From: Candidatus Altimarinota bacterium
Lineage (GTDB): Bacteria; Patescibacteriota; Gracilibacteria; BD1-5; UBA2023
NCBI GenBank assembly: GCA_028713325.1
Contig: JAQTON010000003.1
Location: forward strand, 105,368 to 169,367
DNA length: 64,000 nt
Reading direction: 5' to 3'
This document shows positions 1-64,000 of the stretch, piece after piece (position 1 is the stretch's first letter; the number at the start of each line of letters is the position of its first letter). Position numbers and translations under genes: made by a program. The notes under the pieces are model-generated. The model made no database searches. It had not been told where the DNA came from and saw nothing but the letters and a program-made list of their open reading frames with translations.

Positions 1-143
1 GTATGGTTGCCATGAAAAATGCAAAAGATAGTGCGACGAAGAAGGTTTCCGCACTGACTCTCAGTTACAACAAAGCTCGTCAGGCAAGCATTACGAAGGA
101 AGTATCGGAAATCGTGAGCGGAGTCGAGAGTATGAAAGAATAG
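1..143 (+). CDS. atpG: ATP synthase F1 gamma subunit, C-terminal end (partial)
   Basis: Only the last ~47 codons are inside the window; the start lies upstream. The tail carries the family's C-terminal helix pattern [21 protein letters not shown], close to the usual LT..YN..RQA.ITKE..EIV of the gamma subunit, the rotor stalk that couples proton flow through Fo to ATP synthesis in F1. It ends in TAG. An ATG at base 3 is internal to the protein. The following STAS gene starts 23 bases later. Family assignment rests on this short tail, but the motif is characteristic. Confidence 0.85.
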
Positions 144-166
144 TTATTTTTTCACCATATAGGATT

Positions 167-523
167 ATGGTCACGGATATAATAGTAAGCTATGCAAAGG
201 AAAGAAATTTTTCTTCCCTGACTTTCACATGAAAAATAAATCAAACGGAAATTGCAGAGAATTTTTCGGAGGCATATGAATTGATAGGCAATCTCAAGAA
301 GATTGTCCTCCTGTTTGATCTCTCTGGTATTGAGTATATCAACTCGGGGTTTATCGGAAATGTTGCGGAACTTTATGCCGATATCGAAGAAAATGGGGGA
401 AAGATGGTAATTCTAGGAAATCCCGTTATCAATGATACGTTTGATCTCGTCGGATTCGGGGAATTTGTTCGGATTTTTGATACCCGAAAAAAAGCGATCA
501 ATGAACTGCGTCTTTCTGTATAA
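167..523 (+). CDS. STAS-domain protein (anti-sigma factor antagonist-like)
   Basis: 118 residues. The frame is open from ATG 167 only if the TGA at 230 is read as Gly (FTGKIN). It has the STAS layout: an N-terminal strand, the central VLLFDLSGIEYINSGFIG segment (residues ~48-65) that corresponds to the phosphorylatable loop of SpoIIAA/RsbV proteins, and a helix ending in the C-terminal strand. Such proteins usually bind a partner anti-sigma factor or kinase. No partner gene is adjacent, so the pathway is unknown. AGGA at 161-164 is a possible ribosome site. A start at TTG 281 would remove the first half of the fold and is rejected. Confidence 0.75.
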
Positions 524-559
524 ATTACGGTGTTTAGTTCACTTTATAGACTTATTTTT

Positions 560-967
560 ATGAAACTAATCATCTACACCGATGGTGGAGCACGCAATAA
601 TCCGGGTCCTGCGGGAATCGGAGTTTTTATCACGAATGCAAACGGGAAAGCCTTGGAGAGACGACATAAATATCTCGGGATTGCAACCAATAACCAGGCG
701 GAGTACCAGGGAGCACTCCACGGAATCCGTCGCGGGATAGAGCTCGGAGCGACCGAGATAGAGCTTCGGATGGATAGTAAGCTGGTTATCGAGCAACTTT
801 CCGGTAATTTTAAGATTAAAAATTCCGAGCTCAAAATCATCTTTCGGGAAATTCAGGATTTATTGGAATCTTGGTGCGGAAAGATACAACATATTCATAT
901 CCGTCGCGAATTTAACGCGGAGGCAGATAGACTCTCAAATGTCGCGATGGATGAAGGAACAAGGTAG
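560..967 (+). CDS. rnhA: Ribonuclease HI family protein
   Basis: 135 residues; cleaves the RNA strand of RNA-DNA hybrids. Begins MKLIIYTDGGARNNPGPAG with the first catalytic Asp in YTDGG, followed by the Glu in NQAEYQG, the Asp in RMDSK and the final Asp in FNAEADRLSN, so the full DEDD set is visible. The start is placed at ATG 560 because the fold begins right there; an in-frame upstream start at 530 would add ten residues. No UGA codons. A hairpin terminator follows the stop. Confidence 0.9.
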   Translation: MKLIIYTDGGARNNPGPAGIGVFITNANGKALERRHKYLGIATNNQAEYQGALHGIRRGIELGATEIELRMDSKLVIEQLSGNFKIKNSELKIIFREIQDLLESWCGKIQHIHIRREFNAEADRLSNVAMDEGTR

Positions 968-970
968 GAA

Positions 971-1000
971 AAAGACCGTCATAGACGGTCTTTAAATTTT
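971..1000. terminator. Intrinsic terminator, probably bidirectional
   Basis: Ten-bp perfect stem (971-980 with 984-993) with a three-base loop; A-rich on one side and T-rich on the other. It separates the RNase H gene from a small minus-strand gene. Confidence 0.8.
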
Positions 1001-1019
1001 TTAGCCTCTCGGTTTGTTT

Positions 1020-1166
1020 TTACCGATGAGGGCAGTGTGGACACGGGGGCATGGGGCAATTAATTTTCCCCCCAGGACCACGAGTGATTTCGGTGGTGCC
1101 ACAAGTCAGTGGTTTTTTCTGCTTGTGATTGTTTATTTGTATCGGTACTATTCTTCGTCCAGCCAT
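1020..1166 (-). CDS. 48-residue Cys-rich small protein, function unknown
   Basis: Reads MAGRRIVPIQINN... and ends PPCPHCPHR before TAA. Four cysteines (22, 37, 42, 45) and two histidines, with a C-terminal C-P-H-C-P-H, suggest a small metal-binding module, but no family is recognised. Support for it being real: AGGGAG seven bases before ATG, a good promoter upstream (TTGCAA and TATAAA 16 bp apart at 1213-1240), and a terminator after the stop. Too short for most gene finders. Confidence 0.55.
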   Translation of the reverse strand: MAGRRIVPIQINNHKQKKPLTCGTTEITRGPGGKINCPMPPCPHCPHR

Positions 1167-1212
1167 GATCTAATCTCCCTTTTTTGTTTGTACACGAAAT
1201 CCGTGCTGCATA

Positions 1213-1240
1213 TTTATAGACAATTTTCTTTTTTTTGCAA
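1213..1240 (-). promoter_or_regulatory. Promoter of the 48-residue Cys-rich protein
   Basis: On the minus strand, TTGCAA (1235-1240) and TATAAA (1213-1218) are separated by 16 bp, about 45 bases upstream of the small gene's start. Confidence 0.6.
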
Positions 1241-1267
1241 ATTTTTTTGTAATTTCCAATAAACATT

Positions 1268-1294
1268 TTGTAAATTCTCCCACCTCTGTATAAT
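1268..1294 (+). promoter_or_regulatory. Promoter of rnpB
   Basis: TATAAT at 1289-1294 ends six bases before the first paired base of the RNase P RNA; TTGTAA at 1268-1273 is a weak -35 with 15 bp spacing. Confidence 0.6.
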
Positions 1295-1300
1295 ACCAGT

Positions 1301-1676
1301 CTCTTCTTTCGGAGGGACATACGCCGAGAGTGTAAACTCTCAGAGGAAAGTCCGGACACTACTGAGATAGTATGGCAGATAACGTCTGCGGCTTCGGGAT
1401 ATATATGAAACCAGGAGTACGGAAAGTACCACAGAGACGATACTAATTCCGAGAAATCGGGATGAAAGGTGAAAAGTCCGCCTGAGGCGGATGTAATTAT
1501 TCTTCGGAATAATTATGTGGCAAACCCCATATGGTGCAAGAGGAATGGTACTCCGTTTATCTATGACGATCTCGGTCGATAAACGGAGTATACCTCGCTA
1601 GAGAGTGCGGGCGACCGTACTACGAGATAGATGTATGTCGAGACACAGAATCCGGCTTACTACCCGAAAGAAGAGA
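1301..1676 (+). ncRNA. rnpB: RNase P RNA, catalytic subunit (bacterial class A-like)
   Basis: About 376 nt. It contains the near-universal GAGGAAAGTCCGGAC block (1340-1355) and the 3' block ACAGAATCCGGCTTA (1645-1659), which form the core and the P4 helix. The ends close as helix P1: CTCTTCTTTCGG (1301-1312) pairs perfectly with CCGAAAGAAGAG (1664-1675). Inner hairpins are also evident, for example the complementary arms at 1550-1562 and 1576-1590. It matures tRNA 5' ends. Lies between a divergent small gene and adk. Confidence 0.95.
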
Positions 1677-1697
1677 TTTTAAAATAATAATATTTCT

Positions 1698-2318
1698 ATG
1701 AATATCCTCCTTGTTTGAATCCAATGATCGGGAAAATGAACCCAAGCTCGAAAAATTGCTGCCGATTACGGGTACAGTTTTTTCGAGATGGGGCAGAAGC
1801 TTCGAAATTTCTCGGAATTGGATCATCCTCGATCTCGTGAAGTAAAATCGTATATGGAGCAAGGGAAGTTGGTTCCAGATGACCTTATTACCACTATGCT
1901 CGAACACTATCGCGATACGCACGGGAGTGATAAAATCCTCTTTGACGGAATCCCACGATCGAGTGCACAAAAAGCTCTCTTCGATGCGGTATTTCCGAAT
2001 TATTTTGTGGTATTTCTCGATCTCAAACGAGAACAGGCCATCGAACGGCTCGCGGGACGCAAGATCGACCCGTCTACGGGCGAGAGTTTTTCGGCGGATT
2101 TTGCCGGGTCGTTCAGTCCTTTTACCGGACAGAAACTCATCAAACGACCAGATGACACTCCCGAAGCGGTGGCGAAACGAATCGAGATTTTCTACGATAA
2201 TACCCTTCCGCTTTTGGCTCTCTGGGCACAGGAAGGGAAGCGGGTGTATACTATCGATGCGTCAAAGGATATAGAAACGGTGTATGAACAGATTAAAGTG
2301 GTTTTATCAGCGTATTAA
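1698..2318 (+). CDS. adk: Adenylate kinase
   Basis: 206 residues; interconverts ATP + AMP and 2 ADP. The P-loop is GIQGSGKGTQA at residues 7-17, and glycines 7, 10 and 14 are encoded by TGA, which is the cleanest demonstration of UGA=Gly in the window. Other landmarks: LFDGIPRS (AMP-binding, ~residue 81), the arginine in GRKIDP and a short LID segment ~110-145 without zinc cysteines. With UGA as stop only a headless fragment from 1788 would be called. Ends TAA; a small membrane-protein gene follows after 24 bases. Confidence 0.95.
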
Positions 2319-2342
2319 TTTTACTTTTTTATTACTTTTTCT

Positions 2343-2681
2343 ATGAATAATTGGCTTCGTTCCCAGAGTGTACTCTTTTATGCGGTAATACTCAGTGCTA
2401 TTATCGAAATATTCGAAGTAATACGAGGATCGTGTGCTGTTTGGCAACAGGAATTCCTTCTTCTCGCCATCATAGGAACTATGAGTTTTTCCGTTCGGAA
2501 TCGGAGAATTTCCTATCTTGCGACACTCGGACTTCTCATAATTTATGCCGTGGAATTCTATGAGCAGTTTATAGAGCTTGAGGTATGCGGATTTGCCGCA
2601 TCGGAACTCACCCCTCTTCTCATAATCGCTCTTCTATCGGCACTTTCGGTTGTAGACATGAAAGGATGGAAACGAAAATAA
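2343..2681 (+). CDS. Small multi-pass membrane protein, unknown
   Basis: 112 residues with about four hydrophobic segments (roughly 8-25, 37-52, 58-72, 90-106) joined by short charged loops and a basic C-terminus KGWKRK. No recognised motif. Starts 24 bases after adk and is followed by a hairpin terminator, so it is probably co-transcribed with adk. Confidence 0.6.
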   Translation: MNNWLRSQSVLFYAVILSAIIEIFEVIRGSCAVWQQEFLLLAIIGTMSFSVRNRRISYLATLGLLIIYAVEFYEQFIELEVCGFAASELTPLLIIALLSALSVVDMKGWKRK

Positions 2682-2691
2682 TGAAAATAAA

Positions 2692-2722
2692 AAGAGCATA
2701 CTGCGAAGTATGCTCTTGATTG
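2692..2722. terminator. Intrinsic terminator
   Basis: Ten-bp stem 2692-2701/2708-2717 with loop TGCGAA, between the adk operon and a convergent 33-residue gene. A-rich on the left side. Confidence 0.7.
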
Positions 2723-2735
2723 ATCTTCCCTAGCC

Positions 2736-2837
2736 CTATTTGGACTTGGATTGCAGGTTGCTGCTGTGAAGAGGACAATCCGTGCGATGTCCTTTACTGC
2801 CTTTGCAACGTATACAAGGTTTTTGCTTCTTTGCCAT
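2736..2837 (-). CDS. 33-residue CCHC zinc-knuckle-like peptide
   Basis: Starts MAKKQKPCIRCKGSKGHRTDC. The spacing is C-x2-C-x5-H-x3-C, a near match to the CCHC zinc knuckle (C-x2-C-x4-H-x4-C) of nucleic-acid-binding proteins; the remainder is basic and serine-rich. A perfect GGAGG sits five bases before ATG and a strong promoter (TTGACA, 16 bp, TATTAT) lies upstream, so it is very probably expressed. Function unknown; RNA binding is an inference from the motif and charge. Confidence 0.6.
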   Translation of the reverse strand: MAKKQKPCIRCKGSKGHRTDCPLHSSNLQSKSK

Positions 2838-2894
2838 GATGGCCTCCATTGATTGATTTATTTTTCGTGGCACTATGGTGAAACCACGACGGAG

Positions 2895-2922
2895 ATAATA
2901 TGAAAATAAAAAGCAATGTCAA
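2895..2922 (-). promoter_or_regulatory. Strong promoter of the zinc-knuckle peptide
   Basis: Minus strand: consensus TTGACA (2917-2922), 16 bp, TATTAT (2895-2900), about 58 bases upstream of the start codon. Confidence 0.7.
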
Positions 2923-2950
2923 GACAATTTGTAAAAACTACTCATAGTAT

Positions 2951-4012
2951 ATGTTTTTTTATCTCCACATCCCGTTTTGTCGCCAAAAGTGCTTGTACTG
3001 TAAATTCGCACTCACGCCGAAATTTGACGAACTCAAAATTCGCACCTATATTGATGCTCTGAAGAGAGAGATAGAAGGTTTTTTCATTTCTCATCCAGAT
3101 ACACTCATCGAAACCATTTATTTCGGCGGGGGAACGCCTTCTGTTTTGACGAGCGGACAGATATCGGAAATCATCGAGGTGTTCCGGGAACAAAAGGGGT
3201 TTGCGAATGTATTCGAAATTACTCTGGAATCTAACCCCGAAGACATCACGGGCGAATATCTCGATGCTCTTTCAGAGCTTTGAGTGAATCGGTTGAGTCT
3301 TGGGGTTCAGACTCTGAACGGCGAATCGCTCCGTGTGGTCGGGCGAGCGGATTCGAATGAATCCATTTTCCGAGCACTCGATACTATCGCAAAATGTTCG
3401 ATAGAGAATATTTCCATCGATCTCATCGCGGGGCTTCCCGGTACCGTAATCGGGCAAACAGTTTCGGATTTGACCGAGATTTTTTCCTGTATCACGCCGA
3501 AGCACGTGAGTATCTATATGCTCGAGGACGAATCATATCCTCTGAGCTGGAAACCGCACCTGCCGAGCGAGGAAATAGTTCGAAGCGAGTACTTATCGGG
3601 AATGGAATGGTTACAATCAAAAGGATTTCATCGGTACGAACTCTCTAATTTCGCAGAACCCTGATTTGAATCGAGGCATAACCGGTCGTACTGGAATCAC
3701 TCGAATTATCGTGGCTTCTGACTCTCTTCGGCAAGTTTCGTCGGAGGAGAGAGGTTTATTAACAGTCCATCATTCAGCGGGTATTATCGAGGCGAAAAAC
3801 AATCTGAAGGGATATTGTCGCCCGAATCGCTTCGCATCGAACGGATTATGTTCGGACTCAGAACCTCCGGCGTGTCCTTGGATGAGTTCGATACCGTGAG
3901 TACAGTCGAGAAATTTCAGAGAGAATGACTCCTTAAAGTGCGGGAAAACAGAGTTTTTCCAACTTCGACTTGAATTTTTTTGATTGACCATATAATGGGC
4001 GAGCTTATATAG
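2951..4012 (+). CDS. hemW: HemW-like radical SAM protein (heme chaperone family)
   Basis: 353 residues. Radical SAM cluster motif C-x3-C-x2-C at residues 10-17 (FCRQKCLYC), then YFGGGTPS, the SNPE region, GVNRLSLGVQ and the C-terminal HNRSYW/YRGFG block typical of HemW. Five in-frame TGA codons, for example 3281 (codon 111, the Gly of GVNRLSLG) and 3662, must be Gly for the protein to be whole. HemW-family proteins carry heme or act near cytochrome assembly; coproporphyrinogen oxidase activity is not expected. Ends TAG nine bases before tRNA-Thr. Confidence 0.9.
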
Positions 4013-4020
4013 CTTTATAA

Positions 4021-4096
<76 letters not shown>

Positions 4097-4105
4097 GTGA
4101 AAAAC

Positions 4106-4138
4106 AAAATCCCCTTCGTAACGAAGGGGATTTTTTTG
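4106..4138 (+). terminator. Intrinsic terminator after tRNA-Thr
   Basis: Thirteen-bp stem (4106-4118/4122-4134), loop TAA, followed by a T run. The stem core ATCCCCTTCG recurs in the terminator at 28353. Confidence 0.9.
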
Positions 4139-4152
4139 TTGTGCATATTTTT

Positions 4153-6549
4153 CTATTTCAGCTCCACGCTTCCTATTTTCTCATATTTTTGTTCTATGTC
4201 ATTCGCCTGGATTTTATTATTACTTACGGTGACGAGGGTATTGTCGAGATAGAGGTTGCGAATGACGAAGTCATTGGAGAAATTCCAGAGCTGATTTGAA
4301 AGATATTCGCCGATTGGGGAATCCGTATAACAGTACGGTGGTACATAGGATTGTGAGGGAGTGGTGCAGTATTCTCCATTGCCGATGATAGTCCTACAAA
4401 CAGGCTCGCTACTTACCACATATTTTTTGCACTCTTCCAATCGTTTTGCTTCCAACCCCGTTGTATTTATATGTGAGATGCGAGACTGTTCTTTTACTCC
4501 ATTTGCTCAGTCGATGCTGAGAACAATTGTTCCCTGCCAAGCGTCTTTGTTTCTATACGGTTCATTTATATCACCAGCATTCGTCATAAGGGTTGCCGGC
4601 ATAAAGAGCAAATTCTTTTTTGCATACCAAGTAAAGAGTCTCGGATTATGAAGCACATCCGAACTTGATCAGAGATCTCCGAGAGTGAGAGTCGAGAGTT
4701 GTTTCGGATTCGCTACATCCCCGACATCATAGAGGTCTACCTTAATTCCTGCATTCTGCGTTCCACCCCACTGATTGGTTTTGGTATCGTATCCGATTCC
4801 GATGAGATGGGTCGCATCATAGGGGTGAAGATAGGTTGAATATCCGGGAATCTTCAATTCTCCGAGTATTTTCGGGTTTTTACTGTCCGAGAGATCGATC
4901 GTAAAGAGCGGATCGATTTGTTGAAATGTTACGAGGTAGAGGCGGTTTCCGATGAATCGTGAGCTCTGAAAGGTTTCATCCTTTCCGATATTTTGAAGCT
5001 TTCCAAGTATCTGAAGTTTCGGATCGAGCACGAAAAGTTCGGTGGATCGACTCGGGTAGTTATGACTTGTCACGATTCGAAAATTAAGAGTCGCACTATC
5101 CTCATCCATGGAGTACTGGTTCAGGGGAGATCCTGGAATGACGGTGGATGCTACATAGGAAGTAGTATCGTCTTTCACTGAAAGCTTGTGAATGAGGGTA
5201 TTTTCTCCTCGATAGTAGTACGGCATAATACACTTCATAAGAGGACCACATCGGAAATCATAGCTCGTTGTGAGATGGGAAGTGATATAAAGACTCGAGA
5301 GACTCATATGAATCTGGTTCACATCCCCGAAAAGCACTTTTGTCTTGGTTTCTTTCGTCGCATCCTCCGTGTCGATAATGGAAAGAGTTACGAGACTCGG
5401 AGTGAAATCAAATTTTTTCATCGTCTCCGCATCGGGAAGCACATATTCTATGTTCGCACAGGTAGTATTGTCTTTTCTGGTCAAATTATAGGGATACAGC
5501 TTTCCATTGAGGTAAAAGTTTTTCTCACTCGCTATGCTGGTTTTGCGTAATTCTACCTTAAGCGGCTTGACAGTGGATCCGATAAAATCGGCATTGAACT
5601 TTCCCTCATTCATAGTTCCTATTCCTCCTTCCTGTACTCCTTCGTAATATACTTCATAAGGGAAAGAAAACGGGGAATTGGAAAGAATATAAAGATACTT
5701 TCCAATCATCCGAGATTCGACGATAGTTCCGTCGGTCTCATAGTATTTATCAATCTTGAGATTATTTACATCACTTGTATCGTAGACCACCACTACTGTT
5801 TTTACTTGTCGATTGAACCAATAACGGTATCCGTAATCGACCGTATTATACTTGGTTGAGAGGATAATAAGTTTTTTCCCGGAGAGAAAAAGTTTTGGCT
5901 CGATAAAGCTCTCGGGTATTTTAATCTTCTTTACGATAGAAAGTTCCGTTGCAGGAAAAACTTTTGCTATATAAACCGTATGATCTTTACTGTTGTAGAA
6001 ATAGAGGTATGTTCCGTCGGTTTTAATAAGCTCTGATTCATCGACTCATGCAACCTGGAGATTGGTGGTGGAAACATCTACAGCCCCCATTCCTCATTTT
6101 CCGAAATCCGCGGAAGTGGCTGTCGGAGCGGATATACCACTCGTTTGTTTTTCCATAACGGCATCTTCCATCATGATAGGACCCCCGCCTCCCCGACCGA
6201 AATACCCGCCTCCATAATATGGATGAGTACTATAATACTCTTTGATAAAGTTCTTCATTACATTTTCCATATCGTCACAACTGTTGAATTTCTTGAGTTT
6301 AAAATCTGTCGTGAGAGTTTTTGCAGCAGAATCGGTATTGTCGAGGCACTGGGGAATTCCTTCCCAGACACAAGTATTATTGGTCGTTTGTGTGTCGATA
6401 CCATCTTTTACAGTATGAGTATTACACCCGTCGGAATAGGTGGTACAAGACCCAAGATTAACATTGCGGACGATGATATCAGCTGCCTGAACTTCTGAAA
6501 CCATAATCCCAAGTGTCACTACGAGGGTTATCAAAAAAGTATATTTCAT
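4153..6549 (-). CDS. Secreted beta-propeller protein (PF09826-like)
   Basis: 798 residues once in-frame TGA codons are read as Gly; with standard code it splits into three pieces in one frame. N-terminal signal sequence MKYTFLITLVVTLGIMVSEVQA, a Gly-rich patch near residue 130 (YYGGGYFGRGGGG), then the hallmark LQVAGVDESELIKTDGTYLY that opens C-terminal beta-propeller proteins, followed by repeated blade-like stretches such as DLSDSKNPKILGELKIPGYS. Start is at the signal peptide, not the upstream Met. Follows the RlpA/CAP gene by 31 bases on the same strand, so both are probably surface proteins expressed together. Confidence 0.8.
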
Positions 6550-6580
6550 AAGAAAAAAGAAAAGAAATAAAGAATCTTTA

Positions 6581-8647
6581 TTATTCTCCAAATACCTGCG
6601 TGTAGTATACTTGTCCATCCTTTACGACATAGCCAATTCCTATATTTTTCCAATCATCAAGCATATTCGCTCGATGTCCTCCGCTATTGGCAAGACCGAT
6701 GAGGAGCACTTTGAAGCTTATATTTCCACCGGCAATATTTTCACCGATAACTCCCGCAATCATGATGTTATTGTGTTTTGCGGTTCCGTTGATTTTATTG
6801 CCATTTGAATCGGTATGCGAGAGATTATTGTGCAGAGCCATATCTTTGGACTTGATAGTGGCAAGACTATTCAAGGTATCATCGAGGGCAAGAGCGGATT
6901 TTCCAGATTTTGCACGGAGAGCATTGACGAATTTCAATGATTCGAGTGCGACAACGGAATCATCGGTGGCACTTATTTCTTTCTGTGTGCCATCATAATC
7001 GTTTGGATATACCGGAAGAACATCCCCATACACAAGGGGTCCATTATAGGCAGCGAAACCATTGTCGTAATTTACCTCTACGAGATAGAGTCCTGTCTGT
7101 TTCAATGAAAGAGTCTTTTCAAAAACCTTTCCCCGTTTCATATATTTGTCCGTATCGATGCTCGCGGCATCGAAAGTATATTTTTCTACACTTCCATCGG
7201 GAAGAATGAGAAGGATATCGCTTTTTACATTTTTTCCTTCCCGAACTATTCCGCGGATAATGAGATTTCCATTTTCTTCCATTACTGTGATATTCTCGTT
7301 TTTTTCTTCTTTGTACCCGGAAGCAAGAGTCATGGTCCTGTTAAAAATAGTGACAGGAAGGGTATAGGTATCATGGGAAAATGAAGTGGAGCTCTCTTGG
7401 GAACTTACTTCTACGGAAACCGGTTTGTTGATATCGAGAGATTTCAGTGCATCGCCCCGTATGGCGATAACTCAAAAACCCCTGTATACAAAGGTTTCCG
7501 TATCGCTTTTAATGGTAAGAGTATGAAGGTTTTTCGGAGAGAAACGGAAAAAATACGTGGATGTTAGATCGGGAAGCTCCACACGTTCTATCTCCAATTT
7601 CTCCAATTTTTCCGGAGTTTTTACCGAGGAGATAAGTTTTTTTGCAGAAAAGAGAGAATCTTCCAGAACCGTTATTTCGAGAAAAGTACTTGTATTAAAA
7701 CCTAAACCAGAAGCCAATACTATCTGGTATACTCCTGTTTCCTCCAGAGGGTAACTATATTCGAATTGTCCATTCGGTAGCTTTTTTGCACCGAGAGTGA
7801 CGCTTTTTCAAGAAGGGGATGTAAGATAGAGTATAGTATACTCGTTTCCGAGAAGTTCCTGTCAGGTGATATGAAACGTTTCATTTTTCAGATAAGTATT
7901 TGGTATGTTTGAATCCAGCGTTATTCAGAGATTCGAGAAGACGCCGGTTCGTAAGACTTCTTTTGTGTAATTTTTTGAAACAACTCCCAGAGTGTTGCGG
8001 GTTCCTTGCAGCCTCCCGCTGGAAATCTTCCCAATAGTTTCAAACGCGGTTTTGCTGAGATCGGTAACATTCGGATATCGGGAACAATTCGGACGATCAT
8101 TCGTTTTGACGATGACGGAGGTGTTGCCTTTTCCGATTTGGAGAAGGGTGTTAAAAGGGATTTCGCATACAGCGGCAGAGAAATATTCTTGCGAGAAGAG
8201 ATTTCCGTTGGAAGTTTTTCTTCCCTCAAAAATATCCGAATAATAGGTAATGTCAGTACTTTCCCCAAGGATTTCCATCCCACCTGGCACATCTTGGATT
8301 TTTTCAAGATTTGGGGGTACGGTGAGATTTTTAAGATTTTGAATAAAAATTATCGTCTCTCTGTAACCATCACGAAAAAGCTTCGCTTGTTCTTTGAGTT
8401 TCGCCGTATCGCGTTTTTTAAAAGCGGTATCGATAGAAACGAGAATTTCTCCGAGTCGGACTTTTCTCTCCTCGACGTTTTTTTTCGAATTTTCATCGAG
8501 AATCATTTTACTCGCTTTTTGCTCGATTCTCAAATTCACTTGCTCATAGGCTTTTCCCAGTACTGGATGAGAAAAACTCGGTGTCGCAGAAACGCCCTGC
8601 AAGAGGGAGAGAAAGAAAAGCGATAGGAAGAAGAGATTTTTTTTCAT
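6581..8647 (-). CDS. Exported RlpA-like DPBB + CAP (SCP) domain fusion protein
   Basis: 688 residues. Signal peptide (residues 1-22), a charged helical stretch, then a double-psi beta-barrel resembling RlpA at ~127-213 (EGRKTSNGNLF, IPFNTLLQIG, the DRPNCSR aspartate, TDLSKTAF), a long middle of predicted Ig-like strands, and a C-terminal CAP/SCP domain at ~570-688 (FVNALRAKSG, HNNLSHTD, GENIAGG, HRANMLDDWKNIGIGY). RlpA domains bind or cut bare glycan strands; CAP domains are common in secreted proteins. Three in-frame TGA joins are needed (7925, 7472 and others). The combination is unusual. Likely wall-facing; enzymatic activity is not shown by sequence. Confidence 0.8.
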
Positions 8648-8666
8648 ATGATGAAAATGAAAACCC

Positions 8667-8694
8667 ATTATATCCGAGTAAATATAAAATGCAA
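8667..8694 (-). promoter_or_regulatory. Promoter of the RlpA/CAP - beta-propeller operon
   Basis: Minus strand TTGCAT (8689-8694), 16 bp, TATAAT (8667-8672), 20 bases before the start codon. Confidence 0.65.
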
Positions 8695-8802
8695 ATGGAA
8701 TAATATTCGTCTTCTGGAATTCCCGAGTTTCCCTATATTTTTAGCTCCATTCGTTAAAAAATTCGATTCTGAAAACCGGTTAGTATGACGAGGATGATAC
8801 TT

Positions 8803-9243
8803 TTAAAAGATGGCTGTTTTTATAGAGTGCAATATGTTCGATACTCTTTTTCTGATGGTGAGGATCTCTGTCATTACGCCTGATCAGAGTTTTCCGTAAA
8901 ATTCGTGGGCGAATGCCTTCCAGTTGTTATTTTCTAAACAGTTTTTCAGAAAAAGCGTAAGCTTTCCTCCCCCGTTTAAAACCAGTTCAATTATCTGAAA
9001 AGTGGAATCATCGAGATAGTGTATCATGCCCGACATATAGTGTGCCTTAATTTTTTTGGTGGTTTTTCCTCGCATATCGATTCCCGTATTTCCCCAAGAA
9101 AGAGCCTTGTATACTCATGCCTTTGCTCGATCAATCACCAATCTCATCTCCTCGGTAACGGAGCGTTTAATAATCCTTCATTGCTCGTAACAAGAAATGG
9201 TATCAGGGATTTTTTCTCCGGAAAGGACTCCTACATAACTCAT
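8803..9243 (-). CDS. 146-residue hypothetical protein
   Basis: Open from ATG 9243 to TAA 8803 with TGA as Gly at 9178, 9115 and 8884. Starts MSYVGVLSGEKIPDTISCYE. The stretch ENNNWKAFAHEFYGKLGSG faintly recalls the end of N-acetylmuramidase-type domains (kdWaaFA..YNG), but catalytic residues are not evident, so no function is claimed. Possible promoter TTGATT-16-TATATA just upstream. Sits alone between the dprA run and the surface-protein operon. Confidence 0.55.
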
Positions 9244-9309
9244 ATTTAAAAATGCTTATCATATATAATAGGATGCCATTTATAATCAAAAATACTTTTA
9301 TGTCAAAAA

Positions 9310-10404
9310 TTATTTTATATTATAGCTCCCATCGATATTCATTTTCACGATTCCATGTACTTCCATTATAGAGAGTTTGAATGCAATGGTCGCAATGTCC
9401 ATACCGAGTCTGTTCTCAATGGATGATATATCAAGCGGTTCGGATTCTATGAGTCTGTAAATGGATTCCTCCAAGGGGTCATCAAATTTTCGGACATGTA
9501 TCAGCTCTTTGTTTTCTCTTTCGATGGTTATCGGTTCGTACTCGGAAAGAATATCCGTTGCACCAAGAATAAGTTTTGCTTGTCCATCCCGAATGAGCAT
9601 ATTGGTTCCGGTACTTGTCGCTTTAGTAACCTCTCCTGGGAGTGCAAAAACATCTCGTCCAAAATCGAGAGCGAGCCCTGCGGTGATGAGCGTTCCCGAT
9701 TTTTCTGCCGCTTCTGTGACGAGAGTTCCTTTGGACATCCCCGCAACTATTTCATTGCGGATAGGAAAGTTATAGGGTTCCGGTCCCATTCCAATCGGAA
9801 ACGGCGATACGAGTGCTCATCCCGAAGTGAGAATCTGGTTAAAAAATTCTTTATTTTCCTTTGGATAACACCGATCAATTCCAGTTCCAAAAACCGCCAA
9901 GGTATATCCTTTATTTTCCAGAGTGATTTTATGTGCAAGGGAATCCACTCCATAAGCACCTCCGGATACGATTCCATATCATCTCTGTATGAGATCGGGT
10001 ATGATATTTGAGAGAGTAATTCGTGAATAGGGAGTACTTTTTCGGGAACCGACTACAGAGATAAGATTCGTATGCAGGGGAAGTGTTCCCCGAACATAGA
10101 GGAAATAGGGACAAACGGGCGTTTGTCTCAAAAGTTCCGGATAGAGCGGATCTTTGAGAGTGATGATTTGCACATCCAATTTCTTTATAAGCTCAGAAAT
10201 TTTAGTTGTGTCGAATTCTTCTTTGGTCTTGAGTATTATCTGAATTTTCTCATCTTTGAATCCAAGCTTTTCAAGAATTTGAAAATCGAGCTTGTTGTAA
10301 AAATCCTCATAATTCTCCTCTTTCTCGAAGATACGAGAAAGGGCTCTTTGGGACAATCCAATGGAGTGAAGATAGACGAGAAAAAGGAGATTGGTTATGG
10401 TCAT
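9310..10404 (-). CDS. dprA: DNA processing protein DprA/Smf
   Basis: 364 residues; loads RecA on incoming single-stranded DNA during transformation. Rossmann-like core is visible: ISVVGSRKSTPYSR, GIVSGGAYGVDSLAH, TLAVFGTGIDRCYPKEN, VSPFPIGMGP, FPIRNEIVAGMS and TLITAGLALDFGRDVFALPG. A C-terminal winged-helix-like segment follows (~300-364). Standard code would break it at 9790 and 9979, where TGA encodes Gly. Starts two bases after the tilS stop, the last gene of a six-gene run. Its presence with a PilB-like ATPase and prepilins in this window is consistent with natural competence. Confidence 0.92.
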
Positions 10405-10406
10405 GG

Positions 10407-11345
10407 TTATGAGAGATGAGAATCAAAATATATCCGTCCATTTCTTTTTTCCAAATGGAGTTTCCCCAATTCCTTTTTCGTATAGTTTCCTTTGTTTCCG
10501 ATAAATCGGATGATTTCGGCGATACCTCTTTCGGAAAGTCCAATGGTTCCATTATTGGCTCGCTCATAGATATATCGAATCACTTCTCTCTGTAAAAAAG
10601 GAGAGAGAATCTGAAAATCTTCGACACTGAAAGAGGATTCTCATCTGAGAAAAACTTCTACCTGCTTGTTGATAAAATCAACAAGTTCCGTCATATATCT
10701 CATAAAAGATATCATATTCTTGCGATACTCTGGATTGATACGTTCAAACTCGTTGATGATGTTGAGTCGGAGGTGATTGCGAAGATACGTATCATCGGCA
10801 TTGGTTGAGTCGAGCCTATAGGGAACACTTTCTTTTTCTAGTTTCTTTAGAATTTCGGTTTTTGAAACATTGAGAAGCGGTCGAAGTATGTGTCAGTTTT
10901 GTTCCGGAACTCCCGTAAGTCCATGAATTTTACTTCCGCGAATGAGATGGAACATAAGGGTTTCTATGCTATCATCGAGATGATGGGCAGTAAGAATATA
11001 CCTTGCCTCATATTTTATCCGTGTCTGTTCGAGAAAATCGTATCGCTCGATGCGTGCCGTTTCCTCGATTCATTTTTTTGTCGTCTGAGCTATACTGGTT
11101 ATATTTTTTTTCGTACTCGTAAAAATAATATGATTTTCTTTGCAAAAATCCCGCAGAAACTCCTCGTCCCCCTCGCTTTCTGGTCATCGCAGGCAGTGGT
11201 TGAAATGAGCAACGATGAGGTGCTCATTCGGAAGGATTTTTATAATCTCTGAGAGGAGATACATACTATCCGGTCCTCAAGAACAGGCAATTATAAGAAT
11301 ATCACTGGAAGTCAATTGATATTTTTGAAAGAAATTTTTGAGCAT
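10407..11345 (-). CDS. tilS: tRNA(Ile)-lysidine synthetase
   Basis: 312 residues; converts the wobble C of the CAU anticodon of tRNA-Ile to lysidine. PP-loop ATPase motif ACSGGPDSMYL at residues 20-30 with Gly23 encoded by TGA, then VAHFNHCLRG and ES.GDEEFL, all signature elements. Several other TGA-Gly codons. The C-terminal part is shorter than in E. coli, as in many small-genome bacteria. It begins six bases after the RNHCP gene and ends two bases before dprA. Confidence 0.92.
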
Positions 11346-11351
11346 AGATTT

Positions 11352-11678
11352 TTATTCTTTTAAAGATATTCGTTCTTTGTTAAGTTGTTTGATAAAGTCG
11401 AGAAAATCATCATCCGGGGCAACCTTATTGAGCATGGTTTTTTTGCACCGTGTACATTGGTGTCGTATCATATATCCTTTATTTTTTCGATAATCTACAT
11501 CTATCGGTTGCATTTTTCCATGACACTGAGATGCTCGGTCTCATGGGCTTATATCATCTACATGTTTGGAACAGAGACAAAAAGGACAGTGATTACGTGC
11601 CGACCCTTCCGGATGAATAATAACCGATTTGTGACAATATTCACATTCAAAAGATTCGTTATACATTACAAAGGACAT
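11352..11678 (-). CDS. RNHCP-domain zinc protein (PF12647-like)
   Basis: 108 residues. Contains the family signature ARNHCPFCLCSKHVD...PGDRASQC and paired C-x2-C motifs (ECEYCHK at the start, CPFC, and QCTRCKK near the end), consistent with two zinc ribbons. The Gly of SPGDR is a TGA. Start chosen at ATG 11678; ATG 11666 is possible. Function of the family is unknown; it is often found near translation and tRNA genes, and here precedes tilS by six bases. Confidence 0.8.
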
Positions 11679-11682
11679 ACTC

Positions 11683-12171
11683 TTATGATTCAATATTATT
11701 GTTAAAATGACTTGCAAACTTTCCAAGAAAGTGTATGAGTTTGGTTTCATCAAATGGATATTTTTGCATGAGACTACCGAGCGATTCGGTGGAATTATTC
11801 AGTGCTATGTAGTAATCTCACTCTCGAACCATGACGTCAAAGAGGGCTCCATCCTGATTCCAGGTAAAAACTCATTCACCATCGGCGAGGGCATTTTTTT
11901 TCATGATACGATTTAAAAAAAAATCGATATTCCCAATAACACGATCTCGCCAATTTTTATCGGCAATGGCATTTTTTCAGTATTCCCTATGATATATGAG
12001 CTCATATCCAGAGTGGAGTTTTCGAAGAATGAGTATTTCATCGAAAAGAAGAAAAGAAAACTCTTCTGTAAGTTCTTTGAAAAAAGAATCGGTCTCTTTT
12101 GGGAAATCTACAAGCGGACACGATCGAATGACCGACAGGGATTGTTTTTTTCTGAAGAGAAATCCAAACAT
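11683..12171 (-). CDS. 162-residue hypothetical protein
   Basis: Begins MFGFLFRKKQSLSVIRSCPL; mostly helical with acidic patches, no signal peptide and no motif recognised. TGA at 11977 is Gly. It starts three bases after the stop of the PH-like membrane protein and ends four bases before the RNHCP gene, so it is part of the same transcript. Nothing in the sequence indicates its job. Confidence 0.6.
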
Positions 12172-12174
12172 AGG

Positions 12175-12714
12175 TTAACGGGTTTTAAAGAAACGAACTT
12201 CCTGTCATCCCTGATTAATGTATGTTGTATTTTCACGGAGTATCTGCCATACTTTATACGGATGCGGTATAAAATGTATGGTTCGCACCTCGTCTTTTTG
12301 CTGCTCCATAATGAGATGACCGTACCCGAAGATATTTGCGAAAAGCCCATGACATTCTACGTCGATTTTCATAACTTTTCAGAGATCCATTATCTCGAGA
12401 TCTTCTTGAAGTATGAGAGAACTATTGAGGATAATGAACTTATCGCGAACGATGATGACGAGTCGGTTGTAGTATCGGATGATTCCGAGTATGAGCTGGA
12501 TGAATCCGTAGTTTACCAAAAGAAATATGACGGGAAAAAACACGTAATTGACGATATCGGAGGTATCTTTGTTCAGGTCTTGTTTATAGACCAAAAGAGC
12601 GGCAAAAAGTATTCCCACTATGAGAATCAAAAAAAGAAATTTTGCTACGAGATACAAAAAATAGATAAAATGTCTCGTGATGATAGTATAATTCTCTTCT
12701 ACAAGGATATCCAT
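12175..12714 (-). CDS. PH-like (DUF304-type) membrane protein
   Basis: 179 residues: two transmembrane helices (~residues 17-42 and 55-80) followed by a C-terminal beta-rich domain (VIIVRDKFIILNSSLI..., DVECHGLFANIFGYGHLIM, IHFIPHPYKVWQIL) of the bacterial pleckstrin-homology type that ends in a helix. Gly codons at 12379 and 12205 are TGA. Family members are membrane proteins of unclear function. Second gene of the tilS-dprA run. Confidence 0.7.
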
Positions 12715-12723
12715 ATGAAGGAA

Positions 12724-12960
12724 TTATAAAAGAGTAAGAATGCCTATGACTGAAATCGCGAACAAAAGGACAAAAAGAATACGAACGATAATCTTGAGTT
12801 TCCGGTCTATGATCTTGAGTCCATCCTCTCAAATCGGCCAGAGCTTCTCAACGTGACGTCTGTGTATAGAATTGAGACGGAGCTCAAAGAAGATAACTAT
12901 GAAAATAAACGAAATAGTGTAGACACTGAGGATAATAAGCTGAAATTCGGTTAATGGCAT
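12724..12960 (-). CDS. 78-residue two-helix membrane protein
   Basis: MPLTEFQLIILSVYTISFIF... with a first membrane helix at ~7-27, a basic linker (RLNSIHRRHVEK) and a second helix at ~56-78 running to the stop. TGA 12829 is Gly. First gene of the run leading to tilS and dprA; it ends nine bases before the PH-like gene. Unknown function. Confidence 0.6.
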
Positions 12961-13005
12961 GATTTCTCTGGTTAATTTGAGGAGATAGGATGTCAAACTG
13001 ATTGT

Positions 13006-13032
13006 ATTATAATGATATTCATATTTTTGCAA
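13006..13032 (-). promoter_or_regulatory. Promoter of the six-gene tilS-dprA run
   Basis: Minus strand TTGCAA (13027-13032), 15 bp, TATAAT (13006-13011), about 45 bases before the first start codon. Confidence 0.6.
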
Positions 13033-13089
13033 TACTAATTATTATATGATAGAATGCTACCGAGTATATCGTTTACGTCATTTCTATTT

Positions 13090-14397
13090 ATGCCGATTCA
13101 AAATGAAGAAGACTTTAAAAAGATAAAGGAGGCACTTCAGAGAGAAGATGCCGGATTTCATTCCGATAAATTTCAAGAGCTTAAGCGTTTTGTTTGAGAA
13201 GCTCTTTTGAGACAAGACTCTGACACGGCACTGACTCTTATTACCAAAGGAGCTCTTTCTCTCGGAGGATCCGATATCCACTATGATGTTAAATCTACAT
13301 CCGTGGGAGTGCGACTCCGAATTGATGGGAATCTCGTGACGATATTTGAGCTCACTTTCGCGGAATATAAACTTGTTTTGGAACGACTCAAATATAAATC
13401 CAATATGAAGTTGAATCTTACGCAGATTCCACAGGATGGAAAATATCGCATCGAGGATGCAGGTGATCGCATCGATGTGCGTGTTTCCACACTTCCGGTG
13501 AAACTTGGCGAGAATGTCGTATGTCGAATTCTCGATTCCACCAACTCGATTCCGGTGATGAGTGATCTCGGATTTATGTGGACCTCCAAACGTCAGATTG
13601 AAAAAAGTACTCAGAAGAAAAATGGGATGATTCTTGTTACCGGACCGACAGGAAGCGGTAAAACCACTACACTCTATTCTATCCTTGCAACACTCAATAC
13701 TTCGGAAAAAAAGGTCATTACCCTTGAGGACCCCATCGAATATGAACTGGAAGGAGTGGTGCAATCAGAAGTAAACGAAAAAAATAATTATACCTATGCG
13801 AGTGGACTTAAGGCACTCCTTCGTCAGGATCCGGATGTTATTATGATCGGAGAAATACGTGATCTGGAAACGGCCGATATTGCAGCACAAGCTTCTCTTA
13901 CCGGACATCTTGTCCTTTCTACGCTCCATACGAAGAGTGCATCGGAAACGATAGAACGTCTGACTAATATGGGACTTCCTTCCTATGTACTCGCCTCGTC
14001 TATCGACATCATCATCGCTCAGCGACTGGTTCGAAAGATCTGTTCGCATTGTTCGGAATCGTACGAAGCAACCCCGGAAGAAAATGATATCATTAAATGG
14101 ATGATGCAGGATATAGGAATTGAGGCAGTTTCAAAGGCGAAGAAAAAAGGATTTACCCTTCATCGCGGAAAAGGATGTGAACACTGTGGTTACACCGGAT
14201 TCAAGGGGCGAATCGGCATCTTTGAGGTGCTTTATTTCTCCGATGAAATTCGTTCGCTTATCCGTCAAGGAGCAAGTCCTTCCGCGATACTCAAGCAGGG
14301 ACGGGAGCAGGACTTGATACTCATGCGAGAGGATGGAGTTCTGAAAGCGATGCGAGGAAAAACGACACTGGAGGAATTATTCAGCGTTATTGATTAA
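13090..14397 (+). CDS. PilB/GspE-type secretion and pilus assembly ATPase
   Basis: 435 residues; hexameric ATPases of this family drive type IV pilus extension or type II secretion. Walker A GPTGSGKTTT at ~185-194, Asp box TLEDPIEY, Walker B VIMIGEIRD, His box LSTLHT, and a tetracysteine zinc site (CSHCSE ... CEHCGYTGFKGRIGIFE) that favours PilB/GspE over PilT. Shorter than classical PilB because the N-terminal region is reduced. TGA 13195 encodes Gly. ATG 13090 chosen over 13054. The prepilin genes lie near 52-56 kb, so the system is dispersed. Confidence 0.88.
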
Positions 14398-14415
14398 AAA
14401 CTATTTACAAAATAT

Positions 14416-14457
14416 AAAAAAAGCTATACTTCCATTTGAAAATAGAGCTTTTTTTAT
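14416..14457 (+). terminator. Weak terminator between the PilB-like gene and zwf
   Basis: Self-complementary arms of an A run plus GCT (14416-14425) and AGC plus a T run (14446-14455), with a long loop. Terminator function is tentative. Confidence 0.4.
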
Positions 14458-14477
14458 TTCTTCGACAATACATTTCT

Positions 14478-15866
14478 ATGCCACAAACCCCTCAGAAAAA
14501 TCTCCTCGTCATATTCGGTGCTACGGGAGATCTTGCGAAACGTAAACTTATACCGGCACTTTTTTCTCTCTATAGTCAAAAGACACTGGAAGATACCTCC
14601 ATTCTCGCAATCGGAAGAAAATCCTTTCGTTCGGAAGAGTTTCGTACATATCTCAAGTCCGAATCTCTTATAAAGACTGAGTCTATGGACAATAGGGAGA
14701 GGTTTTTGAAAAAAATAGACTATCTCGAACTTTCGATGAACGATTCAGCCGGATATGAACCGCTTCGGGAATTCACCAAAATATATTCAGAAAAAAACAT
14801 TACATTTTATCTTTCGGTGCCACAGGAGCTTTTTGAACCCATTGTTTCCGGTATTACCCATATAGGACTCAATACCCCTCTTTCTCGCATTGCCTTTGAA
14901 AAACCGTTTGGATCCGATCTGGAGAGTGCGACGAAATTAAACGCATTTGTCGCATGAGCTTTTTCTGAAGACCAGATTTTTCGAATCGATCATTATGTTG
15001 GAAAAGAGACGATTCAAAATATCCTCGCTTTCCGATTCGCAAACTCGCTCTTCGAGCCGGTCTGGAACAATCATTATATCGATAATATTCAAATTACCGC
15101 CACCGAATCGCTTGGTGTGGAAGGTCGCGGAGCTTATTACGATCATTCTGGAGCACTCCGAGATATGGTACAAAATCATCTCTTTCAGGTGCTCGCCCTC
15201 GCCACGATGGAACCACCCCATACTCTCACGAGCACTGCCATTCATGACGAAAAAGTGAAAGTTATTCGATCCCTTCGACTCGGAAAGGATCTCGCGTCTC
15301 ATGTCGTTTTCGGTCAATACATCGGATACAAGAACGAACCATGAATACCGGAAGTTTCTCGGACGGAAACATTTGCCGCTCTCCGACTCGAGGTTCATAA
15401 TTGGCGACTGAAAGGTATACCAATTTACTTGCGAACCGGAAAAGCACTCGCCGAGAAGAAAACAAAAGTGGTCATAGAATTCCGAAAAAACGCATCCATT
15501 CTCTATAACGAGCAGGATGAACTTGAGCGGAACCGTATCATATTTGAGATATCGCCCTATGAGGGAATTTCCGTCGGCTTTAATGTCAAAGAATATGGAG
15601 AAACGAAAAAAACTCGTGCAGTTTGGTCGGAATTCATACAAACCAAAGAAGGACCGGAGGCATATGAACGCATCCTTTCGGATCTCCTTTTAGGCGACCA
15701 TACGCTCTTTACGAGGTGGGATATGATTGAGGAGTCATGGAAGATTGTCGATCATCTCGTTAATTGCAAGGAACACTGCCCCATGCTGTATCCTTATGAG
15801 ATAGGAGGGGATGGTCCGGTCGCGGCCGATAGCCTCCTTGAAATGGATGGACGGGAGTGGTTTTAG
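14478..15866 (+). CDS. zwf: Glucose-6-phosphate dehydrogenase
   Basis: 462 residues; oxidises glucose-6-phosphate to 6-phosphogluconolactone with NADP, the entry to the pentose phosphate pathway. Nucleotide-binding [11 protein letters not shown] near residue 11, active-site RIDHYVGKE (usual RIDHYLGKE), and a C-terminal [17 protein letters not shown] end. Two in-frame TGA-Gly codons (14955, 15342). Start at ATG 14478 gives the normal N-terminus. pgl follows 26 bases later. Completes an oxidative branch with pgl and the convergent gnd. Confidence 0.93.
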
Positions 15867-15892
15867 AAATCATTTTTTTAAAATCGTATTTT

Positions 15893-16585
15893 ATGCAAAT
15901 AATCCATTCTTCCAATCCTGTCAACCTCACTCAAGAAGTGACTTGAACTTTTTTTCGCATACTTCAAACGATCGGAGAAAAACAATCGATAGTCACCATA
16001 GGTCTTTCTGGAGGAACTTCTCTTCAGTTATTCTATGGGAATTTGAGAGATTCTTTTTCTTCCGTAGACGTAAAGCTCCGCAAGAAAATTCGATTCGTAT
16101 TTCTTGATGAACGGCTCGTTCCCCTTGATCATCCGGACAGTAATTATCGACTTCTTTCCGAAATACTTTTCGCTCCGCTCACTGAAAAACACCTCTTATC
16201 GACGGAACAAATTCTAAGCATTCGGACAGATATCGAAAATTCCGAAAGAGACTATTTCTTTCGTGTTCCCTCTATCGATATCGGATTTTTCGGAGTCGGT
16301 TCGGACGGGCATATCGCTTCGCTCTTTCCTCACCATAGAGGACTTCAGGATAAAAGTCATGGATATATCCTTATCCATGACTCACCAAAACCTCCATCAG
16401 ACCGGATTTCCGTTTCCGTTTCCTTTACTCAAAAAATCCCCTTGGTATTCGTATTTTTTATCGGAGAAGGAAAACGAGAGGCATATAATCGATTCTTCGA
16501 TGCGGGTACCCCAAAAGAGCAATGCCCGGCGAAATATCTGCTCGGATGTAAGGATTGTCGGATAGTGACAGACTTGGAAGAATAA
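15893..16585 (+). CDS. pgl: 6-phosphogluconolactonase
   Basis: 230 residues; hydrolyses the lactone made by Zwf. Family marks: TIGLSGGTS near residue 40, FLDERLVPLDHPDSNY, and GFFGVGSDGHIASLFP. The Gly in EVTGTFF is a TGA (15944). Downstream of zwf in the same operon and closed by a strong palindromic terminator. Confidence 0.92.
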
Positions 16586-16614
16586 AAAACCACGAGAATT
16601 CTCGTGGTTTTTTA
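16585..16614. terminator. Bidirectional terminator between pgl and gnd
   Basis: Twelve-bp stem 16585-16596/16601-16612 with an AATT turn, A run on one side and T run on the other, between convergent genes. Confidence 0.85.
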
Positions 16615-16626
16615 TTGGGAAAGAAA

Positions 16627-18048
16627 TTATTTGTCACTCCATTCGGTATGGAACACTCCTTTTCGATCCGTCCGTTCATAGGTATGTGCTCCAAAAAAAT
16701 CCCGAAGACCTTGGAGATAGTTTGCCGGATGTTCGTTATCGGTCATGGCTTCAAAATAGGAGAGGGAACTTCCGATAGTTGGAACAGCGATACCGTGTTC
16801 AATTATAATACTCACAACTCCATGCCAGTCTGGCACACTCTCTCGAAAAGCACTCATAACTTCGGGAATGGCGAAGAGGTGTGAAACTCACTCTGGAGCA
16901 TCGAGGAAAGATTCATGGAGAAATGAGAGAATTTCCGCACGGATAATACATCCTCATTCCCAGATGCGAGAAATCTCCGCCAGATTCACCTCCCATCCTT
17001 CTTCGCGAGAAGCCTGGGTAATGAGATCATATCATTGTGCATATGCTGAAAGAATGCTGGCATAGAGTCCATTCTTAAGAAGGGGAATAAATTTATTCAG
17101 AGGAGGAAGATTTTTCCCATGAAATTCCTCAAAAGTAGCGGAAAGTTCGGTTCGAAGTTTTTTGTTTGCGGAAATATTTCGTGCAAATACCGCTTCGGCA
17201 ATAGTGGGAACACAAACATTACGTTCAAGAGCATCGATAGCAGTCCATTTTCCTGTTCCTTTTTGCCCAGCACGGTCGAGGATATAATCTACAAGAGAGG
17301 CTCCATCTTGGAACTCGTCCTCTTTTCGGAGAACCTTGAGAGATATATCAAACAAATAAGATCCGAGTTTCCCTTTTGAATAGTCCTCGAAAATATCGGC
17401 AATTCCCGGAGCGGAAAGATTGTAAAGTTTTCTTAGAGTATCATACGCCTCTGCCATTATTTGCATGACAGCATATTCGATTCCGTTGTGGACCATCTTG
17501 ACGAAATGTCCGGAAGCCCCTCATCCTATATGAGTTACACAGGCTCATCCATTGAAATCGCGTGCGGCTATTGCTTCGAAAATCGGACGGAGTCGCACAT
17601 AATTTTCTCCGCTTCCACCCGGCATAATACTTGGTCCATGAAGTGCTCCTTCTTCGCCACCGGACACACCGCATCCTACGAAGTGAATGCCTTTCGGAGC
17701 AAGATACGCTTCTCGACGGATAGTATCACGGTAGTAGGAATTTCCACAATCGATAATACAGTCGTCTGAATCAAGAAGGGGAAAAAGTTCTTCGATAACT
17801 GCGTCCACAGGTTTTCCAGCCTGCACCATAATGATGATGTTTCTTGGACGCTCAATGGAAGCGACAAATTGAGAAAGACTCCGCGTCTCTCCGAACAGAT
17901 GCTCATTTCCATATTGTTTTATAAACTCCTTCGTTTTTTCCTTTGTTCTATTATAGACGATGACATCGAAGTTTTTTGAAGCGATATTTCGAGCGAGATT
18001 TGCTCCCATAACAGCAAGACCGATGAGTCCGATTTGAGTTTTTTTCAT
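16627..18048 (-). CDS. gnd: 6-phosphogluconate dehydrogenase (decarboxylating)
   Basis: 473 residues, the usual length for the NADP-dependent long form; makes ribulose-5-phosphate, CO2 and NADPH. Rossmann motif GLIGLAVMGANLARN at the N-terminus, then YNRTKEKT, VGCGVSGGEEGA, HFVKMVHNGIEY and a C-terminal TYERTDRKGVFHTEW. At least four TGA-Gly codons, two of them adjacent to the GASGHFVKMVHNGIEY substrate-binding region. Convergent with zwf-pgl, with its own promoter. Confidence 0.93.
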
Positions 18049-18079
18049 AGAAAGACGGGTTATTGAATAATCGGAACCA

Positions 18080-18107
18080 ATCATATAGGATTTCTTTTTC
18101 TTTGCAA
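18080..18107 (-). promoter_or_regulatory. Promoter of gnd
   Basis: Minus strand TTGCAA (18102-18107), 16 bp, TATGAT (18080-18085), 31 bases upstream of the start. Confidence 0.6.
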
Positions 18108-18197
18108 GAAAGTTTTTGAGATTCCTTTAGATAAAAATCTATCTTTTTTCTTCTTTTTCCTTATACTCTCCGAGAAATATTTTTTATCACCCGTAAT

Positions 18198-18770
18198 ATG
18201 AACAAAATTCCTCCTATTCTCATACTTTCCGGACCGTCGGGGGTCGGAAAAACCACTGTTTGGGAAACGCTTCATATGAGGAATGTCGACCGGCTTGAAA
18301 AAATCGTCACTACTACTACTCGTACGAAAAGAGATGGGGAGATAGAGGGGAAACATTACTATTTTCTTTCGCGAGAAACTTTTGAATCTCGCATAGATTT
18401 AGGCGATATGATCGAGTATGCATTGGTTCATGGAAATTACTACGGATCCACTTTTGCGGAACTTGAGAGAATTACAAAGCTCGGTAAATACCCTCTCTAT
18501 ATTATCGACCCGCAAGGAATGGTTCATCTAAAACCCTTATTGCAACATCGGGGATACGTAATTCAAACCTTCTTTCTCCTTCCGCCATCTGTTGAAGAAC
18601 TCCGATCTCGTCTTTCCGGACGGGGAACGGAGCAATCCGACCATATGGAACTTCGCCTCGCTAATGCCCTCGTGGAGATGGAAGAGCAGGATTTCTACGA
18701 TCATAAGATCATAAATACCACACTTGAAGAAACTATTGAAGTTCTCGCCTCGATTATTTTCTCGAAATAA
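18198..18770 (+). CDS. gmk: Guanylate kinase
   Basis: 190 residues; phosphorylates GMP to GDP. P-loop LSGPSGVGKTT at ~10-20, then TTTTRTKRDGEIEGKHYYF (the GMP-binding TTR.PR..E..G..Y.F motif in slightly altered form), a conserved DPQGM in place of the more common D..G, and RLSGRGTE. No UGA codons. Lies immediately upstream of the serS leader element. Confidence 0.9.
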   Translation: MNKIPPILILSGPSGVGKTTVWETLHMRNVDRLEKIVTTTTRTKRDGEIEGKHYYFLSRETFESRIDLGDMIEYALVHGNYYGSTFAELERITKLGKYPLYIIDPQGMVHLKPLLQHRGYVIQTFFLLPPSVEELRSRLSGRGTEQSDHMELRLANALVEMEEQDFYDHKIINTTLEETIEVLASIIFSK

Positions 18771-18772
18771 CC

Positions 18773-18799
18773 TTGCTTTCTCCGATTTTTCCCTATAAT
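18773..18799 (+). promoter_or_regulatory. Promoter of serS
   Basis: TTGCTT (18773-18778), 15 bp, TATAAT (18794-18799). Initiation near 18806 would place the inverted-repeat element 18825-18917 in the serS 5' leader. Confidence 0.6.
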
Positions 18800-18824
18800 A
18801 CGACATTAATATACGTCATATTCC

Positions 18825-18917
18825 GTAGATAGGATATTCATTTCTCATCCATATGAAGCCGATGTGTACTGAAGTACACCAAGGCCATATGAATTTCGAA
18901 ATGAATATCCTATCTAC
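18825..18917 (+). promoter_or_regulatory. Structured leader element upstream of serS (family 1, copy 1)
   Basis: A perfect 20-bp outer stem (18825-18844 with 18898-18917) encloses a nested structure: CATATG/CATATG (18850-18855/18886-18891), a two-A bulge, GCC/GGC (18858-18860/18883-18885), and a 6-bp hairpin GTGTAC-TGAA-GTACAC. It lies between the promoter and the start codon at 18948. The core TCATCCATATGAAGCCG...ACCAAGGCCATAT recurs upstream of hisS at 24977-25060 with a different outer stem. Cis-regulatory RNA is the preferred reading; a mobile palindrome is an alternative. Confidence 0.6.
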
Positions 18918-18947
18918 TTACATTTATTATTTTTTTGTTGTTTCCCT

Positions 18948-20246
18948 ATGATTGATATAAAAATCCTCCGTACCAATCCCGATCTTGTTCGAAAAGCCCT
19001 CCATGACAAGGTGACGAAAGTGGATCTCGACCGAGTTATCGAGCTCGATACGAAACGTATCCCCCTCAAACAACGTCTCGATGAGATCAGGTCCGAAAGA
19101 AATAAGCTCTCCGATGCGATGGGGAAAGGAAAACCGGAACCGGTTCTGATTGAGAAATCCAAGGCTCTCAAAGAACAACTTCAGGTTCTCGAAGTGGAAT
19201 TCGAAGCGATTGAAACAGAGTTTCTCGCCCTCTATAAAAAGATTCCAAACATTCCAACAGCCGACACTCCGGTGGGATTCACAGAAGACGACAACGTCAT
19301 CGTTCGACAATGGGGAACTCTTCCAACTTTTTCATTTCCGATAAAAACGCACGCAGAGATTGCGGAGGTTCGCGGATGGATCGACAAGGAACGTGCCGCG
19401 AATGTCGCGGGAGCGCGTTTTGCGTACCTCAAAGGAGAGCTTGTGCGTCTCCAGTTTGCACTCGTAAATTGGGTAATGGATTCGCTCAGTGACGAAAAAG
19501 TCCTCGCTGGTATCATAGCCGAACACGGACTCAAAGTTTCCGCAAAGCCATTTACCCCAGTACTTCCTCCATACATGATCAAGACCGCTCCGTATGATGC
19601 TATGGACCGACTCGAACCTCGGGAAGACCGATACAAGATCGAAGGACAGGATCTCTGGCTCCAGGGTTCTGCGGAGCACGTGCTCGGTTCCATGCACGCG
19701 AACGAGATTTTCGACGAGCGCGATATGCCTGTTCGGTACCTCGGGTATGCGACGAGTTTCCGCGGAGAGGCGGGAACCTACGGAAAAGATATGGAAGGAA
19801 TTATCCGAATGCACCAGTTCGACAAGATGGAGATGGAGAGCTTCTCGACCGCCGAGACTTCCCACGATGAACATCTTCTCTTCTCTGCCATCCAAGAGTA
19901 TCTCATGCAGCAGCTCGAGATCCCCTACCAGAAGCTCCAGAAGTGCACGTTTGATATCGGGAAACCGAATGCAAAAGGTTCCGACATCGAAGCATGGCTT
20001 CCGGGTCAGCAAAAGTATCGAGAGACTCACACGGCGGATTACATGACCGATTACCAGTCCCGCCGTCTTCAGACTCGCGTACGACGCTCCACCGGGGACG
20101 TAGAACTCATCCACACGAACGATGCTACCGCATTCGCCTGCGGACGAGCCCTTGTAGCGATTATGGAGAACTATCAAAACGAAGATTGTACCATTCGGGT
20201 TCCAAAAGTATTGCAGAACTATATGGGAGGAAAGAAAGTGTTATAA
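18948..20246 (+). CDS. serS: Seryl-tRNA synthetase
   Basis: 432 residues, class II synthetase. N-terminal coiled-coil arm (~30-100) that grips the long variable arm of tRNA-Ser, motif 2 region RYLGYATSFRGEAGTYGKD, and motif 3 AFACGRALVAIMENYQ. The HQFDKMEM and QLPFQ-like elements are in place. No UGA codon in 432 residues. Preceded by the family-1 structured leader and followed by a strong terminator. Confidence 0.95.
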   Translation: MIDIKILRTNPDLVRKALHDKVTKVDLDRVIELDTKRIPLKQRLDEIRSERNKLSDAMGKGKPEPVLIEKSKALKEQLQVLEVEFEAIETEFLALYKKIPNIPTADTPVGFTEDDNVIVRQWGTLPTFSFPIKTHAEIAEVRGWIDKERAANVAGARFAYLKGELVRLQFALVNWVMDSLSDEKVLAGIIAEHGLKVSAKPFTPVLPPYMIKTAPYDAMDRLEPREDRYKIEGQDLWLQGSAEHVLGSMHANEIFDERDMPVRYLGYATSFRGEAGTYGKDMEGIIRMHQFDKMEMESFSTAETSHDEHLLFSAIQEYLMQQLEIPYQKLQKCTFDIGKPNAKGSDIEAWLPGQQKYRETHTADYMTDYQSRRLQTRVRRSTGDVELIHTNDATAFACGRALVAIMENYQNEDCTIRVPKVLQNYMGGKKVL

Positions 20247-20265
20247 TTTCCGAAAATATCCTTAC

Positions 20266-20297
20266 AAAAATCCTCTCCAAATCGGAGAGGATTTTTA
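20266..20297. terminator. Bidirectional terminator after serS
   Basis: Thirteen-bp stem (20266-20278/20284-20296), loop AAATC, flanked by A and T runs; between convergent genes. Confidence 0.9.
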
Positions 20298-20300
20298 CTT

Positions 20301-20975
20301 TTAATACTGCTCAAAAAACACTTTTTCTTTCTCGATTCCGTTTGCTTCGAGTTTTTCTCTCGCATCTTTCACCATCGCTGGGCTTCCGCAGAGGTAGACT
20401 TCTCCGTAGGGAGCAATATTTTCTTTCGTGAGGAAATCCGTCACTCGTCCGCGGACAGTATTTTCTGAATCTTCTTGACTGAGGAATATTCGATACTCAA
20501 ACATCGGATATTCTTTCTTTATGCGATTGAGCTCGTCGATATAGAACATATCGGATGCGGTTCGCACTCCGAAGAGGAATAGAAGAGAGGTTTGTATACC
20601 CGAATCCATCATAGCTCGGATCTGGAAATAGAGCGGAGCGAATCCGGTTCCGGTTCCGACAAAGAGCTTCGGAGTTGTATTTGCTTTCAGGACAAAGTGC
20701 CCGAGTGGCACCATTCCGATAAGCTCCTCTCCTACTTCGAGAGAGCAGATCTCAGTACTTCCAGCACCACCCTCAATCTGTTTGATGATAAAGGTAAAAG
20801 TCTGACCATCGGCATATCCGATGGAGTAGGCTCGTCGGAGCTTGGACTTTGGGAGGAGAAATAGGACATATTGTCCTGGCTCTGTCTGAATAGACTCATG
20901 AATAGTAAAAATAAGCTCATACACGTCGTGTGTGAGCTTATTTTTCTGTATAAGTTTGAAAGGGGTCTGTTGCAT
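20301..20975 (-). CDS. Ferredoxin-NADP reductase-like flavoprotein
   Basis: 224 residues. FAD domain with the flavin motif RRAYSIG (residues ~47-53), EPGQYVLF and IEGGAGSTEI, followed by the NAD(P)-binding half with LFVGTGTGFAPLYFQIRAM, LFLFGVRTASDMFY and VYLCGSPAMVKD. This matches FNR-type reductases that pass electrons between NAD(P)H and a one-electron carrier. The partner is unknown. No UGA. Starts 12 bases after a small hypothetical gene with which it shares a promoter. Confidence 0.85.
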   Translation of the reverse strand: MQQTPFKLIQKNKLTHDVYELIFTIHESIQTEPGQYVLFLLPKSKLRRAYSIGYADGQTFTFIIKQIEGGAGSTEICSLEVGEELIGMVPLGHFVLKANTTPKLFVGTGTGFAPLYFQIRAMMDSGIQTSLLFLFGVRTASDMFYIDELNRIKKEYPMFEYRIFLSQEDSENTVRGRVTDFLTKENIAPYGEVYLCGSPAMVKDAREKLEANGIEKEKVFFEQY

Positions 20976-20987
20976 GAGAGTGAAAAA

Positions 20988-21293
20988 TTACGCTGCTTTT
21001 TGTTCCTGAAAATCGGCATCATTGGCAGCTTCTTGCTCTCGAAATTGCTTTTTGAGAGCGATAATCTGTGAGAAATACTCGGGTTTTGTTTGCTTTCAGA
21101 GAATGCAGGCGATAGTGGCGTTTGCTTCCCGTAAATAGTAGCGTATGGGATTTCTTTCATTGGCAGCGAAACGTTCGATAATTTCGGTTGCTCACAAATG
21201 AGCTTTCTCTACAATTGCTGCAATTGTAGGAGAAAGGGCTGTATCTTTCGATACAACATTGCTTATAGGAGGAAGTGATTTATTCTCTGGCAT
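20988..21293 (-). CDS. 101-residue hypothetical protein
   Basis: MPENKSLPPISNVVSKDTAL... mainly helical, with AANERNPIRYYLREANATIACIL and an Ala/Gln-rich C-terminus (QEAANDADFQEQKAA). Two TGA codons read as Gly. The tail is probably coiled-coil. Transcribed with the FNR-like gene from a promoter at the edge of recA. Function unknown. Confidence 0.6.
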
Positions 21294-21321
21294 ATTTTTC
21301 TATTTTAGAATAGTGAGAGAG

Positions 21322-21349
21322 ATTATACCACGAACGCCCTAAAAAGCAA
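21322..21349 (-). promoter_or_regulatory. Promoter of the hypothetical-FNR pair
   Basis: Minus strand TTGCTT (21344-21349), 16 bp, perfect TATAAT (21322-21327), immediately beyond the recA stop codon. Confidence 0.7.
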
Positions 21350-21350
21350 A

Positions 21351-22334
21351 TTATCCTCGAATTTTCTTTTCGATTTCGTCCGCGATTTTACCGTTCTCCT
21401 TGAGAAACTGTCGTGCATTTTCGCGCCCCTGACCGAGTTTTATGTCGCCATAAGTGTAGAATGCACCTGATTTCTTAATAATCCCTTTGTCCGATCCTAT
21501 GTCGACGATTTCTCCTTCCAGAGAAATTCCTTCATTGAAGAGAACGTCAATCTCCACCTCTTTGAACGGAGGGGCAATTTTGTTTTTTACCACTTTTACT
21601 TTTACTCTATTTCCCATGGTTTCTTTATCGTCCCCGGTTCCGCTTTCGAGTTTCTCTTTTCTGCGGATGTCGAGACGTTGTGAGGCATAGAATTTGAGAG
21701 CATTTCCTCCTGTTGTCGTCTCGGGGTTTCCGAACATCACTCCGATTTTCATACGAATCTGGTTAATGAAAATAACGGTACTGTTCGATTTGGAAATCAC
21801 TCCGGTGATCTTGCGAAGTGCCTGACTCATCAAACGAGCCTGAAGTCCCATAAAAGAGTCTCCCATATTTCCCTCAATCTCTGCCTTTGGAACGAGAGCT
21901 GCAACAGAATCGACCACTATCAAGTCGACGGCATTCGATCGAACGAGTGCATCGACAATCTCGAGAGCCTGTTCTCCATAGTCCGGCTGAGATATGATGA
22001 GCTCATCGATATTTACCCCGATTTTTTTCGCATACTCCGGATCAAGTGCGTGTTCCGCATCGATAAAGGCGGCAGTTCCACCGAGTTTCTGAACTTCGGC
22101 GATGGCGTGGAGGGCGAGAGTAGTTTTACCGGAGGATTCCGGACCATATATCTCGACGATACGTCCTTTCGGGTATCCTCCGCCAAGTGCCGCATCGAGA
22201 GCGATGGATCCGGACCCAATCATCTCTACCTTAATCGACTGATGGTCTCCGAGTTTCATAACGGAACCGGCTCCAAATTGTTTCTCGATCATCGCAAGTG
22301 CCGCAGTGAGTGCCTCTTTTTTATTATCCACCAT
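21351..22334 (-). CDS. recA: Recombinase RecA
   Basis: 327 residues. Walker [10 protein letters not shown] at 64-72, Walker [11 protein letters not shown], the MAW-equivalent [15 protein letters not shown]1 loop [22 protein letters not shown] and L2 region [21 protein letters not shown] are all intact. It forms filaments on single-stranded DNA for strand exchange and stimulates self-cleavage of LexA-type repressors, one of which lies at 42.4 kb. No UGA codons. Own promoter at 22366-22393. Confidence 0.97.
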
Positions 22335-22365
22335 ATAATTGTTTATTAAGAAATATATGAAAGAG

Positions 22366-22393
22366 AGTATATGAAATTTTTTTTCTATTGCAA
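22366..22393 (-). promoter_or_regulatory. Promoter of recA
   Basis: Minus strand TTGCAA (22388-22393), 16 bp, TATACT (22366-22371), 31 bases before the start. No obvious palindromic SOS box was recognised. Confidence 0.65.
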
Positions 22394-22493
22394 ATCTTTT
22401 TTCATACTTTTACAGAATTTAGTATTTTTGTAAAAATAACAAAACTTACTCGGTAGATTCGATTATACAACCAATTATTAAAATTTCATTAAA

Positions 22494-22910
22494 TTACCAG
22501 AGTATTTTACAGATAAAAAAAACGGCCAATAAATTGAACCGTTTTTGTTTTCCACCTCCTTTTCAGATGGAAATATAGTGTCGTTCCTTTTTGAGTGGAA
22601 GACGTAGCTGATAGAGCATAGTGGCAGCTTCCTGATCCAATGGAATCAGTGTACCATCAGCAATTATGCAACGAGTTCCCATATCGCCGATAGACTTTTT
22701 CATGAGAACCTCGCAACATCCGTCGTGATATCCGCGTGGCGTTTTATTGATTTGTGCCACAGCTTTTGCGATACCACCGAGCGAACATTTCTGAATATCG
22801 AATTTCGGGAGAATGATCGCTTCAATTCCGCGAGCCCCCTCCTTCAGTCCAAACCGGATTTGCCCTTTTATGAGAACAACATCACTTGGTACTGCTGAAT
22901 TTCCCTTCAT
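22494..22910 (-). CDS. Hypothetical protein (116 or 138 residues depending on a UGA)
   Basis: Start ATG 22910 follows AGGGGG. Reads MKGNSAVPSDVVLIKGQIRF..., a beta-rich domain with GGIAKAVAQINKTPRGYHDG and three cysteines around GCCEVL. If UGA 22563-22565 is Gly the frame runs on to TAA 22494 and through a terminator hairpin at 22515-22546; if that UGA stops translation the protein is 116 residues. AAAGGAGGTG follows the UGA directly. No family recognised. Confidence 0.55.
22515..22546 (-). terminator. Intrinsic terminator of the 22.9 kb minus gene
   Basis: On the minus strand AAAACGG (22539-22545) pairs with CCGTTTT (22519-22525) and is followed by a T run. It overlaps the possible readthrough extension of the gene. 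Confidence 0.7.
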
Positions 22911-22930
22911 AGATCCCCCTTGATATTTGT

Positions 22931-22949
22931 TTGTCGAAAAGATCGACAA
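22931..22949. promoter_or_regulatory. Inverted repeat in the divergent promoter region (operator candidate)
   Basis: TTGTCGA-AAAGA-TCGACAA, a perfect 7-bp inverted repeat, 21 bases upstream of the minus-strand start at 22910. A minus-strand TTGACA (22975-22980), 16 bp and TACAAA lie next to it, so the repeat would overlap the transcription start. Confidence 0.45.
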
Positions 22950-23023
22950 GATATTTGTATGCAAAATAATATATTTGTCAAATCTTTTACGCAATAATTT
23001 TATTGGCTATAATCAAAATCCTT

Positions 23024-23051
23024 TTGCTTCCCGGAGAGTTTTTCATATAAT
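23024..23051 (+). promoter_or_regulatory. Promoter of proS
   Basis: TTGCTT (23024-23029), 16 bp, TATAAT (23046-23051), 30 bases before ATG. Confidence 0.7.
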
Positions 23052-23081
23052 CCCTGTACTATATCCAACTACATACATTCC

Positions 23082-24296
23082 ATGCTCCAACTTTCCCGCT
23101 ATCCGTTCCATACGCTCAAAACCGTTCCGCAGACTTCCGATAACCGTTCCACAGGGCTCTTGCTTCAGGCAGGGTTTGTCCGTCAGGAAATGGCAGGAGC
23201 GTATATATACCTCCATCTCGGGCTTCGAGTCCTCGAAAATATCAAGAAGATTGTGCGAGAAGAACTCGACGCTATCGGATGTTCGGAGATTCTCATGACA
23301 TCCTTCGGAACTCGGGAACACTGGGAAAAAACGGGACGATGGGACACGATGGACAATCTCTTTAAGGTAGAAGGGGCTTCCGGAAAATACTATGCTCTGA
23401 ATCCGACTCATGAAGAGATCGTCACTCCTCTTATGCATGAGTTTATTCAGTCATATAAAGATCTCGATAATTGTGCCGTATATCAATTTCAGACCAAGTT
23501 TCGAAATGAAGCTCGTGCGAAGTCCGGAATCCTTCGAGGACGGGAATTCCTTATGAAGGATCTGTATTCATTCCATCGAAACAACGACGAACTCGATGTA
23601 TTTTTCGAAGAAGTCCGCAAAGCCTATGTTCGAATATATGAACGCCTCGGACTCGGGGAATCGACGCGGTATGTATTCGCTTCCGGAGGAGCGTTTTCCA
23701 AATACAGCTACGAGTTTCAAACGGATCTCGGAATCGGAGAAGACGACGTCTATGTCTGTTCCAAGTGCGGACAAGCTCACAACGAGGAAATTATCGATCC
23801 TGCCGGGTTTGTCTGCGTGGAATGTGCTTCCAAAGAACATACGATCGTACAAGCCTCCGAAGTGGGAAATATCTTCAAGCTCGGGACCCGTTTTTCCAAT
23901 GACTTCGGACTCGGGTATACCGATGCGGAAGGGAAGAAACAAGAGGTGGTTATGGGGTGCTACGGAATCGGAGTGAGTCGACTTATGGGAGTTATCGCCG
24001 AGAAATTCATGGATGAAAAAGGGCTTATCTGGCCCGAGAATGTCGCACCGTTCAGTCATTATATGATCGTTATCGGAGACCATCTCGAGGAAGCGAAGAA
24101 GCTTGCAGAGAAGCTCGAATCCACCGGAGCGACCGTGCTCATCGATGACCGAAATACCGGATTCGGAGCCAAAGCCGGAGATGCCGACCTTCTCGGAATC
24201 CCTCATCGTATCGTACTTTCCGATAAAACGCTCGCACAAGGGGGGTATGAACTGAAAGGAAGAAGGGAGAGCGAGAGTAAGATAGTTACTTTATAG
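23082..24296 (+). CDS. proS: Prolyl-tRNA synthetase, short form without the INS editing domain
   Basis: 404 residues. Class II motifs: GAYIYLHLGLRVLENI (motif 1), TKFRNEARAKSGILRGREFLMKD (motif 2) and GCYGIGVSRLMGVIAE (motif 3), plus the anticodon-binding domain at the C-terminus. Bacterial ProRS is normally near 570 residues with an INS domain between motifs 2 and 3 that removes mischarged Ala; here motif 2 leads to motif 3 over about 150 residues, so INS is absent. A C-x2-C...C-x2-C pair (VCSKCGQ...CVECAS) sits in that gap. No UGA codons. Confidence 0.92.
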   Translation: MLQLSRYPFHTLKTVPQTSDNRSTGLLLQAGFVRQEMAGAYIYLHLGLRVLENIKKIVREELDAIGCSEILMTSFGTREHWEKTGRWDTMDNLFKVEGASGKYYALNPTHEEIVTPLMHEFIQSYKDLDNCAVYQFQTKFRNEARAKSGILRGREFLMKDLYSFHRNNDELDVFFEEVRKAYVRIYERLGLGESTRYVFASGGAFSKYSYEFQTDLGIGEDDVYVCSKCGQAHNEEIIDPAGFVCVECASKEHTIVQASEVGNIFKLGTRFSNDFGLGYTDAEGKKQEVVMGCYGIGVSRLMGVIAEKFMDEKGLIWPENVAPFSHYMIVIGDHLEEAKKLAEKLESTGATVLIDDRNTGFGAKAGDADLLGIPHRIVLSDKTLAQGGYELKGRRESESKIVTL

Positions 24297-24317
24297 GTGC
24301 ATATTTCTTTTTAATTT

Positions 24318-24626
24318 ATGTTAAAAGCACTCGATATTGAAACATCTCATGATAAAGAAAAAGTAAGATTTGTCTTGAGACAGATAAAAACATTTATAAA
24401 TCCCAATGATTGTGGATGTATGGATTTTTCATTAACTGATGAGGTTTACGACGAAATATTATCCACATCCAATGATTGAAAATGAATTTCATTACAAGAC
24501 AATAAAGCATTACAAGATGAATTGACCGAGATATCTTTGTGAGTAATAACTGATTTTCAGCGTATATTAAATTGAATAACTCAATGAACCATTGAATTTG
24601 AAAATGTTACCAAAAAAGTATTTTAA
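24318..24626 (+). CDS. 102-residue hypothetical protein
   Basis: Open only with TGA as Gly (five such codons). MLKALDIETSHDKEKVRFVL..., acidic and helical, no motif recognised. Begins 21 bases after proS. Its UGA density contrasts with the preceding synthetase, which has none. Confidence 0.5.
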
Positions 24627-24699
24627 TCCAAAATCTCCTTGCTTTTTTCTCATTTTTCCATATCTTTATTTTGTCTATTCTTTTTTACCCATAAACAGT

Positions 24700-24894
24700 A
24701 TGGCAGAACGCAAAAAATTTGCGAGTGCGGTGAACTTCTATGTCACCGACGCTCAGAAAAAGAAAATTGAAGTTATTCTCGAACAAAAAGGACAGAGTCT
24801 CACGGATTTTCTCCGAGGACACATCCAAACTACTGTTGAAAAGTACGAGGATAAAAATGGACCGATCAATATTTATCAGACTTATATCGTATAA
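24700..24894 (+). CDS. Small ribbon-helix-helix-like protein
   Basis: 64 residues: MAERKKFASAVNFYVTDAQKK... A short beta-strand (SAVNFYVT) is followed by two helices (DAQKKKIEVILEQKG, SLTDFLRGHIQTTVEKY), the arrangement of RHH/CopG-type DNA-binding dimers or relaxosome accessory proteins. Start at ATG 24700; the longer upstream frame has an AT-rich untypical N-terminus. A terminator follows. Confidence 0.5.
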   Translation: MAERKKFASAVNFYVTDAQKKKIEVILEQKGQSLTDFLRGHIQTTVEKYEDKNGPINIYQTYIV

Positions 24895-24924
24895 AGTTTT
24901 GCTTTTCGCCATAACATTTGATAG

Positions 24925-24948
24925 TATCCCTTTACCGGGATATTTTTC
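24925..24948 (+). terminator. Intrinsic terminator
   Basis: TATCCC (24925-24930) pairs with GGGATA (24937-24942), then a T run; ends the RHH-like gene before the hisS leader. Confidence 0.7.
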
Positions 24949-24976
24949 ACCTTTTAAAGAGAAATCCATCTTCATT

Positions 24977-25060
24977 GATATATCTCATTTTTCGTCCATA
25001 TGAAGCCGTGGCTATCCTTGAATATACCAAGGCCATATCGACTTCAAAATGAGATATATC
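24977..25060 (+). promoter_or_regulatory. Structured leader element upstream of hisS (family 1, copy 2)
   Basis: A perfect 15-bp outer stem (24977-24991/25046-25060), different in sequence from the serS copy, encloses the same core: TCGTCCATATGAAGCCG, a variable hairpin (TGG-C-TAT/ATA-CCA) and ACCAAGGCCATAT. The core helices CATAT/ATATG and GCC/GGC with the two-A bulge are retained. It ends 45 bases before the hisS start, against 30 in the serS copy. Confidence 0.6.
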
Positions 25061-25105
25061 TGCTTCAGATTCGCTCTGTTTTTCTAATTTCTAATTCTCT
25101 CTCTT

Positions 25106-26449
25106 ATGACTCCTCCTCTCCGCGTTCGCGGTATGCAAGATATCTTCGGTGAATACCAGAGATATTTTACGTTCCTCAAAAAAGTAGCCAGACACGAGTT
25201 CCGTAAAAACGGATTTACGCGTATCTCGACGCCGATTGTCGAACACAAAGAACTTATCGTTCGTTCGGCAGGAGAATCCTCCGATATCGTTTCCAAGGAA
25301 ATGTATGCCTTTCTCGATCGAAAAGACCGAGAACTTATCCTTAAGCCAGAATCCACAGCAGGGGTTATGCGTGCCTACCTCGAACATATGCTTGAGGAAC
25401 CACAACCGGTGTATCTCTACTATATCGAGCCCCATTTTCGATATGATCGTCCTCAGAAGGGTCGATATCGTCAACATCACCAGGTAGGTGCGGAGATTAT
25501 CGGGGAAGTGGATCCGGTTATCGATGCGAAAGCGATTCAAATTGGATGCTCTATCCTCGACGGTATCGGACTCAAGGGACAATACCGTCTCAAGCTCAAT
25601 ACTCTCGCGACCCCAAAAGAGCGAGAGAAATACATTCAGGAACTTGCCGGATTCTTTGAGAATAAGAAACATCTCCTCGATGAAACGGATCTCTATCGCT
25701 TGACTACCAACCCTCTCAGACTTCTCGATACGAAGAACGAGGATGTTCGGGAGCTTCTCAAAGTAGCACCGAAGATTACCGATTTTCTCAAGAAGGATTC
25801 CAAGGAATACTACGAGAAAGTAAAAACCTATCTCGATATACTCGGAGTGGCATATGAAGAAGATCCGCTTCTCGTACGGGGATTCGATTACTACTGTCAC
25901 ACCGTTTGGGAATGGGTGGACGGAAGCGATCGTACTCAAAATGCTTTCGGGGGAGGAGGTCGATATGACGGACTCTCTAAATCCATCGGTTACAAGGAAG
26001 CGGTTCCCGGAGTCGGATTTGGCATGGGGGCAGAGCGTCTCATAGAAACCATCATGGACAATGGGATAAAGCTCAAGAATAAAGATAAAACGCATGTGTA
26101 CTTTATCCAGCTCGGAGAAGAGGCGACGAAACTCGTTCTCCCTCTCGATATGGAAGCTCGTACCCGTGGACTCAATTCTCTTATCTCTCTCGGTACTCCG
26201 TCTCTGAAGGTTCAGATGAAGAAGGCGAATCGTCTCGGTGCTCAGTATGTCGCAATCATCGGTATCATGGAAGCCAAGAAGAAGGTTTGTCAGCTCAAAG
26301 ATATGGTGAATGGAACCCAGGAAGAAGTTTCGCTTGAAAAACTCCTCGATCATCTTATGACGAAAATCGATGTAAAATCTCTTGATTTCTACTCTCCACT
26401 CAAGGATTTCATCATCGAAGAAAAAAAGGAAATCATCCCTCAGGAATAA
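25106..26449 (+). CDS. hisS: Histidyl-tRNA synthetase
   Basis: 447 residues, class II. N-terminal LRVRGMQDIFGE, motif 1 FTRISTPIVEH, motif 2 YYIEPHFRYDRPQKGRYRQHHQVG, the histidine-specific RGFDYYCHTVWE, FGGGGRYDGL and motif 3 GVGFGMGAERLIETI, then an anticodon-binding domain. A tail of ~30 residues (KIDVKSLDFYSPLKDFIIEE) follows the usual end. No UGA codons. Preceded by the family-1 leader element. Confidence 0.95.
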   Translation: MTPPLRVRGMQDIFGEYQRYFTFLKKVARHEFRKNGFTRISTPIVEHKELIVRSAGESSDIVSKEMYAFLDRKDRELILKPESTAGVMRAYLEHMLEEPQPVYLYYIEPHFRYDRPQKGRYRQHHQVGAEIIGEVDPVIDAKAIQIGCSILDGIGLKGQYRLKLNTLATPKEREKYIQELAGFFENKKHLLDETDLYRLTTNPLRLLDTKNEDVRELLKVAPKITDFLKKDSKEYYEKVKTYLDILGVAYEEDPLLVRGFDYYCHTVWEWVDGSDRTQNAFGGGGRYDGLSKSIGYKEAVPGVGFGMGAERLIETIMDNGIKLKNKDKTHVYFIQLGEEATKLVLPLDMEARTRGLNSLISLGTPSLKVQMKKANRLGAQYVAIIGIMEAKKKVCQLKDMVNGTQEEVSLEKLLDHLMTKIDVKSLDFYSPLKDFIIEEKKEIIPQE

Positions 26450-26465
26450 TTGGCAATATAATCCT

Positions 26466-26495
26466 CTAAAAACCTCTCGGAAGAGGGTTTTTTAC
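26466..26495 (+). terminator. Terminator after hisS
   Basis: A run plus CCTCT pairs with AGAGG plus T run (one bulged G), loop CGGA. Confidence 0.8.
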
Positions 26496-26522
26496 TTCGA
26501 CTAAAAACTTATTCAAAAAGAT

Positions 26523-26550
26523 TTGACTTATCATCATTTATTTTTATACT
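26523..26550 (+). promoter_or_regulatory. Promoter of the LysM/transglycosylase-like gene
   Basis: TTGACT (26523-26528), 16 bp, TATACT (26545-26550). A second TATAAT (26591-26596) abuts the annotated ATG and may serve the internal start at 26683. Confidence 0.5.
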
Positions 26551-26598
26551 CAAAAGTATTGACATTACTAAAAAATAGTACCTACTAATTTATAATCT

Positions 26599-28350
26599 AT
26601 GCTTCATTCACTTTATTCTTCATCGCAGGAGGGTGTTTATCAAAAAAATACGGCATTTTCCAGTTTTGGAGACACTTCTTTTATGAAGAAAATTGCAGGA
26701 CAGGTTTCTCTCATCCTCGGTATCACGGTAGCTGCGAACGGTTACGCGAGTTCCGGGCCCTCTGTTCCAAATGTTCCTACCTATAAAGAATCGGTGTCAA
26801 TTCTTAAAAATTCATCATCGGAGAGTATTTCCTATAATACTCCTCATACGACACTTCCTCCGAAAACTCCTATTGTTCAAGAAAAAAAAATGAGTCAGAT
26901 AGAATCGGTTTCCGCACCGCAAAAACTCCGTATGGCAACCGCAAAGAAGGGGGATTCCGTGGGATCTTTTATGTATGACAATTTCGGAACAAGCCATGGA
27001 TGGGAAGGAAGACTTGTAAACAACAGAACGGGAGAGATGGTCATTAATCCCAATACAGGTCTTATCGCAGGTCAAACATATGTTTTTGCATGAGATTTCG
27101 ACCAGGCAAGGATTATCGCAGGTATTTTTGAAAAACAATTTGCTAAAAAGACGGAAGCTTCAAAAACTCCAACAAAAGAAACAGTAGCATCTCCAAAAAC
27201 TACAGAAAAACCATATAATAAATTTGCGGCTTCGGAACAGGATTTTCGTTCCATTGCTCAAAACGTATGACTTCCCGAATCGCAATTTTCAAAAGCTATA
27301 ACTCTTTTTGCTACCTTTGGTCATCACGAGAGTGCTTCTCGGTATAATGCTCAGGGGTCAGAGATTACGAATAGAGAATCGGTACACTTTGGTACAAAAG
27401 CAGAATGAAGATGGCAAGTAATGCCATATAACAAGACTAAATGGTCCAAACAGTATTTTGGTACGGTGTTATCGTTCGAGCACCCGGAAAATCAGGAAAA
27501 AATTGCGTTCTCAAAATTTGCTGAATGCTATACTTCTCATTATACGGCAGGACTGGATTTTAAATCCATTATAAAAGAATTGTCCGGGGATTGGTATGGT
27601 CGTAAAAAGGTTATGTCGGGACAACCGACGACTTCTCAATATAGTAACAAAATTGCACATCTGTATAATACAATTTCTCCTCATTTTGAACCAAAATTTG
27701 GAATGAAGAATATTTTTGAAAAAACAGCTTCTCTTAAATATACTGCCATTTCAGGAAAAGCTTCCGAATCTCAAAAAAATATACGAGGAACGACCATTTC
27801 GAGTAAAACCACTTCGGGTAAAGAAAAATCAAAGATTATGCTCGCAAATGTTTCGGCAAATGATGCACAATTTCATGAAGAGAAGTCAAAAACTACCCGT
27901 GCTCCCGTTCACGTAAAGAAGGCATATTCATCGAATGAAAAGAAAATAAACGCTGTTGTTGAAACAAAACCTCTTATGGTTTCTTCCATATCAATGGAAT
28001 TCACTCCAGTGGTGACTGAAACGACACAAGTGGTGCGGTCGTTGGTAGAAAACGAATACAAGAGGGAAGTTATGAAGAAAATCCAGAATGACGATACCGT
28101 GAAAGCAGAAGTTCGCAAGAGTATTCTTGCTAAGCTAGACAAAACAAATCTTCTTGCGTTATGTAAAAATAATATCGAAAAATACGAGAAAGACAAAGTA
28201 GCATGAACAACGAAAGAACAAAAAGAAGCCACAACGATACTCCCAAACCTTTATAAACTTCTCGCTAAAATAGAGGGTGAGATGGAAAATAGAATGGAAG
28301 ACCATAGGATGATTGCCAGTAATTCAAATACTTATTCGCGTGCTGCATAA
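26599..28350 (+). CDS. Exported LysM-like + lytic transglycosylase-like protein
   Basis: 583 residues with TGA-Gly joins at 27091, 27268, 27406 and 28204. Hydrophobic export segment at ~32-50, a LysM-like module at ~115-164 (KKGDSVGSFMYDN ... LIAGQTYVFA), then a goose-lysozyme/SLT-like stretch at ~230-330 (LFATFGHHESASRYNAQGS, GRWQVMP, a candidate catalytic Glu in HHES), and a long Lys/Thr/Ser-rich C-terminus. Suggests a peptidoglycan-acting protein; catalysis is inferred. Alternative start at ATG 26683 places the signal at the very N-terminus. Confidence 0.65.
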
Positions 28351-28352
28351 TG

Positions 28353-28405
28353 TAGATAAAACTAAAATCCCCTTCGGTAATCGAAGGGGATTTTAGTTTT
28401 ATCTA
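28353..28405. terminator. Very long bidirectional terminator hairpin
   Basis: 24-bp perfect stem (28353-28376/28382-28405), loop GTAAT, between convergent genes. The core is the same ATCCCCTTCG/CGAAGGGGAT as at 4106-4138. Confidence 0.85.
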
Positions 28406-28485
28406 TTACAAATCAGAGGTGTTTTTCCTTATACGCTTATGAAAATATTCGACATCTTCGAGGATAAGCTTCGGATGGCGATTGG

Positions 28486-30012
28486 CTATGCAGCAGCGAG
28501 AAATTTTTCTCACATATCCATTGGATAGTTGTTGCAATCCAGTTTTTTCTGGAAGAAACGAAAGAAAGTATTCGTATTTATATGGGGATGCTTGACGATA
28601 TTGAAGTCTCCGATTCGACTGTCGGATTGAAGGTCTCCGAGTGCTTTACCAAAAGCTTGGATAAAAGTCACATTTGCAAGTACTTCTGAGATAAAGTCCA
28701 TTTCTTCTGAAGCAAGGGGAGAGCCATCCATGATGTCTAATAGAATCGCTGCCGGAATGCGTACGTCCAGTCGAGAATTGAAGCTCTTTAATTTCGTGGT
28801 TTTAAAAATACCCCGAAGCATGTGTTCAAATGATTTTTTCCCTGCGAGCTCTGCCATGTACTTGTTTACCGAAAGTTTTTCCACCGAATAGGTACATGGA
28901 CCATGTTTCCGAGCAATACGCGGAAATGTATCATCCATTGTTTGGAGAGAATAGATCTCCTGAATGTTGGCGAAAGGGAGCTTTCGAGCCACTTCTCAAT
29001 CTTCAAGCTCTTGCCATATATGGTTATTTTGTTTCATTCGTGCGATGACAGTAGCAGTTCTGAGAGGAGTTACGATATTTTGTTTCTTTGGAGCAGTAAC
29101 AGAGTGAGTTGATCTCGGTGCAGGTACGAGTCGTATAACTTTATCGGAATTAAAGCCTTCTTCTGCAATAGAGACTGCCTTTGGACACTCTTCCGTATTT
29201 GCTGGAAAATACTGGGAGAAATTCCCAAAAAGATGAACGAGTGCTCCTTTTGCGAGAAGAATATCATCTCCGACGAGAGACTGAACAATCGGGTGTTGGA
29301 TTGCGTGGACTTTCGGTGCTCGGAGAGCCTGGACGCGGGAGTGAGAATCTTTTTCTCCGAGTGCCTCAATCATATATTCCTTTACTCGTCCATCCGAGAG
29401 GATGGCACGAATATACCGTATCTCCGTTTTGGTCGGGATTACACTTCCAATAATGGTTTTTTGAAGAACGAAAATAATATGTGCGATATACCGCATACTT
29501 GGTTCTTCGTTTGGGATGAATTTATTCAAGAATTCTTGATTTTGTTCGTGAACGAATCTTCTCAAAACTCGAGTCAAAAGGTCGAAAATGAAGGATTCTT
29601 TGAAGGCGATTTTTGCGATATCAAATTGTTCCTCATCTTGCGACAATTCCTTGCGATATTTTCTGTAGGATTCCTTTTGTTCCGTACTAATGCTTCCGTT
29701 CAATTTCTCCACACGCATGAGTGTCGGTTCTCTTTTTGGTCTGATTGTAGGATGTGTTCGGACGGTGAAATCAAGGGATTCCAGTTTTGGAGTTCCAGAC
29801 TTCAAGGGGGGTGATGAAATCGTTTGCGGATCATTCAATATCGCTTCGGTACGTCCTCGAAAGAACGATTTAAGCCGACCTACCATTTGATTTCCCTTTC
29901 CCAAAATAGTGCCAATCGTATCTGAGACGACAGAGATTCACTGTTTGATGCTTGTATCATTCCTTCAAGTTTCCGTAGTTCCGAGGGTCGCTTCATTGTT
30001 GATGAATACCAT
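28486..30012 (-). CDS. 508-residue hypothetical protein
   Basis: Begins MVFINNEATLGTTETGRNDT; TGA-Gly at 29962, 29938, 28996 and 28510, ends TAG 28486. No signal peptide. Helical, with basic linkers (TVRTHPTIRPKREPTLMRVEK, APRSTHSVTAPKKQ) and two helical domains (~95-200 and ~320-480). No family recognised; it is probably lineage-specific. It has a good promoter at 30053 and faces the LysM/transglycosylase gene. Confidence 0.6.
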
Positions 30013-30052
30013 ACTGGGTGAATATAAAAAATAATCAATTTAAGTACCAATA

Positions 30053-30080
30053 TTTATACGGAAACGGAATTGTAAGTCAA
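30053..30080 (-). promoter_or_regulatory. Promoter of the 508-residue gene
   Basis: Minus strand TTGACT (30075-30080), 16 bp, TATAAA (30053-30058), 40 bases before ATG. Confidence 0.65.
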
Positions 30081-30134
30081 ATTATTTTTTTTCTGTGACT
30101 TTGATAGTGGGGAATTATCTCGATTAGAACCACA

Positions 30135-30168
30135 CAAAAAAGGCATCAGTATGCGAAATACTCATGCC
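30135..30168 (-). terminator. Terminator after tRNA-Trp
   Basis: GGCAT-x-AGTAT pairs with ATACT-x-ATGCC (30142-30168) with a central C-C mismatch; on the minus strand a T run follows. Confidence 0.75.
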
Positions 30169-30189
30169 TCGTGTGATGTGATTCTTCAT

Positions 30190-30264
30190 TGGCAGCCCCA
30201 GTTGGAATCGAACCGACCTCGCAGGATTTGGAGTCCTGAATTCTAACCGATGAACTATAGGGCT
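30190..30264 (-). tRNA. tRNA-Trp(CCA)
   Basis: Acceptor AGCCCTA/TGGGGCT, anticodon stem CAGGA/TCCTG around loop CTCCAAA (anticodon CCA), T-loop TTCGATT, discriminator G and encoded CCA. The anticodon reads UGG only, so UGA is not decoded as Trp by this tRNA. Confidence 0.93.
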
Positions 30265-30268
30265 AAGA

Positions 30269-30319
30269 TTCCCGCCCTCCAGAGGAATGTCTTCGCGAGT
30301 CTTCGCGGGAATGACAAGG
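30269..30319. repeat. Imperfect palindrome between tRNA-Trp and tsf
   Basis: TTCCCGC (30269-30275) and GCGGGAA (30313-30319) flank a short tandem GTCTTCGCG/AGTCTTCGCG. It resembles a fragment of an intergenic palindromic repeat; no second copy was found in the window. Confidence 0.4.
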
Positions 30320-30340
30320 GAAGCGGGATGATTTTTATAT

Positions 30341-31126
30341 TTAAATCGAGAACTTGTAGAAACTCACGATAGCATCTCCGATGAAATCCTTCACTTTTTG
30401 ATCGGGATTTACCACGAATTGCTGAGTAAGAAGAGCATTTTCCTCGCGGAATTTGGTCATCTTTCCGTCGATGATTTTGAGGAGAATATCCGCAGGTTTC
30501 GTTGCATTTTTTGGGTCTTCCTGCATGATAGCGAGTTGAATTTCCTTTTCTTTTGCAACTGTCTCCTCGGATATGTCGCTTGGAGCGAGAACCTGCGGTT
30601 GAGTCGCGACGATATGCATAGCAACCATCTTGAGTTTTTCAGTGTCAGAACCAGCTTTTGCAACGATGAGTGCACCGTTTTTGAAGTTCGAATGAACGTA
30701 ACTACCAAGAACAGGTCCAGAAATCTTCGTAAGAGTTCGAATTTCGATATTTTCTCCCACTTTGAGAGTATATTCGGAAGCTTTGAGTTCCTCGGCGATA
30801 GCAAGTGCCGCTTCGTCGGAAGCGGATGTTTTTCGGATTTCGATGAACTTCGCAACCATCTCCTCAAAAACTTCATTTCGTGAAACGAAATCCGTCTCAC
30901 ATCCGACCACTGCGACATACGCATCGGATCCCTCGATCACGATTTTTATTTTTCCTTCTCCGGTCTCATTTCCGGAACGTTTTGCTGCTTTTGCAAGACC
31001 CTTCTTTCGAAGAACATCGATTGCCGCATTCAAATCGCCATTCGTTTCAACGAGGGCATTTTTGCAATCGGACATTCCCACTCCGGTTCTTTCTCGGAGT
31101 TCTTTTATAAGTTGAGCGGTTACCAT
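30341..31126 (-). CDS. tsf: Elongation factor Ts
   Basis: 261 residues; nucleotide exchange factor for EF-Tu. TS-N (UBA-like) domain at the start with LRERTGVGMSDCKNAL, then the TDFV motif in GCETDFVSRNEVF and the core and subdomain C (VSFYKFSI at the end). No UGA codons. Downstream of rpsB, two intervening small genes and the truncated paralogue. Confidence 0.95.
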   Translation of the reverse strand: MVTAQLIKELRERTGVGMSDCKNALVETNGDLNAAIDVLRKKGLAKAAKRSGNETGEGKIKIVIEGSDAYVAVVGCETDFVSRNEVFEEMVAKFIEIRKTSASDEAALAIAEELKASEYTLKVGENIEIRTLTKISGPVLGSYVHSNFKNGALIVAKAGSDTEKLKMVAMHIVATQPQVLAPSDISEETVAKEKEIQLAIMQEDPKNATKPADILLKIIDGKMTKFREENALLTQQFVVNPDQKVKDFIGDAIVSFYKFSI

Positions 31127-31151
31127 AGTAGTGTAGATTTATAAGTTAAAA

Positions 31152-31364
31152 TTATTTTAAATAAGTAACTATTATATAGAGTGCAAGAAATATAATAGGG
31201 AAAATAATGAACAACGGATTTGTTGTCTTCTTTGCACCTTTTATTTGTAAAATACCTATTGCCTTGTCTATATCATTATTGCTTTCTTCAAGTGCATTCT
31301 TACTATCAAGTATTCATGCCTCTGTTTTATCTCGCAATTCTTTCATTGCTTCTATGGTTATCAT
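31152..31364 (-). CDS. EF-Ts N-terminal-domain paralogue with a membrane anchor
   Basis: 70 residues. Residues 5-44 align with the TS-N domain of EF-Ts in the adjacent gene: MKELRDKTEAGILDSKNAL versus LRERTGVGMSDCKNAL, followed by DIDKAIGILQIKG versus DLNAAIDVLRKKG. The rest is a single transmembrane helix (NPLFIIFPIIFLALYIIVTYL) to the stop. All catalytic EF-Ts parts are missing. TGA 31311 (EAGIL) is Gly. It lies 25 bases upstream of tsf on the same strand. A tandem duplication refunctioned as a membrane-tethered adaptor is an inference. Confidence 0.75.
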
Positions 31365-31383
31365 AGACTAGAATATTAAGGAT

Positions 31384-31713
31384 TTATTTTTTAAATTTCT
31401 CAAAGAGTGCGTCTATGAATTCGTAAGAACACATCTCTCCGTTGAAGGCTTTCCATCCGGCATAACCGGCAAGTCCGATATAGCCAAGTGTTAGGAGTCC
31501 GAAGAGTCCAGGAATGGGAATAATATTGAGAATGAAATAGGCTCAAAATATAATACCGCCCTGTTTTACATGAAAGGAGAGAAAAGGGGATTCTTTTTGC
31601 AACATAAGAGGGACAAAGCATCCAAACGGAGCGTAGCAAAGGGCTCCGAGAATTCGGTCTTCTTTGTTTGGCCCCTCATGTTCTTCCGGGATACTATCTG
31701 GTCAGATTGGCAT
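31384..31713 (-). CDS. Tic20/DUF4870-like membrane protein
   Basis: 109 residues: LGALCYAPFGCFVPLMLQ, then FHVKQGGIIFGAYFILNIIPI and FGLLTLGYIGLAGYAGWKAF. The charged HVKQG turn between hydrophobic stretches resembles the DUF4870/Tic20 group of small multi-pass proteins. Two TGA-Gly codons. Between rpsB and the TS-N paralogue in one directional run. Function unknown. Confidence 0.6.
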
Positions 31714-31735
31714 GATAGAGAGAATTTAGAGATAG

Positions 31736-32491
31736 TTACTCTGTTTCAGTTTCAGCAGAAACTCCCTTTGGAGCAAGTTTCTCTGTTCTTCCCATAATAC
31801 TTCCCTCTGTCTTTTTAGCTCGTTTGATAGCGGTCTTAAAGTAATCAAGAACGAACTTGATAGACTTGATGGAATTGACGTTACATGGAACGAAATCAGT
31901 ACAGCGATCGATATCCCCGGTGGAACCGAGAAGTGCGTATGTTGGGATTTTGAGAGTTTGTGCCTCTTCAAGGGCAAGTGATTCATAGTGTCCATCAACA
32001 ACAACCAAAAGATCTGGAGTTTTTTTGATATCCTTGATACCCTCGTATGCCTTTCGAAGTTTTTCGAGTTCCTTGAGTTTCGAAGCTTTTTCTTTTTTTG
32101 TAAGCATTTCGAGAGCCCCTGTTTCTAGGTCTTTTTCGATCTGATTATAGGCAGCAATTCGTTTCTTGATAGTGGGGAAATTCGTCAAAAGTCCAGGAAC
32201 CCATTTCGTGTTGATGTAATAGTTTCCGGTTTCTTCCGCAATAGATTTAATAGTATCGCGAGCCTGAAGTTTCGTTCCGACAAGAAGCACTACTTTCCCT
32301 TTCGAAGTTGCCTCCTCAAGAGCTTTCTTGACTTCTGTGATACGAGTCTCTGTTTTATAGAGGTCGAATACATGGATATTGTTCTGAATCCCGTAAATAT
32401 AGTCGCGCATCTTAGCTGACCAAAATTGTCTCTTGTGTCCGATATGCACGGCATGATCGAGCATGTCCTTAATAAGGGCAGTATTTGCCAT
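31736..32491 (-). CDS. rpsB: 30S ribosomal protein S2
   Basis: 251 residues. Starts MANTALIKDMLDHAVHIGHK, with S2 hallmarks WSAKMRDYIYG, NIHVFDLYKT, WVPGLLTNF, DLLVVVDGHYESLALEEA and DIDRCTDFVPCN. C-terminus is a charged tail. Start at ATG 32491; the upstream open stretch is the leader. No UGA codons. Lies upstream of tsf, the common rpsB-tsf pairing, here interrupted by two small genes. Confidence 0.95.
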   Translation of the reverse strand: MANTALIKDMLDHAVHIGHKRQFWSAKMRDYIYGIQNNIHVFDLYKTETRITEVKKALEEATSKGKVVLLVGTKLQARDTIKSIAEETGNYYINTKWVPGLLTNFPTIKKRIAAYNQIEKDLETGALEMLTKKEKASKLKELEKLRKAYEGIKDIKKTPDLLVVVDGHYESLALEEAQTLKIPTYALLGSTGDIDRCTDFVPCNVNSIKSIKFVLDYFKTAIKRAKKTEGSIMGRTEKLAPKGVSAETETE

Positions 32492-32510
32492 AGGGTAAAA
32501 AAGTGAAAAA

Positions 32511-32572
32511 ATAGCGGTAGCGAACCTAAAAGTGTTATTGATAACCACGGTATCAATAGCGGTAGCGATCCT
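32511..32572 (-). promoter_or_regulatory. rpsB leader: direct repeats around a hairpin
   Basis: Two near-identical 17-base repeats (32511-32527 and 32556-32572; minus-strand AGG(A/T)TCGCTACCGCTAT) flank an 8-bp hairpin TATTGATA/TATCAATA (32536-32543/32551-32558). It lies 20 bases before the S2 start, where ribosomal-protein autoregulatory sites often sit. Confidence 0.5.
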
Positions 32573-32684
32573 TGAATTAATTTTCTTAAAAGCAGTATAT
32601 AAGATTCTGATTCGAATCCAGGAAATAGTGCCGTTCTTCATAAGAAAACCTTGGTCTTTTCATTTTCCGAAAAAACTCGGGTGT

Positions 32685-32711
32685 ATTATATGGAAAAAAT
32701 CCAAAAAGCAA
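32685..32711 (-). promoter_or_regulatory. Promoter of rpsB
   Basis: Minus strand TTGCTT (32706-32711), 15 bp, TATAAT (32685-32690), giving a leader of ~190 bases. Confidence 0.6.
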
Positions 32712-32715
32712 TTTT

Positions 32716-32817
32716 TTATTTCTGTAAGATATACATAATGGGAGTTGCTATAAATGACGCAACGATACCGATAACGATAATGAGTGCTACGATTTTAACA
32801 GAAGTATTTTTTTTCAT
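32716..32817 (-). CDS. 33-residue single-helix membrane peptide
   Basis: MKKNTSVKIVALIIVIGIVA... a basic N-terminus, one ~20-residue membrane helix and a short tail ILQK. Its start lies 33 bases downstream of the family-2 repeat element (32851-32962). Function unknown. Confidence 0.5.
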   Translation of the reverse strand: MKKNTSVKIVALIIVIGIVASFIATPIMYILQK

Positions 32818-32850
32818 AAGAAATGATGATGAGATAATAAAAATGACTTT

Positions 32851-32962
32851 AAGATTTCTCAAAAACGAAGTAATTCAAATGCAAATCGAAGCTATTTAGC
32901 TCCCCTTGTGGGCCAGAGGAAGCGGAGATTTAAGCTTGAAGAACAAGTTTTTCAGAAGTCTT
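32851..32962 (-). promoter_or_regulatory. Family-2 inverted-repeat element, copy A
   Basis: 112 bases. The ends pair (32851-32866 with 32947-32962) with a conserved internal mismatch; inside, TTC.AAT..AAAT can pair with ATTT..GCT.GAA. Begins one base after the stop codon of the 884-residue gene and ends 33 bases before the next start. Shares long conserved flanks with 50651-50770 but has a different central hairpin and a different outer stem. Strand is inferred from the neighbours. Confidence 0.55.
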
Positions 32963-32963
32963 T

Positions 32964-35618
32964 TTATGGTGTCGGAAACGTAGGAGTAAAGGAAACGCCA
33001 TCCAACAATACTTTTTTTCCGGTCACATCTATGACGATGGATTGCTGGTTCGTATAGGAAGACTTTATCGTATCGATATAGTGTCCCAAATCTTTCAGGC
33101 TCTCGCTCAGAGAGAGAAGTGACATACGTGCGGGAAGTATCTCGATGGGAATATCGTTCCATTCATATCGTCAAATCTCTCCTTCTTTTTTTACCTTGAA
33201 TGTGAGTCTTGAGAAACTGTGTCGGTTGAAGATGTATTTCCCGCTGAGCTCCAGGGAATAATTAGTATTTCCCATAAAAGTTTTCTCAATACCGCTCAGT
33301 TCGATTATATAATTTCCATCTTTAATGGAGGCATTGATATTTTTAAACTTAATAGGAAGAAAGTTTTCAATATTCTTGAAGTCCTTATCGAGAAGTTCTT
33401 TCTGTATAAAAAGCTGAATTTCCGGCGTAGTGACCGAGGCTGTTGTCTCCGGTTCGACAGTTGTTGCGATTGCCATACCTCCTTTCAGAAAGGTGATTTC
33501 AAAGAAATTCTTAAAATCGTATTTATATTGGAGGGCTGGATCATCGGATGAACTGGAGAGTTCTTTGAGTTGTTCTTTTTTCCCGTCGAGCGGTATGGTA
33601 ATATCCGGAAAGGTGTGTTTTTTTCAAAAAATATCGGTATAGGAAATATCGGCGAGGATGTGATTCTGTTCCCAGAGTTTAAAATGAAAGATATTCCCCA
33701 GTATATTTATCTGAATTTCATAAAATCCGTCTTTTTGAAAATTATTATTCACCTGAAGACTGGAGATGTCGAGGTTATTAAAATCTCTCAGATATGTTTG
33801 GAGTATTTCCATACTCATCTCATTTCCTTTTTCTATAAGAATTCCTCTCGCTGACTTATTTTTGTCACTCAGATGAAAATCATTCAAATACTTCGGATAG
33901 TTGCTGAACATGGAAAGAAGCGTATCGAATGACGCAAGAGTGGATTTAAGAAGGCTATAGCTATCGGTAATTTGGGAATTTGACTGGAATGATTCTTTCG
34001 AATAGAGGATATTTTTCTTTATCTCTACGTCTTCCTTTGCCGTACGCATAACTTTTGCGAAAGCATCCACAAATCCCTGCTCAAAACGAGTATTCTCTCC
34101 CTCCGTATAGTCTTCCTTAAGAAGGAAGCCCTCCTGAGTTTTATCGATAAAAGTACTCAAAAATACAGAGTATATTTTTGTAAAAATCTTGGTGTAATTA
34201 TAGAAAGTGGTAGAAGTGATGGTGGCAAGCTTCAGTTCATCCGACTTATTGTTTGCAGAGTAGTCATTGGTAATCTGAAATAAATGAGATATGATGAGCA
34301 TAGTGGCTTCATTTGGCATAACCGGACCTAGCGAGAGGTATTGTGTGACAAAAAATGTAAAGGGAAGAAATTCATTCTCCTTCAGAACCTTGTTGTCGAT
34401 AATTTTTTGGAGAATTTTTTCGAAAGAATCATTGAATTCCTCCTGATTCATGGTAAGGAAATAATAAACAGAAAAAAGATCTCCCAAGTGCGTATAGTAC
34501 TCTCCCTGTTTTAACGGAGGAGTACTGGTGAGGATTTTCTCCGTTTCCAAAAGAAAGGGGGATTCTTTTCAGGAGAAATCAAAAACGGTGTCTTTATTGG
34601 CGAAGTGAGTGAAGGAGGTGACATAATAGTATTGTTTCAATATGGAGATCCCGTCGGCATATACTTTCGGACTCAGTTTCTTCATCTCAGAAATGGTATC
34701 GTTTATGGCGGTTCTGTACGAAGCGTTCTCCGGGGTGCGGATAAGTCCCAGGATATTCTCGACGAGGATGTTTTTAAGAATCACTTCTTTTTTTGATCCA
34801 TTGATCAAGAGAACACTCGATGTATTGAAAAAAGAGGTACTTCGCATCTCTTTATTGTCCTGTTCACGAAGAGAATCATAGAGTCCGACAAAGGCATGAA
34901 TTCGGGCAGTAATATCCTTCTGTGCCTCAGTAAAGAGTTCCTCTCATTTTTTCATATCATTTCGGGAGAAAAGCGTCTTTCTGTCTCCCGCCGTCTTCAT
35001 ATCTACATAACGGATGGAATCGATAATCGAGATTCGAAGAATATCCGCTCCCTTGAGTCCCTGGGTATTTTTTGGATCATGTTTAAACAATAGGGAGGGA
35101 AAGAGGGTGAAATGGGTGATGGGAGACCGTTTATCTCCACTCACGAGCTCAGTATCGAGAAAGGTGTCGAAAGAAAATATCTCTGATTGTTCGTGGGTGG
35201 TATTTACCAGAAAAACCCCTCTTCCTCTTGGGACGAGAGTCATATCGCTCAGACGAAATTCGTACTTTTCCAGACCCGTTTGTAAGTTGCAGATGAAGAG
35301 TCCGGATCCAAAAGTGACAATCTTCACTCCTCATCTTCTCTCGGAAACAAAAGGTTCCCGGTCTCAGGATCTGTAATAGATGCTGTCGATAGGCGAGAAT
35401 CTCTGCAGATATATCGTATCCGTTCAGCTTTTTGAACCCGTGAGACTTGTTTCCACAAAAGTTTTTTTCTCCGCATTCAGGCGAAAGAGTTTTTCTCATT
35501 CGTTCAGATCGATATGCACGATATTTTCCCTCTCGTTCGAAGTTTCTCTGGAAAAAGAGAGAAGAATAAGAGCTCCCGATCATAGGAAGATAATGAAAAT
35601 GAAGAGAAGTTTTTTCAT
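32964..35618 (-). CDS. 884-residue exported hypothetical protein
   Basis: One frame through at least ten TGA-Gly codons (for example 35580, 35496, 35424, 35364, 35331, 34941, 34566). N-terminal membrane/export segment MKKLLFIFIIFLGSGALILL, no lipobox. The N-terminal third is beta-rich (SPITHFTLFPSLLFKHDP..., possible propeller-like repeats), the remainder largely helical. No family recognised. Starts 15 bases after the class A PBP gene stop, so probably in the same operon and periplasmic or surface-located. Confidence 0.65.
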
Positions 35619-35633
35619 AAAATACATTTAATG

Positions 35634-38600
35634 TTATCGTGCTATCACTTCGAACGGAAATATTTTTCTTGTTTTACGCATCTTTACATCAATCGTTTCG
35701 ATTTCTGCCGTATGAGTTCCGATAAGTATATCTTTTTCTTCATTGATTGCAATACTCTGTTCGGTATCCGTTGGAAGGATTTTCGAGAGTTTTCCGTCTA
35801 TGTAGAAATTCACGCTACTCAGTGCATCTTGTCCGGGAGTGAGAGTGAATCGAAGGTTGAAATACTGATCTCCATATATTCTCGTGATGGCACTTTCTTT
35901 GAGGGGGCTTACGATGGTGATAATCGTTGCAGGATTTTTGTCTTCGAACGTTACTTTTGTGGTAGAGGTTCCGGAATATCCGTATTTATCGATGGCACGG
36001 AAAGTAAGCGTATGTTCTCCTCGGAAATCCTCGCCAAAATTTATGGAGGGAACCTTGTAGATGCCCGATACATCGGTTTCTCCGACTGAGTATTTTTGGA
36101 AAAGTGCACCGTCTTTCAGTATCTCGAGCCGAACAATAGTATTGTCGGAACTGTACCTGATTTCAAACGGGTACTTCGCAAGCGGATAGGTTCCGCCCTC
36201 CTTAAATGATGCGGAAACCGTGATATTGGAAAGTGCGGAATTTGGACGCACGCAGACTTCATCGCTCACTTCGCTCAAGATATTTTCCGTACCTGCAAAA
36301 TAAGCCGTTCCCACCTCAGACCGTATCCATCCGGAAATGGAAGAAAGCCAATCTTTTTCATATCCGTCGATGATGGGATTTATATTGACAAGGTATCCTT
36401 TTTTGATAGCTTCGGTTGGAGTATTTTCCGTTACCTTTCCATTACAGAGAGAATCCACCTCGACGGTCTTGAAAGATTCTTCGTATTCGGTTGGTTTCAC
36501 CGCAAAAATAGAAGTTACTTTGAGAGTATCCGGGGTGGATTCGCTCGCGAGTCTTCCTGATATCTGACTGATGCTGGCGGTTATGACGCTCTCCGGTTTT
36601 TGAAAGGTTTCTTTCGGAAGGTTTTTATGTGCCGCTTCCATGAAATCATGCCAAATAGGAGCGGCACAATTGAGCCCGTCACAGTTTCCCTTTGTTTCCG
36701 ATCCGTCGACATTTCCGGCCCAAACAACGGTGGTAATCTGGGGGGTATATCCAGCGGTCCAGAGATCGCGGGGGAGTATCTCTTTTTTCTTTCCTTTGGT
36801 TACATCCTTATTGGATGTTCCCGTTTTGGCAGCAACGACACGGTCCTTGAGGGTCAAAACATTGTTCCAGAAGTCCCCAGGACGACTCGATGCATCGGAG
36901 AGGATCATGCTGATGATATAGGCCGCCGCATCGGAAATGACGTATTTCCCCGAATTTTGCGTATATTGCTCGATGAGGTTTCCTTTTTGATCGGTAATTT
37001 TGAGGATCGGACTCAACTCTTTTTTATATCCGCCGTTAGCGAATACACTGTATGCTTGCATGAGCTCGATGGGCTTCAATTCTCCCGTTCCGATGGCAAG
37101 AGTCGCCCCGTAGTCTCCGTCTTTATTCAGGGAAGTAATCCCGAGAGCTTCCGCAAACTCTACGACACTTCCTTCTCCTCCCGCGAGATAGAGCATCTTG
37201 ATGGCTGGGATGTTTCGAGAATAATCGAGTGCTTTTTTAACGGTCATTTTCCCGAGAAACTGTTCATCATAATTATTTGGCTCCCAATCCCCGAACTTGG
37301 TCTTCAGATCAAAAATCGGCGTATCGGGACCGATGGGATTTTTGGAAATGGCAAGCGTGTATACAATCGGTTTGAATGAAGACCCCGGCTGACGCTTGGA
37401 AGTAATGATGTTCACATTTCCATCTTCGGTAGTATTGAAATAGTCCGCTCCTCCCACCATAGCGAGCAACTGTCCGGTTTTATTATCCATACTCACGAGA
37501 GCTGCGGATTTTGCTCCATATTTGGATATGTTTATATTCACTTGTTTTTTCACGAGCTCTTCCGCTTTGTCCTGAAGAACGGGATCGATGGTCGTGTAAA
37601 TCCTGAGTCCGCCCTGCGATTCAAAATCCTTTCCGTATCTATTTTCGAGATAATCCTTTATATAGAAGACGAAGTGAGGATATTTGATGTTTTCCTGATA
37701 CGCCCGGAATTGAAAATCCAGACCGCCGACAAAGGCATTTTGGTATTCAATCGGCGTAATCTTTCCATCTTCGAACATACGACCGAGAACGAAATCCTTT
37801 CGTCCGGTATTGTATTCAAGCACCATAACTTTATTTTCTCCGTTTGAGAGAGTTCCAGATGAGCTTTTTTCTGTTGTACTCGCGGTTGTTTTCGGTGCTG
37901 TCACTCCATTTTTCACTGCCACCGGTTTTTCTTCCACTACCGGAACGGACTCTTTTTCCGTCAATTGCCCCTCTACTTTTAGAGTATTCAGAAAAGCAAG
38001 AAGATCATTATAATCGATGGTCGTACATCCGTAGTCATCGATAAAATAAGACTTTTTCAGATATTCCTGTTTGACGTTACACACACTTACCTTGCTCTGA
38101 GTCAGCGGTTTGAACTCGAGTCCGGAGAAGAATTCCTTGAATTTTTCTATCAGACCTTTGTACTGTACGTCTTTTTCATTCATCTCAAGTTTGATGCTGT
38201 CTTTGGAATTGTCGAGCTCATGTACGGAAAAATATCCCATCAAACGATCTTTGTGGGAATAGGGGGAATAGTACGAGGAACCCTTCGGAAGGGAGGCGAG
38301 GATGGAGCTTCCGAGAACTCCCACGTCCTTAGAGGATTTATTGAAATAGGTTTTGGCAGCTTCTTCTATCCCATAGGCATTATTCCCGAAGCTTATTTTA
38401 TTCAAATAGAGTTCGAGAATCTTTTCCTTGGAATACTTATTGTTGAGAGCGTAGGAGAGGTATATCTCCTTTACTTTTCGGTTCGTACTTCGTTCGGAAG
38501 TAAAAAATACGTTCTTGATGAGCTGTTGGCTGATGGTGGAGGTTCCCTGAACCTTATCGGTTTTCCCGATAATATAATTGAACCCGGCACGGAGTAACCC

Positions 38601-38978
38601 CTTGAAATCGATTCCAGGATTTTCAAAAAAAGTTTTATCCTCCGCACTGATTATGGCATTGCGCATATGTCCGGAAATCTGGTCGTATGGTACGTACGTA
38701 CGCTTCTCTTCGTTATAGAGATTATAGAGTTCACCGCCATTTCGGTCATAGATGACGCTGCTCTCGGGAAGTACGTCGCTCTCTATTTTGGAAATAGCAG
38801 GTACGTCATGGAGATAGTATATCGCGATAACGGTTACGGAAAAGAGTCCGATGAAAAATATGAGCAGTCCCGCATAGAGGACAATATATTTTCCACTTGA
38901 TTTTTTTTTGCTCTTTTTTTCCAAGTACGCCTTCTTGAGGGTCGATATTTTAAGTTTCTCTTTTTTGAATCCTGTCAT
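35634..38978 (-). CDS. Class A penicillin-binding protein (PBP1A-type), with C-terminal extensions
   Basis: 1114 residues, long for the family. Cytoplasmic Lys-rich start, one membrane helix (~31-53), glycosyltransferase 51 domain with AIISAEDKTFFENPGID and GTSTISQQLIKN (~105-260), a low-complexity linker, then the transpeptidase with SRQPGSSFKPIVYT-like SxxK, SRN and KTGTS (in AAKTGTSNKDVT). After ~residue 860 come Ig-like modules (LEILKDGALFQKYSVG, SSVNFYIDGK). Polymerises and cross-links peptidoglycan. Strikingly, no UGA codon in 1114 residues. Confidence 0.92.
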   Translation of the reverse strand: MTGFKKEKLKISTLKKAYLEKKSKKKSSGKYIVLYAGLLIFFIGLFSVTVIAIYYLHDVPAISKIESDVLPESSVIYDRNGGELYNLYNEEKRTYVPYDQISGHMRNAIISAEDKTFFENPGIDFKGLLRAGFNYIIGKTDKVQGTSTISQQLIKNVFFTSERSTNRKVKEIYLSYALNNKYSKEKILELYLNKISFGNNAYGIEEAAKTYFNKSSKDVGVLGSSILASLPKGSSYYSPYSHKDRLMGYFSVHELDNSKDSIKLEMNEKDVQYKGLIEKFKEFFSGLEFKPLTQSKVSVCNVKQEYLKKSYFIDDYGCTTIDYNDLLAFLNTLKVEGQLTEKESVPVVEEKPVAVKNGVTAPKTTASTTEKSSSGTLSNGENKVMVLEYNTGRKDFVLGRMFEDGKITPIEYQNAFVGGLDFQFRAYQENIKYPHFVFYIKDYLENRYGKDFESQGGLRIYTTIDPVLQDKAEELVKKQVNINISKYGAKSAALVSMDNKTGQLLAMVGGADYFNTTEDGNVNIITSKRQPGSSFKPIVYTLAISKNPIGPDTPIFDLKTKFGDWEPNNYDEQFLGKMTVKKALDYSRNIPAIKMLYLAGGEGSVVEFAEALGITSLNKDGDYGATLAIGTGELKPIELMQAYSVFANGGYKKELSPILKITDQKGNLIEQYTQNSGKYVISDAAAYIISMILSDASSRPGDFWNNVLTLKDRVVAAKTGTSNKDVTKGKKKEILPRDLWTAGYTPQITTVVWAGNVDGSETKGNCDGLNCAAPIWHDFMEAAHKNLPKETFQKPESVITASISQISGRLASESTPDTLKVTSIFAVKPTEYEESFKTVEVDSLCNGKVTENTPTEAIKKGYLVNINPIIDGYEKDWLSSISGWIRSEVGTAYFAGTENILSEVSDEVCVRPNSALSNITVSASFKEGGTYPLAKYPFEIRYSSDNTIVRLEILKDGALFQKYSVGETDVSGIYKVPSINFGEDFRGEHTLTFRAIDKYGYSGTSTTKVTFEDKNPATIITIVSPLKESAITRIYGDQYFNLRFTLTPGQDALSSVNFYIDGKLSKILPTDTEQSIAINEEKDILIGTHTAEIETIDVKMRKTRKIFPFEVIAR

Positions 38979-39008
38979 GAGTGGTATTATAGTGATATAA
39001 TACTCAGG

Positions 39009-39036
39009 AGTGTACTCAGAAATCGATTTTTTTCAA
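39009..39036 (-). promoter_or_regulatory. Promoter of the PBP gene
   Basis: Minus strand TTGAAA (39031-39036), 16 bp, TACACT (39009-39014), 30 bases upstream of ATG. A second TATAAT lies closer but lacks a -35. Confidence 0.5.
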
Positions 39037-39074
39037 GGAGATTTATATCCTCTCCCCTCCGCCTACATAAAATA

Positions 39075-40157
39075 TTATTTACCCGATTTCACCCGATTGC
39101 AATTCCGGCAGAGCATCTGGCAGTTCTCCGGTGTCGTTTTGCCACCAGAGTGCCAAGGCGTGATATGGTCGGCCTCCATTTCCGTGATCTCGAAGTGCTC
39201 ACCACAATGGGTACAGATACCCTCTTGTCGCTCGTAGGATTCTCGCTTGTGCTTGTCCGTAAAGGCACGAATATTGAGGAACTTTTCGTTTCGTGTCAGG
39301 ACATATTCATAGATACCGGATTTCTTCGTCACATCCTCGTCCTGCATGAGGCGAGTGATTTCCGTTTCAAGTTTCCGCGAATCTATCGGTGCATCCTTGA
39401 ACGCATTGTAGAGCGTCCCGAAAGAAACTCCTTTCATCTCTTTGCGATAATTCGGGAAAGTAGCTTTCGTCCAGTTGACGACACTCTGAAAATACAGCCA
39501 GAGTTCATTGGCATTGGGATTGTGCTGATGTTTCGCCATATACTGTTCTATATGGGCGTCGCTGATCCAATCAATTGCCGTTTCGAGATATTCTTGACGA
39601 ATAGAAGATCCGCTCAGGTAATCGCTCCCGAGACCATGCGCAACACACCCAGACCGACTGAAGTACCGCTTCGCGTCCGTGAGCCAAGTTCCCGTATAGA
39701 TCGCATTGCGGAGCTCCTGGTCGGTGAGTTTCTCTCCGGCGATATTGATTGTCCGAAACCAGTCGAGTTTTTCCCGATCGTTTCCTTCGCAGAAGTACAC
39801 CATGAGCTTGTAATCGAGAATCTGCTCTCGCTCTACATCTTCGAGGTTATGAAATGCTTGAAAATTAAGCGAGAAATTCCCCGCGACATATTCGCAGATA
39901 CTGATCGTCCGCTGTTGTCCGTCGAGGACTTCATAGGTGCCATCTTCACTTTTCACCCAGTACATGACATTGAGGGGAAAGTTCTTGCGTACAGTCTCTA
40001 TAACCGAGTCTCGCTGTCGGTCCTTATAGACAAATTCACGCTGATACTTCGGGCGGATATTGAGTGCTCCGCCATATCCGACGACACCGTCTTCTTGGTT
40101 GTTGATATATCCAGCGGTCACTTCGCGGATAGAGATTTCTCGGAGTTCTATTTTCAT
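39075..40157 (-). CDS. DUF262 + HNH endonuclease-like protein
   Basis: 360 residues. N-terminal DUF262 with the ParB-like VLDGQQRTISI (~78-88) and RPKYQREFVYKD; C-terminal HNH nuclease with ICTHCGEHF, the EADHITPWHSGGKTTPENCQ histidine core and MLCRNCNRVK, giving the two C-x2-C zinc knuckles. This layout occurs in GmrSD-type modification-dependent restriction proteins and other defence nucleases. No UGA. Starts 19 bases after an EcoRI-type methyltransferase, so the two form a candidate restriction-modification pair. Confidence 0.85.
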   Translation of the reverse strand: MKIELREISIREVTAGYINNQEDGVVGYGGALNIRPKYQREFVYKDRQRDSVIETVRKNFPLNVMYWVKSEDGTYEVLDGQQRTISICEYVAGNFSLNFQAFHNLEDVEREQILDYKLMVYFCEGNDREKLDWFRTINIAGEKLTDQELRNAIYTGTWLTDAKRYFSRSGCVAHGLGSDYLSGSSIRQEYLETAIDWISDAHIEQYMAKHQHNPNANELWLYFQSVVNWTKATFPNYRKEMKGVSFGTLYNAFKDAPIDSRKLETEITRLMQDEDVTKKSGIYEYVLTRNEKFLNIRAFTDKHKRESYERQEGICTHCGEHFEITEMEADHITPWHSGGKTTPENCQMLCRNCNRVKSGK

Positions 40158-40176
40158 AGGGGGAAAATGTTAGGGG

Positions 40177-41229
40177 TTAAGTTTTTTTATTGCGGATAAA
40201 TAATCTTTTGTACGCCATTTTTGCAATACCATTATTGTAGTAGCCAGCTGTTGGGTTACCTTCCCGATATGTTCCAGTACCACCGGCTTTGTAATAATCA
40301 TCCACAAACTTTCCTGTTAATCCTGGTGTTGTTTTAAATTTATTTTCCACGAGACCATTATCACTTGTGCCTAAAATCTCAAATTGTTCAGGATTGTATT
40401 TATTGAGAAAAGTAATGGGCACGCCCATAAGTCCGTGATAATCTACAGGTATATCCTTGGTCTTGTCTACATTGATCGCATCGTAATTATCATACTTTGG
40501 ATAATCTGTTTCATTGTAGGTTTTATAGAGAATCATATCTTCATGTCTTTTCTTGTAATCGAGATTGGTAAACCAAATGGTACTTGCCACAAAAGCATAT
40601 TTGATTTCGTTTTCGATTTTATGATATTTTTCATAGCTATCGGGGATCCTAAACCATATATTTCTTCCGTCCAGAGAGGCTCATATCCATACTCTGTTTT
40701 CCTTTATCAATGGAAATATTTCTTTATAAGTGACAGCATTATAGTTTCCAATTATGAGAAATTGCTTGTTATACTCCATGAGTTGTGCCATATACTCACG
40801 AAAGAGAGAAAATGGCGGATTGGTCACGACAATATCACAACTCTTCAGTATCTCAATACATTCTGGACTACGAAAGTCACCATTTTGTTTTAGTGGAGTT
40901 CGAATAATATCGAGTGCATTTATTTTCCCGTCATGATTTTTGTCTCCGACGATTTCGAGCTTGTATGACGGTTTCTCTGTTTCATAGTGGGTAGATACCA
41001 ATTTCTTAATACCAAGATGTTCGAAATTCATCTCAAAATACTTCCAAAAGTGACTTTCTTCTGGGTCATCACAATTACAAAACACCACCTTATTTCTGAA
41101 ATAGTCTCTATAATTTCCAAGTTCTTTTTCGATATATGATAACTGTGTATAAAACTCATCATTTTTTCCTGTTTTTGCTTTATGTAAACCTGTATTGGAA
41201 GCTTTCCTTTCGGTTTTTATTTCGGACAT
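40177..41229 (-). CDS. EcoRI-family adenine-specific DNA methyltransferase
   Basis: 350 residues, close to M.EcoRI in length and order: LHKAKTGKNDEFYTQ, VVFCNCDDPEESHFWKYF, GDFRSPECIEILKSCDIVVTNPPF (catalytic NPPF at 137-140), YKEIFPLIKENRVWIG, YPKYDNYDAINVDKTKDIP and MGVPITFL. The Gly after RVWI (TGA 40681) is Gly in the EcoRI family as well; standard code would split the enzyme there. It methylates adenine using SAM. The partner here is DUF262-HNH rather than an EcoRI-type endonuclease. A terminator-like hairpin lies directly before ATG. Confidence 0.92.
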
Positions 41230-41396
41230 AAAAAAGGCGTCTTATGAAATAAGAACGCCGAGGTTTTTTTGGGTTGGGTTTGTGGAAAGCAAAAGCGGGC
41301 AATATAACCGCCTTGTTTCCACAAACCGAGTCTTTTCCATCTTCTAAATCGAATACGGACAAGAAAGGACAGTTATACTGCCCGTATTGATCTCGA
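41230..41396 (-). promoter_or_regulatory. Complex leader of the methyltransferase gene
   Basis: Between a TATAAT (minus strand, 41396-41401) and the ATG at 41229 lie: a 17-bp helix with three G-U pairs (41367-41384 with 41296-41312); an interleaved perfect 12-bp helix (41316-41327 with 41277-41288); and a GC-rich hairpin (41236-41245/41249-41259) followed by six T directly before ATG. The interleaving permits a pseudoknot or alternative folds, as in attenuators. A 32-codon reading frame starting MEKTRFVETRR also lies within it. Confidence 0.55.
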
Positions 41397-41479
41397 TTAT
41401 AGAAAATGATGAAAAGAGCTTTTAAAAAAACTCGGGTTTGTGGTACCGAGACTATATGCGAAAGTATGAGAAAAGCAAG

Positions 41480-41509
41480 AAAAAATCCTCTATGAAGAGG
41501 ATTTTTTCT
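41480..41509. terminator. Terminator
   Basis: Twelve-bp stem (41480-41491/41496-41507), loop ATGA, A and T runs on both sides. Ends the DUF2188 run on the minus strand. Confidence 0.85.
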
Positions 41510-41522
41510 GAAAAGAAACTAT

Positions 41523-41630
41523 CTATCGATGTTCTTTCTCTGTGGTCTTCGGATGCTTTTTAGCATACGCTTCTGTACAGAAGGTACCTAAATCAGCTCT
41601 CCGATACAACACATGAGTTTTTTTACTCAT
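41523..41630 (-). CDS. 35-residue KKHPKTT-type small protein
   Basis: MSKKTHVLYRRADLGTFCTE... ending AYAKKHPKTTEKEHR. The T-E-x-Y-A-K-K-H-P-x-T-T ending is seen in a group of very small proteins of unknown function (known from memory, not searched). Starts 25 bases after the DUF2188 gene and shares its terminator. Confidence 0.55.
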   Translation of the reverse strand: MSKKTHVLYRRADLGTFCTEAYAKKHPKTTEKEHR

Positions 41631-41655
41631 AGAGTATTGGGGTGAAAAAATAAAG

Positions 41656-41883
41656 TTATCCTTTCGGAGGATACGAATCGTTTCCGTGAGAGTCCCTTTC
41701 TCTAATTTTCCTGTCTCTTCATTGAATGATTAGTTCAGCGCCTTGATTGATGGCTATTTGACGAGCAATCTCAATCGCCTTAGCTTGAGTTTCAAGTTTT
41801 TTTGTCAGTCGAGAAGATCATTCTTTTCGAACTCACCACGCTTCTGGCGTACGCACAACCCATTGTGCCAATTTTTTAGTCAT
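41656..41883 (-). CDS. DUF2188 domain protein
   Basis: 75 residues ending IIQGRDRKIRERDSHGNDSY-PPKG, the DUF2188 signature (GRDGKIRERDSYGNDP.PPKG). Three Gly codons (AWG, KEG, IIQG) are TGA. Starts 17 bases after the Cas2-like gene. Function unknown; DUF2188 genes are common in accessory DNA. Confidence 0.85.
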
Positions 41884-41900
41884 AGTTTATGAATTAGATA

Positions 41901-42164
41901 TTAAAGATTATCAAGTAGCCATTTATCTGTACAAAGTGCATTTTTCCATGCAGCTTCTTGTCATGACTTTAAAACAAATATTCTATCATCGTTATCCATA
42001 GTAGATAAAAGATTATTTGCGAGTATTTTGGCAGATTGTTCTGTTGAAACTGCCCATAATGATTCTAAAATCTTAGCATAAGTTCAATAAGATTTTATCT
42101 TGTCTGTAAGAGAAGAATAATCTTTGTTATTTATCAAATCGTAAGATACGATATATGTTGCCAT
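41901..42164 (-). CDS. Cas2-like/SinR-family small protein
   Basis: 87 residues: MATYIVSYDLINNKDYSSLT, KSYGTYAKILESLWAV, DNDDRIFVLKSGQEAAW. The start (IVSYDL), central W and DRIFVLK strand fit the ferredoxin-fold group related to Cas2 and VapD often annotated as SinR family. No CRISPR array or other cas gene was seen, so a CRISPR role is not proposed. Two TGA-Gly codons. Open sequence continues upstream of the Met without a start codon. Confidence 0.6.
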
Positions 42165-42345
42165 ATTAATACCCGTAACCCAAGGAAGGGAAGTTAATAA
42201 AAAATCATTTGCAATAATCCCAAATCCGCTATAATCACGATACCGTGAAGTTTTCCATCTTTCGCAAGGTGTATTTTGTACGGCAAGCTCTCATACTGCA
42301 TATTCTCAGTGGAGAGCTTTTTAGAAGGTCATATATAAAAAAGTT
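42165..42345 (-). other. Open but start-less coding-like stretch upstream of the Cas2-like gene
   Basis: In frame with the Cas2-like gene, about 60 codons upstream of its ATG are open in code 25 and look protein-like (RWKTSRYRDYSGFGIIANDF, LLTSLPWVTGIN), but no ATG, GTG or TTG was seen and a TAA lies just beyond. It may be the degraded N-terminal part of a longer gene, or chance. Confidence 0.3.
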
Positions 42346-42350
42346 AAATT

Positions 42351-43007
42351 CTAAAATCTTCATAGGTTCTCTATTAAAATACCCTGAATTATCAGGTTTG
42401 TAACTATTATTGGTTTGTGTTCTTTGTTAGTAGAACGAGGAATAAGTTGGAAAAATCATCTATCGTTCCGTCTAAATTCCTTCAGTGTAGCGGTTTCATT
42501 ATCGATTAGGGCAGATACAATTTGTCCATTATTTGCATAGCTTTGTTTTTTAATCAATAAAAGATCTCATTTATTGATTCATTCTTCATTCATAGAATCC
42601 CCATCTGACTCTAAAATGAAGTAATCTTCAGAGTTTCATTTAATGATTTCTTCTGAGATAGAAATTTGCCCCTTAATATCTTCAAAAGCATATGTAGGAC
42701 TTCCACAAGCAATCGATCCCACAATGGGTATGAGAAAAGTTTTGAGTTTATTTTTTAGACTTAATCCGTTATTCTCTTCGAGAATAGACAAACCCCTGTC
42801 TGTAATACCATCGATTTTATTGTCTTCATTTTTTGAAATCAATCCCCGTTCTTGTAACTTATTTGTTGCATTCAAGACAGAATTGAGGGATTTACTTTTT
42901 CATAATCCTTTTGCTATGTTTGAAATAGAAGGATTGATATTTTCCCTAAAAAGAGAGTGGATTTCGATCAATACTTTATATTCTATAGAGGTTTTTTCTA
43001 TAACCAT
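42351..43007 (-). CDS. LexA/UmuD-like S24-family self-cleaving repressor
   Basis: 218 residues. N-terminal winged helix ([19 protein letters not shown]...[19 protein letters not shown]), a cleavage site Cys101-Gly102 in GSIACGSP (Cys-Gly as in UmuD rather than Ala-Gly of LexA), catalytic Ser138 in DGDSM and Lys176 in ATLKEF. Several Gly codons are TGA, including that of [14 protein letters not shown] neighbours. RecA-stimulated autoproteolysis would derepress targets after DNA damage. First gene of a run with the Cas2-like, DUF2188 and small genes. Confidence 0.85.
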
Positions 43008-43046
43008 ATAAGGACGATTTAACTTTATATAAATTTCATTCTTCCT

Positions 43047-43074
43047 ATTATACAGAATTTTGTTAAAGAAACAA
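43047..43074 (-). promoter_or_regulatory. Promoter of the LexA-like gene
   Basis: Minus strand TTGTTT (43069-43074), 16 bp, TATAAT (43047-43052), 39 bases upstream of the start. Confidence 0.6.
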
Positions 43075-43086
43075 ATTTTTAATAAA

Positions 43087-43108
43087 ATATCCCGCGAAAG
43101 CGGGATAT
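43087..43108. terminator. Hairpin terminator with GAAA loop
   Basis: Nine-bp stem ATATCCCGC/GCGGGATAT, loop GAAA; on the minus strand a T-rich tract follows. Ten bases past the 823-residue gene stop. Confidence 0.7.
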
Positions 43109-43117
43109 ATTTATTCA

Positions 43118-45589
43118 TTATTTAAATAAATTCTCAACATTATGAAGCAATGCAATTCTTGTTTTTATATGCTGATCTATATAAGTTTTTTCTTCTTTAC
43201 AGATTACAAGACCTAAATGTAGATGAACTTTCATATTTGGATTTACACTACTGATATTCGCATTAAATACTTCAGTTATAATCTTCAGCCTTTTCCAATT
43301 CGTCTCTAATCAGAGTTTTTTAAGGTTGTTTCAATCCAATCATTCGCTATTAAAGTAATCTTTTTCTTGTATAGGGAAATAAATATTAAAATTAATGGAA
43401 TTATTCCTATTTTCATTAATTACTTTCTTTAGTGCTTCAAATATTTCATAATTCGGAAGATTTGGATCTGGAAAGTATTGCTTCAATCATTCTAATATCG
43501 ATTCAAATCTTCATGTATATAAGAATGACTTAGCCTTTTCTAATACCTGTCAAACAACTTCCGTATAGTGCGAAAATGCCGATTCGAGAACCGAAGTGTT
43601 TTTCTGTTCGAATGGCTTCAATTTCATGTGAAAGAAATTTATATTGACTATTTTTCTATTATTAACAGAATTAAGCTCATATATTGATATAACATCCGCC
43701 AGTTCTCTACTCTTTCATCATAGCGTTCTTCCTCAAAAAAATACTTTATGTCATTTTGCTTCCAAGAGCTCCATAAAACACAAAGACCAAAGATCTTCAA
43801 ATCATAAACGATTATTGATATATCCTTTATTCTTGTATTTCTCAGGGCAGCCATATTTTTTTTGTTTTTTATAGCTTTCCTTCACATCTCATTCTTGGCT
43901 CTCTTTCTTATTTCGTAGCTTATAATAGCTACTATCATTCTTTGCATCATCACACTGAAGTTTTATTTCAAAGAAAAATTTTCAGTTTACATTAAATCTA
44001 TCAGAATCCCGAATATTCGGCATTAATTTTTCGACAACTCACAAAGATATCGGTTTTATTTTTTCATTTCCATTATGGTAACTAGTTATTATTCATTTGA
44101 TAGACTGAAGGTCAAAATCAAAACAAGATAATTTATATGTGCTAACTGATATTTTTTTTCATAATTTCTCACCAACGTGCTTGTTTCATCTTTTAGGATT
44201 CGTTATATTTATGAGATAATCCGATTTATCGGTTTCTTTTCCCGAAACAGCAGTCAAGAATAAATCGGAGGGCATTAAATTTGGATGATTATGTCAATCA
44301 TTTTTAGGTGCCTCCTCATTATGATAATAATAAAAATCAGAAATACTGGATCTTATCTCATTTAAAAAATCATCGCATCGAAGATGCTTTTTTACTCAAA
44401 AAACATTCGATATATTCTCAAATACCAACTCTCACCCATTAACATCTTCTATTTTCTTAAGATAACAATATACATCATTGTCATTGTATTTCCATTCTTT
44501 GAGATATTGAGGATAAATTCAAGTAATGATATATTCATCAGTACTGTTATTGAATTCATTTGGTGTAAGTATAAGATTTAGTGTAGATAAATCTCAACTC
44601 TCATCACACTTTTCCGCATAAGAGAAAATAGGATAAGATCCTCCATCTTTATATGTTCTCTTCCCTGAGATTACATATATGGGCAATCAAGCAAAATTAC
44701 TTTCACCGCCTTCCTTTGCAACCTTATCTATCTCCTTTATAAAATTACTGAGACTTTTTAGAATATCAACATTCATGTCATATTCTTTTGAGTATAAATA
44801 TCAGGGTAATCTGTACTTATCTTTTTCATTATCACTATTGAAAGAAATATTAAAATCCAAATCGGAATTTATTTTTACAAAATCAAGTAATCAATATCTT
44901 ATAAGATTCTTAAAATTCGCATCATTACTTACTTCATTTCCTCTCTTAAGTTTATTTGCAATATTCGCGTGAGGTCCAAGCATGGACAAAGGAAAAGAAA
45001 CTCACATTTCACCCACCTCCGCCTCACGATTCTTAAACTTTTCAGACAAAGAATCTATGATTTTAGGTATTACATTATGTAACTCGATTTTCCTATATCC
45101 TTCTTTTTCAAGAGCATCAAGGGAATTATCAAAAAAATCCTCTGATATATCAGTAAAAATCACGATTTTCCCTTCGATTTCCATTACGCATAAATACCTA
45201 TAAAAGACACCCTCAAACTTATCCAGAATGCTATTTATTTGATTGTCGCTTTTCTCAGTTTTTCACTTAAATAAAGGATATTTTATTTTAACAAACGGAA
45301 ATAGAAAAGTTCCTCATATATCAACACCATCTACATTAAAAAAATCCGTGATATTGAAAACTGCTTTTTGTGAATAACTTTTCAATCTCGTGTTTAATAT
45401 TGTATCAAGAACTAATTTCGCATTGGGTCTTGTTTGGGTATGTTCAAATACAAAAAAGGAAGTATAAACTCTGGATAAAAAGATTTGGCTTATTCTTTTT
45501 CTTTCATCATCAGTTAGATTCTCCAGAATTCACTCCACATCTTCCATGTAAGTCTCGCCTTTTTTTGCATCAGACTCATTTAACAACAT
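43118..45589 (-). CDS. 823-residue accessory-island protein, unknown
   Basis: An 824-codon frame that is open only with TGA as Gly and avoids TAA/TAG over 2.4 kb of AT-rich DNA, so it is very probably real. Starts MLLNESDAKKGETYMEDVEG. Regions: acidic N-terminus, VMEIEGKIVIFTDISEDFFD, GPHANIANKLKRG, a central GHNHPNLMPSDLFLTAVSG and a helical C-terminus ending LLHNVENLFK. No signal peptide, membrane helix or family recognised. Co-transcribed with the preceding 76-residue gene (7-base gap). Position beside a LexA-like repressor and an R-M-like pair suggests, but does not prove, a defence or mobile-element function. Confidence 0.7.
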
Positions 45590-45596
45590 AAATGAA

Positions 45597-45827
45597 TTAG
45601 TTAAACAAATAAATGAAATTTATTATACCCCCAATTCTTAAAACTTTATTAAAATTCCAAACATTTTTCCAAATCCCCCAAAAAAAACCCTTAGCAAAAA
45701 GCTTCTGTATATCCTCATTGGTAAACTCCTTTCTGTAATCTATGAGTTTCGGATGTTGTATATTCCTCAACTCCTCGTCATACGTGGACATGATACGGCG
45801 TGCTATTTTCTGGTATGCTCTCCACAT
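45597..45827 (-). CDS. 76-residue hypothetical protein
   Basis: MWRAYQKIARRIMSTYDEEL... with Trp-rich middle (GFFWGIWKNVWNF) and a hydrophobic end (IGGIINFIYLFN) that may be a membrane helix. Ends TAA seven bases before the 823-residue gene. Good promoter upstream at 45856. An alternative start is ATG 45791 (MSTYDEE). Confidence 0.5.
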   Translation of the reverse strand: MWRAYQKIARRIMSTYDEELRNIQHPKLIDYRKEFTNEDIQKLFAKGFFWGIWKNVWNFNKVLRIGGIINFIYLFN

Positions 45828-45855
45828 CTTGTTTTGGTTATCCTATAATGCTTTG

Positions 45856-45883
45856 ATTATACGGATATGTTTGTTTCCTACAA
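45856..45883 (-). promoter_or_regulatory. Promoter of the 76/823-residue operon
   Basis: Minus strand TTGTAG (45878-45883), 16 bp, TATAAT (45856-45861), 28 bases before ATG. Confidence 0.6.
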
Positions 45884-45929
45884 CTCTTTTTTCAATATTT
45901 TACTAAAATAAGCAGATTTCGTAAAATTC

Positions 45930-45956
45930 TTGCTATTATGGCTTTTTCTGTATAAT
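45930..45956 (+). promoter_or_regulatory. Promoter of rhuM
   Basis: TTGCTA (45930-45935), 15 bp, TATAAT (45951-45956), 30 bases before ATG 45987. Confidence 0.6.
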
Positions 45957-45986
45957 GGATGAAAGGTTATTTGTAACTATTAAAAT

Positions 45987-47006
45987 ATGCCAGAAAATCA
46001 ATCATCTATCATACTCTATCAAACTCCGGACGGACAAACTCGTGTTGAGGTCAAGCTCGACAACGAAACTGTATGGCTCACGCAAGCTCAGATGTGTGAA
46101 CTTTTCGACAAATCGAAAGGAACTATCAGTGAGCATATTTCCAATATTTTTAATGAAGGTGAACTTGATCCAAAGTGAGTTGTTCGGAATTTCCGAACAA
46201 CTGCCACGGATAGAAAAAGTTATAATATGGAATACTATAATCTCGATGTTATCATCTCCGTCGGATACCGTGTAAAATCCCAGAGGGGTACGCAGTTTCG
46301 TATATGGGCGACCGAGCGACTCCGAGAGTATATCATCAAGGGTTTTACGATGGACGATGCGAGACTCAAGGAAATGGGGTATAATAACTCGTACTTTGAG
46401 GAGCTTCTTGAGAGAATTCGTGATATTCGTACGAGCGAGAAGAATTTTTACTACAAAGTACGGGAAATATATAAATTGAGTGCCGATTATGAGGAGGATA
46501 CGGATACAACCCAGAGATTCTTTCGGGAAATTCAGAACAAGTTTCACTATGCCATACATGGACACACGGCAGCAGAGATTATCCATGAGCGGGTGGATGC
46601 CGAAAAACTCCATATGGGACTCACGACTTGGAAGAACCAGTGAAAGTGAGGAAAAGTACGGAAGGATGATATTGCTATCGCGAAGAATTACCTTTCTGAG
46701 AGTGAGATTAAGAAACTGAATCTCTTGGTAGAGCAATTTCTCGCTTTTGCTGAAACACAAGCAATGAGTAGTAAGGTAATGTACATGCGTGACTGGATCA
46801 AGAAACTCGGAACAATACTCGAGATGAATGATATGCAAATCCTCGAAAATGCAGGCACCATTTCTCATAATAGTGCTCAGAAGAAAGCAGAGACAGAGTA
46901 TGAGAAATACAAAAAAATCCTCGATGTACATGAGATTGAAAATCTCAGGGCTCTCGAAAGTGAAACAAGGAAGTTTACTTCCGGTAAAAAGAAGTCTACA
47001 AGATAA
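45987..47006 (+). CDS. RhuM family protein
   Basis: 339 residues with TGA-Gly at 46176 and 46641. Matches the RhuM (PF13310) layout: IILYQTPDGQTRVEVKLDNETVWLTQAQMCELF, the HTH-like KGTISEHISNIFNEGELD, YYNLDVIISVGYRVKSQRGTQFRIWATERLREYI (phage antirepressor-like), and a helical C-terminus with FHYAIHGHTAAEIIHERVDAEK. RhuM genes occur in pathogenicity and defence islands; the biochemical role is not established. Ends seven bases before the convergent LCP gene. Confidence 0.88.
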
Positions 47007-47013
47007 TTATAAT

Positions 47014-48390
47014 TTATTCCCCCACCACCATCCTGTAATCTTTCCCGAGCACGACCTCGATTTTCGGACTCGGAGTTTTGGAATACTTGTTTACGGGAAC
47101 CGACTGTTGCGGAGCAAAAATAAAGAGGGAAAGAGCTTCAAGGGTTTTGGAGGTCGGAGGAATTCCGATGTTGTTTTCGCCGTCCCAAGTAGCAAAAACC
47201 TGAGTTTTTTCATATGGGTCTTTGGTACTGCCGACGCTGTCTTTGTCGGGAACATTGAATCCGAATTTCTTGAGGTAGAGTGCGGTATCATTGGCGATTC
47301 CGGAGGTTTTGGTCGAGTTTACGACGGTGATTTCGGAATTTTCCAGAAACATCTCGGGATAATTGAAGATGATATTGGAAAACTTGGAGGTATCCGCGTA
47401 GGAATCGAGATGCGTAGGGGTGGCTCCATCCGGAAGGAGAACCGATGCTCCGCCGAAGAGATCACGCATCGGAGTATAGAGAAATCCGCCACGCTCGCAG
47501 TATGCAAGCCCTTGAAAGCAGGAATCGTTCAAATTGAAAGCGAGGATATTTTCTGTGGGGAGATCTTTTCCGAAGAGAGCGAGGGAGGCGAGTTGTCCCA
47601 TGGAGAGATCCGTTTTTATATGCGAAACCACCGCATAATAGAGGGATTTAATCTTCGTGGGACTCGTGAGGATATCGAGTGAAAAGAGTTTGTCTTTCAC
47701 TGCTTTTATCACGAGCTGCTGACGATGGGATCGGTCAAAATCGCTCGTGGAATGACGACTTCGTGCGTACTTGAGGGCAGTCGTCCCATCGAGAACCTGG
47801 CGACCTTTTTTGATGCTGAAAGTAAGGTATCCCCAGTTATTGTCGGGATATTCCGTATCCGTGAGATCTTCCTCGACCGTTATATCAATACCCCCGAGGA
47901 GGTCGATGAATTTCGTAAATCCGTCGAAATCTATACTCAGATAGTGGTCCATTTTTTCTCCGGTAATTTCGCGTAGCTTTTCTCCGAGATCTCCCATGGA
48001 CTGTGCGGGAGATTCTTTCGCATGCAATCCCTGTATATAGATTTCATTGATCTTTCCACGTCCTCCGAGCGGATAATCGACATAGAGGTCGCGAGGAATC
48101 GAGAGGAGTGAGATGGTTTTACTCTCTCCGTGGAGCGAAGCAAATAAGATAGTGTCCGTCAAATTGGCTCCATCATGGTCTCCGCCACCGATTCCGGTTA
48201 TGAGAATATTGATCTTATTTTGTTCGGTTCCGCCAACCGATTGGAAGAAATCCGTTCTGTTGGGAAAAGGGAGGGAAAAATTGAAGTGAAATGCCGGAAG
48301 CTTAGAAAATGTGATAAAAGAAACGGCGATAACTCATGAAATACCCAAAAAACCGAGAAATATTCAGGAAACAAAATTCCGTTTTTTCAT
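47014..48390 (-). CDS. LytR-CpsA-Psr (LCP) family wall polymer ligase
   Basis: 458 residues. One membrane helix near the N-terminus, then the LCP core: TGIGGGDHDGANLTDTILFASL, SIPRDLYVDYP, KINEIY, FDGFTKFIDLLGGIDI, YARSRHSTSDFDRSHRQQ. A LytR_C-like domain follows (~370-440, ITVVNSTKTSGIANDTALYLKKFGF). These enzymes attach polyprenyl-linked glycopolymers to peptidoglycan. Upstream of ATG the frame stays open to a GTG at 48477 (SFKKTKLPPIESSSS...), giving a plausible longer cytoplasmic tail; the promoter at 48519 fits either start. Confidence 0.88.
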
Positions 48391-48518
48391 CGCAAAATAA
48401 CGATTTTTAAAGGAAGCAAAAGGGGAAACACTACTGCTTGATTCGATCGGAGGAAGTTTGGTTTTCTTGAAAGACACGAAAGGGAGATTACAGATTATTT
48501 GAAGATTTTATGGGGTGA

Positions 48519-48546
48519 AGTATATGTTTTTTCCATAAAAAATCAA
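48519..48546 (-). promoter_or_regulatory. Promoter of the LCP gene
   Basis: Minus strand TTGATT (48541-48546), 16 bp, TATACT (48519-48524), 41 bases before the GTG alternative start. Confidence 0.55.
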
Positions 48547-48571
48547 ACGGGATTTCTGTCCATAGAAATAA

Positions 48572-48593
48572 ATACTCACCGTTCGGTGAGTAT
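48572..48593. terminator. Perfect palindrome, probable terminator
   Basis: ATACTCACCG/CGGTGAGTAT around TT, forty bases after the stop of the 141-residue minus gene. Confidence 0.5.
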
Positions 48594-48632
48594 AGTCTCC
48601 GTTGAGAGTGCCGAGGAATTTTTCTTGCAATT

Positions 48633-49058
48633 CTAGTGGATGGTCGTATTGTAACAAGAATCCGAGAGAATGTTGTGAGCGTTTTTTGTAACTTCATTGT
48701 AGTCTTTCGGGGGAAGAAATGCTGAAACGTAGCGCCCGTCACGAAACGCGAGGATGCTGTCGAAGCGGATAATACGAACAGTGGTGTCGGAAAAATCCTT
48801 TTGATGGAAGGAACGAACCTCCTCTTTTTTATACATTCCTTTGAGCGAGTAGCTTCTTCCCATATAGGACATCTTCAGTGCGAAATTATTCTCGCCGATC
48901 TCGCTTTCTTCCGGGTGAAAGGTACATTTGCTCGACGTAATCGCATGGATACAATCGGCAATCCTCGTCTTTGATAACAAAGAGGGATTATTGGCAAAAT
49001 TGAGAGATAATTGGTTATTTCACGAGTCAAATCCTCCTCTTGCTGTAGATAGCGACAT
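48633..49058 (-). CDS. 141-residue hypothetical protein
   Basis: MSLSTARGGFDSGNNQLSLN... with a TGA-Gly at 49020. Beta-rich domain (NFALKMSYMGRSYSLKGMY, DTTVRIIRFDSILAFRDGRYVSAFL). Three cysteines (IADCIHA, SKCTF, DSCYN). No family recognised; divergent from the TIM-barrel gene. Confidence 0.55.
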
Positions 49059-49195
49059 AGGATAAAAAATAAGAAATAAAAGAATTTAGACTATTTTGGA
49101 ATACTTTTATGTGAAAGTCAAGTAAATATTTTATTTGCTTCTTTTCCCGTTATATGCTATACTCACTTCCGTTATATCTGATATCCGTTCTTTTT

Positions 49196-49951
49196 ATGTT
49201 TCTTCTCTCGACATCTTCCCTGCGTGGATATGGGCTCCATAAGATTTTCTCCTTTGCACGAGAAGCTCACTATGATGGAATATGCCTTGATCTCAACCCT
49301 CTCGATTTCGATACGGAAAACTCCGAATACATTATCTCTCTTTCCAAAGAGTTTGATATGCCCGTTGTAAGCATCACCGCTTATGAACGTCGCATCACTC
49401 CGAAAATAGTGGATCGGATTATAGAGATGGCAGAGTTTCTTGGAAGCAAAACGATAAATTTTTATCCGCCACATCGGTTGGACAAGGACGGAGAATGGTT
49501 TTCCGAATATCTCCCGAAAGTACAGCAACGCCACAAGAATCTCGATATCACCGTTATAAACATAGAGCCGAAAACTTTCCTCTTCTTGATTCCGGAATAT
49601 AAAGATGCCACACTCCCGCTTATCAAAAAGATAACGGGGAAAACAGCCCTCCATGTTTCCAATGTGGATCCGGAGAGCGGAACCGATCTCATCAAGACGT
49701 TTTCTCTCCTCTGAAACAGTATCCATAACGTCTATCTGTCGGATAAAACAGGCAACAAGGAAGAGCTTCTCCCCGGAAAAGGGGATATGCCACTTGAAAG
49801 TCTCCTCATCAAGCTCGCAGACGGAGGATACAAAGGTGATTTTATTCTCAAAGTGGCTCCCAAAGAGCTCGGAGTCGGAGATGATACGACGGTTCTGAAA
49901 AAACTTGAAGAAGCAAAGGAGTACCTCTTGAAGTATTTTGTAAAAAAATAG
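49196..49951 (+). CDS. TIM-barrel sugar isomerase/AP-endonuclease-2-like protein
   Basis: 251 residues. Pattern of a xylose-isomerase-like barrel: HKIFSFAREAHYDGICLDLNP, FDMPVVSITAYERRITP, FLGSKTINFYPPH, LDITVINIEPK, TALHVSNVDPESG, and GGYKGDFILKV with a final helix. TGA 49712 is Gly. ATG 49196 is chosen because a TATACT lies between it and an upstream in-frame ATG. Substrate unknown. Confidence 0.7.
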
Positions 49952-49993
49952 AAATAAAAACTCCAAAACTGATTTTGGAGTTTTTTTATTTCT
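49952..49993. terminator. Bidirectional terminator
   Basis: Arms AAATAAAAACTCCAAAA and TTTTGGAGTTTTTTTATTT around CTGA, between convergent genes. Confidence 0.85.
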
Positions 49994-49999
49994 ATTAGC

Positions 50000-50614
50000 T
50001 TATTGTACAATCTTCTTGTTGATAATGTCTTGTATATTGAGCGTATCTTTCAAGAAAGATATGTTTTTTTGAGACAGTATGGAGAGGACGAGCTTATCGT
50101 CGTACTCGAGTCGGTGTACGAAATCCTCCTCGGACATCACGGCGTATTTTACTTTTCTTCTGAAAAAGGTTTTTTCGAGAAAGTTATTGAACTCGATTTT
50201 ATCGAGCTCGCCGATGATGAATATATCGACGATATTATTGGATTTTATACTCGTGAGTTGCTTGATGCTGTCCGCAATGGTTATAAGGCTCAAGTTTCTT
50301 TTTCCTTTGAAAAAAGCTTTCAGCGGTTCTATGGGATTATAAGTTTTTATGAAGATTTCAGAGAGTTCCGCATAGATAGGACAACTCCTGTTGATATTGT
50401 AAAACTTTTTCTTATTCTCTTCGCGTGATTTGAGGACGCCAAGAGCTTCAAGATTCATAAGCTCCCGTCTCACACTATTGATCTGTTCATCGAGATCTCG
50501 GCAGAGTTCTCGTATGAAAATACCCGTCATATCACTTGATACCGAATGTTCTATGAAAAATTTTTCCAGAATCTTTGCACGACAGTTTGATCCGAAGAGT
50601 TTAGAGAGAATCAT
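50000..50614 (-). CDS. Winged-helix transcriptional regulator with NTase-like C-terminus
   Basis: 204 residues. N-terminal wHTH: LFGSNCRAKILEKFF, IFIRELCRDLDEQINSVRRELMNLEALGVLKSREE and KKKFYNIN, close to an ArsR-like group of regulators. The C-terminal half (VDIFIIGELDKIEFNNFLEK, VKYAVMSEEDFVHRLEYDDK) resembles a nucleotidyltransferase-like fold without obvious catalytic aspartates. No UGA. Start lies 36 bases downstream of the family-2 element copy B. Confidence 0.7.
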   Translation of the reverse strand: MILSKLFGSNCRAKILEKFFIEHSVSSDMTGIFIRELCRDLDEQINSVRRELMNLEALGVLKSREENKKKFYNINRSCPIYAELSEIFIKTYNPIEPLKAFFKGKRNLSLITIADSIKQLTSIKSNNIVDIFIIGELDKIEFNNFLEKTFFRRKVKYAVMSEEDFVHRLEYDDKLVLSILSQKNISFLKDTLNIQDIINKKIVQ

Positions 50615-50650
50615 AGAGAGATATAAAAACTAAAAATATTATTGAGTTCT

Positions 50651-50770
50651 GAAATCTCTCAAAAACGAAGTAATTCGAGTGCAAATTGAGTACCGGAGTG
50701 AACCGTACGACTGTACGGAGAACGAGGAAACGGAGATTTAAACTTGAAGAACGAGTTTTTCAGAGATTTC
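50651..50770 (-). promoter_or_regulatory. Family-2 inverted-repeat element, copy B
   Basis: 120 bases with paired ends (50651-50666/50755-50770, one internal C-C/G-G mismatch at the same place as copy A), an inner helix (TTC.AGT..AAAT with ATTT..ACT.GAA), and a central hairpin CCGTAC-GACT-GTACGG. It abuts the stop codon of the Cys-rich gene and ends 36 bases before the regulator start. Strand inferred from neighbours. Confidence 0.55.
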
Positions 50771-51103
50771 TTAGTGACACCCAGTCGTACTGCAGGTACC
50801 GCACCCACCGGTTCCGCAGCTATCACCGCCGGATTCTTCTCATCAGACGATAGATATGAGGAGAGATTTTATTTCCATCTTTTCCGGGATAATCCCCTGA
50901 AAAATCACATCGCGGAAATCGATACTTTCTTCCTCTACGCAGAGGGCTGGATTCTCCGTGATACCAAGCTCCATTTTATAAGCCTCGTCTTCTTGTTCAC
51001 GAATCTTCACGATATCCGAAAGTCAGAGTTCTCCGAGAATCTCTGATGTACGAGCGAAAAGCTCAGTGGAAAGTGGCGGAGATCCAACGATGACGATTTG
51101 CAT
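50771..51103 (-). CDS. Thioredoxin-fold-like small protein with Cys-rich tail
   Basis: 110 residues: MQIVIVGSPPLSTELFARTS, IVKIREQEDEAYKMELGITENPALCVEEE, then a C-terminal tail GGDSCGTGGCGTCSTTGCH with four cysteines. The body resembles small thioredoxin_3-like redox proteins (the sequence gives a target-strand ITENPALCV), although the usual N-terminal CxxC is missing. The tail could bind metal or a cluster. Two TGA-Gly codons. Function unknown. Confidence 0.5.
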
Positions 51104-51203
51104 AAAAAACTGAAAAATAGAAATTATTACAAGTGAGTATATGGAAAATGTCCTAAAAACGAAGAGAATTATAGATTTTTTCTGAAAATCTCTTTGTTTA
51201 TGT

Positions 51204-51301
51204 AATTTTACAATATATCTTTTCTCGTTTCCTGCGGAACTCGTCTCTTAGTAATGACTCAGACAGTCCTCGGTAGCACTCGAAAAATATATTGTAAAAT
51301 T
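51204..51301. repeat. Long inverted-repeat element (third type)
   Basis: Perfect 15-bp terminal stem AATTTTACAATATAT/ATATATTGTAAAATT (51204-51218/51287-51301) around a 68-base interior with GACTC/GAGTC and GGAA/TTCC hairpins. It lies between the rplY terminator and the Cys-rich gene. The flanks differ from families 1 and 2. Structured RNA or small mobile palindrome. Confidence 0.5.
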
Positions 51302-51338
51302 TGGCTATCTCTCATCTCAAAAGAGATTATGACAAATT

Positions 51339-51365
51339 AAAAGGAGAGCGAGCACTCTCCTTTAT
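51339..51365 (-). terminator. Terminator of rplY
   Basis: AAAGGAGAG (51340-51348) pairs with CTCTCCTTT (51355-51363), loop CGAGCA; T run on the minus strand. Confidence 0.8.
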
Positions 51366-51391
51366 GGAATATGGGAATAAAATCGGAATGA

Positions 51392-52039
51392 TTATTCGGA
51401 TTTTGCTTCTTTTTCCGCTTTTTTCTCATCCTGAACACTTGGAACTTCCGCAGCAGCAACTTCCGCTACGACTTCCTCATCCTGAGTTCCCTTTGGAAGA
51501 CGAATAGAAACGATGGCTCCATCAAGGTCAGAAAGGATATCGAATTTTTTCGTATCGATATTCAGATCTCGAACATGGATGATATCTCCAAGATTTTCGA
51601 GTTTGGAAAGATCTACTTCAAAAGCATCAACCAAGTTCTTCGGAAGACATTTCACTTCCACTGTGTGCATATTTTGTTCTACCAGACCACCCTGTACTTG
51701 TGCAGGAGAGGAGCCGATGAGATGAAGAGGGATTTGAACGTGGATTTTTTCTGTTGCAGAAACTGCGAAGAAATCAACATGGAGAAAATCACCGCTTACT
51801 GGTGCTCGTTGTGTTTCGTGAATAAGTATGTCTTGTTTTTTCCCGTCAAGCGTAAGCTCAACGATGTGAGTTTTTCCGGACTTTCTAAATACCTTAAGAA
51901 GGTCAGAAGCTCCAACGGTAATAGCCTGAGAGGCAACGTTATGTCCGTAAACTACGGCAGGAACCTTTTTATCTGCACGAATAGTGGAGAGTTTTGCTTC
52001 AGTATCGCGTGCAGTAGCAACGAGTGTAAGTTTTTCCAT
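51392..52039 (-). CDS. rplY: 50S ribosomal protein L25 (TL5/Ctc type)
   Basis: 215 residues; binds 5S rRNA. N-terminal L25 domain (VPAVVYGHN, HIVELTLDGKKQDILIHETQRAPVSGDFLHVDFF) and the C-terminal TL5 beta domain (IPLHLIGSSPAQVQGGLVEQN, VEVKCLPKNLVDAFEVDLSKLENLGDIIHV), ending in an Ala/Glu/Lys tail. No UGA codons. Own promoter and terminator. Confidence 0.93.
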   Translation of the reverse strand: MEKLTLVATARDTEAKLSTIRADKKVPAVVYGHNVASQAITVGASDLLKVFRKSGKTHIVELTLDGKKQDILIHETQRAPVSGDFLHVDFFAVSATEKIHVQIPLHLIGSSPAQVQGGLVEQNMHTVEVKCLPKNLVDAFEVDLSKLENLGDIIHVRDLNIDTKKFDILSDLDGAIVSIRLPKGTQDEEVVAEVAAAEVPSVQDEKKAEKEAKSE

Positions 52040-52074
52040 ACAAAAAGACGGGTAATTTCTATAAAATCTGGGAG

Positions 52075-52102
52075 ATTATATAAAAAAGAAAGAGAAAATC
52101 AA
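52075..52102 (-). promoter_or_regulatory. Promoter of rplY
   Basis: Minus strand TTGATT (52097-52102), 16 bp, TATAAT (52075-52080), 35 bases before ATG. Confidence 0.7.
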
Positions 52103-52152
52103 ATTGTTTTGTAAATATCATCAGAATATTCTGTCGTTTCCTTTTACTTTCC

Positions 52153-52180
52153 TTGAAATTTTGAGAAATATTCTTATACT
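52153..52180 (+). promoter_or_regulatory. Promoter of the first prepilin gene
   Basis: TTGAAA (52153-52158), 16 bp, TATACT (52175-52180), 33 bases before ATG. Confidence 0.65.
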
Positions 52181-52213
52181 GCACAGAGTTTTTAGTTCTT
52201 AGTTTTCGGAATC

Positions 52214-52924
52214 ATGAAAATACGTTCCCAGGGATTCACTCTCATAGAACTTCTCATCGTCGTAACCATCATCGCCATCATCGGGATAGCGTCCATATCC
52301 GGTTTCTCTCGCATGAATGAGGTACAGGATGCCGAGACGACCGTGAAGCGTATTTCTGATCCTCTGGATTCGTTTGATCGTGCGATAGCGAGATATGAAA
52401 TGGTTTCTTATGAGACAGTATTTGAGAGTGGAAGTATTGGTTTCACGACCAATCTTGATTGGTACAGGAAAAACCCCTCACTCCAATATTCTTTTGATTT
52501 TATCACTGGAACAGGTGTAGTTAAGAACACCGGAAATAGTGCCTGAACGGCAGAATTGTATCTTGCCACCTATGATACAGTAGGAAAAACCCTCATACTC
52601 TCGATGAGTGGTTGAACCAGTATATTCTCTTTTCCTCCAAGCATACAAAAGAGGTGGTATAAGATAATGGGTGTTATGGAAGATACCATACTTAACTCTT
52701 ATGTTATGCAGTATTATAACCTCACCAATAGGAATAGTACTCCGGAAAATGAGATTCATCTCATAAAAATCCTCGGATGAAATGGTGTGCCTTACTCTTC
52801 TCTTACAGTTCAGAATGTCCTCGGAAGTAAGGTTATTATGGGTTCCGGGACAAATCTCGAAAAAGCAACACTCACTTTCGAGAAGAATGGGAAGGAAATG
52901 GAGATGGTGGTATTAAACCAATAA
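52214..52924 (+). CDS. Type IV prepilin-like protein
   Basis: 236 residues. Class III signal: MKIRSQG/FTLIELLIVVTIIAIIG with cleavage expected after Gly7, Phe+1 and Glu+5, followed by the N-terminal hydrophobic helix. The globular part has TGA-Gly codons (52544, 52616, 52778). Substrate of a prepilin peptidase and presumably assembled by the PilB-like ATPase at 13 kb. Pilus, pseudopilus or competence role is not decided by sequence. Confidence 0.88.
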
Positions 52925-52996
52925 CGATTATTTATTCTTGTGTTTTTGTGTTTTTGGATATAATAAAGACATATACTCAATAAATCATTTTTTTTT

Positions 52997-53164
52997 ATGA
53001 CTACTATTACGATAGATGAAAACATATCATTCAGTACTACTCATTTTCGTAGTGTAAAAGAACTCTATGAAAAACTTCGATTGCAATATGAATTTGAAGA
53101 ATCTCTTGAGAAGAGTGCTGAAAAAGTAATGAATACTTCCTATTCTGAACTCGTAAATATATAA
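52997..53164 (+). CDS. Putative antitoxin (55 residues)
   Basis: MTTITIDENISFSTTHFRSV... acidic, a short N-terminal strand followed by a helix (FRSVKELYEKLRLQYEFEESLEKSAEKV). It precedes a RelE-like toxin gene by three bases, which is the basis for the call. No DNA-binding family recognised with confidence. Confidence 0.55.
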   Translation: MTTITIDENISFSTTHFRSVKELYEKLRLQYEFEESLEKSAEKVMNTSYSELVNI

Positions 53165-53167
53165 AAT

Positions 53168-53428
53168 ATGTTTGATGAAATTCGTGAAGTTAAAGAAGTA
53201 CTTTTATATCTTGAAAAAAGAGGGTTGGTATTATCATACCAAAAAGCAAAGAAGGGACTATTGTCCTGAAATACTCATGGGCTCGATTTTAAGATGAGAC
53301 AACCGAAAAAGTATGAAATCTTTCAGTTTCGATTGACTGGAAAATATCGTGCTTTTGCCAGTATAAAAAATCATGATGGCAAGAAAGTCCTTGTGATACA
53401 TAAAATCTCCGATCATCAAGATTCTTAG
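53168..53428 (+). CDS. RelE/ParE-superfamily toxin
   Basis: 86 residues: MFDEIREVKEVLLYLEKRGLVLSYQKAKKGLLSG..., LDFKMRQPKKYEIFQFRLTGKYRAF and KKVLVIHKISDHQ. The pattern of two helices followed by a sheet with FRLTGKYRA and a C-terminal VIHKISDH fits RelE/ParE toxins (mRNA cleavage or gyrase inhibition). TGA 53270 is Gly. With the 55-residue gene it forms a type II toxin-antitoxin pair between two prepilin genes. Confidence 0.75.
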
Positions 53429-53445
53429 TTCTTATCTTTTCGCAT

Positions 53446-55938
53446 ATGAAACAGACAGAGAAAATAGAGTCACTTCACTCCTCCAGAGGACTGCCCTTCG
53501 GGGAGCCTAGCCTTCTCCTAAAAGGAGAGGGAATAAAAGGTATAAATAAACCCCCTTCTCCTTCTAGGAGAAGGGTTGGGGATGAGGTGCGGGCCTTCAC
53601 TCTTGTAGAACTTCTCGTTTCCATCTCCATCCTCGCGACGATCAGTATCGTCGCGTATACGTCCTACTCGGGACACATGAAGACGGTGAATAATGCCACG
53701 CGTATCGCATCCATCGATTCTCTGCACCTGAGTCTCTCGGATTACTACCAGATGAAGAAGATTCTTCCGGAACCGAACTCCAATTACATCGCTTACGATG
53801 AACGGGGAACGTATATGCATTCGCTCTCCGGTTCGTACGGAGTTTCCGGCTACGTGAGCAATGATTTCCTCCCAGCGGGATACGTGAATTTCCGAGCGAC
53901 CGATCCGGAAAGCAACCAGTTCTACGGATACGGAAAACTTCTGGACGGGACTTCCTCTTTCGATGTCGCCGCTGTTCTCTACGATGAAAAAACCGGAGGA
54001 TATAAGACCTATATCCGAGGAACGTACGAGAAACAACGTCTCTCTTCTCTTATACGAGCGTATTCTTCTTCGAACTTTGTTTCCCAAGATAGTACCGAGG
54101 ATCTCCCGTATAATCCGTATGAACGCAAGATAACCGCCTCTGTTTCGAGCTATTCGGGAACCATCATACTCAAAAACGACAAAGGGGAGTTACTTTCTCT
54201 CACGGGAGAATTGAACTCCGGAGATACGATAACGGTCGCAACCGGTTCCACGTCTCTTCTCCATATCTCCGACGGTTCCGAACTTTCTCTCGGAAGTGCC
54301 ACGTCCGAGACTGTACTCAAGCTCACTTCTCTCGCCTACAGCGACGACAATAATCTCGCATCCAAAGTGGTTATCTTCCTGACATCCGGAGAAGTTTGGA
54401 CAGAGGCTCCGCACCTCCGAACCGAAGCCGACTCGAATAGTGATTTCTCTATACAAACCGATTCAGCACTTGCGGCCGTTCGTGGAACGGTATTCGGAGT
54501 GACGAGAGATGCCTCCGGTACGACCATTTCGCTTGCCTCCGGGAAACTGGAAGTCGAGAAGATTGGTACGGACGGAACCAAAACTCCGTTTACTCAAGGA
54601 TTCGTCTCCGCTCAAATGGGATTCGTCACAGAAAACACCCAATCCTATATGATTGTGCCAGACGGAGGACAAGCGATCAAACTCATCGTACCACCACCAG
54701 AAAAAGCAGATACTCCAACCTCCACCGGCTCTCTCAATCCGTACGATATAGATCAGAAGCTTCAACATCCTCCGTTCTCTCTCGGGTATCGTCCGAAAGC
54801 GGACAGAATATCGTTCAGCGGAACGACTTCCGTTGCGGGAGAGAACAGTTTACAAACAGGAATCCTCTCCGTCACCTTCGACAATCCCTGAGCCGATTCC
54901 TACGAGCTTTCATTTGGAACTGGAGAAGTCGACGATTCGACGATTTTCCAGAATCCGAATCCCGTTCGTACCGGAACCCTTCCGAATACTGGAACGGTAA
55001 CGCTCACTGGAGCATTCACCTCTGTCTCATGACCTTATCTCACCAGAACTTACACGCTCCGCGTCTGCTTTCACGGACATTGCTCCGCTCCCGATATCAA
55101 AGGTATCGGTGGCGAAACTTTCGATTTCGCGGGTTTCTGAGTATGGGGAGAGAAGAAAAAGAAATGCGAGGAAGTCTGAACCTCCCTCTTTCCACCATTC
55201 GGCTGTCAGGATAATCACCTCGTCGCCTATGCACCATATGATGACGACGGAGATACGAATCTCTATATGAGGAATGACGAATCAACCGGAGGAACTTCAA
55301 GCGGGATACTGGGACGATTAACCCCCCGAACCATGACACTGTTGGGCAACTTCGGCTCGACCGATAGTTCAACGACTCACTATCCAACCAATCTTTTCAA
55401 GTCCCCGATAAACTCCTTCTATCAATGGGGGAACACAAAGGGGGTGCTCGTGCCAACTGGATCACCGTCCTCATTTCTCAAATACAATCTCTCTCCCCTG
55501 AATCTCGGAGATAATTTCAGTATCGAGATGAGTGTGAGGGGTGGGGCGTTGAAGAGAACAAGTGGATATTATTACCTTTTCTGATTATCCGATGGAGGAG
55601 GTACTTTCAATGCAAATTCTCTCTGATTTGGATTAAAGAATGGGGTTTTCTGAATCAATGCAGGCTCTTCCTATGTTTTTTCAACAGGAATAACGAGTAC
55701 ACAAATAAATACTTTTATTATAAATCCAGATGAATTCTACAAAATAATTATCCTTATCAATAAATCCACCAACACCGCTCAGCTTTCCATTAATGACAAT
55801 ATATTGCCAGCAGTAACTATCGGTTGATATACCCCGGCGAACTTCGGTTCTGTATCATCTTTAAACGTAGGATGACCAAATCATAATGTATTTCAATGGA
55901 ACGATATCATCGATTCCATAAAAATCCGTAAAAATTAA
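53446..55938 (+). CDS. Large prepilin-like protein with FecR and lectin-like domains
   Basis: 830 residues with TGA-Gly joins (54889, 55027, 55582, 55876 and others). Order: an unusually long ~51-residue leader; prepilin motif RA/FTLVELLVSISILATISIVAY (Ala instead of Gly at -1); a minor-pilin-like region; a FecR domain at ~230-390 with the hallmark LAAVRGTVFGV; a linker with PPPEKADTPTSTGS; and a C-terminal LamG/concanavalin-like sheet (GDNFSIEMSVRG, FYKIIILINKSTNTAQLSIND). Likely a surface adhesin-like minor pilin. A palindromic repeat lies inside the leader. Confidence 0.82.
53508..53597 (+). repeat. Palindromic repeat element inserted in a coding leader
   Basis: Two hairpins (53511-53531 and 53552-53574) of the type CCTTCTCCT/AGGAGAGGG and CCCTTCTCCTTCTAGGAGAAGGG, followed by TTGGGGATGAGG. 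In frame it encodes KPPSPSRRRVGDEV, a peptide typical of such repeats in many bacteria. It sits between the first codons and the prepilin motif. Confidence 0.7.
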
Positions 55939-55940
55939 CT

Positions 55941-56489
55941 ATGGCAGAAACCTTTCTCTTCGTTCTTTTGTTTTGATTTGCATCTGGAGTTTTCTTGACG
56001 CTTATGGATCGAGTGGATGAACACAATCTTATTATCGGAAAACTTCAGACGCCATTTGCATATATATTTGGAATATTGACGGCAATTATTTTCGGGTTTT
56101 CCATAGATTTTTTCAATTTTCTCTATCCGCTCATAGTTGGAATGTGTATAGAATGGATTATAAAAAATAAACTTGAGTATCCAAGTCATGTGTTTTTTTT
56201 GTTCCTTTCATCACTCTATTTTGGCTACAGATACGATCTACTTTTACAATATGCTTGATATATCGCTTTGTATCTCGGAATAAATTTCCTTATATCTGTT
56301 TATTTGAAATCGAAAATCGATAAAAATTCAAGGTTCTATAAGTATTTTTATACCGCTTATCTCTCAAAATTATTTACAAATATGTCTCTTGGTATTGCGT
56401 TGCGGGAACCTTTGTTAATCGTATTTTCATTGACTTTTACTTATTCCTGTCTTCTGACCAAAAAATATCTCCCCGGAAGGAATCCATAA
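55941..56489 (+). CDS. Multi-pass membrane protein
   Basis: 182 residues, about six hydrophobic helices; MAETFLFVLLFGFASGVFLT, GILTAIIFGFSIDFF, FFLFLSSLYFGY, GYIALYLGINFLISVYL. Two basic loops on the presumed cytoplasmic side. TGA-Gly codons at 55974 and 56256. Starts three bases after the large prepilin stop, so translationally coupled to it. No family recognised; a role in surface assembly is inference from position. Confidence 0.6.
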
Positions 56490-56516
56490 ATTTACTTATC
56501 TTATATCGAGCATACT

Positions 56517-57182
56517 ATGAACGAGAATCTGAGACAGATAATCACACATAATCTGGATTGTTATCTGCGTGTCTATCTCGATAAGCTCCCAGTGGAGACG
56601 CGAGAAATCGCTGTCACCCATTACAATAAGGATATTGACAGGATTATTGAGTATTGTGCCTCGGACTTCATCGATATTCCCGATACGATTCTGAGCGAGG
56701 ATTTTATAAAATGACTCCATAAATCGCTCTACCCGGAGTGATATATTCAAAAATCCAAAGGTTCAAATGGAGGAGAGTTCGTCTGGATGGTTCCGTGAGA
56801 ATATAAAAAAATCACTATCATAGCAAAGGAAAACGGAGGAAAGGACAGCTATGAAAAGGTTGAAAATGTCGAGAGTTCTATGAAAGTTCTGCTTAAAAAA
56901 TTCAACTCAAAAATACATACTAATCTGAGTGAGAAAGAAAAAAGAGATAAACTCCTCTATTTTGCCTTGGATTTTGTTTCTATCCACCCTTTTGGAGATG
57001 GAAATGGGAGACTCGATGGAATCCTGGTGGATTTACTTTGCCTCAAGTTTTGAATACCACCTCTTTTTCTCCTGAAATTGTACAAAGAACATAAAGCCAA
57101 TTTCATTCAAACACTCGCTTTGTCACGAAAAAACAGGGATTTGAGGTATATGTATGGATTCATAGAAAAATACTCCGAGTAA
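56517..57182 (+). CDS. Fic domain protein (putative AMPylase)
   Basis: 221 residues. Complete Fic motif HPFGDGNGR at 157-165 with the catalytic His and phosphate-binding GNGR. N-terminal helical region and TGA-Gly codons at 56711 onward (IKGLHK, PEGYIQ, PGEYKK). No clear (S/T)xxxE(G/N) inhibitory helix was seen, so autoinhibition is uncertain. Fic enzymes transfer AMP or related groups to protein hydroxyls. Follows the pilin-like run and precedes the lipase-like gene. Confidence 0.88.
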
Positions 57183-57256
57183 TTCCTCCTTTTCTTTGCA
57201 TTTCCCCTCAATATCTGCTATCATAAAGCCAAATAATACAAAAACAAAAATATATC

Positions 57257-58897
57257 ATGGCTTCCTCTCCTGAATTCAATTCATTTGAGCACCCCTCTTT
57301 TGAGCGGATGTGAGCGGGTTTTGAGTGAGTAAAAGAGCCACTTCCAGAATTACGAGAAGCAACGCCAGAAGAGATACAAAAGAGCAAAGAGCATAATACA
57401 CTCGCAAATCGTCTGTATCAACAAAATTCGATAACAGAAGCGTTGCTCCGTTCCAATTTCGAAGAAGGGTTTAATAAAAACCTTGATACTATCTGGAGAA
57501 CCGGTGAGATTACAGATTATTCATGAGATAAAGAAAAATCTCCTCATATTCAACCAAAAGAAATTCTGAAAGAGCCAGAAGTTATAACTTTCTCTGAGAA
57601 GCCACAAATGAAGATAGAAAAGCAATTAAAGAGTCCCGATACTCCCGAAGAGAAAGAAAAACTCACCACCTATGCAGAACTCTCGGACCTCGCCTATGTG
57701 GATTTCGTAAGTGTTCCCGATCCAAAAGATCTCACGAAAACCACGGAAAGGATATCCAGTGTCCGTCTTGATCCGCTCTCCTTCCCAAACCTCAAGATGA
57801 TTACTGAAGGAAGGATGCCGGAGAAACCAACGGAAGACGAAAGAATTATCATAGCGTATCTGGATAAACACAAAAGCAATGATAGAAACAACCCGACAGA
57901 ACAATGAATATTACGAGCAAGGAATGATAGAGAAATAGCTCCTGATATTAGCCAAATCCTTCGTGTTACTTCCCTATGATCAAAGCAATATAACGGAAAA
58001 CCTCAATATGCAAGTCTCGATGGAAAGTATCAACAAACAACGATGATTGATGTAAATCCAAACCTTCCACCTGTATCAAAGACTCCAAATACCGAAATAA
58101 TGACAGCTAAAGATTTTAGGATAGTCGATGCGATGGAGTATCTCAGAACCGTTAGAGCGGAACAGGCATCAAAAACATTAGAAACCATTACTAAAGAGAA
58201 AGGATATACAATAGTGGATTATTTCCCGAATGAAATAAAGAAAGACAAGACCTCTTCGGGATTCGGAGCGATATGTCTGGAAGACAAGGAAGGAAATATA
58301 TCCTTTGCCATACGATGAACGGATGTAATAGCATGGATTATACCAGAGCCAAGAGACGCTGCTGCTGATGCTAAACTTGCATTATGACAAGTTCCCGAAA
58401 ATCAAACCAAAGACCTCATAGCATTCTTCGAAAGGAATCTAACAAACCTCAAAGAGGGTCAGAAAGTGAATATCACAGGCCATTCTCTCGGAGGAGCTCT
58501 CACACAGATTGCAAGTATCATGTATGCCGAAAGAGTGGGAGAATCGTATACATTCAATTCCCCGTGAGCAAAGAAACTTGCTATCAATCCAGAAGGGAAA
58601 TCAGAGATAATACGGCAAAAATTTGAAAAATTCAAGGTTTTCGAGTATAATAGAGGAAATGAAGCATCTGTAGAAAATAGGATGACGAATGTAAGTGGGA
58701 TAAAATGACCGTCTATTATATCAAATCTTGGAGAAGATATCGGTTACTACGAGATATTACTTAAAAAACTTGAGAGTCATTCAATAGCGAAAACTGTAGA
58801 ATATATTGAAAACGATGCAACAAACGAAGAGTTACAGAGACATTATGTATGACCTGATAAAAAGGAGAAAAAGAAAGAAAGGGAGAAATATAATTAG
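57257..58897 (+). CDS. Class-3 lipase-like alpha/beta hydrolase
   Basis: 546 residues, ten or more TGA-Gly codons. A charged N-terminus (LPELREATPEEIQKSKEHNT) precedes a hydrolase domain: YAELSDLAY (~140), ISFAIRGTD (oxyanion region), nucleophile elbow GHSLGGALTQIAS at 408-420 and YTFNSPGAKKL, the Lipase_3/DUF2974 order. Glycines in IRGTD and NSPGA are TGA. No signal peptide seen. Could act on lipids; substrate unknown. Basic tail PDKKEKKKEREKYN. Confidence 0.75.
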
Positions 58898-58921
58898 TAT
58901 TCTATTTAATTACAATTCTTT

Positions 58922-59845
58922 ATGTCACTCGATCAAATCAGCCTCGCTCCTCCACCATCCGTGGAACAGGCAACAAAAAAGCCCACTCCTTCAGTGAAGG
59001 ATATTACCGAGAATATGAATGCTCGTCTTTCTTGAATACGTTTAGAGCTTCCAAAGACAAAGGAGGAAAGAGAACGTGCAGTATATAATGCTGTGATAAA
59101 TAACACATTCAAGGAAGAGATGGAGAAGAATGAGTATCCACAATGAATTACTATAAAGTTCATTAAGGAATGAGTTTTCAGTATGACCGATAATGAAACA
59201 GGGAATGTCAATTACTATTTGGAAGAAGATGGAAGTATTATTCTTGGTATAGCCGCAATTCACCATCGACAAGGTATGGATAATGGGAAGACTCTTGCTG
59301 ATTTATGATTAAGAGAAATCAAAAATGGTCATAAGTATAGGGTATATCGTTTGAACGGAAAAGAGCTATGAAATGAGGTTAATCAAGAAACCGAAGAGTG
59401 ATACGAAATGTGGAACGATGCTATGTTCCATACGGATATATACCGAATAGTTTCTCTCCTCAAAACACCGGTGGAGTTGGATGAGGGATGGATAGATGGC
59501 CTTGCGGAAGATGGTTCTCTCCGTTTTCAGGATCTCGAAGCATTGAAAGCAAAATGAGCCATAGATGAAACGGTATTCCAATACGGTATTCAAGCACTTC
59601 AAAAGATTCTTCCGTCGCAATGTAATCCAAATGACCCTATCGCAGGACGACTTGCGAAATACGGAGATATGTATACTCTGAAAACTGATCCTAAAACCGG
59701 AAAGTTATCAGAGACAAGAACCATGTCAATACACGAAAGTGACCTGAAAGAGTACCTAAGAAAATGATATATCATCCCCGAACTCGCTAAACAATGTTTT
59801 CAATTACTTCCGAAAGAGAGAAGAGATATTAGCAACGAAAGATAG
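58922..59845 (+). CDS. 307-residue hypothetical protein
   Basis: MSLDQISLAPPPSVEQATKK... soluble, acidic, with seven or more TGA-Gly codons. Segments: KEEMEKNEYPQGITIKFIKE, DGSIILGIAAIHHRQGMDNG, IPELAKQCFQLLPKERRDI. No family recognised. Starts 24 bases after the lipase-like gene and shares its codon style, suggesting the two are functionally linked. Confidence 0.6.
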
Positions 59846-59884
59846 TTTTATAGCCCTTTAAATAATCTAAAGAAAAAGAATTTT

Positions 59885-61837
59885 CTATTTCTTCTTCCTC
59901 ATCGCGAGTAACTCATCCCGAATCTCTCCGGCAAGCTCGAAGTCGAGATTTGCGGAGGCGATATCCATTTCGAGTTCCAGTCGCTTGATGCGGGTTTTTG
60001 GATTCTCCCCTCGCATCGTATCATCGTCATGAAGTTTTTTGCCTTTAAGTCCCGTGTCCTTGATTCGCGAGACGATGGTTTCCGGAGTGATGTCATGATC
60101 CAGATTGTATTGATGCTGAATGGCACGTCTCTTGTAGGTGATGTCTATCGCCTCATCCATAGCAGTGGAATGCCTCATCTTGTGCGAATACATCACGACA
60201 TACCCATGTACATTACGTGCCGCACGACCGATGATCTGGAGGAGGGATGAAGTGGAGCGGAGGAATCCGATCTTCTCGGCGTCGAGTATCCCGATGAAGG
60301 AGACTTCGGGGAGGTCGAGTCCTTCTCGGAGGAGATTGACTCCGACGATTCCGTCGGTTTTCCCGAGACGCAAATCTCGAAGAATTTCCAGTCGTTCGAT
60401 GGTCTCGATTTCCGAGTGGAGATAGCGAACTTTGACTCCGTTCGATGATAGATATTCCGCGAGTTCTTCGGAGGATTTCTTGGTGATGGTGGTGATCAGA
60501 AACCGCTCTCCCCGTTTTATAGTCTCCTGGATATGTCTCATGAGACTGTCCGCCACGTATTCCATGTCTTCTATACTGATTTCTGGATCGAGAAGCCCCG
60601 TTGGTCGGATAATTTGTTCTATCGTGGCTTCAGAATGAGCTGCTTCGTACTTGGACGGAGTCGCAGAAACGAATATGGTTTGTCCGATTTTTTTCTCGAA
60701 TTCTTTGAATTGCAATGGCCTATTCTCAAAAGCCGAGGGGAGACGAAAACCGTTGTCGATCAGGTTTTCCTTGCGGGCTCGGTCACCCGCGTACATTCCC
60801 CCGATTTGGGGAATACTAATATGACTCTCATCGATAAAAGTCATAAATCCTTTCGGAAAAAAGTCGATGAGCGTGGTCGGACTGCTTCCGGGCAGTCGTT
60901 TAGAGAGATACATAGAATAATTCTCGATCCCGTTCACATACCCGACTTCCTGCATCATCTCCAAATCATATTCAACTTTGGTTTTCAGTCGTTCGATTTT
61001 CACGAAATCGTTCTGGGATTTGAAAAATTCGAGGCGTGCATCGAGCTCTTCTTTGATTTTCGGAATCACCTCCTCGATGGTGATGCTCGATGAGATGAAA
61101 TGTTTGGCGGGAAATATCGTGATTTCCTCAAAAGAAGTGATGATTTCATTGGTGATCGGAACTTTTTGCACGATCCGCTCGATGTCGTCCCCGAAGAATT
61201 CGATGGAATAAAAAAGTTCGGAACTCGCCGGAAATATATCGAGCGTATCGCCCTGAATCCGAAAATTCCCGGGTTTGAAATCGGTCTTGGTGCGTTTGAA
61301 CTGGAGTTGTACGAGATTTGTAATAATCGAATCTATGGTTTCCTTCCCGTTTTTATGAATTTTCAAAATCTGTGCCTCGTACTCCTCACGCTCCCCGATA
61401 CCGTAGATGCACGAAACGGATGCCACGATGATGACGTCTTTTCTCGATAGGAGGCTTTCGGTCGCGGCATGGCGGAGACGATCGATCTCCTCATTGATGG
61501 TTGCCTCTTTCTCGATATAGGTTCCCGTTTTCACGATAAACGCTTCGGGCTGGTAGTAGTCGTAGTACGAGACGAAATAGTGTACGGCATTCTCCGGAAA
61601 GAATTCCTTGAACTCCTGAGCAAGCTGAGCCGCAAGGGTTTTATTGTGGGCGATGACGAGAGTCGGTCGCTGAATCTTCTCGATGATATTCGCCATCGTA
61701 AAAGTCTTTCCTGATCCGGTGACCCCGAGGAGCGTTTGGAAGTTTTTCCCCTCTTCGAGTCACTGGAGAAGGCCCGCAATCGCCTCAGGTTGGTCTCCCG
61801 CAGGGGTGTATTTTGCATGAAGTTTGAATGGAGGCAT
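59885..61837 (-). CDS. uvrB: UvrABC system protein B
   Basis: 650 residues; damage-verifying helicase of nucleotide excision repair. FKLHAKYTPAGDQPEAI at the start, Walker A LGVTGSGKTFT (~38-48), the beta-hairpin YYQPEAFIVKTGTYIEKEATINEEIDRLRH, TFIDESHISIPQ, motif V/VI REGLDLPEVSFI and IGRAARN, and the C-terminal UVR helix pair. Start ATG 61837. One TGA (61760, Gly in LLQGLEEGKNF). Convergent with the 307-residue gene. Confidence 0.95.
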
Positions 61838-61899
61838 GAGATTCAATGAAGAATTAAGAATGAAGAAAAAGACGAATAGAGGGAATAGTAATGCTTGAT

Positions 61900-62355
61900 T
61901 TACTTTTGTACTTCTCTGAGCACTTTCTCGGCATGTCCGTTCACTTTGACATCGCGCCATGCTTTGATGACACCCCCTTTACTGTTCAGGAGAAAAGTGG
62001 AACGAATCGTCCCGACATAGGTTTTGCCATAGTTTTTCTTCTCTCCGATAACCTCAAACTGATTATGGAGTGATTTATCGGTATCGGAAATGAGGTCGAT
62101 GCCGAGCCCGCAGCTTTCATGAAACTTTTTATGAGACGCTTCGTTATCAGCGGATACTCCGATAATTTGGACTCAGAGGGCTCTAAAATCTTCTCTCCGG
62201 CGAGTAAAATCTTGTGCTTCCAGAGTACACCCAGGAGTATTGTCGGCTGGATAGAAATAGAGAATGGTTCGAGGAGCTTCCGTAAGCATCATCTCCAGAC
62301 TTTTGAATTCAGTAACCCCATTCGGGTGAACGATCCGGTACATAGTGGTTCTCAT
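61900..62355 (-). CDS. bcp: Peroxiredoxin, BCP type
   Basis: 151 residues; reduces hydroperoxides with thioredoxin-like donors. YFYPADNTPGCTLEAQDF contains the peroxidatic Cys in PGCT and the conserved Thr. Also GVQIIGVSADNEASHKKF, LISDTDKSLHNQFEVIGEKKNYGKTYVG and RSTFLLNSKGGVIKAWRDVKVNGHAE. TGA 62173 is Gly. A resolving cysteine may be in HESCGLG. Upstream of uvrB; the N-terminus is short. Confidence 0.92.
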
Positions 62356-62384
62356 AATAGAAGGGGATTATAAAGTAACTCCCT

Positions 62385-62412
62385 AGTATAGATTTTTTCC
62401 CCTAATTTGCAA
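62385..62412 (-). promoter_or_regulatory. Promoter of bcp
   Basis: Minus strand TTGCAA (62407-62412), 16 bp, TATACT (62385-62390), 29 bases before ATG. Confidence 0.65.
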
Positions 62413-62574
62413 GGAGAAAATATCTTAAAAATTATTGTTTTTGTATCAATGAAATTGATATTTGTGACTTTCTTTCTATTTATAGGAATCTTTAAAAAAA
62501 TCTTCTGACTGGAATTTTCTTGCATTATTTATATATTTACGTATAAAGATATTCTTAATGTGTAATTTTTTCGT

Positions 62575-63663
62575 ATGAATTTTCCAAATTTCATCCCGAA
62601 TTGAAAACCGTTCACCGGGGTAGATTCCGAAGAAGTGACATCTTGCAAAAAAGCCGTAGCACAGATTTTCTCCGATAGGGCAGAGAAGGTCGACTCTTTC
62701 GTCTGGGATACACTCGATAATTCCAGTCATATTTTGCCTGAGTTTTACAGTACCCCTGAGAGAGTAAACTTTGCTTCTGAGTATTACGATGAACACATCT
62801 CAGACGAGGACTGAATCCGTCCAATATTAGAAAATCCTTCTGCATCAACCTTCCGACTTCTCGCAAAATATCCGGGTATCGTCGAAACCCTCCTCGAAGA
62901 AAATCAGAAAATCCAATTTGAGAAACTCTCACCGAGTACGAAAATGGATATTCTTTTTTCCGGGTACTACGATTACTGCCTCTCTTATAACAGAGATAGT
63001 GGTGTTTATAACGGAACAAAACAGTATCAAATCATTCAAAACATCCACGGGGATGTCACTCTCAGAGGTATTCCTTATAAAAAGGATGTTCAAGGCGACT
63101 TATTTCCAAGTACAAAACCTTCAGTAATAGAATTGGAGGAGGATGTTTCCGAGTGAATCCATATGTATCAGGAAACAACTTCGTTATTTATAGGACTTTG
63201 CATTCTCTATAAGCGGGCTTGAGAATCCAAAGAAGCACTTCTGCAATTTATCGATTCTCTCTCCAATGCCCGTTCTCGCACTCCAAATGCAGCGGATGTG
63301 GGACTCAATAACAGTACGGTACATTTTGCACAAAATCAGCTCGCCGAAGAGCCTCTCGGATACGATACAACCGGGCAATACGAATATACGTCGCTTTTCA
63401 TTTATTCATGACATTCTTCCGAAAGACACCCTCAGATAGCCATTCATCAGTCAAAAAGTCTTGTTACTCTGGTAAGTGGTCCAAGCGGGGAAATCCAGTT
63501 CGGAAAAGATATGTTTTTTACTCCCAGATTCGAGATTCCTTTGGAAGATATTTTCGGGATTCTCCTCCTTCTCCATAGATTCCCCGGACGAAGCGGTGCG
63601 ACGAATAGGGAACTCCTTCGGGTATTTGTGGACGAATATTCTTCTGTTAATGTCAAAAATTAA
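62575..63663 (+). CDS. 362-residue hypothetical protein
   Basis: MNFPNFIPNGKPFTGVDSEE... soluble, helix-rich, TGA-Gly codons at 62605, 62815, 63154, 63220 and 63409. Segments TFRLLAKYPGIVETLLEENQK, SGYYDYCLSYNRDSG and GRSGATNRELLRVFVDEY near the C-terminus. No signal peptide, no family recognised. Followed by a strong terminator. Confidence 0.6.
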
Positions 63664-63700
63664 ATAAAGTTCCTTAGTTTTTTGGTAGTATGAATTACCC

Positions 63701-63741
63701 AAAAATCCCCGAGGTCTCTTTTGGAGGTTCGGGGATTTTTA
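63701..63741 (+). terminator. Intrinsic terminator
   Basis: Twelve-bp stem AAAAATCCCCGA (63701-63712)/TCGGGGATTTTT (63729-63740) with a 16-base loop. Confidence 0.85.
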
Positions 63742-63820
63742 TCGAAAGGGAATAGGTACTCGTTCACGGACTTAACTGAACATCTTAAAGTGATTTCCTG
63801 AGGATATGTTTGAATATGTT

Positions 63821-63848
63821 TTGTATGTACGGAAGTTTTGAATATAAT
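63821..63848 (+). promoter_or_regulatory. Promoter of the window-end gene
   Basis: TTGTAT (63821-63826), 16 bp, TATAAT (63843-63848). The -10 region is duplicated 21 bases on (TATAATAAAAGCAT twice). Confidence 0.6.
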
Positions 63849-63879
63849 AAAAGCATATTACCCTATAATAAAAGCATCT

Positions 63880-64000
63880 ATGGTAAAAGTACTCGATAGA
63901 CAAGAGGATATAATCATAGTAAAAGTTCCTGCGACCTATCTTCCCCTTCTGAGAAGAATCGAGAGAAACGAAAGAAAAACTCAACTTTTTTCTGATTCCA
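63880..64000 (+). CDS. N-terminal part of a gene cut by the window end
   Basis: Forty codons are visible: MVKVLDRQEDIIIVKVPATY... then LPLLRRIERNERKTQLFSDS. The layout of a short strand followed by a basic helix is common in small antitoxin or regulator proteins, but too little is present to name it. Promoter with duplicated -10 lies just upstream. Confidence 0.5.
   Translation, partial: MVKVLDRQEDIIIVKVPATYLPLLRRIERNERKTQLFSDS

Follow-up and report, generated by a model that had tools for sequence, protein, structure and literature searches.

Two long hairpins in the 5' regions of serS and hisS, found in a window of 64,000 nucleotides (the whole stretch of DNA analysed), belong to a genus-specific family of short palindromic repeats dispersed between genes, which has probably multiplied as non-autonomous mobile DNA and not as a leader RNA of synthetase genes. 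The repeat has many copies of patchy presence, lies in both orientations, is inverted at one orthologous site, and includes copies whose cores resemble those of other loci. Among the genomes searched, it was convincingly found in only one genus of Gracilibacteria, and nowhere convincingly elsewhere.

Two palindromic elements upstream of serS and hisS

The features of the two loci are as follows.

18773..18799, + strand: predicted promoter-like site ahead of the serS copy, TTGCTT-15-TATAAT, at the same place in the six genus members with serS
18825..18917, + strand: palindromic repeat element, serS copy, a 20-bp perfect outer stem plus core (R2 match 18835-18907, 87 bits)
18849..18890, + strand: conserved core within the serS copy, with CCATATGAAGCCG and CAAGGCCATAT on either side of an apical segment (pattern search and alignments A3-A5)
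18948..20246, + strand: serS, seryl-tRNA synthetase, translated by genetic code 25 with TGA=Gly (NCBIfam TIGR00414)
24899..24927, + strand: predicted promoter-like site ahead of the hisS copy, TTGCTT-17-TAGTAT (promoter scoring)
24977..25060, + strand: palindromic repeat element, hisS copy, a 15-bp perfect outer stem plus core (R2 match 24982-25055, 79.7 bits)
24996..25038, + strand: conserved core of the hisS copy (pattern search)
25106..26449, + strand: hisS, histidyl-tRNA synthetase (NCBIfam TIGR00442)

The preliminary description, which took these elements for a structured RNA leader shared by two class II synthetase genes, was accurate as to their place, their perfect outer stems and the genes that follow. 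The arms (18825-18844/18898-18917, 20 bp, and 24977-24991/25046-25060, 15 bp) are 100% paired. Either strand folds far better than shuffled sequence, with z scores of -11.5 (serS copy) and -6.6 (hisS copy) for the plus strand and -10.8 and -7.7, respectively, for the minus strand. The cores are indeed alike: the pattern CCATATGAAGCCG...CAAGGCCATAT is exact in both copies and occurs at four places genome-wide, against no occurrence of the reversed pattern in the same genome. Two further claims did not survive comparison with the rest of the family. The outer stems, thought to be unrelated, are in many copies variants of one arm, about GYRGATAGGATTTTCATTTC as read by eye, with the hisS arms among the more diverged variants. 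The inner, apical hairpin, thought to change sequence while still pairing, is only weakly paired across the family (52.6% of cells).

No Rfam family accounts for the elements. At gathering score, an Rfam search of the whole window returned only RNase P and two tRNAs. E-value scans gave no match for the hisS copy and 11 weak matches for the serS copy, all far below gathering scores and none of them a T-box. The reported lack of a T-box signature stands for the window at gathering score and for both elements in the E-value scans, and with no gathering-score match on either element, a T-box or other Rfam RNA was rejected.

A family dispersed within one genus

The genus holds 56 copies in six of its seven genomes: 12 in the genome of the window (G000), 13 in G001, 7 in G003, 16 in G004, 7 in G006, 1 in G002 and 0 in G005, where the seventh copy of G003 and the single G002 copy are weak calls (E about 1e-3). 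Outside the genus, 92 relatives yielded one weak match (E 0.002), and 378 other genomes of the phylum yielded none. In viral sequences, a loose core pattern marked at least 120 stretches, and none of the 80 checked matched R2, a result that is not informative for viruses at large. The element measures roughly 75-110 bp across the family.

Copies are thus not confined to synthetase leaders, and the model search of relatives, proposed as a way of finding further matches 5' of synthetases, instead returned copies mostly beside unrelated genes and in near-even orientation. Among 52 copies whose context was examined, 17 are sense and 15 antisense to co-directional genes, 15 lie between divergent genes, 1 between convergent genes, and 4 are unassigned. 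In 11 of the 15 antisense copies, the core lies about 20-40 nt past the upstream stop codon. Neighbours are heterogeneous: 60 of the 100 flanking proteins were scanned, and most of these 60 are unrelated, such as ftsX, Wzy_C, thioredoxin, CorA and T2SSF. LeuS and a tRNA-synt_1b gene each have a copy on their 3' side. Sense copies precede serS, hisS, metS (L113), fmt (L110), earP (L100) and, in G001 and G004, hflX, a grouping of translation genes made post hoc with gene names partly inferred from Pfam. A strong promoter-like site (score 9 or more, a cut chosen after seeing the scores) stands just upstream in 13 of 33 sense rows versus 3 of 30 antisense rows, or seven loci versus two.

The two copies of the window differ in their persistence. 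At serS, the element is present in sense orientation in all six genus genomes having a serS match, and it is the sole copy in one genus genome. This copy is likely older than the divergence of the six species carrying it there. The hisS copy, by comparison, occurs at one of seven orthologous loci, the hisS leaders of the remaining six genomes showing no element. An older origin at serS was rejected: of 18 SerS loci outside the genus but within the family, ten (L270-L279) had the 200 nt 5' of the gene folded and read by eye, none of these ten showed an element, and the R1 model had no match in the same ten genomes.

Covariation without strand preference

Compensatory change in the stems had been read as the mark of an RNA under structural selection. 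The covariation itself is real and strong: 20 of 25 pairs covary, with changes on both sides, in an alignment fitted to the model (111 cells versus 37.6 in shuffles), and 9 of 25 in an unfitted alignment of ten copies. The inference to RNA is weakened by the mispairs. A transcribed strand is expected to tolerate G.U over A.C, and the element stems contain 40 G.T versus 33 A.C mispairs, as opposed to 39 versus 1 in a tRNA control from the same DNA (Fisher p 3.6e-7). With the two kinds nearly equal in number, pairing is not linked to a particular RNA strand. In the serS copies alone, there are 5 G.T and 3 A.C, counts too few to judge.

Patchy occupancy, inversion and apparent core exchange

Flank matching revealed several unoccupied orthologous sites. 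L086 and L096, both of G001, are empty in G000 and G004, respectively, with base-level alignments that are poor inside the gap; L119 and L120 of G004 are empty in G001 and G000, respectively, and L110 of G006 is empty in G003. Scattered copies with target-site duplications had been named in advance as evidence against a leader. The scatter is plain, with copies in both orientations across the genus; target-site duplications were not demonstrated, as flanks are mostly 70-88% identical between species and the junctions are blurred. Comparison of L106/L099 with L118 uncovered a short arm-like scar in the empty genome, so an absence may reflect loss as well as gain elsewhere. The idea that the outer stem came from insertion at a hairpin already in place was rejected on reading empty sites by eye: no clear palindrome stands out for L120, L110 or L086, and for L119 (in L096) there is a short one of about 6 bp.

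Beside hflX, the element lies in opposite orientations at an orthologous site, L078 of G000 versus L112 and L093 of G001/G004. The inner cores also appear to have been exchanged between loci, judging from their sequences. For instance, the core at serS in G000 shares 59% identity with the closest of its orthologues and 88% with the copy beside murI. Similarly, the L114 core is 70% identical to its own orthologue and 92% to L074, and the L075 core 67% to its own orthologue versus 94% to a copy elsewhere. Where cores resemble copies elsewhere, outer arms and flanks are still orthologous, and 11 of the 22 copies with a known orthologue are still closest to that orthologue.

Interpretation and alternatives

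As we picture a dispersed palindromic DNA repeat, copies would arrive by insertion and be lost by deletion, and cores would be swapped by recombination or gene conversion. Arm pairing would be kept at the DNA level, given the similar numbers of G.T and A.C mispairs, possibly through a cruciform or hairpin intermediate or through template switching. A copy landing 3' of a promoter would form a strong hairpin in the transcript, with possible effects on mRNA stability or on translation of the kind reported for ERIC. The serS copy, the best candidate for such co-option, may have been co-opted for use at serS. Some observations sit poorly with a wholly passive repeat: the serS copies, invariably sense, and the ABC/AhpC site, occupied in four genomes, are more persistent than usual junk, and sense copies outnumber antisense among those with a strong promoter-like site upstream. 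Conservation is highest in the inner core and not at the ends, which differs from a terminal repeat bound by a transposase. None of three enzyme families tested as mobiliser (Y1_Tnp, DDE_3, RVT_1) tracks the element across the seven genomes. A reverse-transcribed element was rejected on this ground, RVT_1 occurring only in G000, G003 and G005 and being absent from G001, G004 and G006.

The synthetase-leader idea retains some footing, in that both window copies lie 3' of predicted promoter-like sites, conserved in the case of serS. Such a hairpin, just past the transcription start, would control aminoacyl-tRNA synthetase or wider translation genes in cis via a common ligand or protein, responding to, for example, uncharged tRNA or an amino acid. 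The sense copies before hisS, metS, fmt, earP and hflX, as well as the covariation, are consistent with it. Nevertheless, we consider it unlikely: the sense 5' placement expected of a leader holds at serS but breaks down in the 15 copies antisense to both neighbours and in the hflX inversion, other copies follow leuS or a tRNA-synt_1b gene, most scanned neighbours are unrelated, hisS carries the element in a single genome, and the wobble pairs have no strand preference. It is also doubtful, and we would give it little weight, that the serS hairpin began as a regulator in the genus ancestor and then seeded the dispersed family, with a single trans-acting factor that binds to the conserved core acting on genes of translation and on others through sense copies 3' of promoters (serS, hisS, metS, ftsX, thioredoxin, earP, hflX).

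Bidirectional terminators or mRNA-end stabilisers, kept since a hairpin works on either strand, would explain the stable folding of both strands, the near-even orientation and the antisense cores shortly after stop codons. This is very improbable: convergent gene pairs, the proper place for terminators, hold just 1 of the 48 assigned copies, few copies have a T-run directly after the stem (by eye), and a terminator does not need a conserved core. A hairpin of REP/REPIN type mobilised by a RAYT (Y1) transposase, which would suit a short palindrome with conserved unpaired bases and many intergenic copies in both orientations, is scarcely tenable, as Y1_Tnp matches occur in only two of seven genus genomes (G003, G001) and are absent from G000, G004 and G006, which carry 12, 16 and 7 copies and are 93-96% complete.

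A dispersed palindromic repeat thus remains our preferred reading, and strong covariation in two leaders is no proof of RNA function. The simple strand test, comparing G.T with A.C mispairs, can distinguish structured RNA from DNA palindromes that are repeats, and is of use wherever new RNA motifs are sought automatically. The family described here, in small-genome Gracilibacteria, is dispersed, is inverted at one site and appears to exchange cores, and its persistent serS leader copy offers a test case for co-option. Our literature search found no paper mentioning both Gracilibacteria and an inverted repeat, and among the matches listed, no title or abstract opening reports this family.

Comparison with known repeat families

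T-box leaders share the synthetase-leader position, but the Gracilibacteria repeat has no match to the T-box covariance model and its neighbours are not limited to amino-acid genes. BOX of pneumococcus is likewise a repeat able to lie in leaders, one copy being described between two T-box motifs of a trp leader (PMC3049150). BOX is modular (A, B, C), with large forms that carry reading frames, whereas the Gracilibacteria repeat is a single stem-loop.

Correia/NEMIS of Neisseria and RUP of pneumococcus are MITEs, described as small non-autonomous palindromes of about 107 bp for which both filled and empty sites are on record (PMC2229807, PMC3049150). Presence and absence at orthologous sites, as at hisS and further sites, agrees with such elements. 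Conserved terminal inverted repeats were not seen: the outer arms still pair but differ in both sequence and length, the ends are not conserved, and no common TA ends were noticed. An IS630-driven MITE was rejected, the DDE_3 transposase proposed to move RUP occurring in 0 of 7 genus genomes.

The family resembles DNA palindrome repeats of the ERIC kind, compared here by description. ERIC (IRU) of enterobacteria, 127 bp, is described as having terminal repeats and TA ends and as being flanked by target-site duplications (PMC2229807). The Gracilibacteria repeat differs in its variable ends and conserved inner core, has fewer copies per genome and is found in one genus only. It shares with ERIC (PMC2229807, PMC2267715) an intergenic palindrome of about 100 bp, a single long stem-loop, many copies and the ability to sit in transcripts, and like dispersed intergenic stem-loop repeats of the SLS/ERIC type it combines covarying stems with 12-16 copies in three genomes and 7 in two.

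The element and its distribution

The two inverted repeats described before serS and hisS are real and lie where they were originally placed, their cores are alike as stated, and both fold far more stably than their dinucleotide-shuffled versions, whichever strand is taken. The downstream genes are indeed serS and hisS according to NCBIfam, with translation by table 25 (TGA as Gly) assumed, a code consistent with Gracilibacteria. The features concerned are:

18825-18917, inverted repeat before serS (serS copy)
24977-25060, inverted repeat before hisS (hisS copy)
23082-24296, proS, 404 amino acids

At the gathering score, Rfam identifies only RNase P and two tRNAs in the whole window. An E-value scan returned 11 matches for the serS element, all weak and unrelated, and zero for the hisS element. 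The proS product is shorter than usual and aligns to the proline--tRNA ligase model as two separate stretches, as if without the inserted editing domain.

The exact core pattern occurs at four places in the 1.05-Mb genome of the window (G000), and its reversed pattern at none. A 12-base word with at most one mismatch occurs at 16 places, ten of which are the element, some altered yet still paired. A covariance model built from those ten copies (R1) finds 12 in G000. A second model, R2, built from 51 copies, finds 56 in G000 and the six other genomes of its genus: 12 in G000, 13 in G001, 1 in G002, 7 in G003, 16 in G004, none in G005 and 7 in G006, the seventh of G003 and the sole copy of G002 being weak (E about 1e-3). 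Beyond the genus, a search with R1 of 92 genomes from the same family, order and class yielded a single weak match (G068, E 0.002), and a search with R2 of 378 further genomes from the phylum yielded no match, both under stricter filters that lose weak matches. Among named genome contigs, where records close to G000 are possibly absent, the exact core occurs in six stretches from three Candidatus Gracilibacteria assemblies.

Occupied and empty sites

All seven genomes of the genus carry hisS (93-96% identical in the other six), but the element precedes it only in G000. Other inverted-repeat inserts, judged by eye, occupy the hisS 5' region of two relatives, one of roughly 130-150 bases in G001 (L131) and one in G004 (L127) bounded by GAAATGAGAAA/TTTCTCATTTC, together with a small hairpin; the region thus seems to collect palindromes. 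Flank matching revealed further sites that hold a copy in one genome and lack it in another, the absences for L086 and L096 being based on flank matches with poor base-level gap alignment. One such empty site is in the window:

about 10382-10421, flanked by a PP-loop ATPase gene on one side and dprA on the other (as judged by orthology with L086), the counterpart of a site that holds a copy in G001

The L106/L099 site is occupied in G003 and G006 and empty in G004, where a short arm-like scar (L118:6614-6632) suggests a copy lost by deletion, so that deletion of copies also occurs. No target-site duplication was established at the compared sites, whose flanks, mostly 70-88% identical, are too divergent to define exact junctions. 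Other sites are shared, by four genomes at an ABC transporter/AhpC site, by three at a tRNA-synt_1b gene and at hflX, and by two elsewhere.

The serS copy precedes the gene, always in sense, in all six genomes with a SerS match (G005 has none), and in each a promoter-like TTGCTT-15-TATAAT lies upstream of it. In G002, which is 78% complete, no copy other than this weak one (25.4 bits with R1; E 7e-4 with R2) was found. At eight serS loci of sister genera (SerS 75-83% identical) and at two more distant ones, no element is seen in the 200 bases that precede the gene. G004 (L139, G004:C1:209620-210888) and G002 (L140, G002:C89:3259-4215) each encode an additional SerS-like protein that shares 45-46% identity with the main SerS; in G004 the reading runs through 15 TGA codons.

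Pairing and apparent core exchange

The preliminary description took the compensatory changes as a sign of RNA selection. The covariation itself holds, with 20 of 25 pairs and 111 cells versus 37.6 in shuffles, and well beyond slid controls too, in an alignment that had been fitted to the structure; an unfitted ten-copy alignment gives 9 of 25 pairs and 12 cells versus 3.6. Its assignment to a single RNA strand is weakened. An RNA structure on one strand should tolerate G.U but not A.C, and 21 pairs of 52 copies contain 40 G.T versus 33 A.C mispairs, cells that are not independent events, with one pair rich in C.A excluded (41 versus 52 if included). As a control, 17 tRNAs taken from the window and from loci L073-L145 show 39 and 1 (Fisher p 3.6e-7), a comparison favoured by ARAGORN finding good tRNAs only. 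Sense and antisense copies do not differ (Fisher p 1.0). The arms outside the core, partly unpaired flank, have 47 G.T and 52 A.C, and the five serS copies alone 5 and 3, numbers too small for a judgement. Taken at face value, the counts indicate that pairing is maintained at the DNA level.

Cores also appear to move between sites. At serS, outer arms and flanks are common to G000 and G001, but the G000 inner core shares 59% identity with its best orthologue and 88% with a murI-adjacent copy; L114 and L075 show the same pattern, single cases being uncertain because cores are short. For 22 copies the alignment includes a known orthologue; the nearest relative is that orthologue for 11 of them, a same-genome copy for 4 and a copy at a different locus of another genome for 7. 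At hflX, the element in G000 runs opposite to that in G001 and G004, with gene order unchanged.

Gene context and possible leader function

Of the 54 copies that R1 found, 52 were scored for context (two of G004 left out), using a home-made hexamer gene scorer, with some start codons doubtful and a few calls overlapping the element. Co-directional sense placements number 17, antisense 15, divergent 15 and convergent 1, with a neighbour missing in 4. Convergent placement is weakly rarer than background (p 0.005 by gap length; with the background restricted to gaps of 40 bases or more, 0.001; with a minimum of either 80 or 120 bases, 0.07), p values affected by non-independent orthologous copies. 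Pfam matches on 60 of 100 flanking proteins indicate mostly unrelated functions (ftsX, ftsW/rodA, murI, Wzy_C, CorA, thioredoxin, folD, T2SSF and others). Given these neighbours and near-equal sense and antisense counts, the proposal of a synthetase leader is not supported for the element as a whole. Synthetases do recur in sense near copies (serS, hisS, and metS in G004), while leuS and a tRNA-synt_1b gene have the element on their 3' side and argS is about 785 bases from a copy.

Some copies may nevertheless function as leader RNAs, as suggested by high persistence at serS, by several translation genes among sense neighbours (a post hoc grouping), and by strong promoter-like sites just upstream of 13 of 33 rows in sense, from 7 loci, versus 3 of 30 in antisense, from 2 loci, at a score cut chosen after the scores were seen.

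Classification

We class the element among dispersed intergenic stem-loop repeats, of which it forms a new family. None of the Y1_Tnp, RVT_1 and DDE_3 families tracks its copies, and no mobiliser was found among these; REP/RAYT was rejected as a class, since Y1_Tnp does not follow the copies. Separately, 12 of fourteen Y1 transposase matches in G003 (L058, L060-L072) lie at the ends of contigs, which suggests that a multicopy IS200-like element interrupts that assembly. Conservation lies in the core rather than the ends, which would be odd for a transposase-driven MITE; without conserved ends or an established target duplication, it is not classed here as a true MITE. Going by PMC2229807, PMC2267715 and PMC3049150, the element is similar to the ERIC, Correia/NEMIS, RUP and BOX repeats, which are small, palindromic or structured, dispersed and in some cases co-transcribed.
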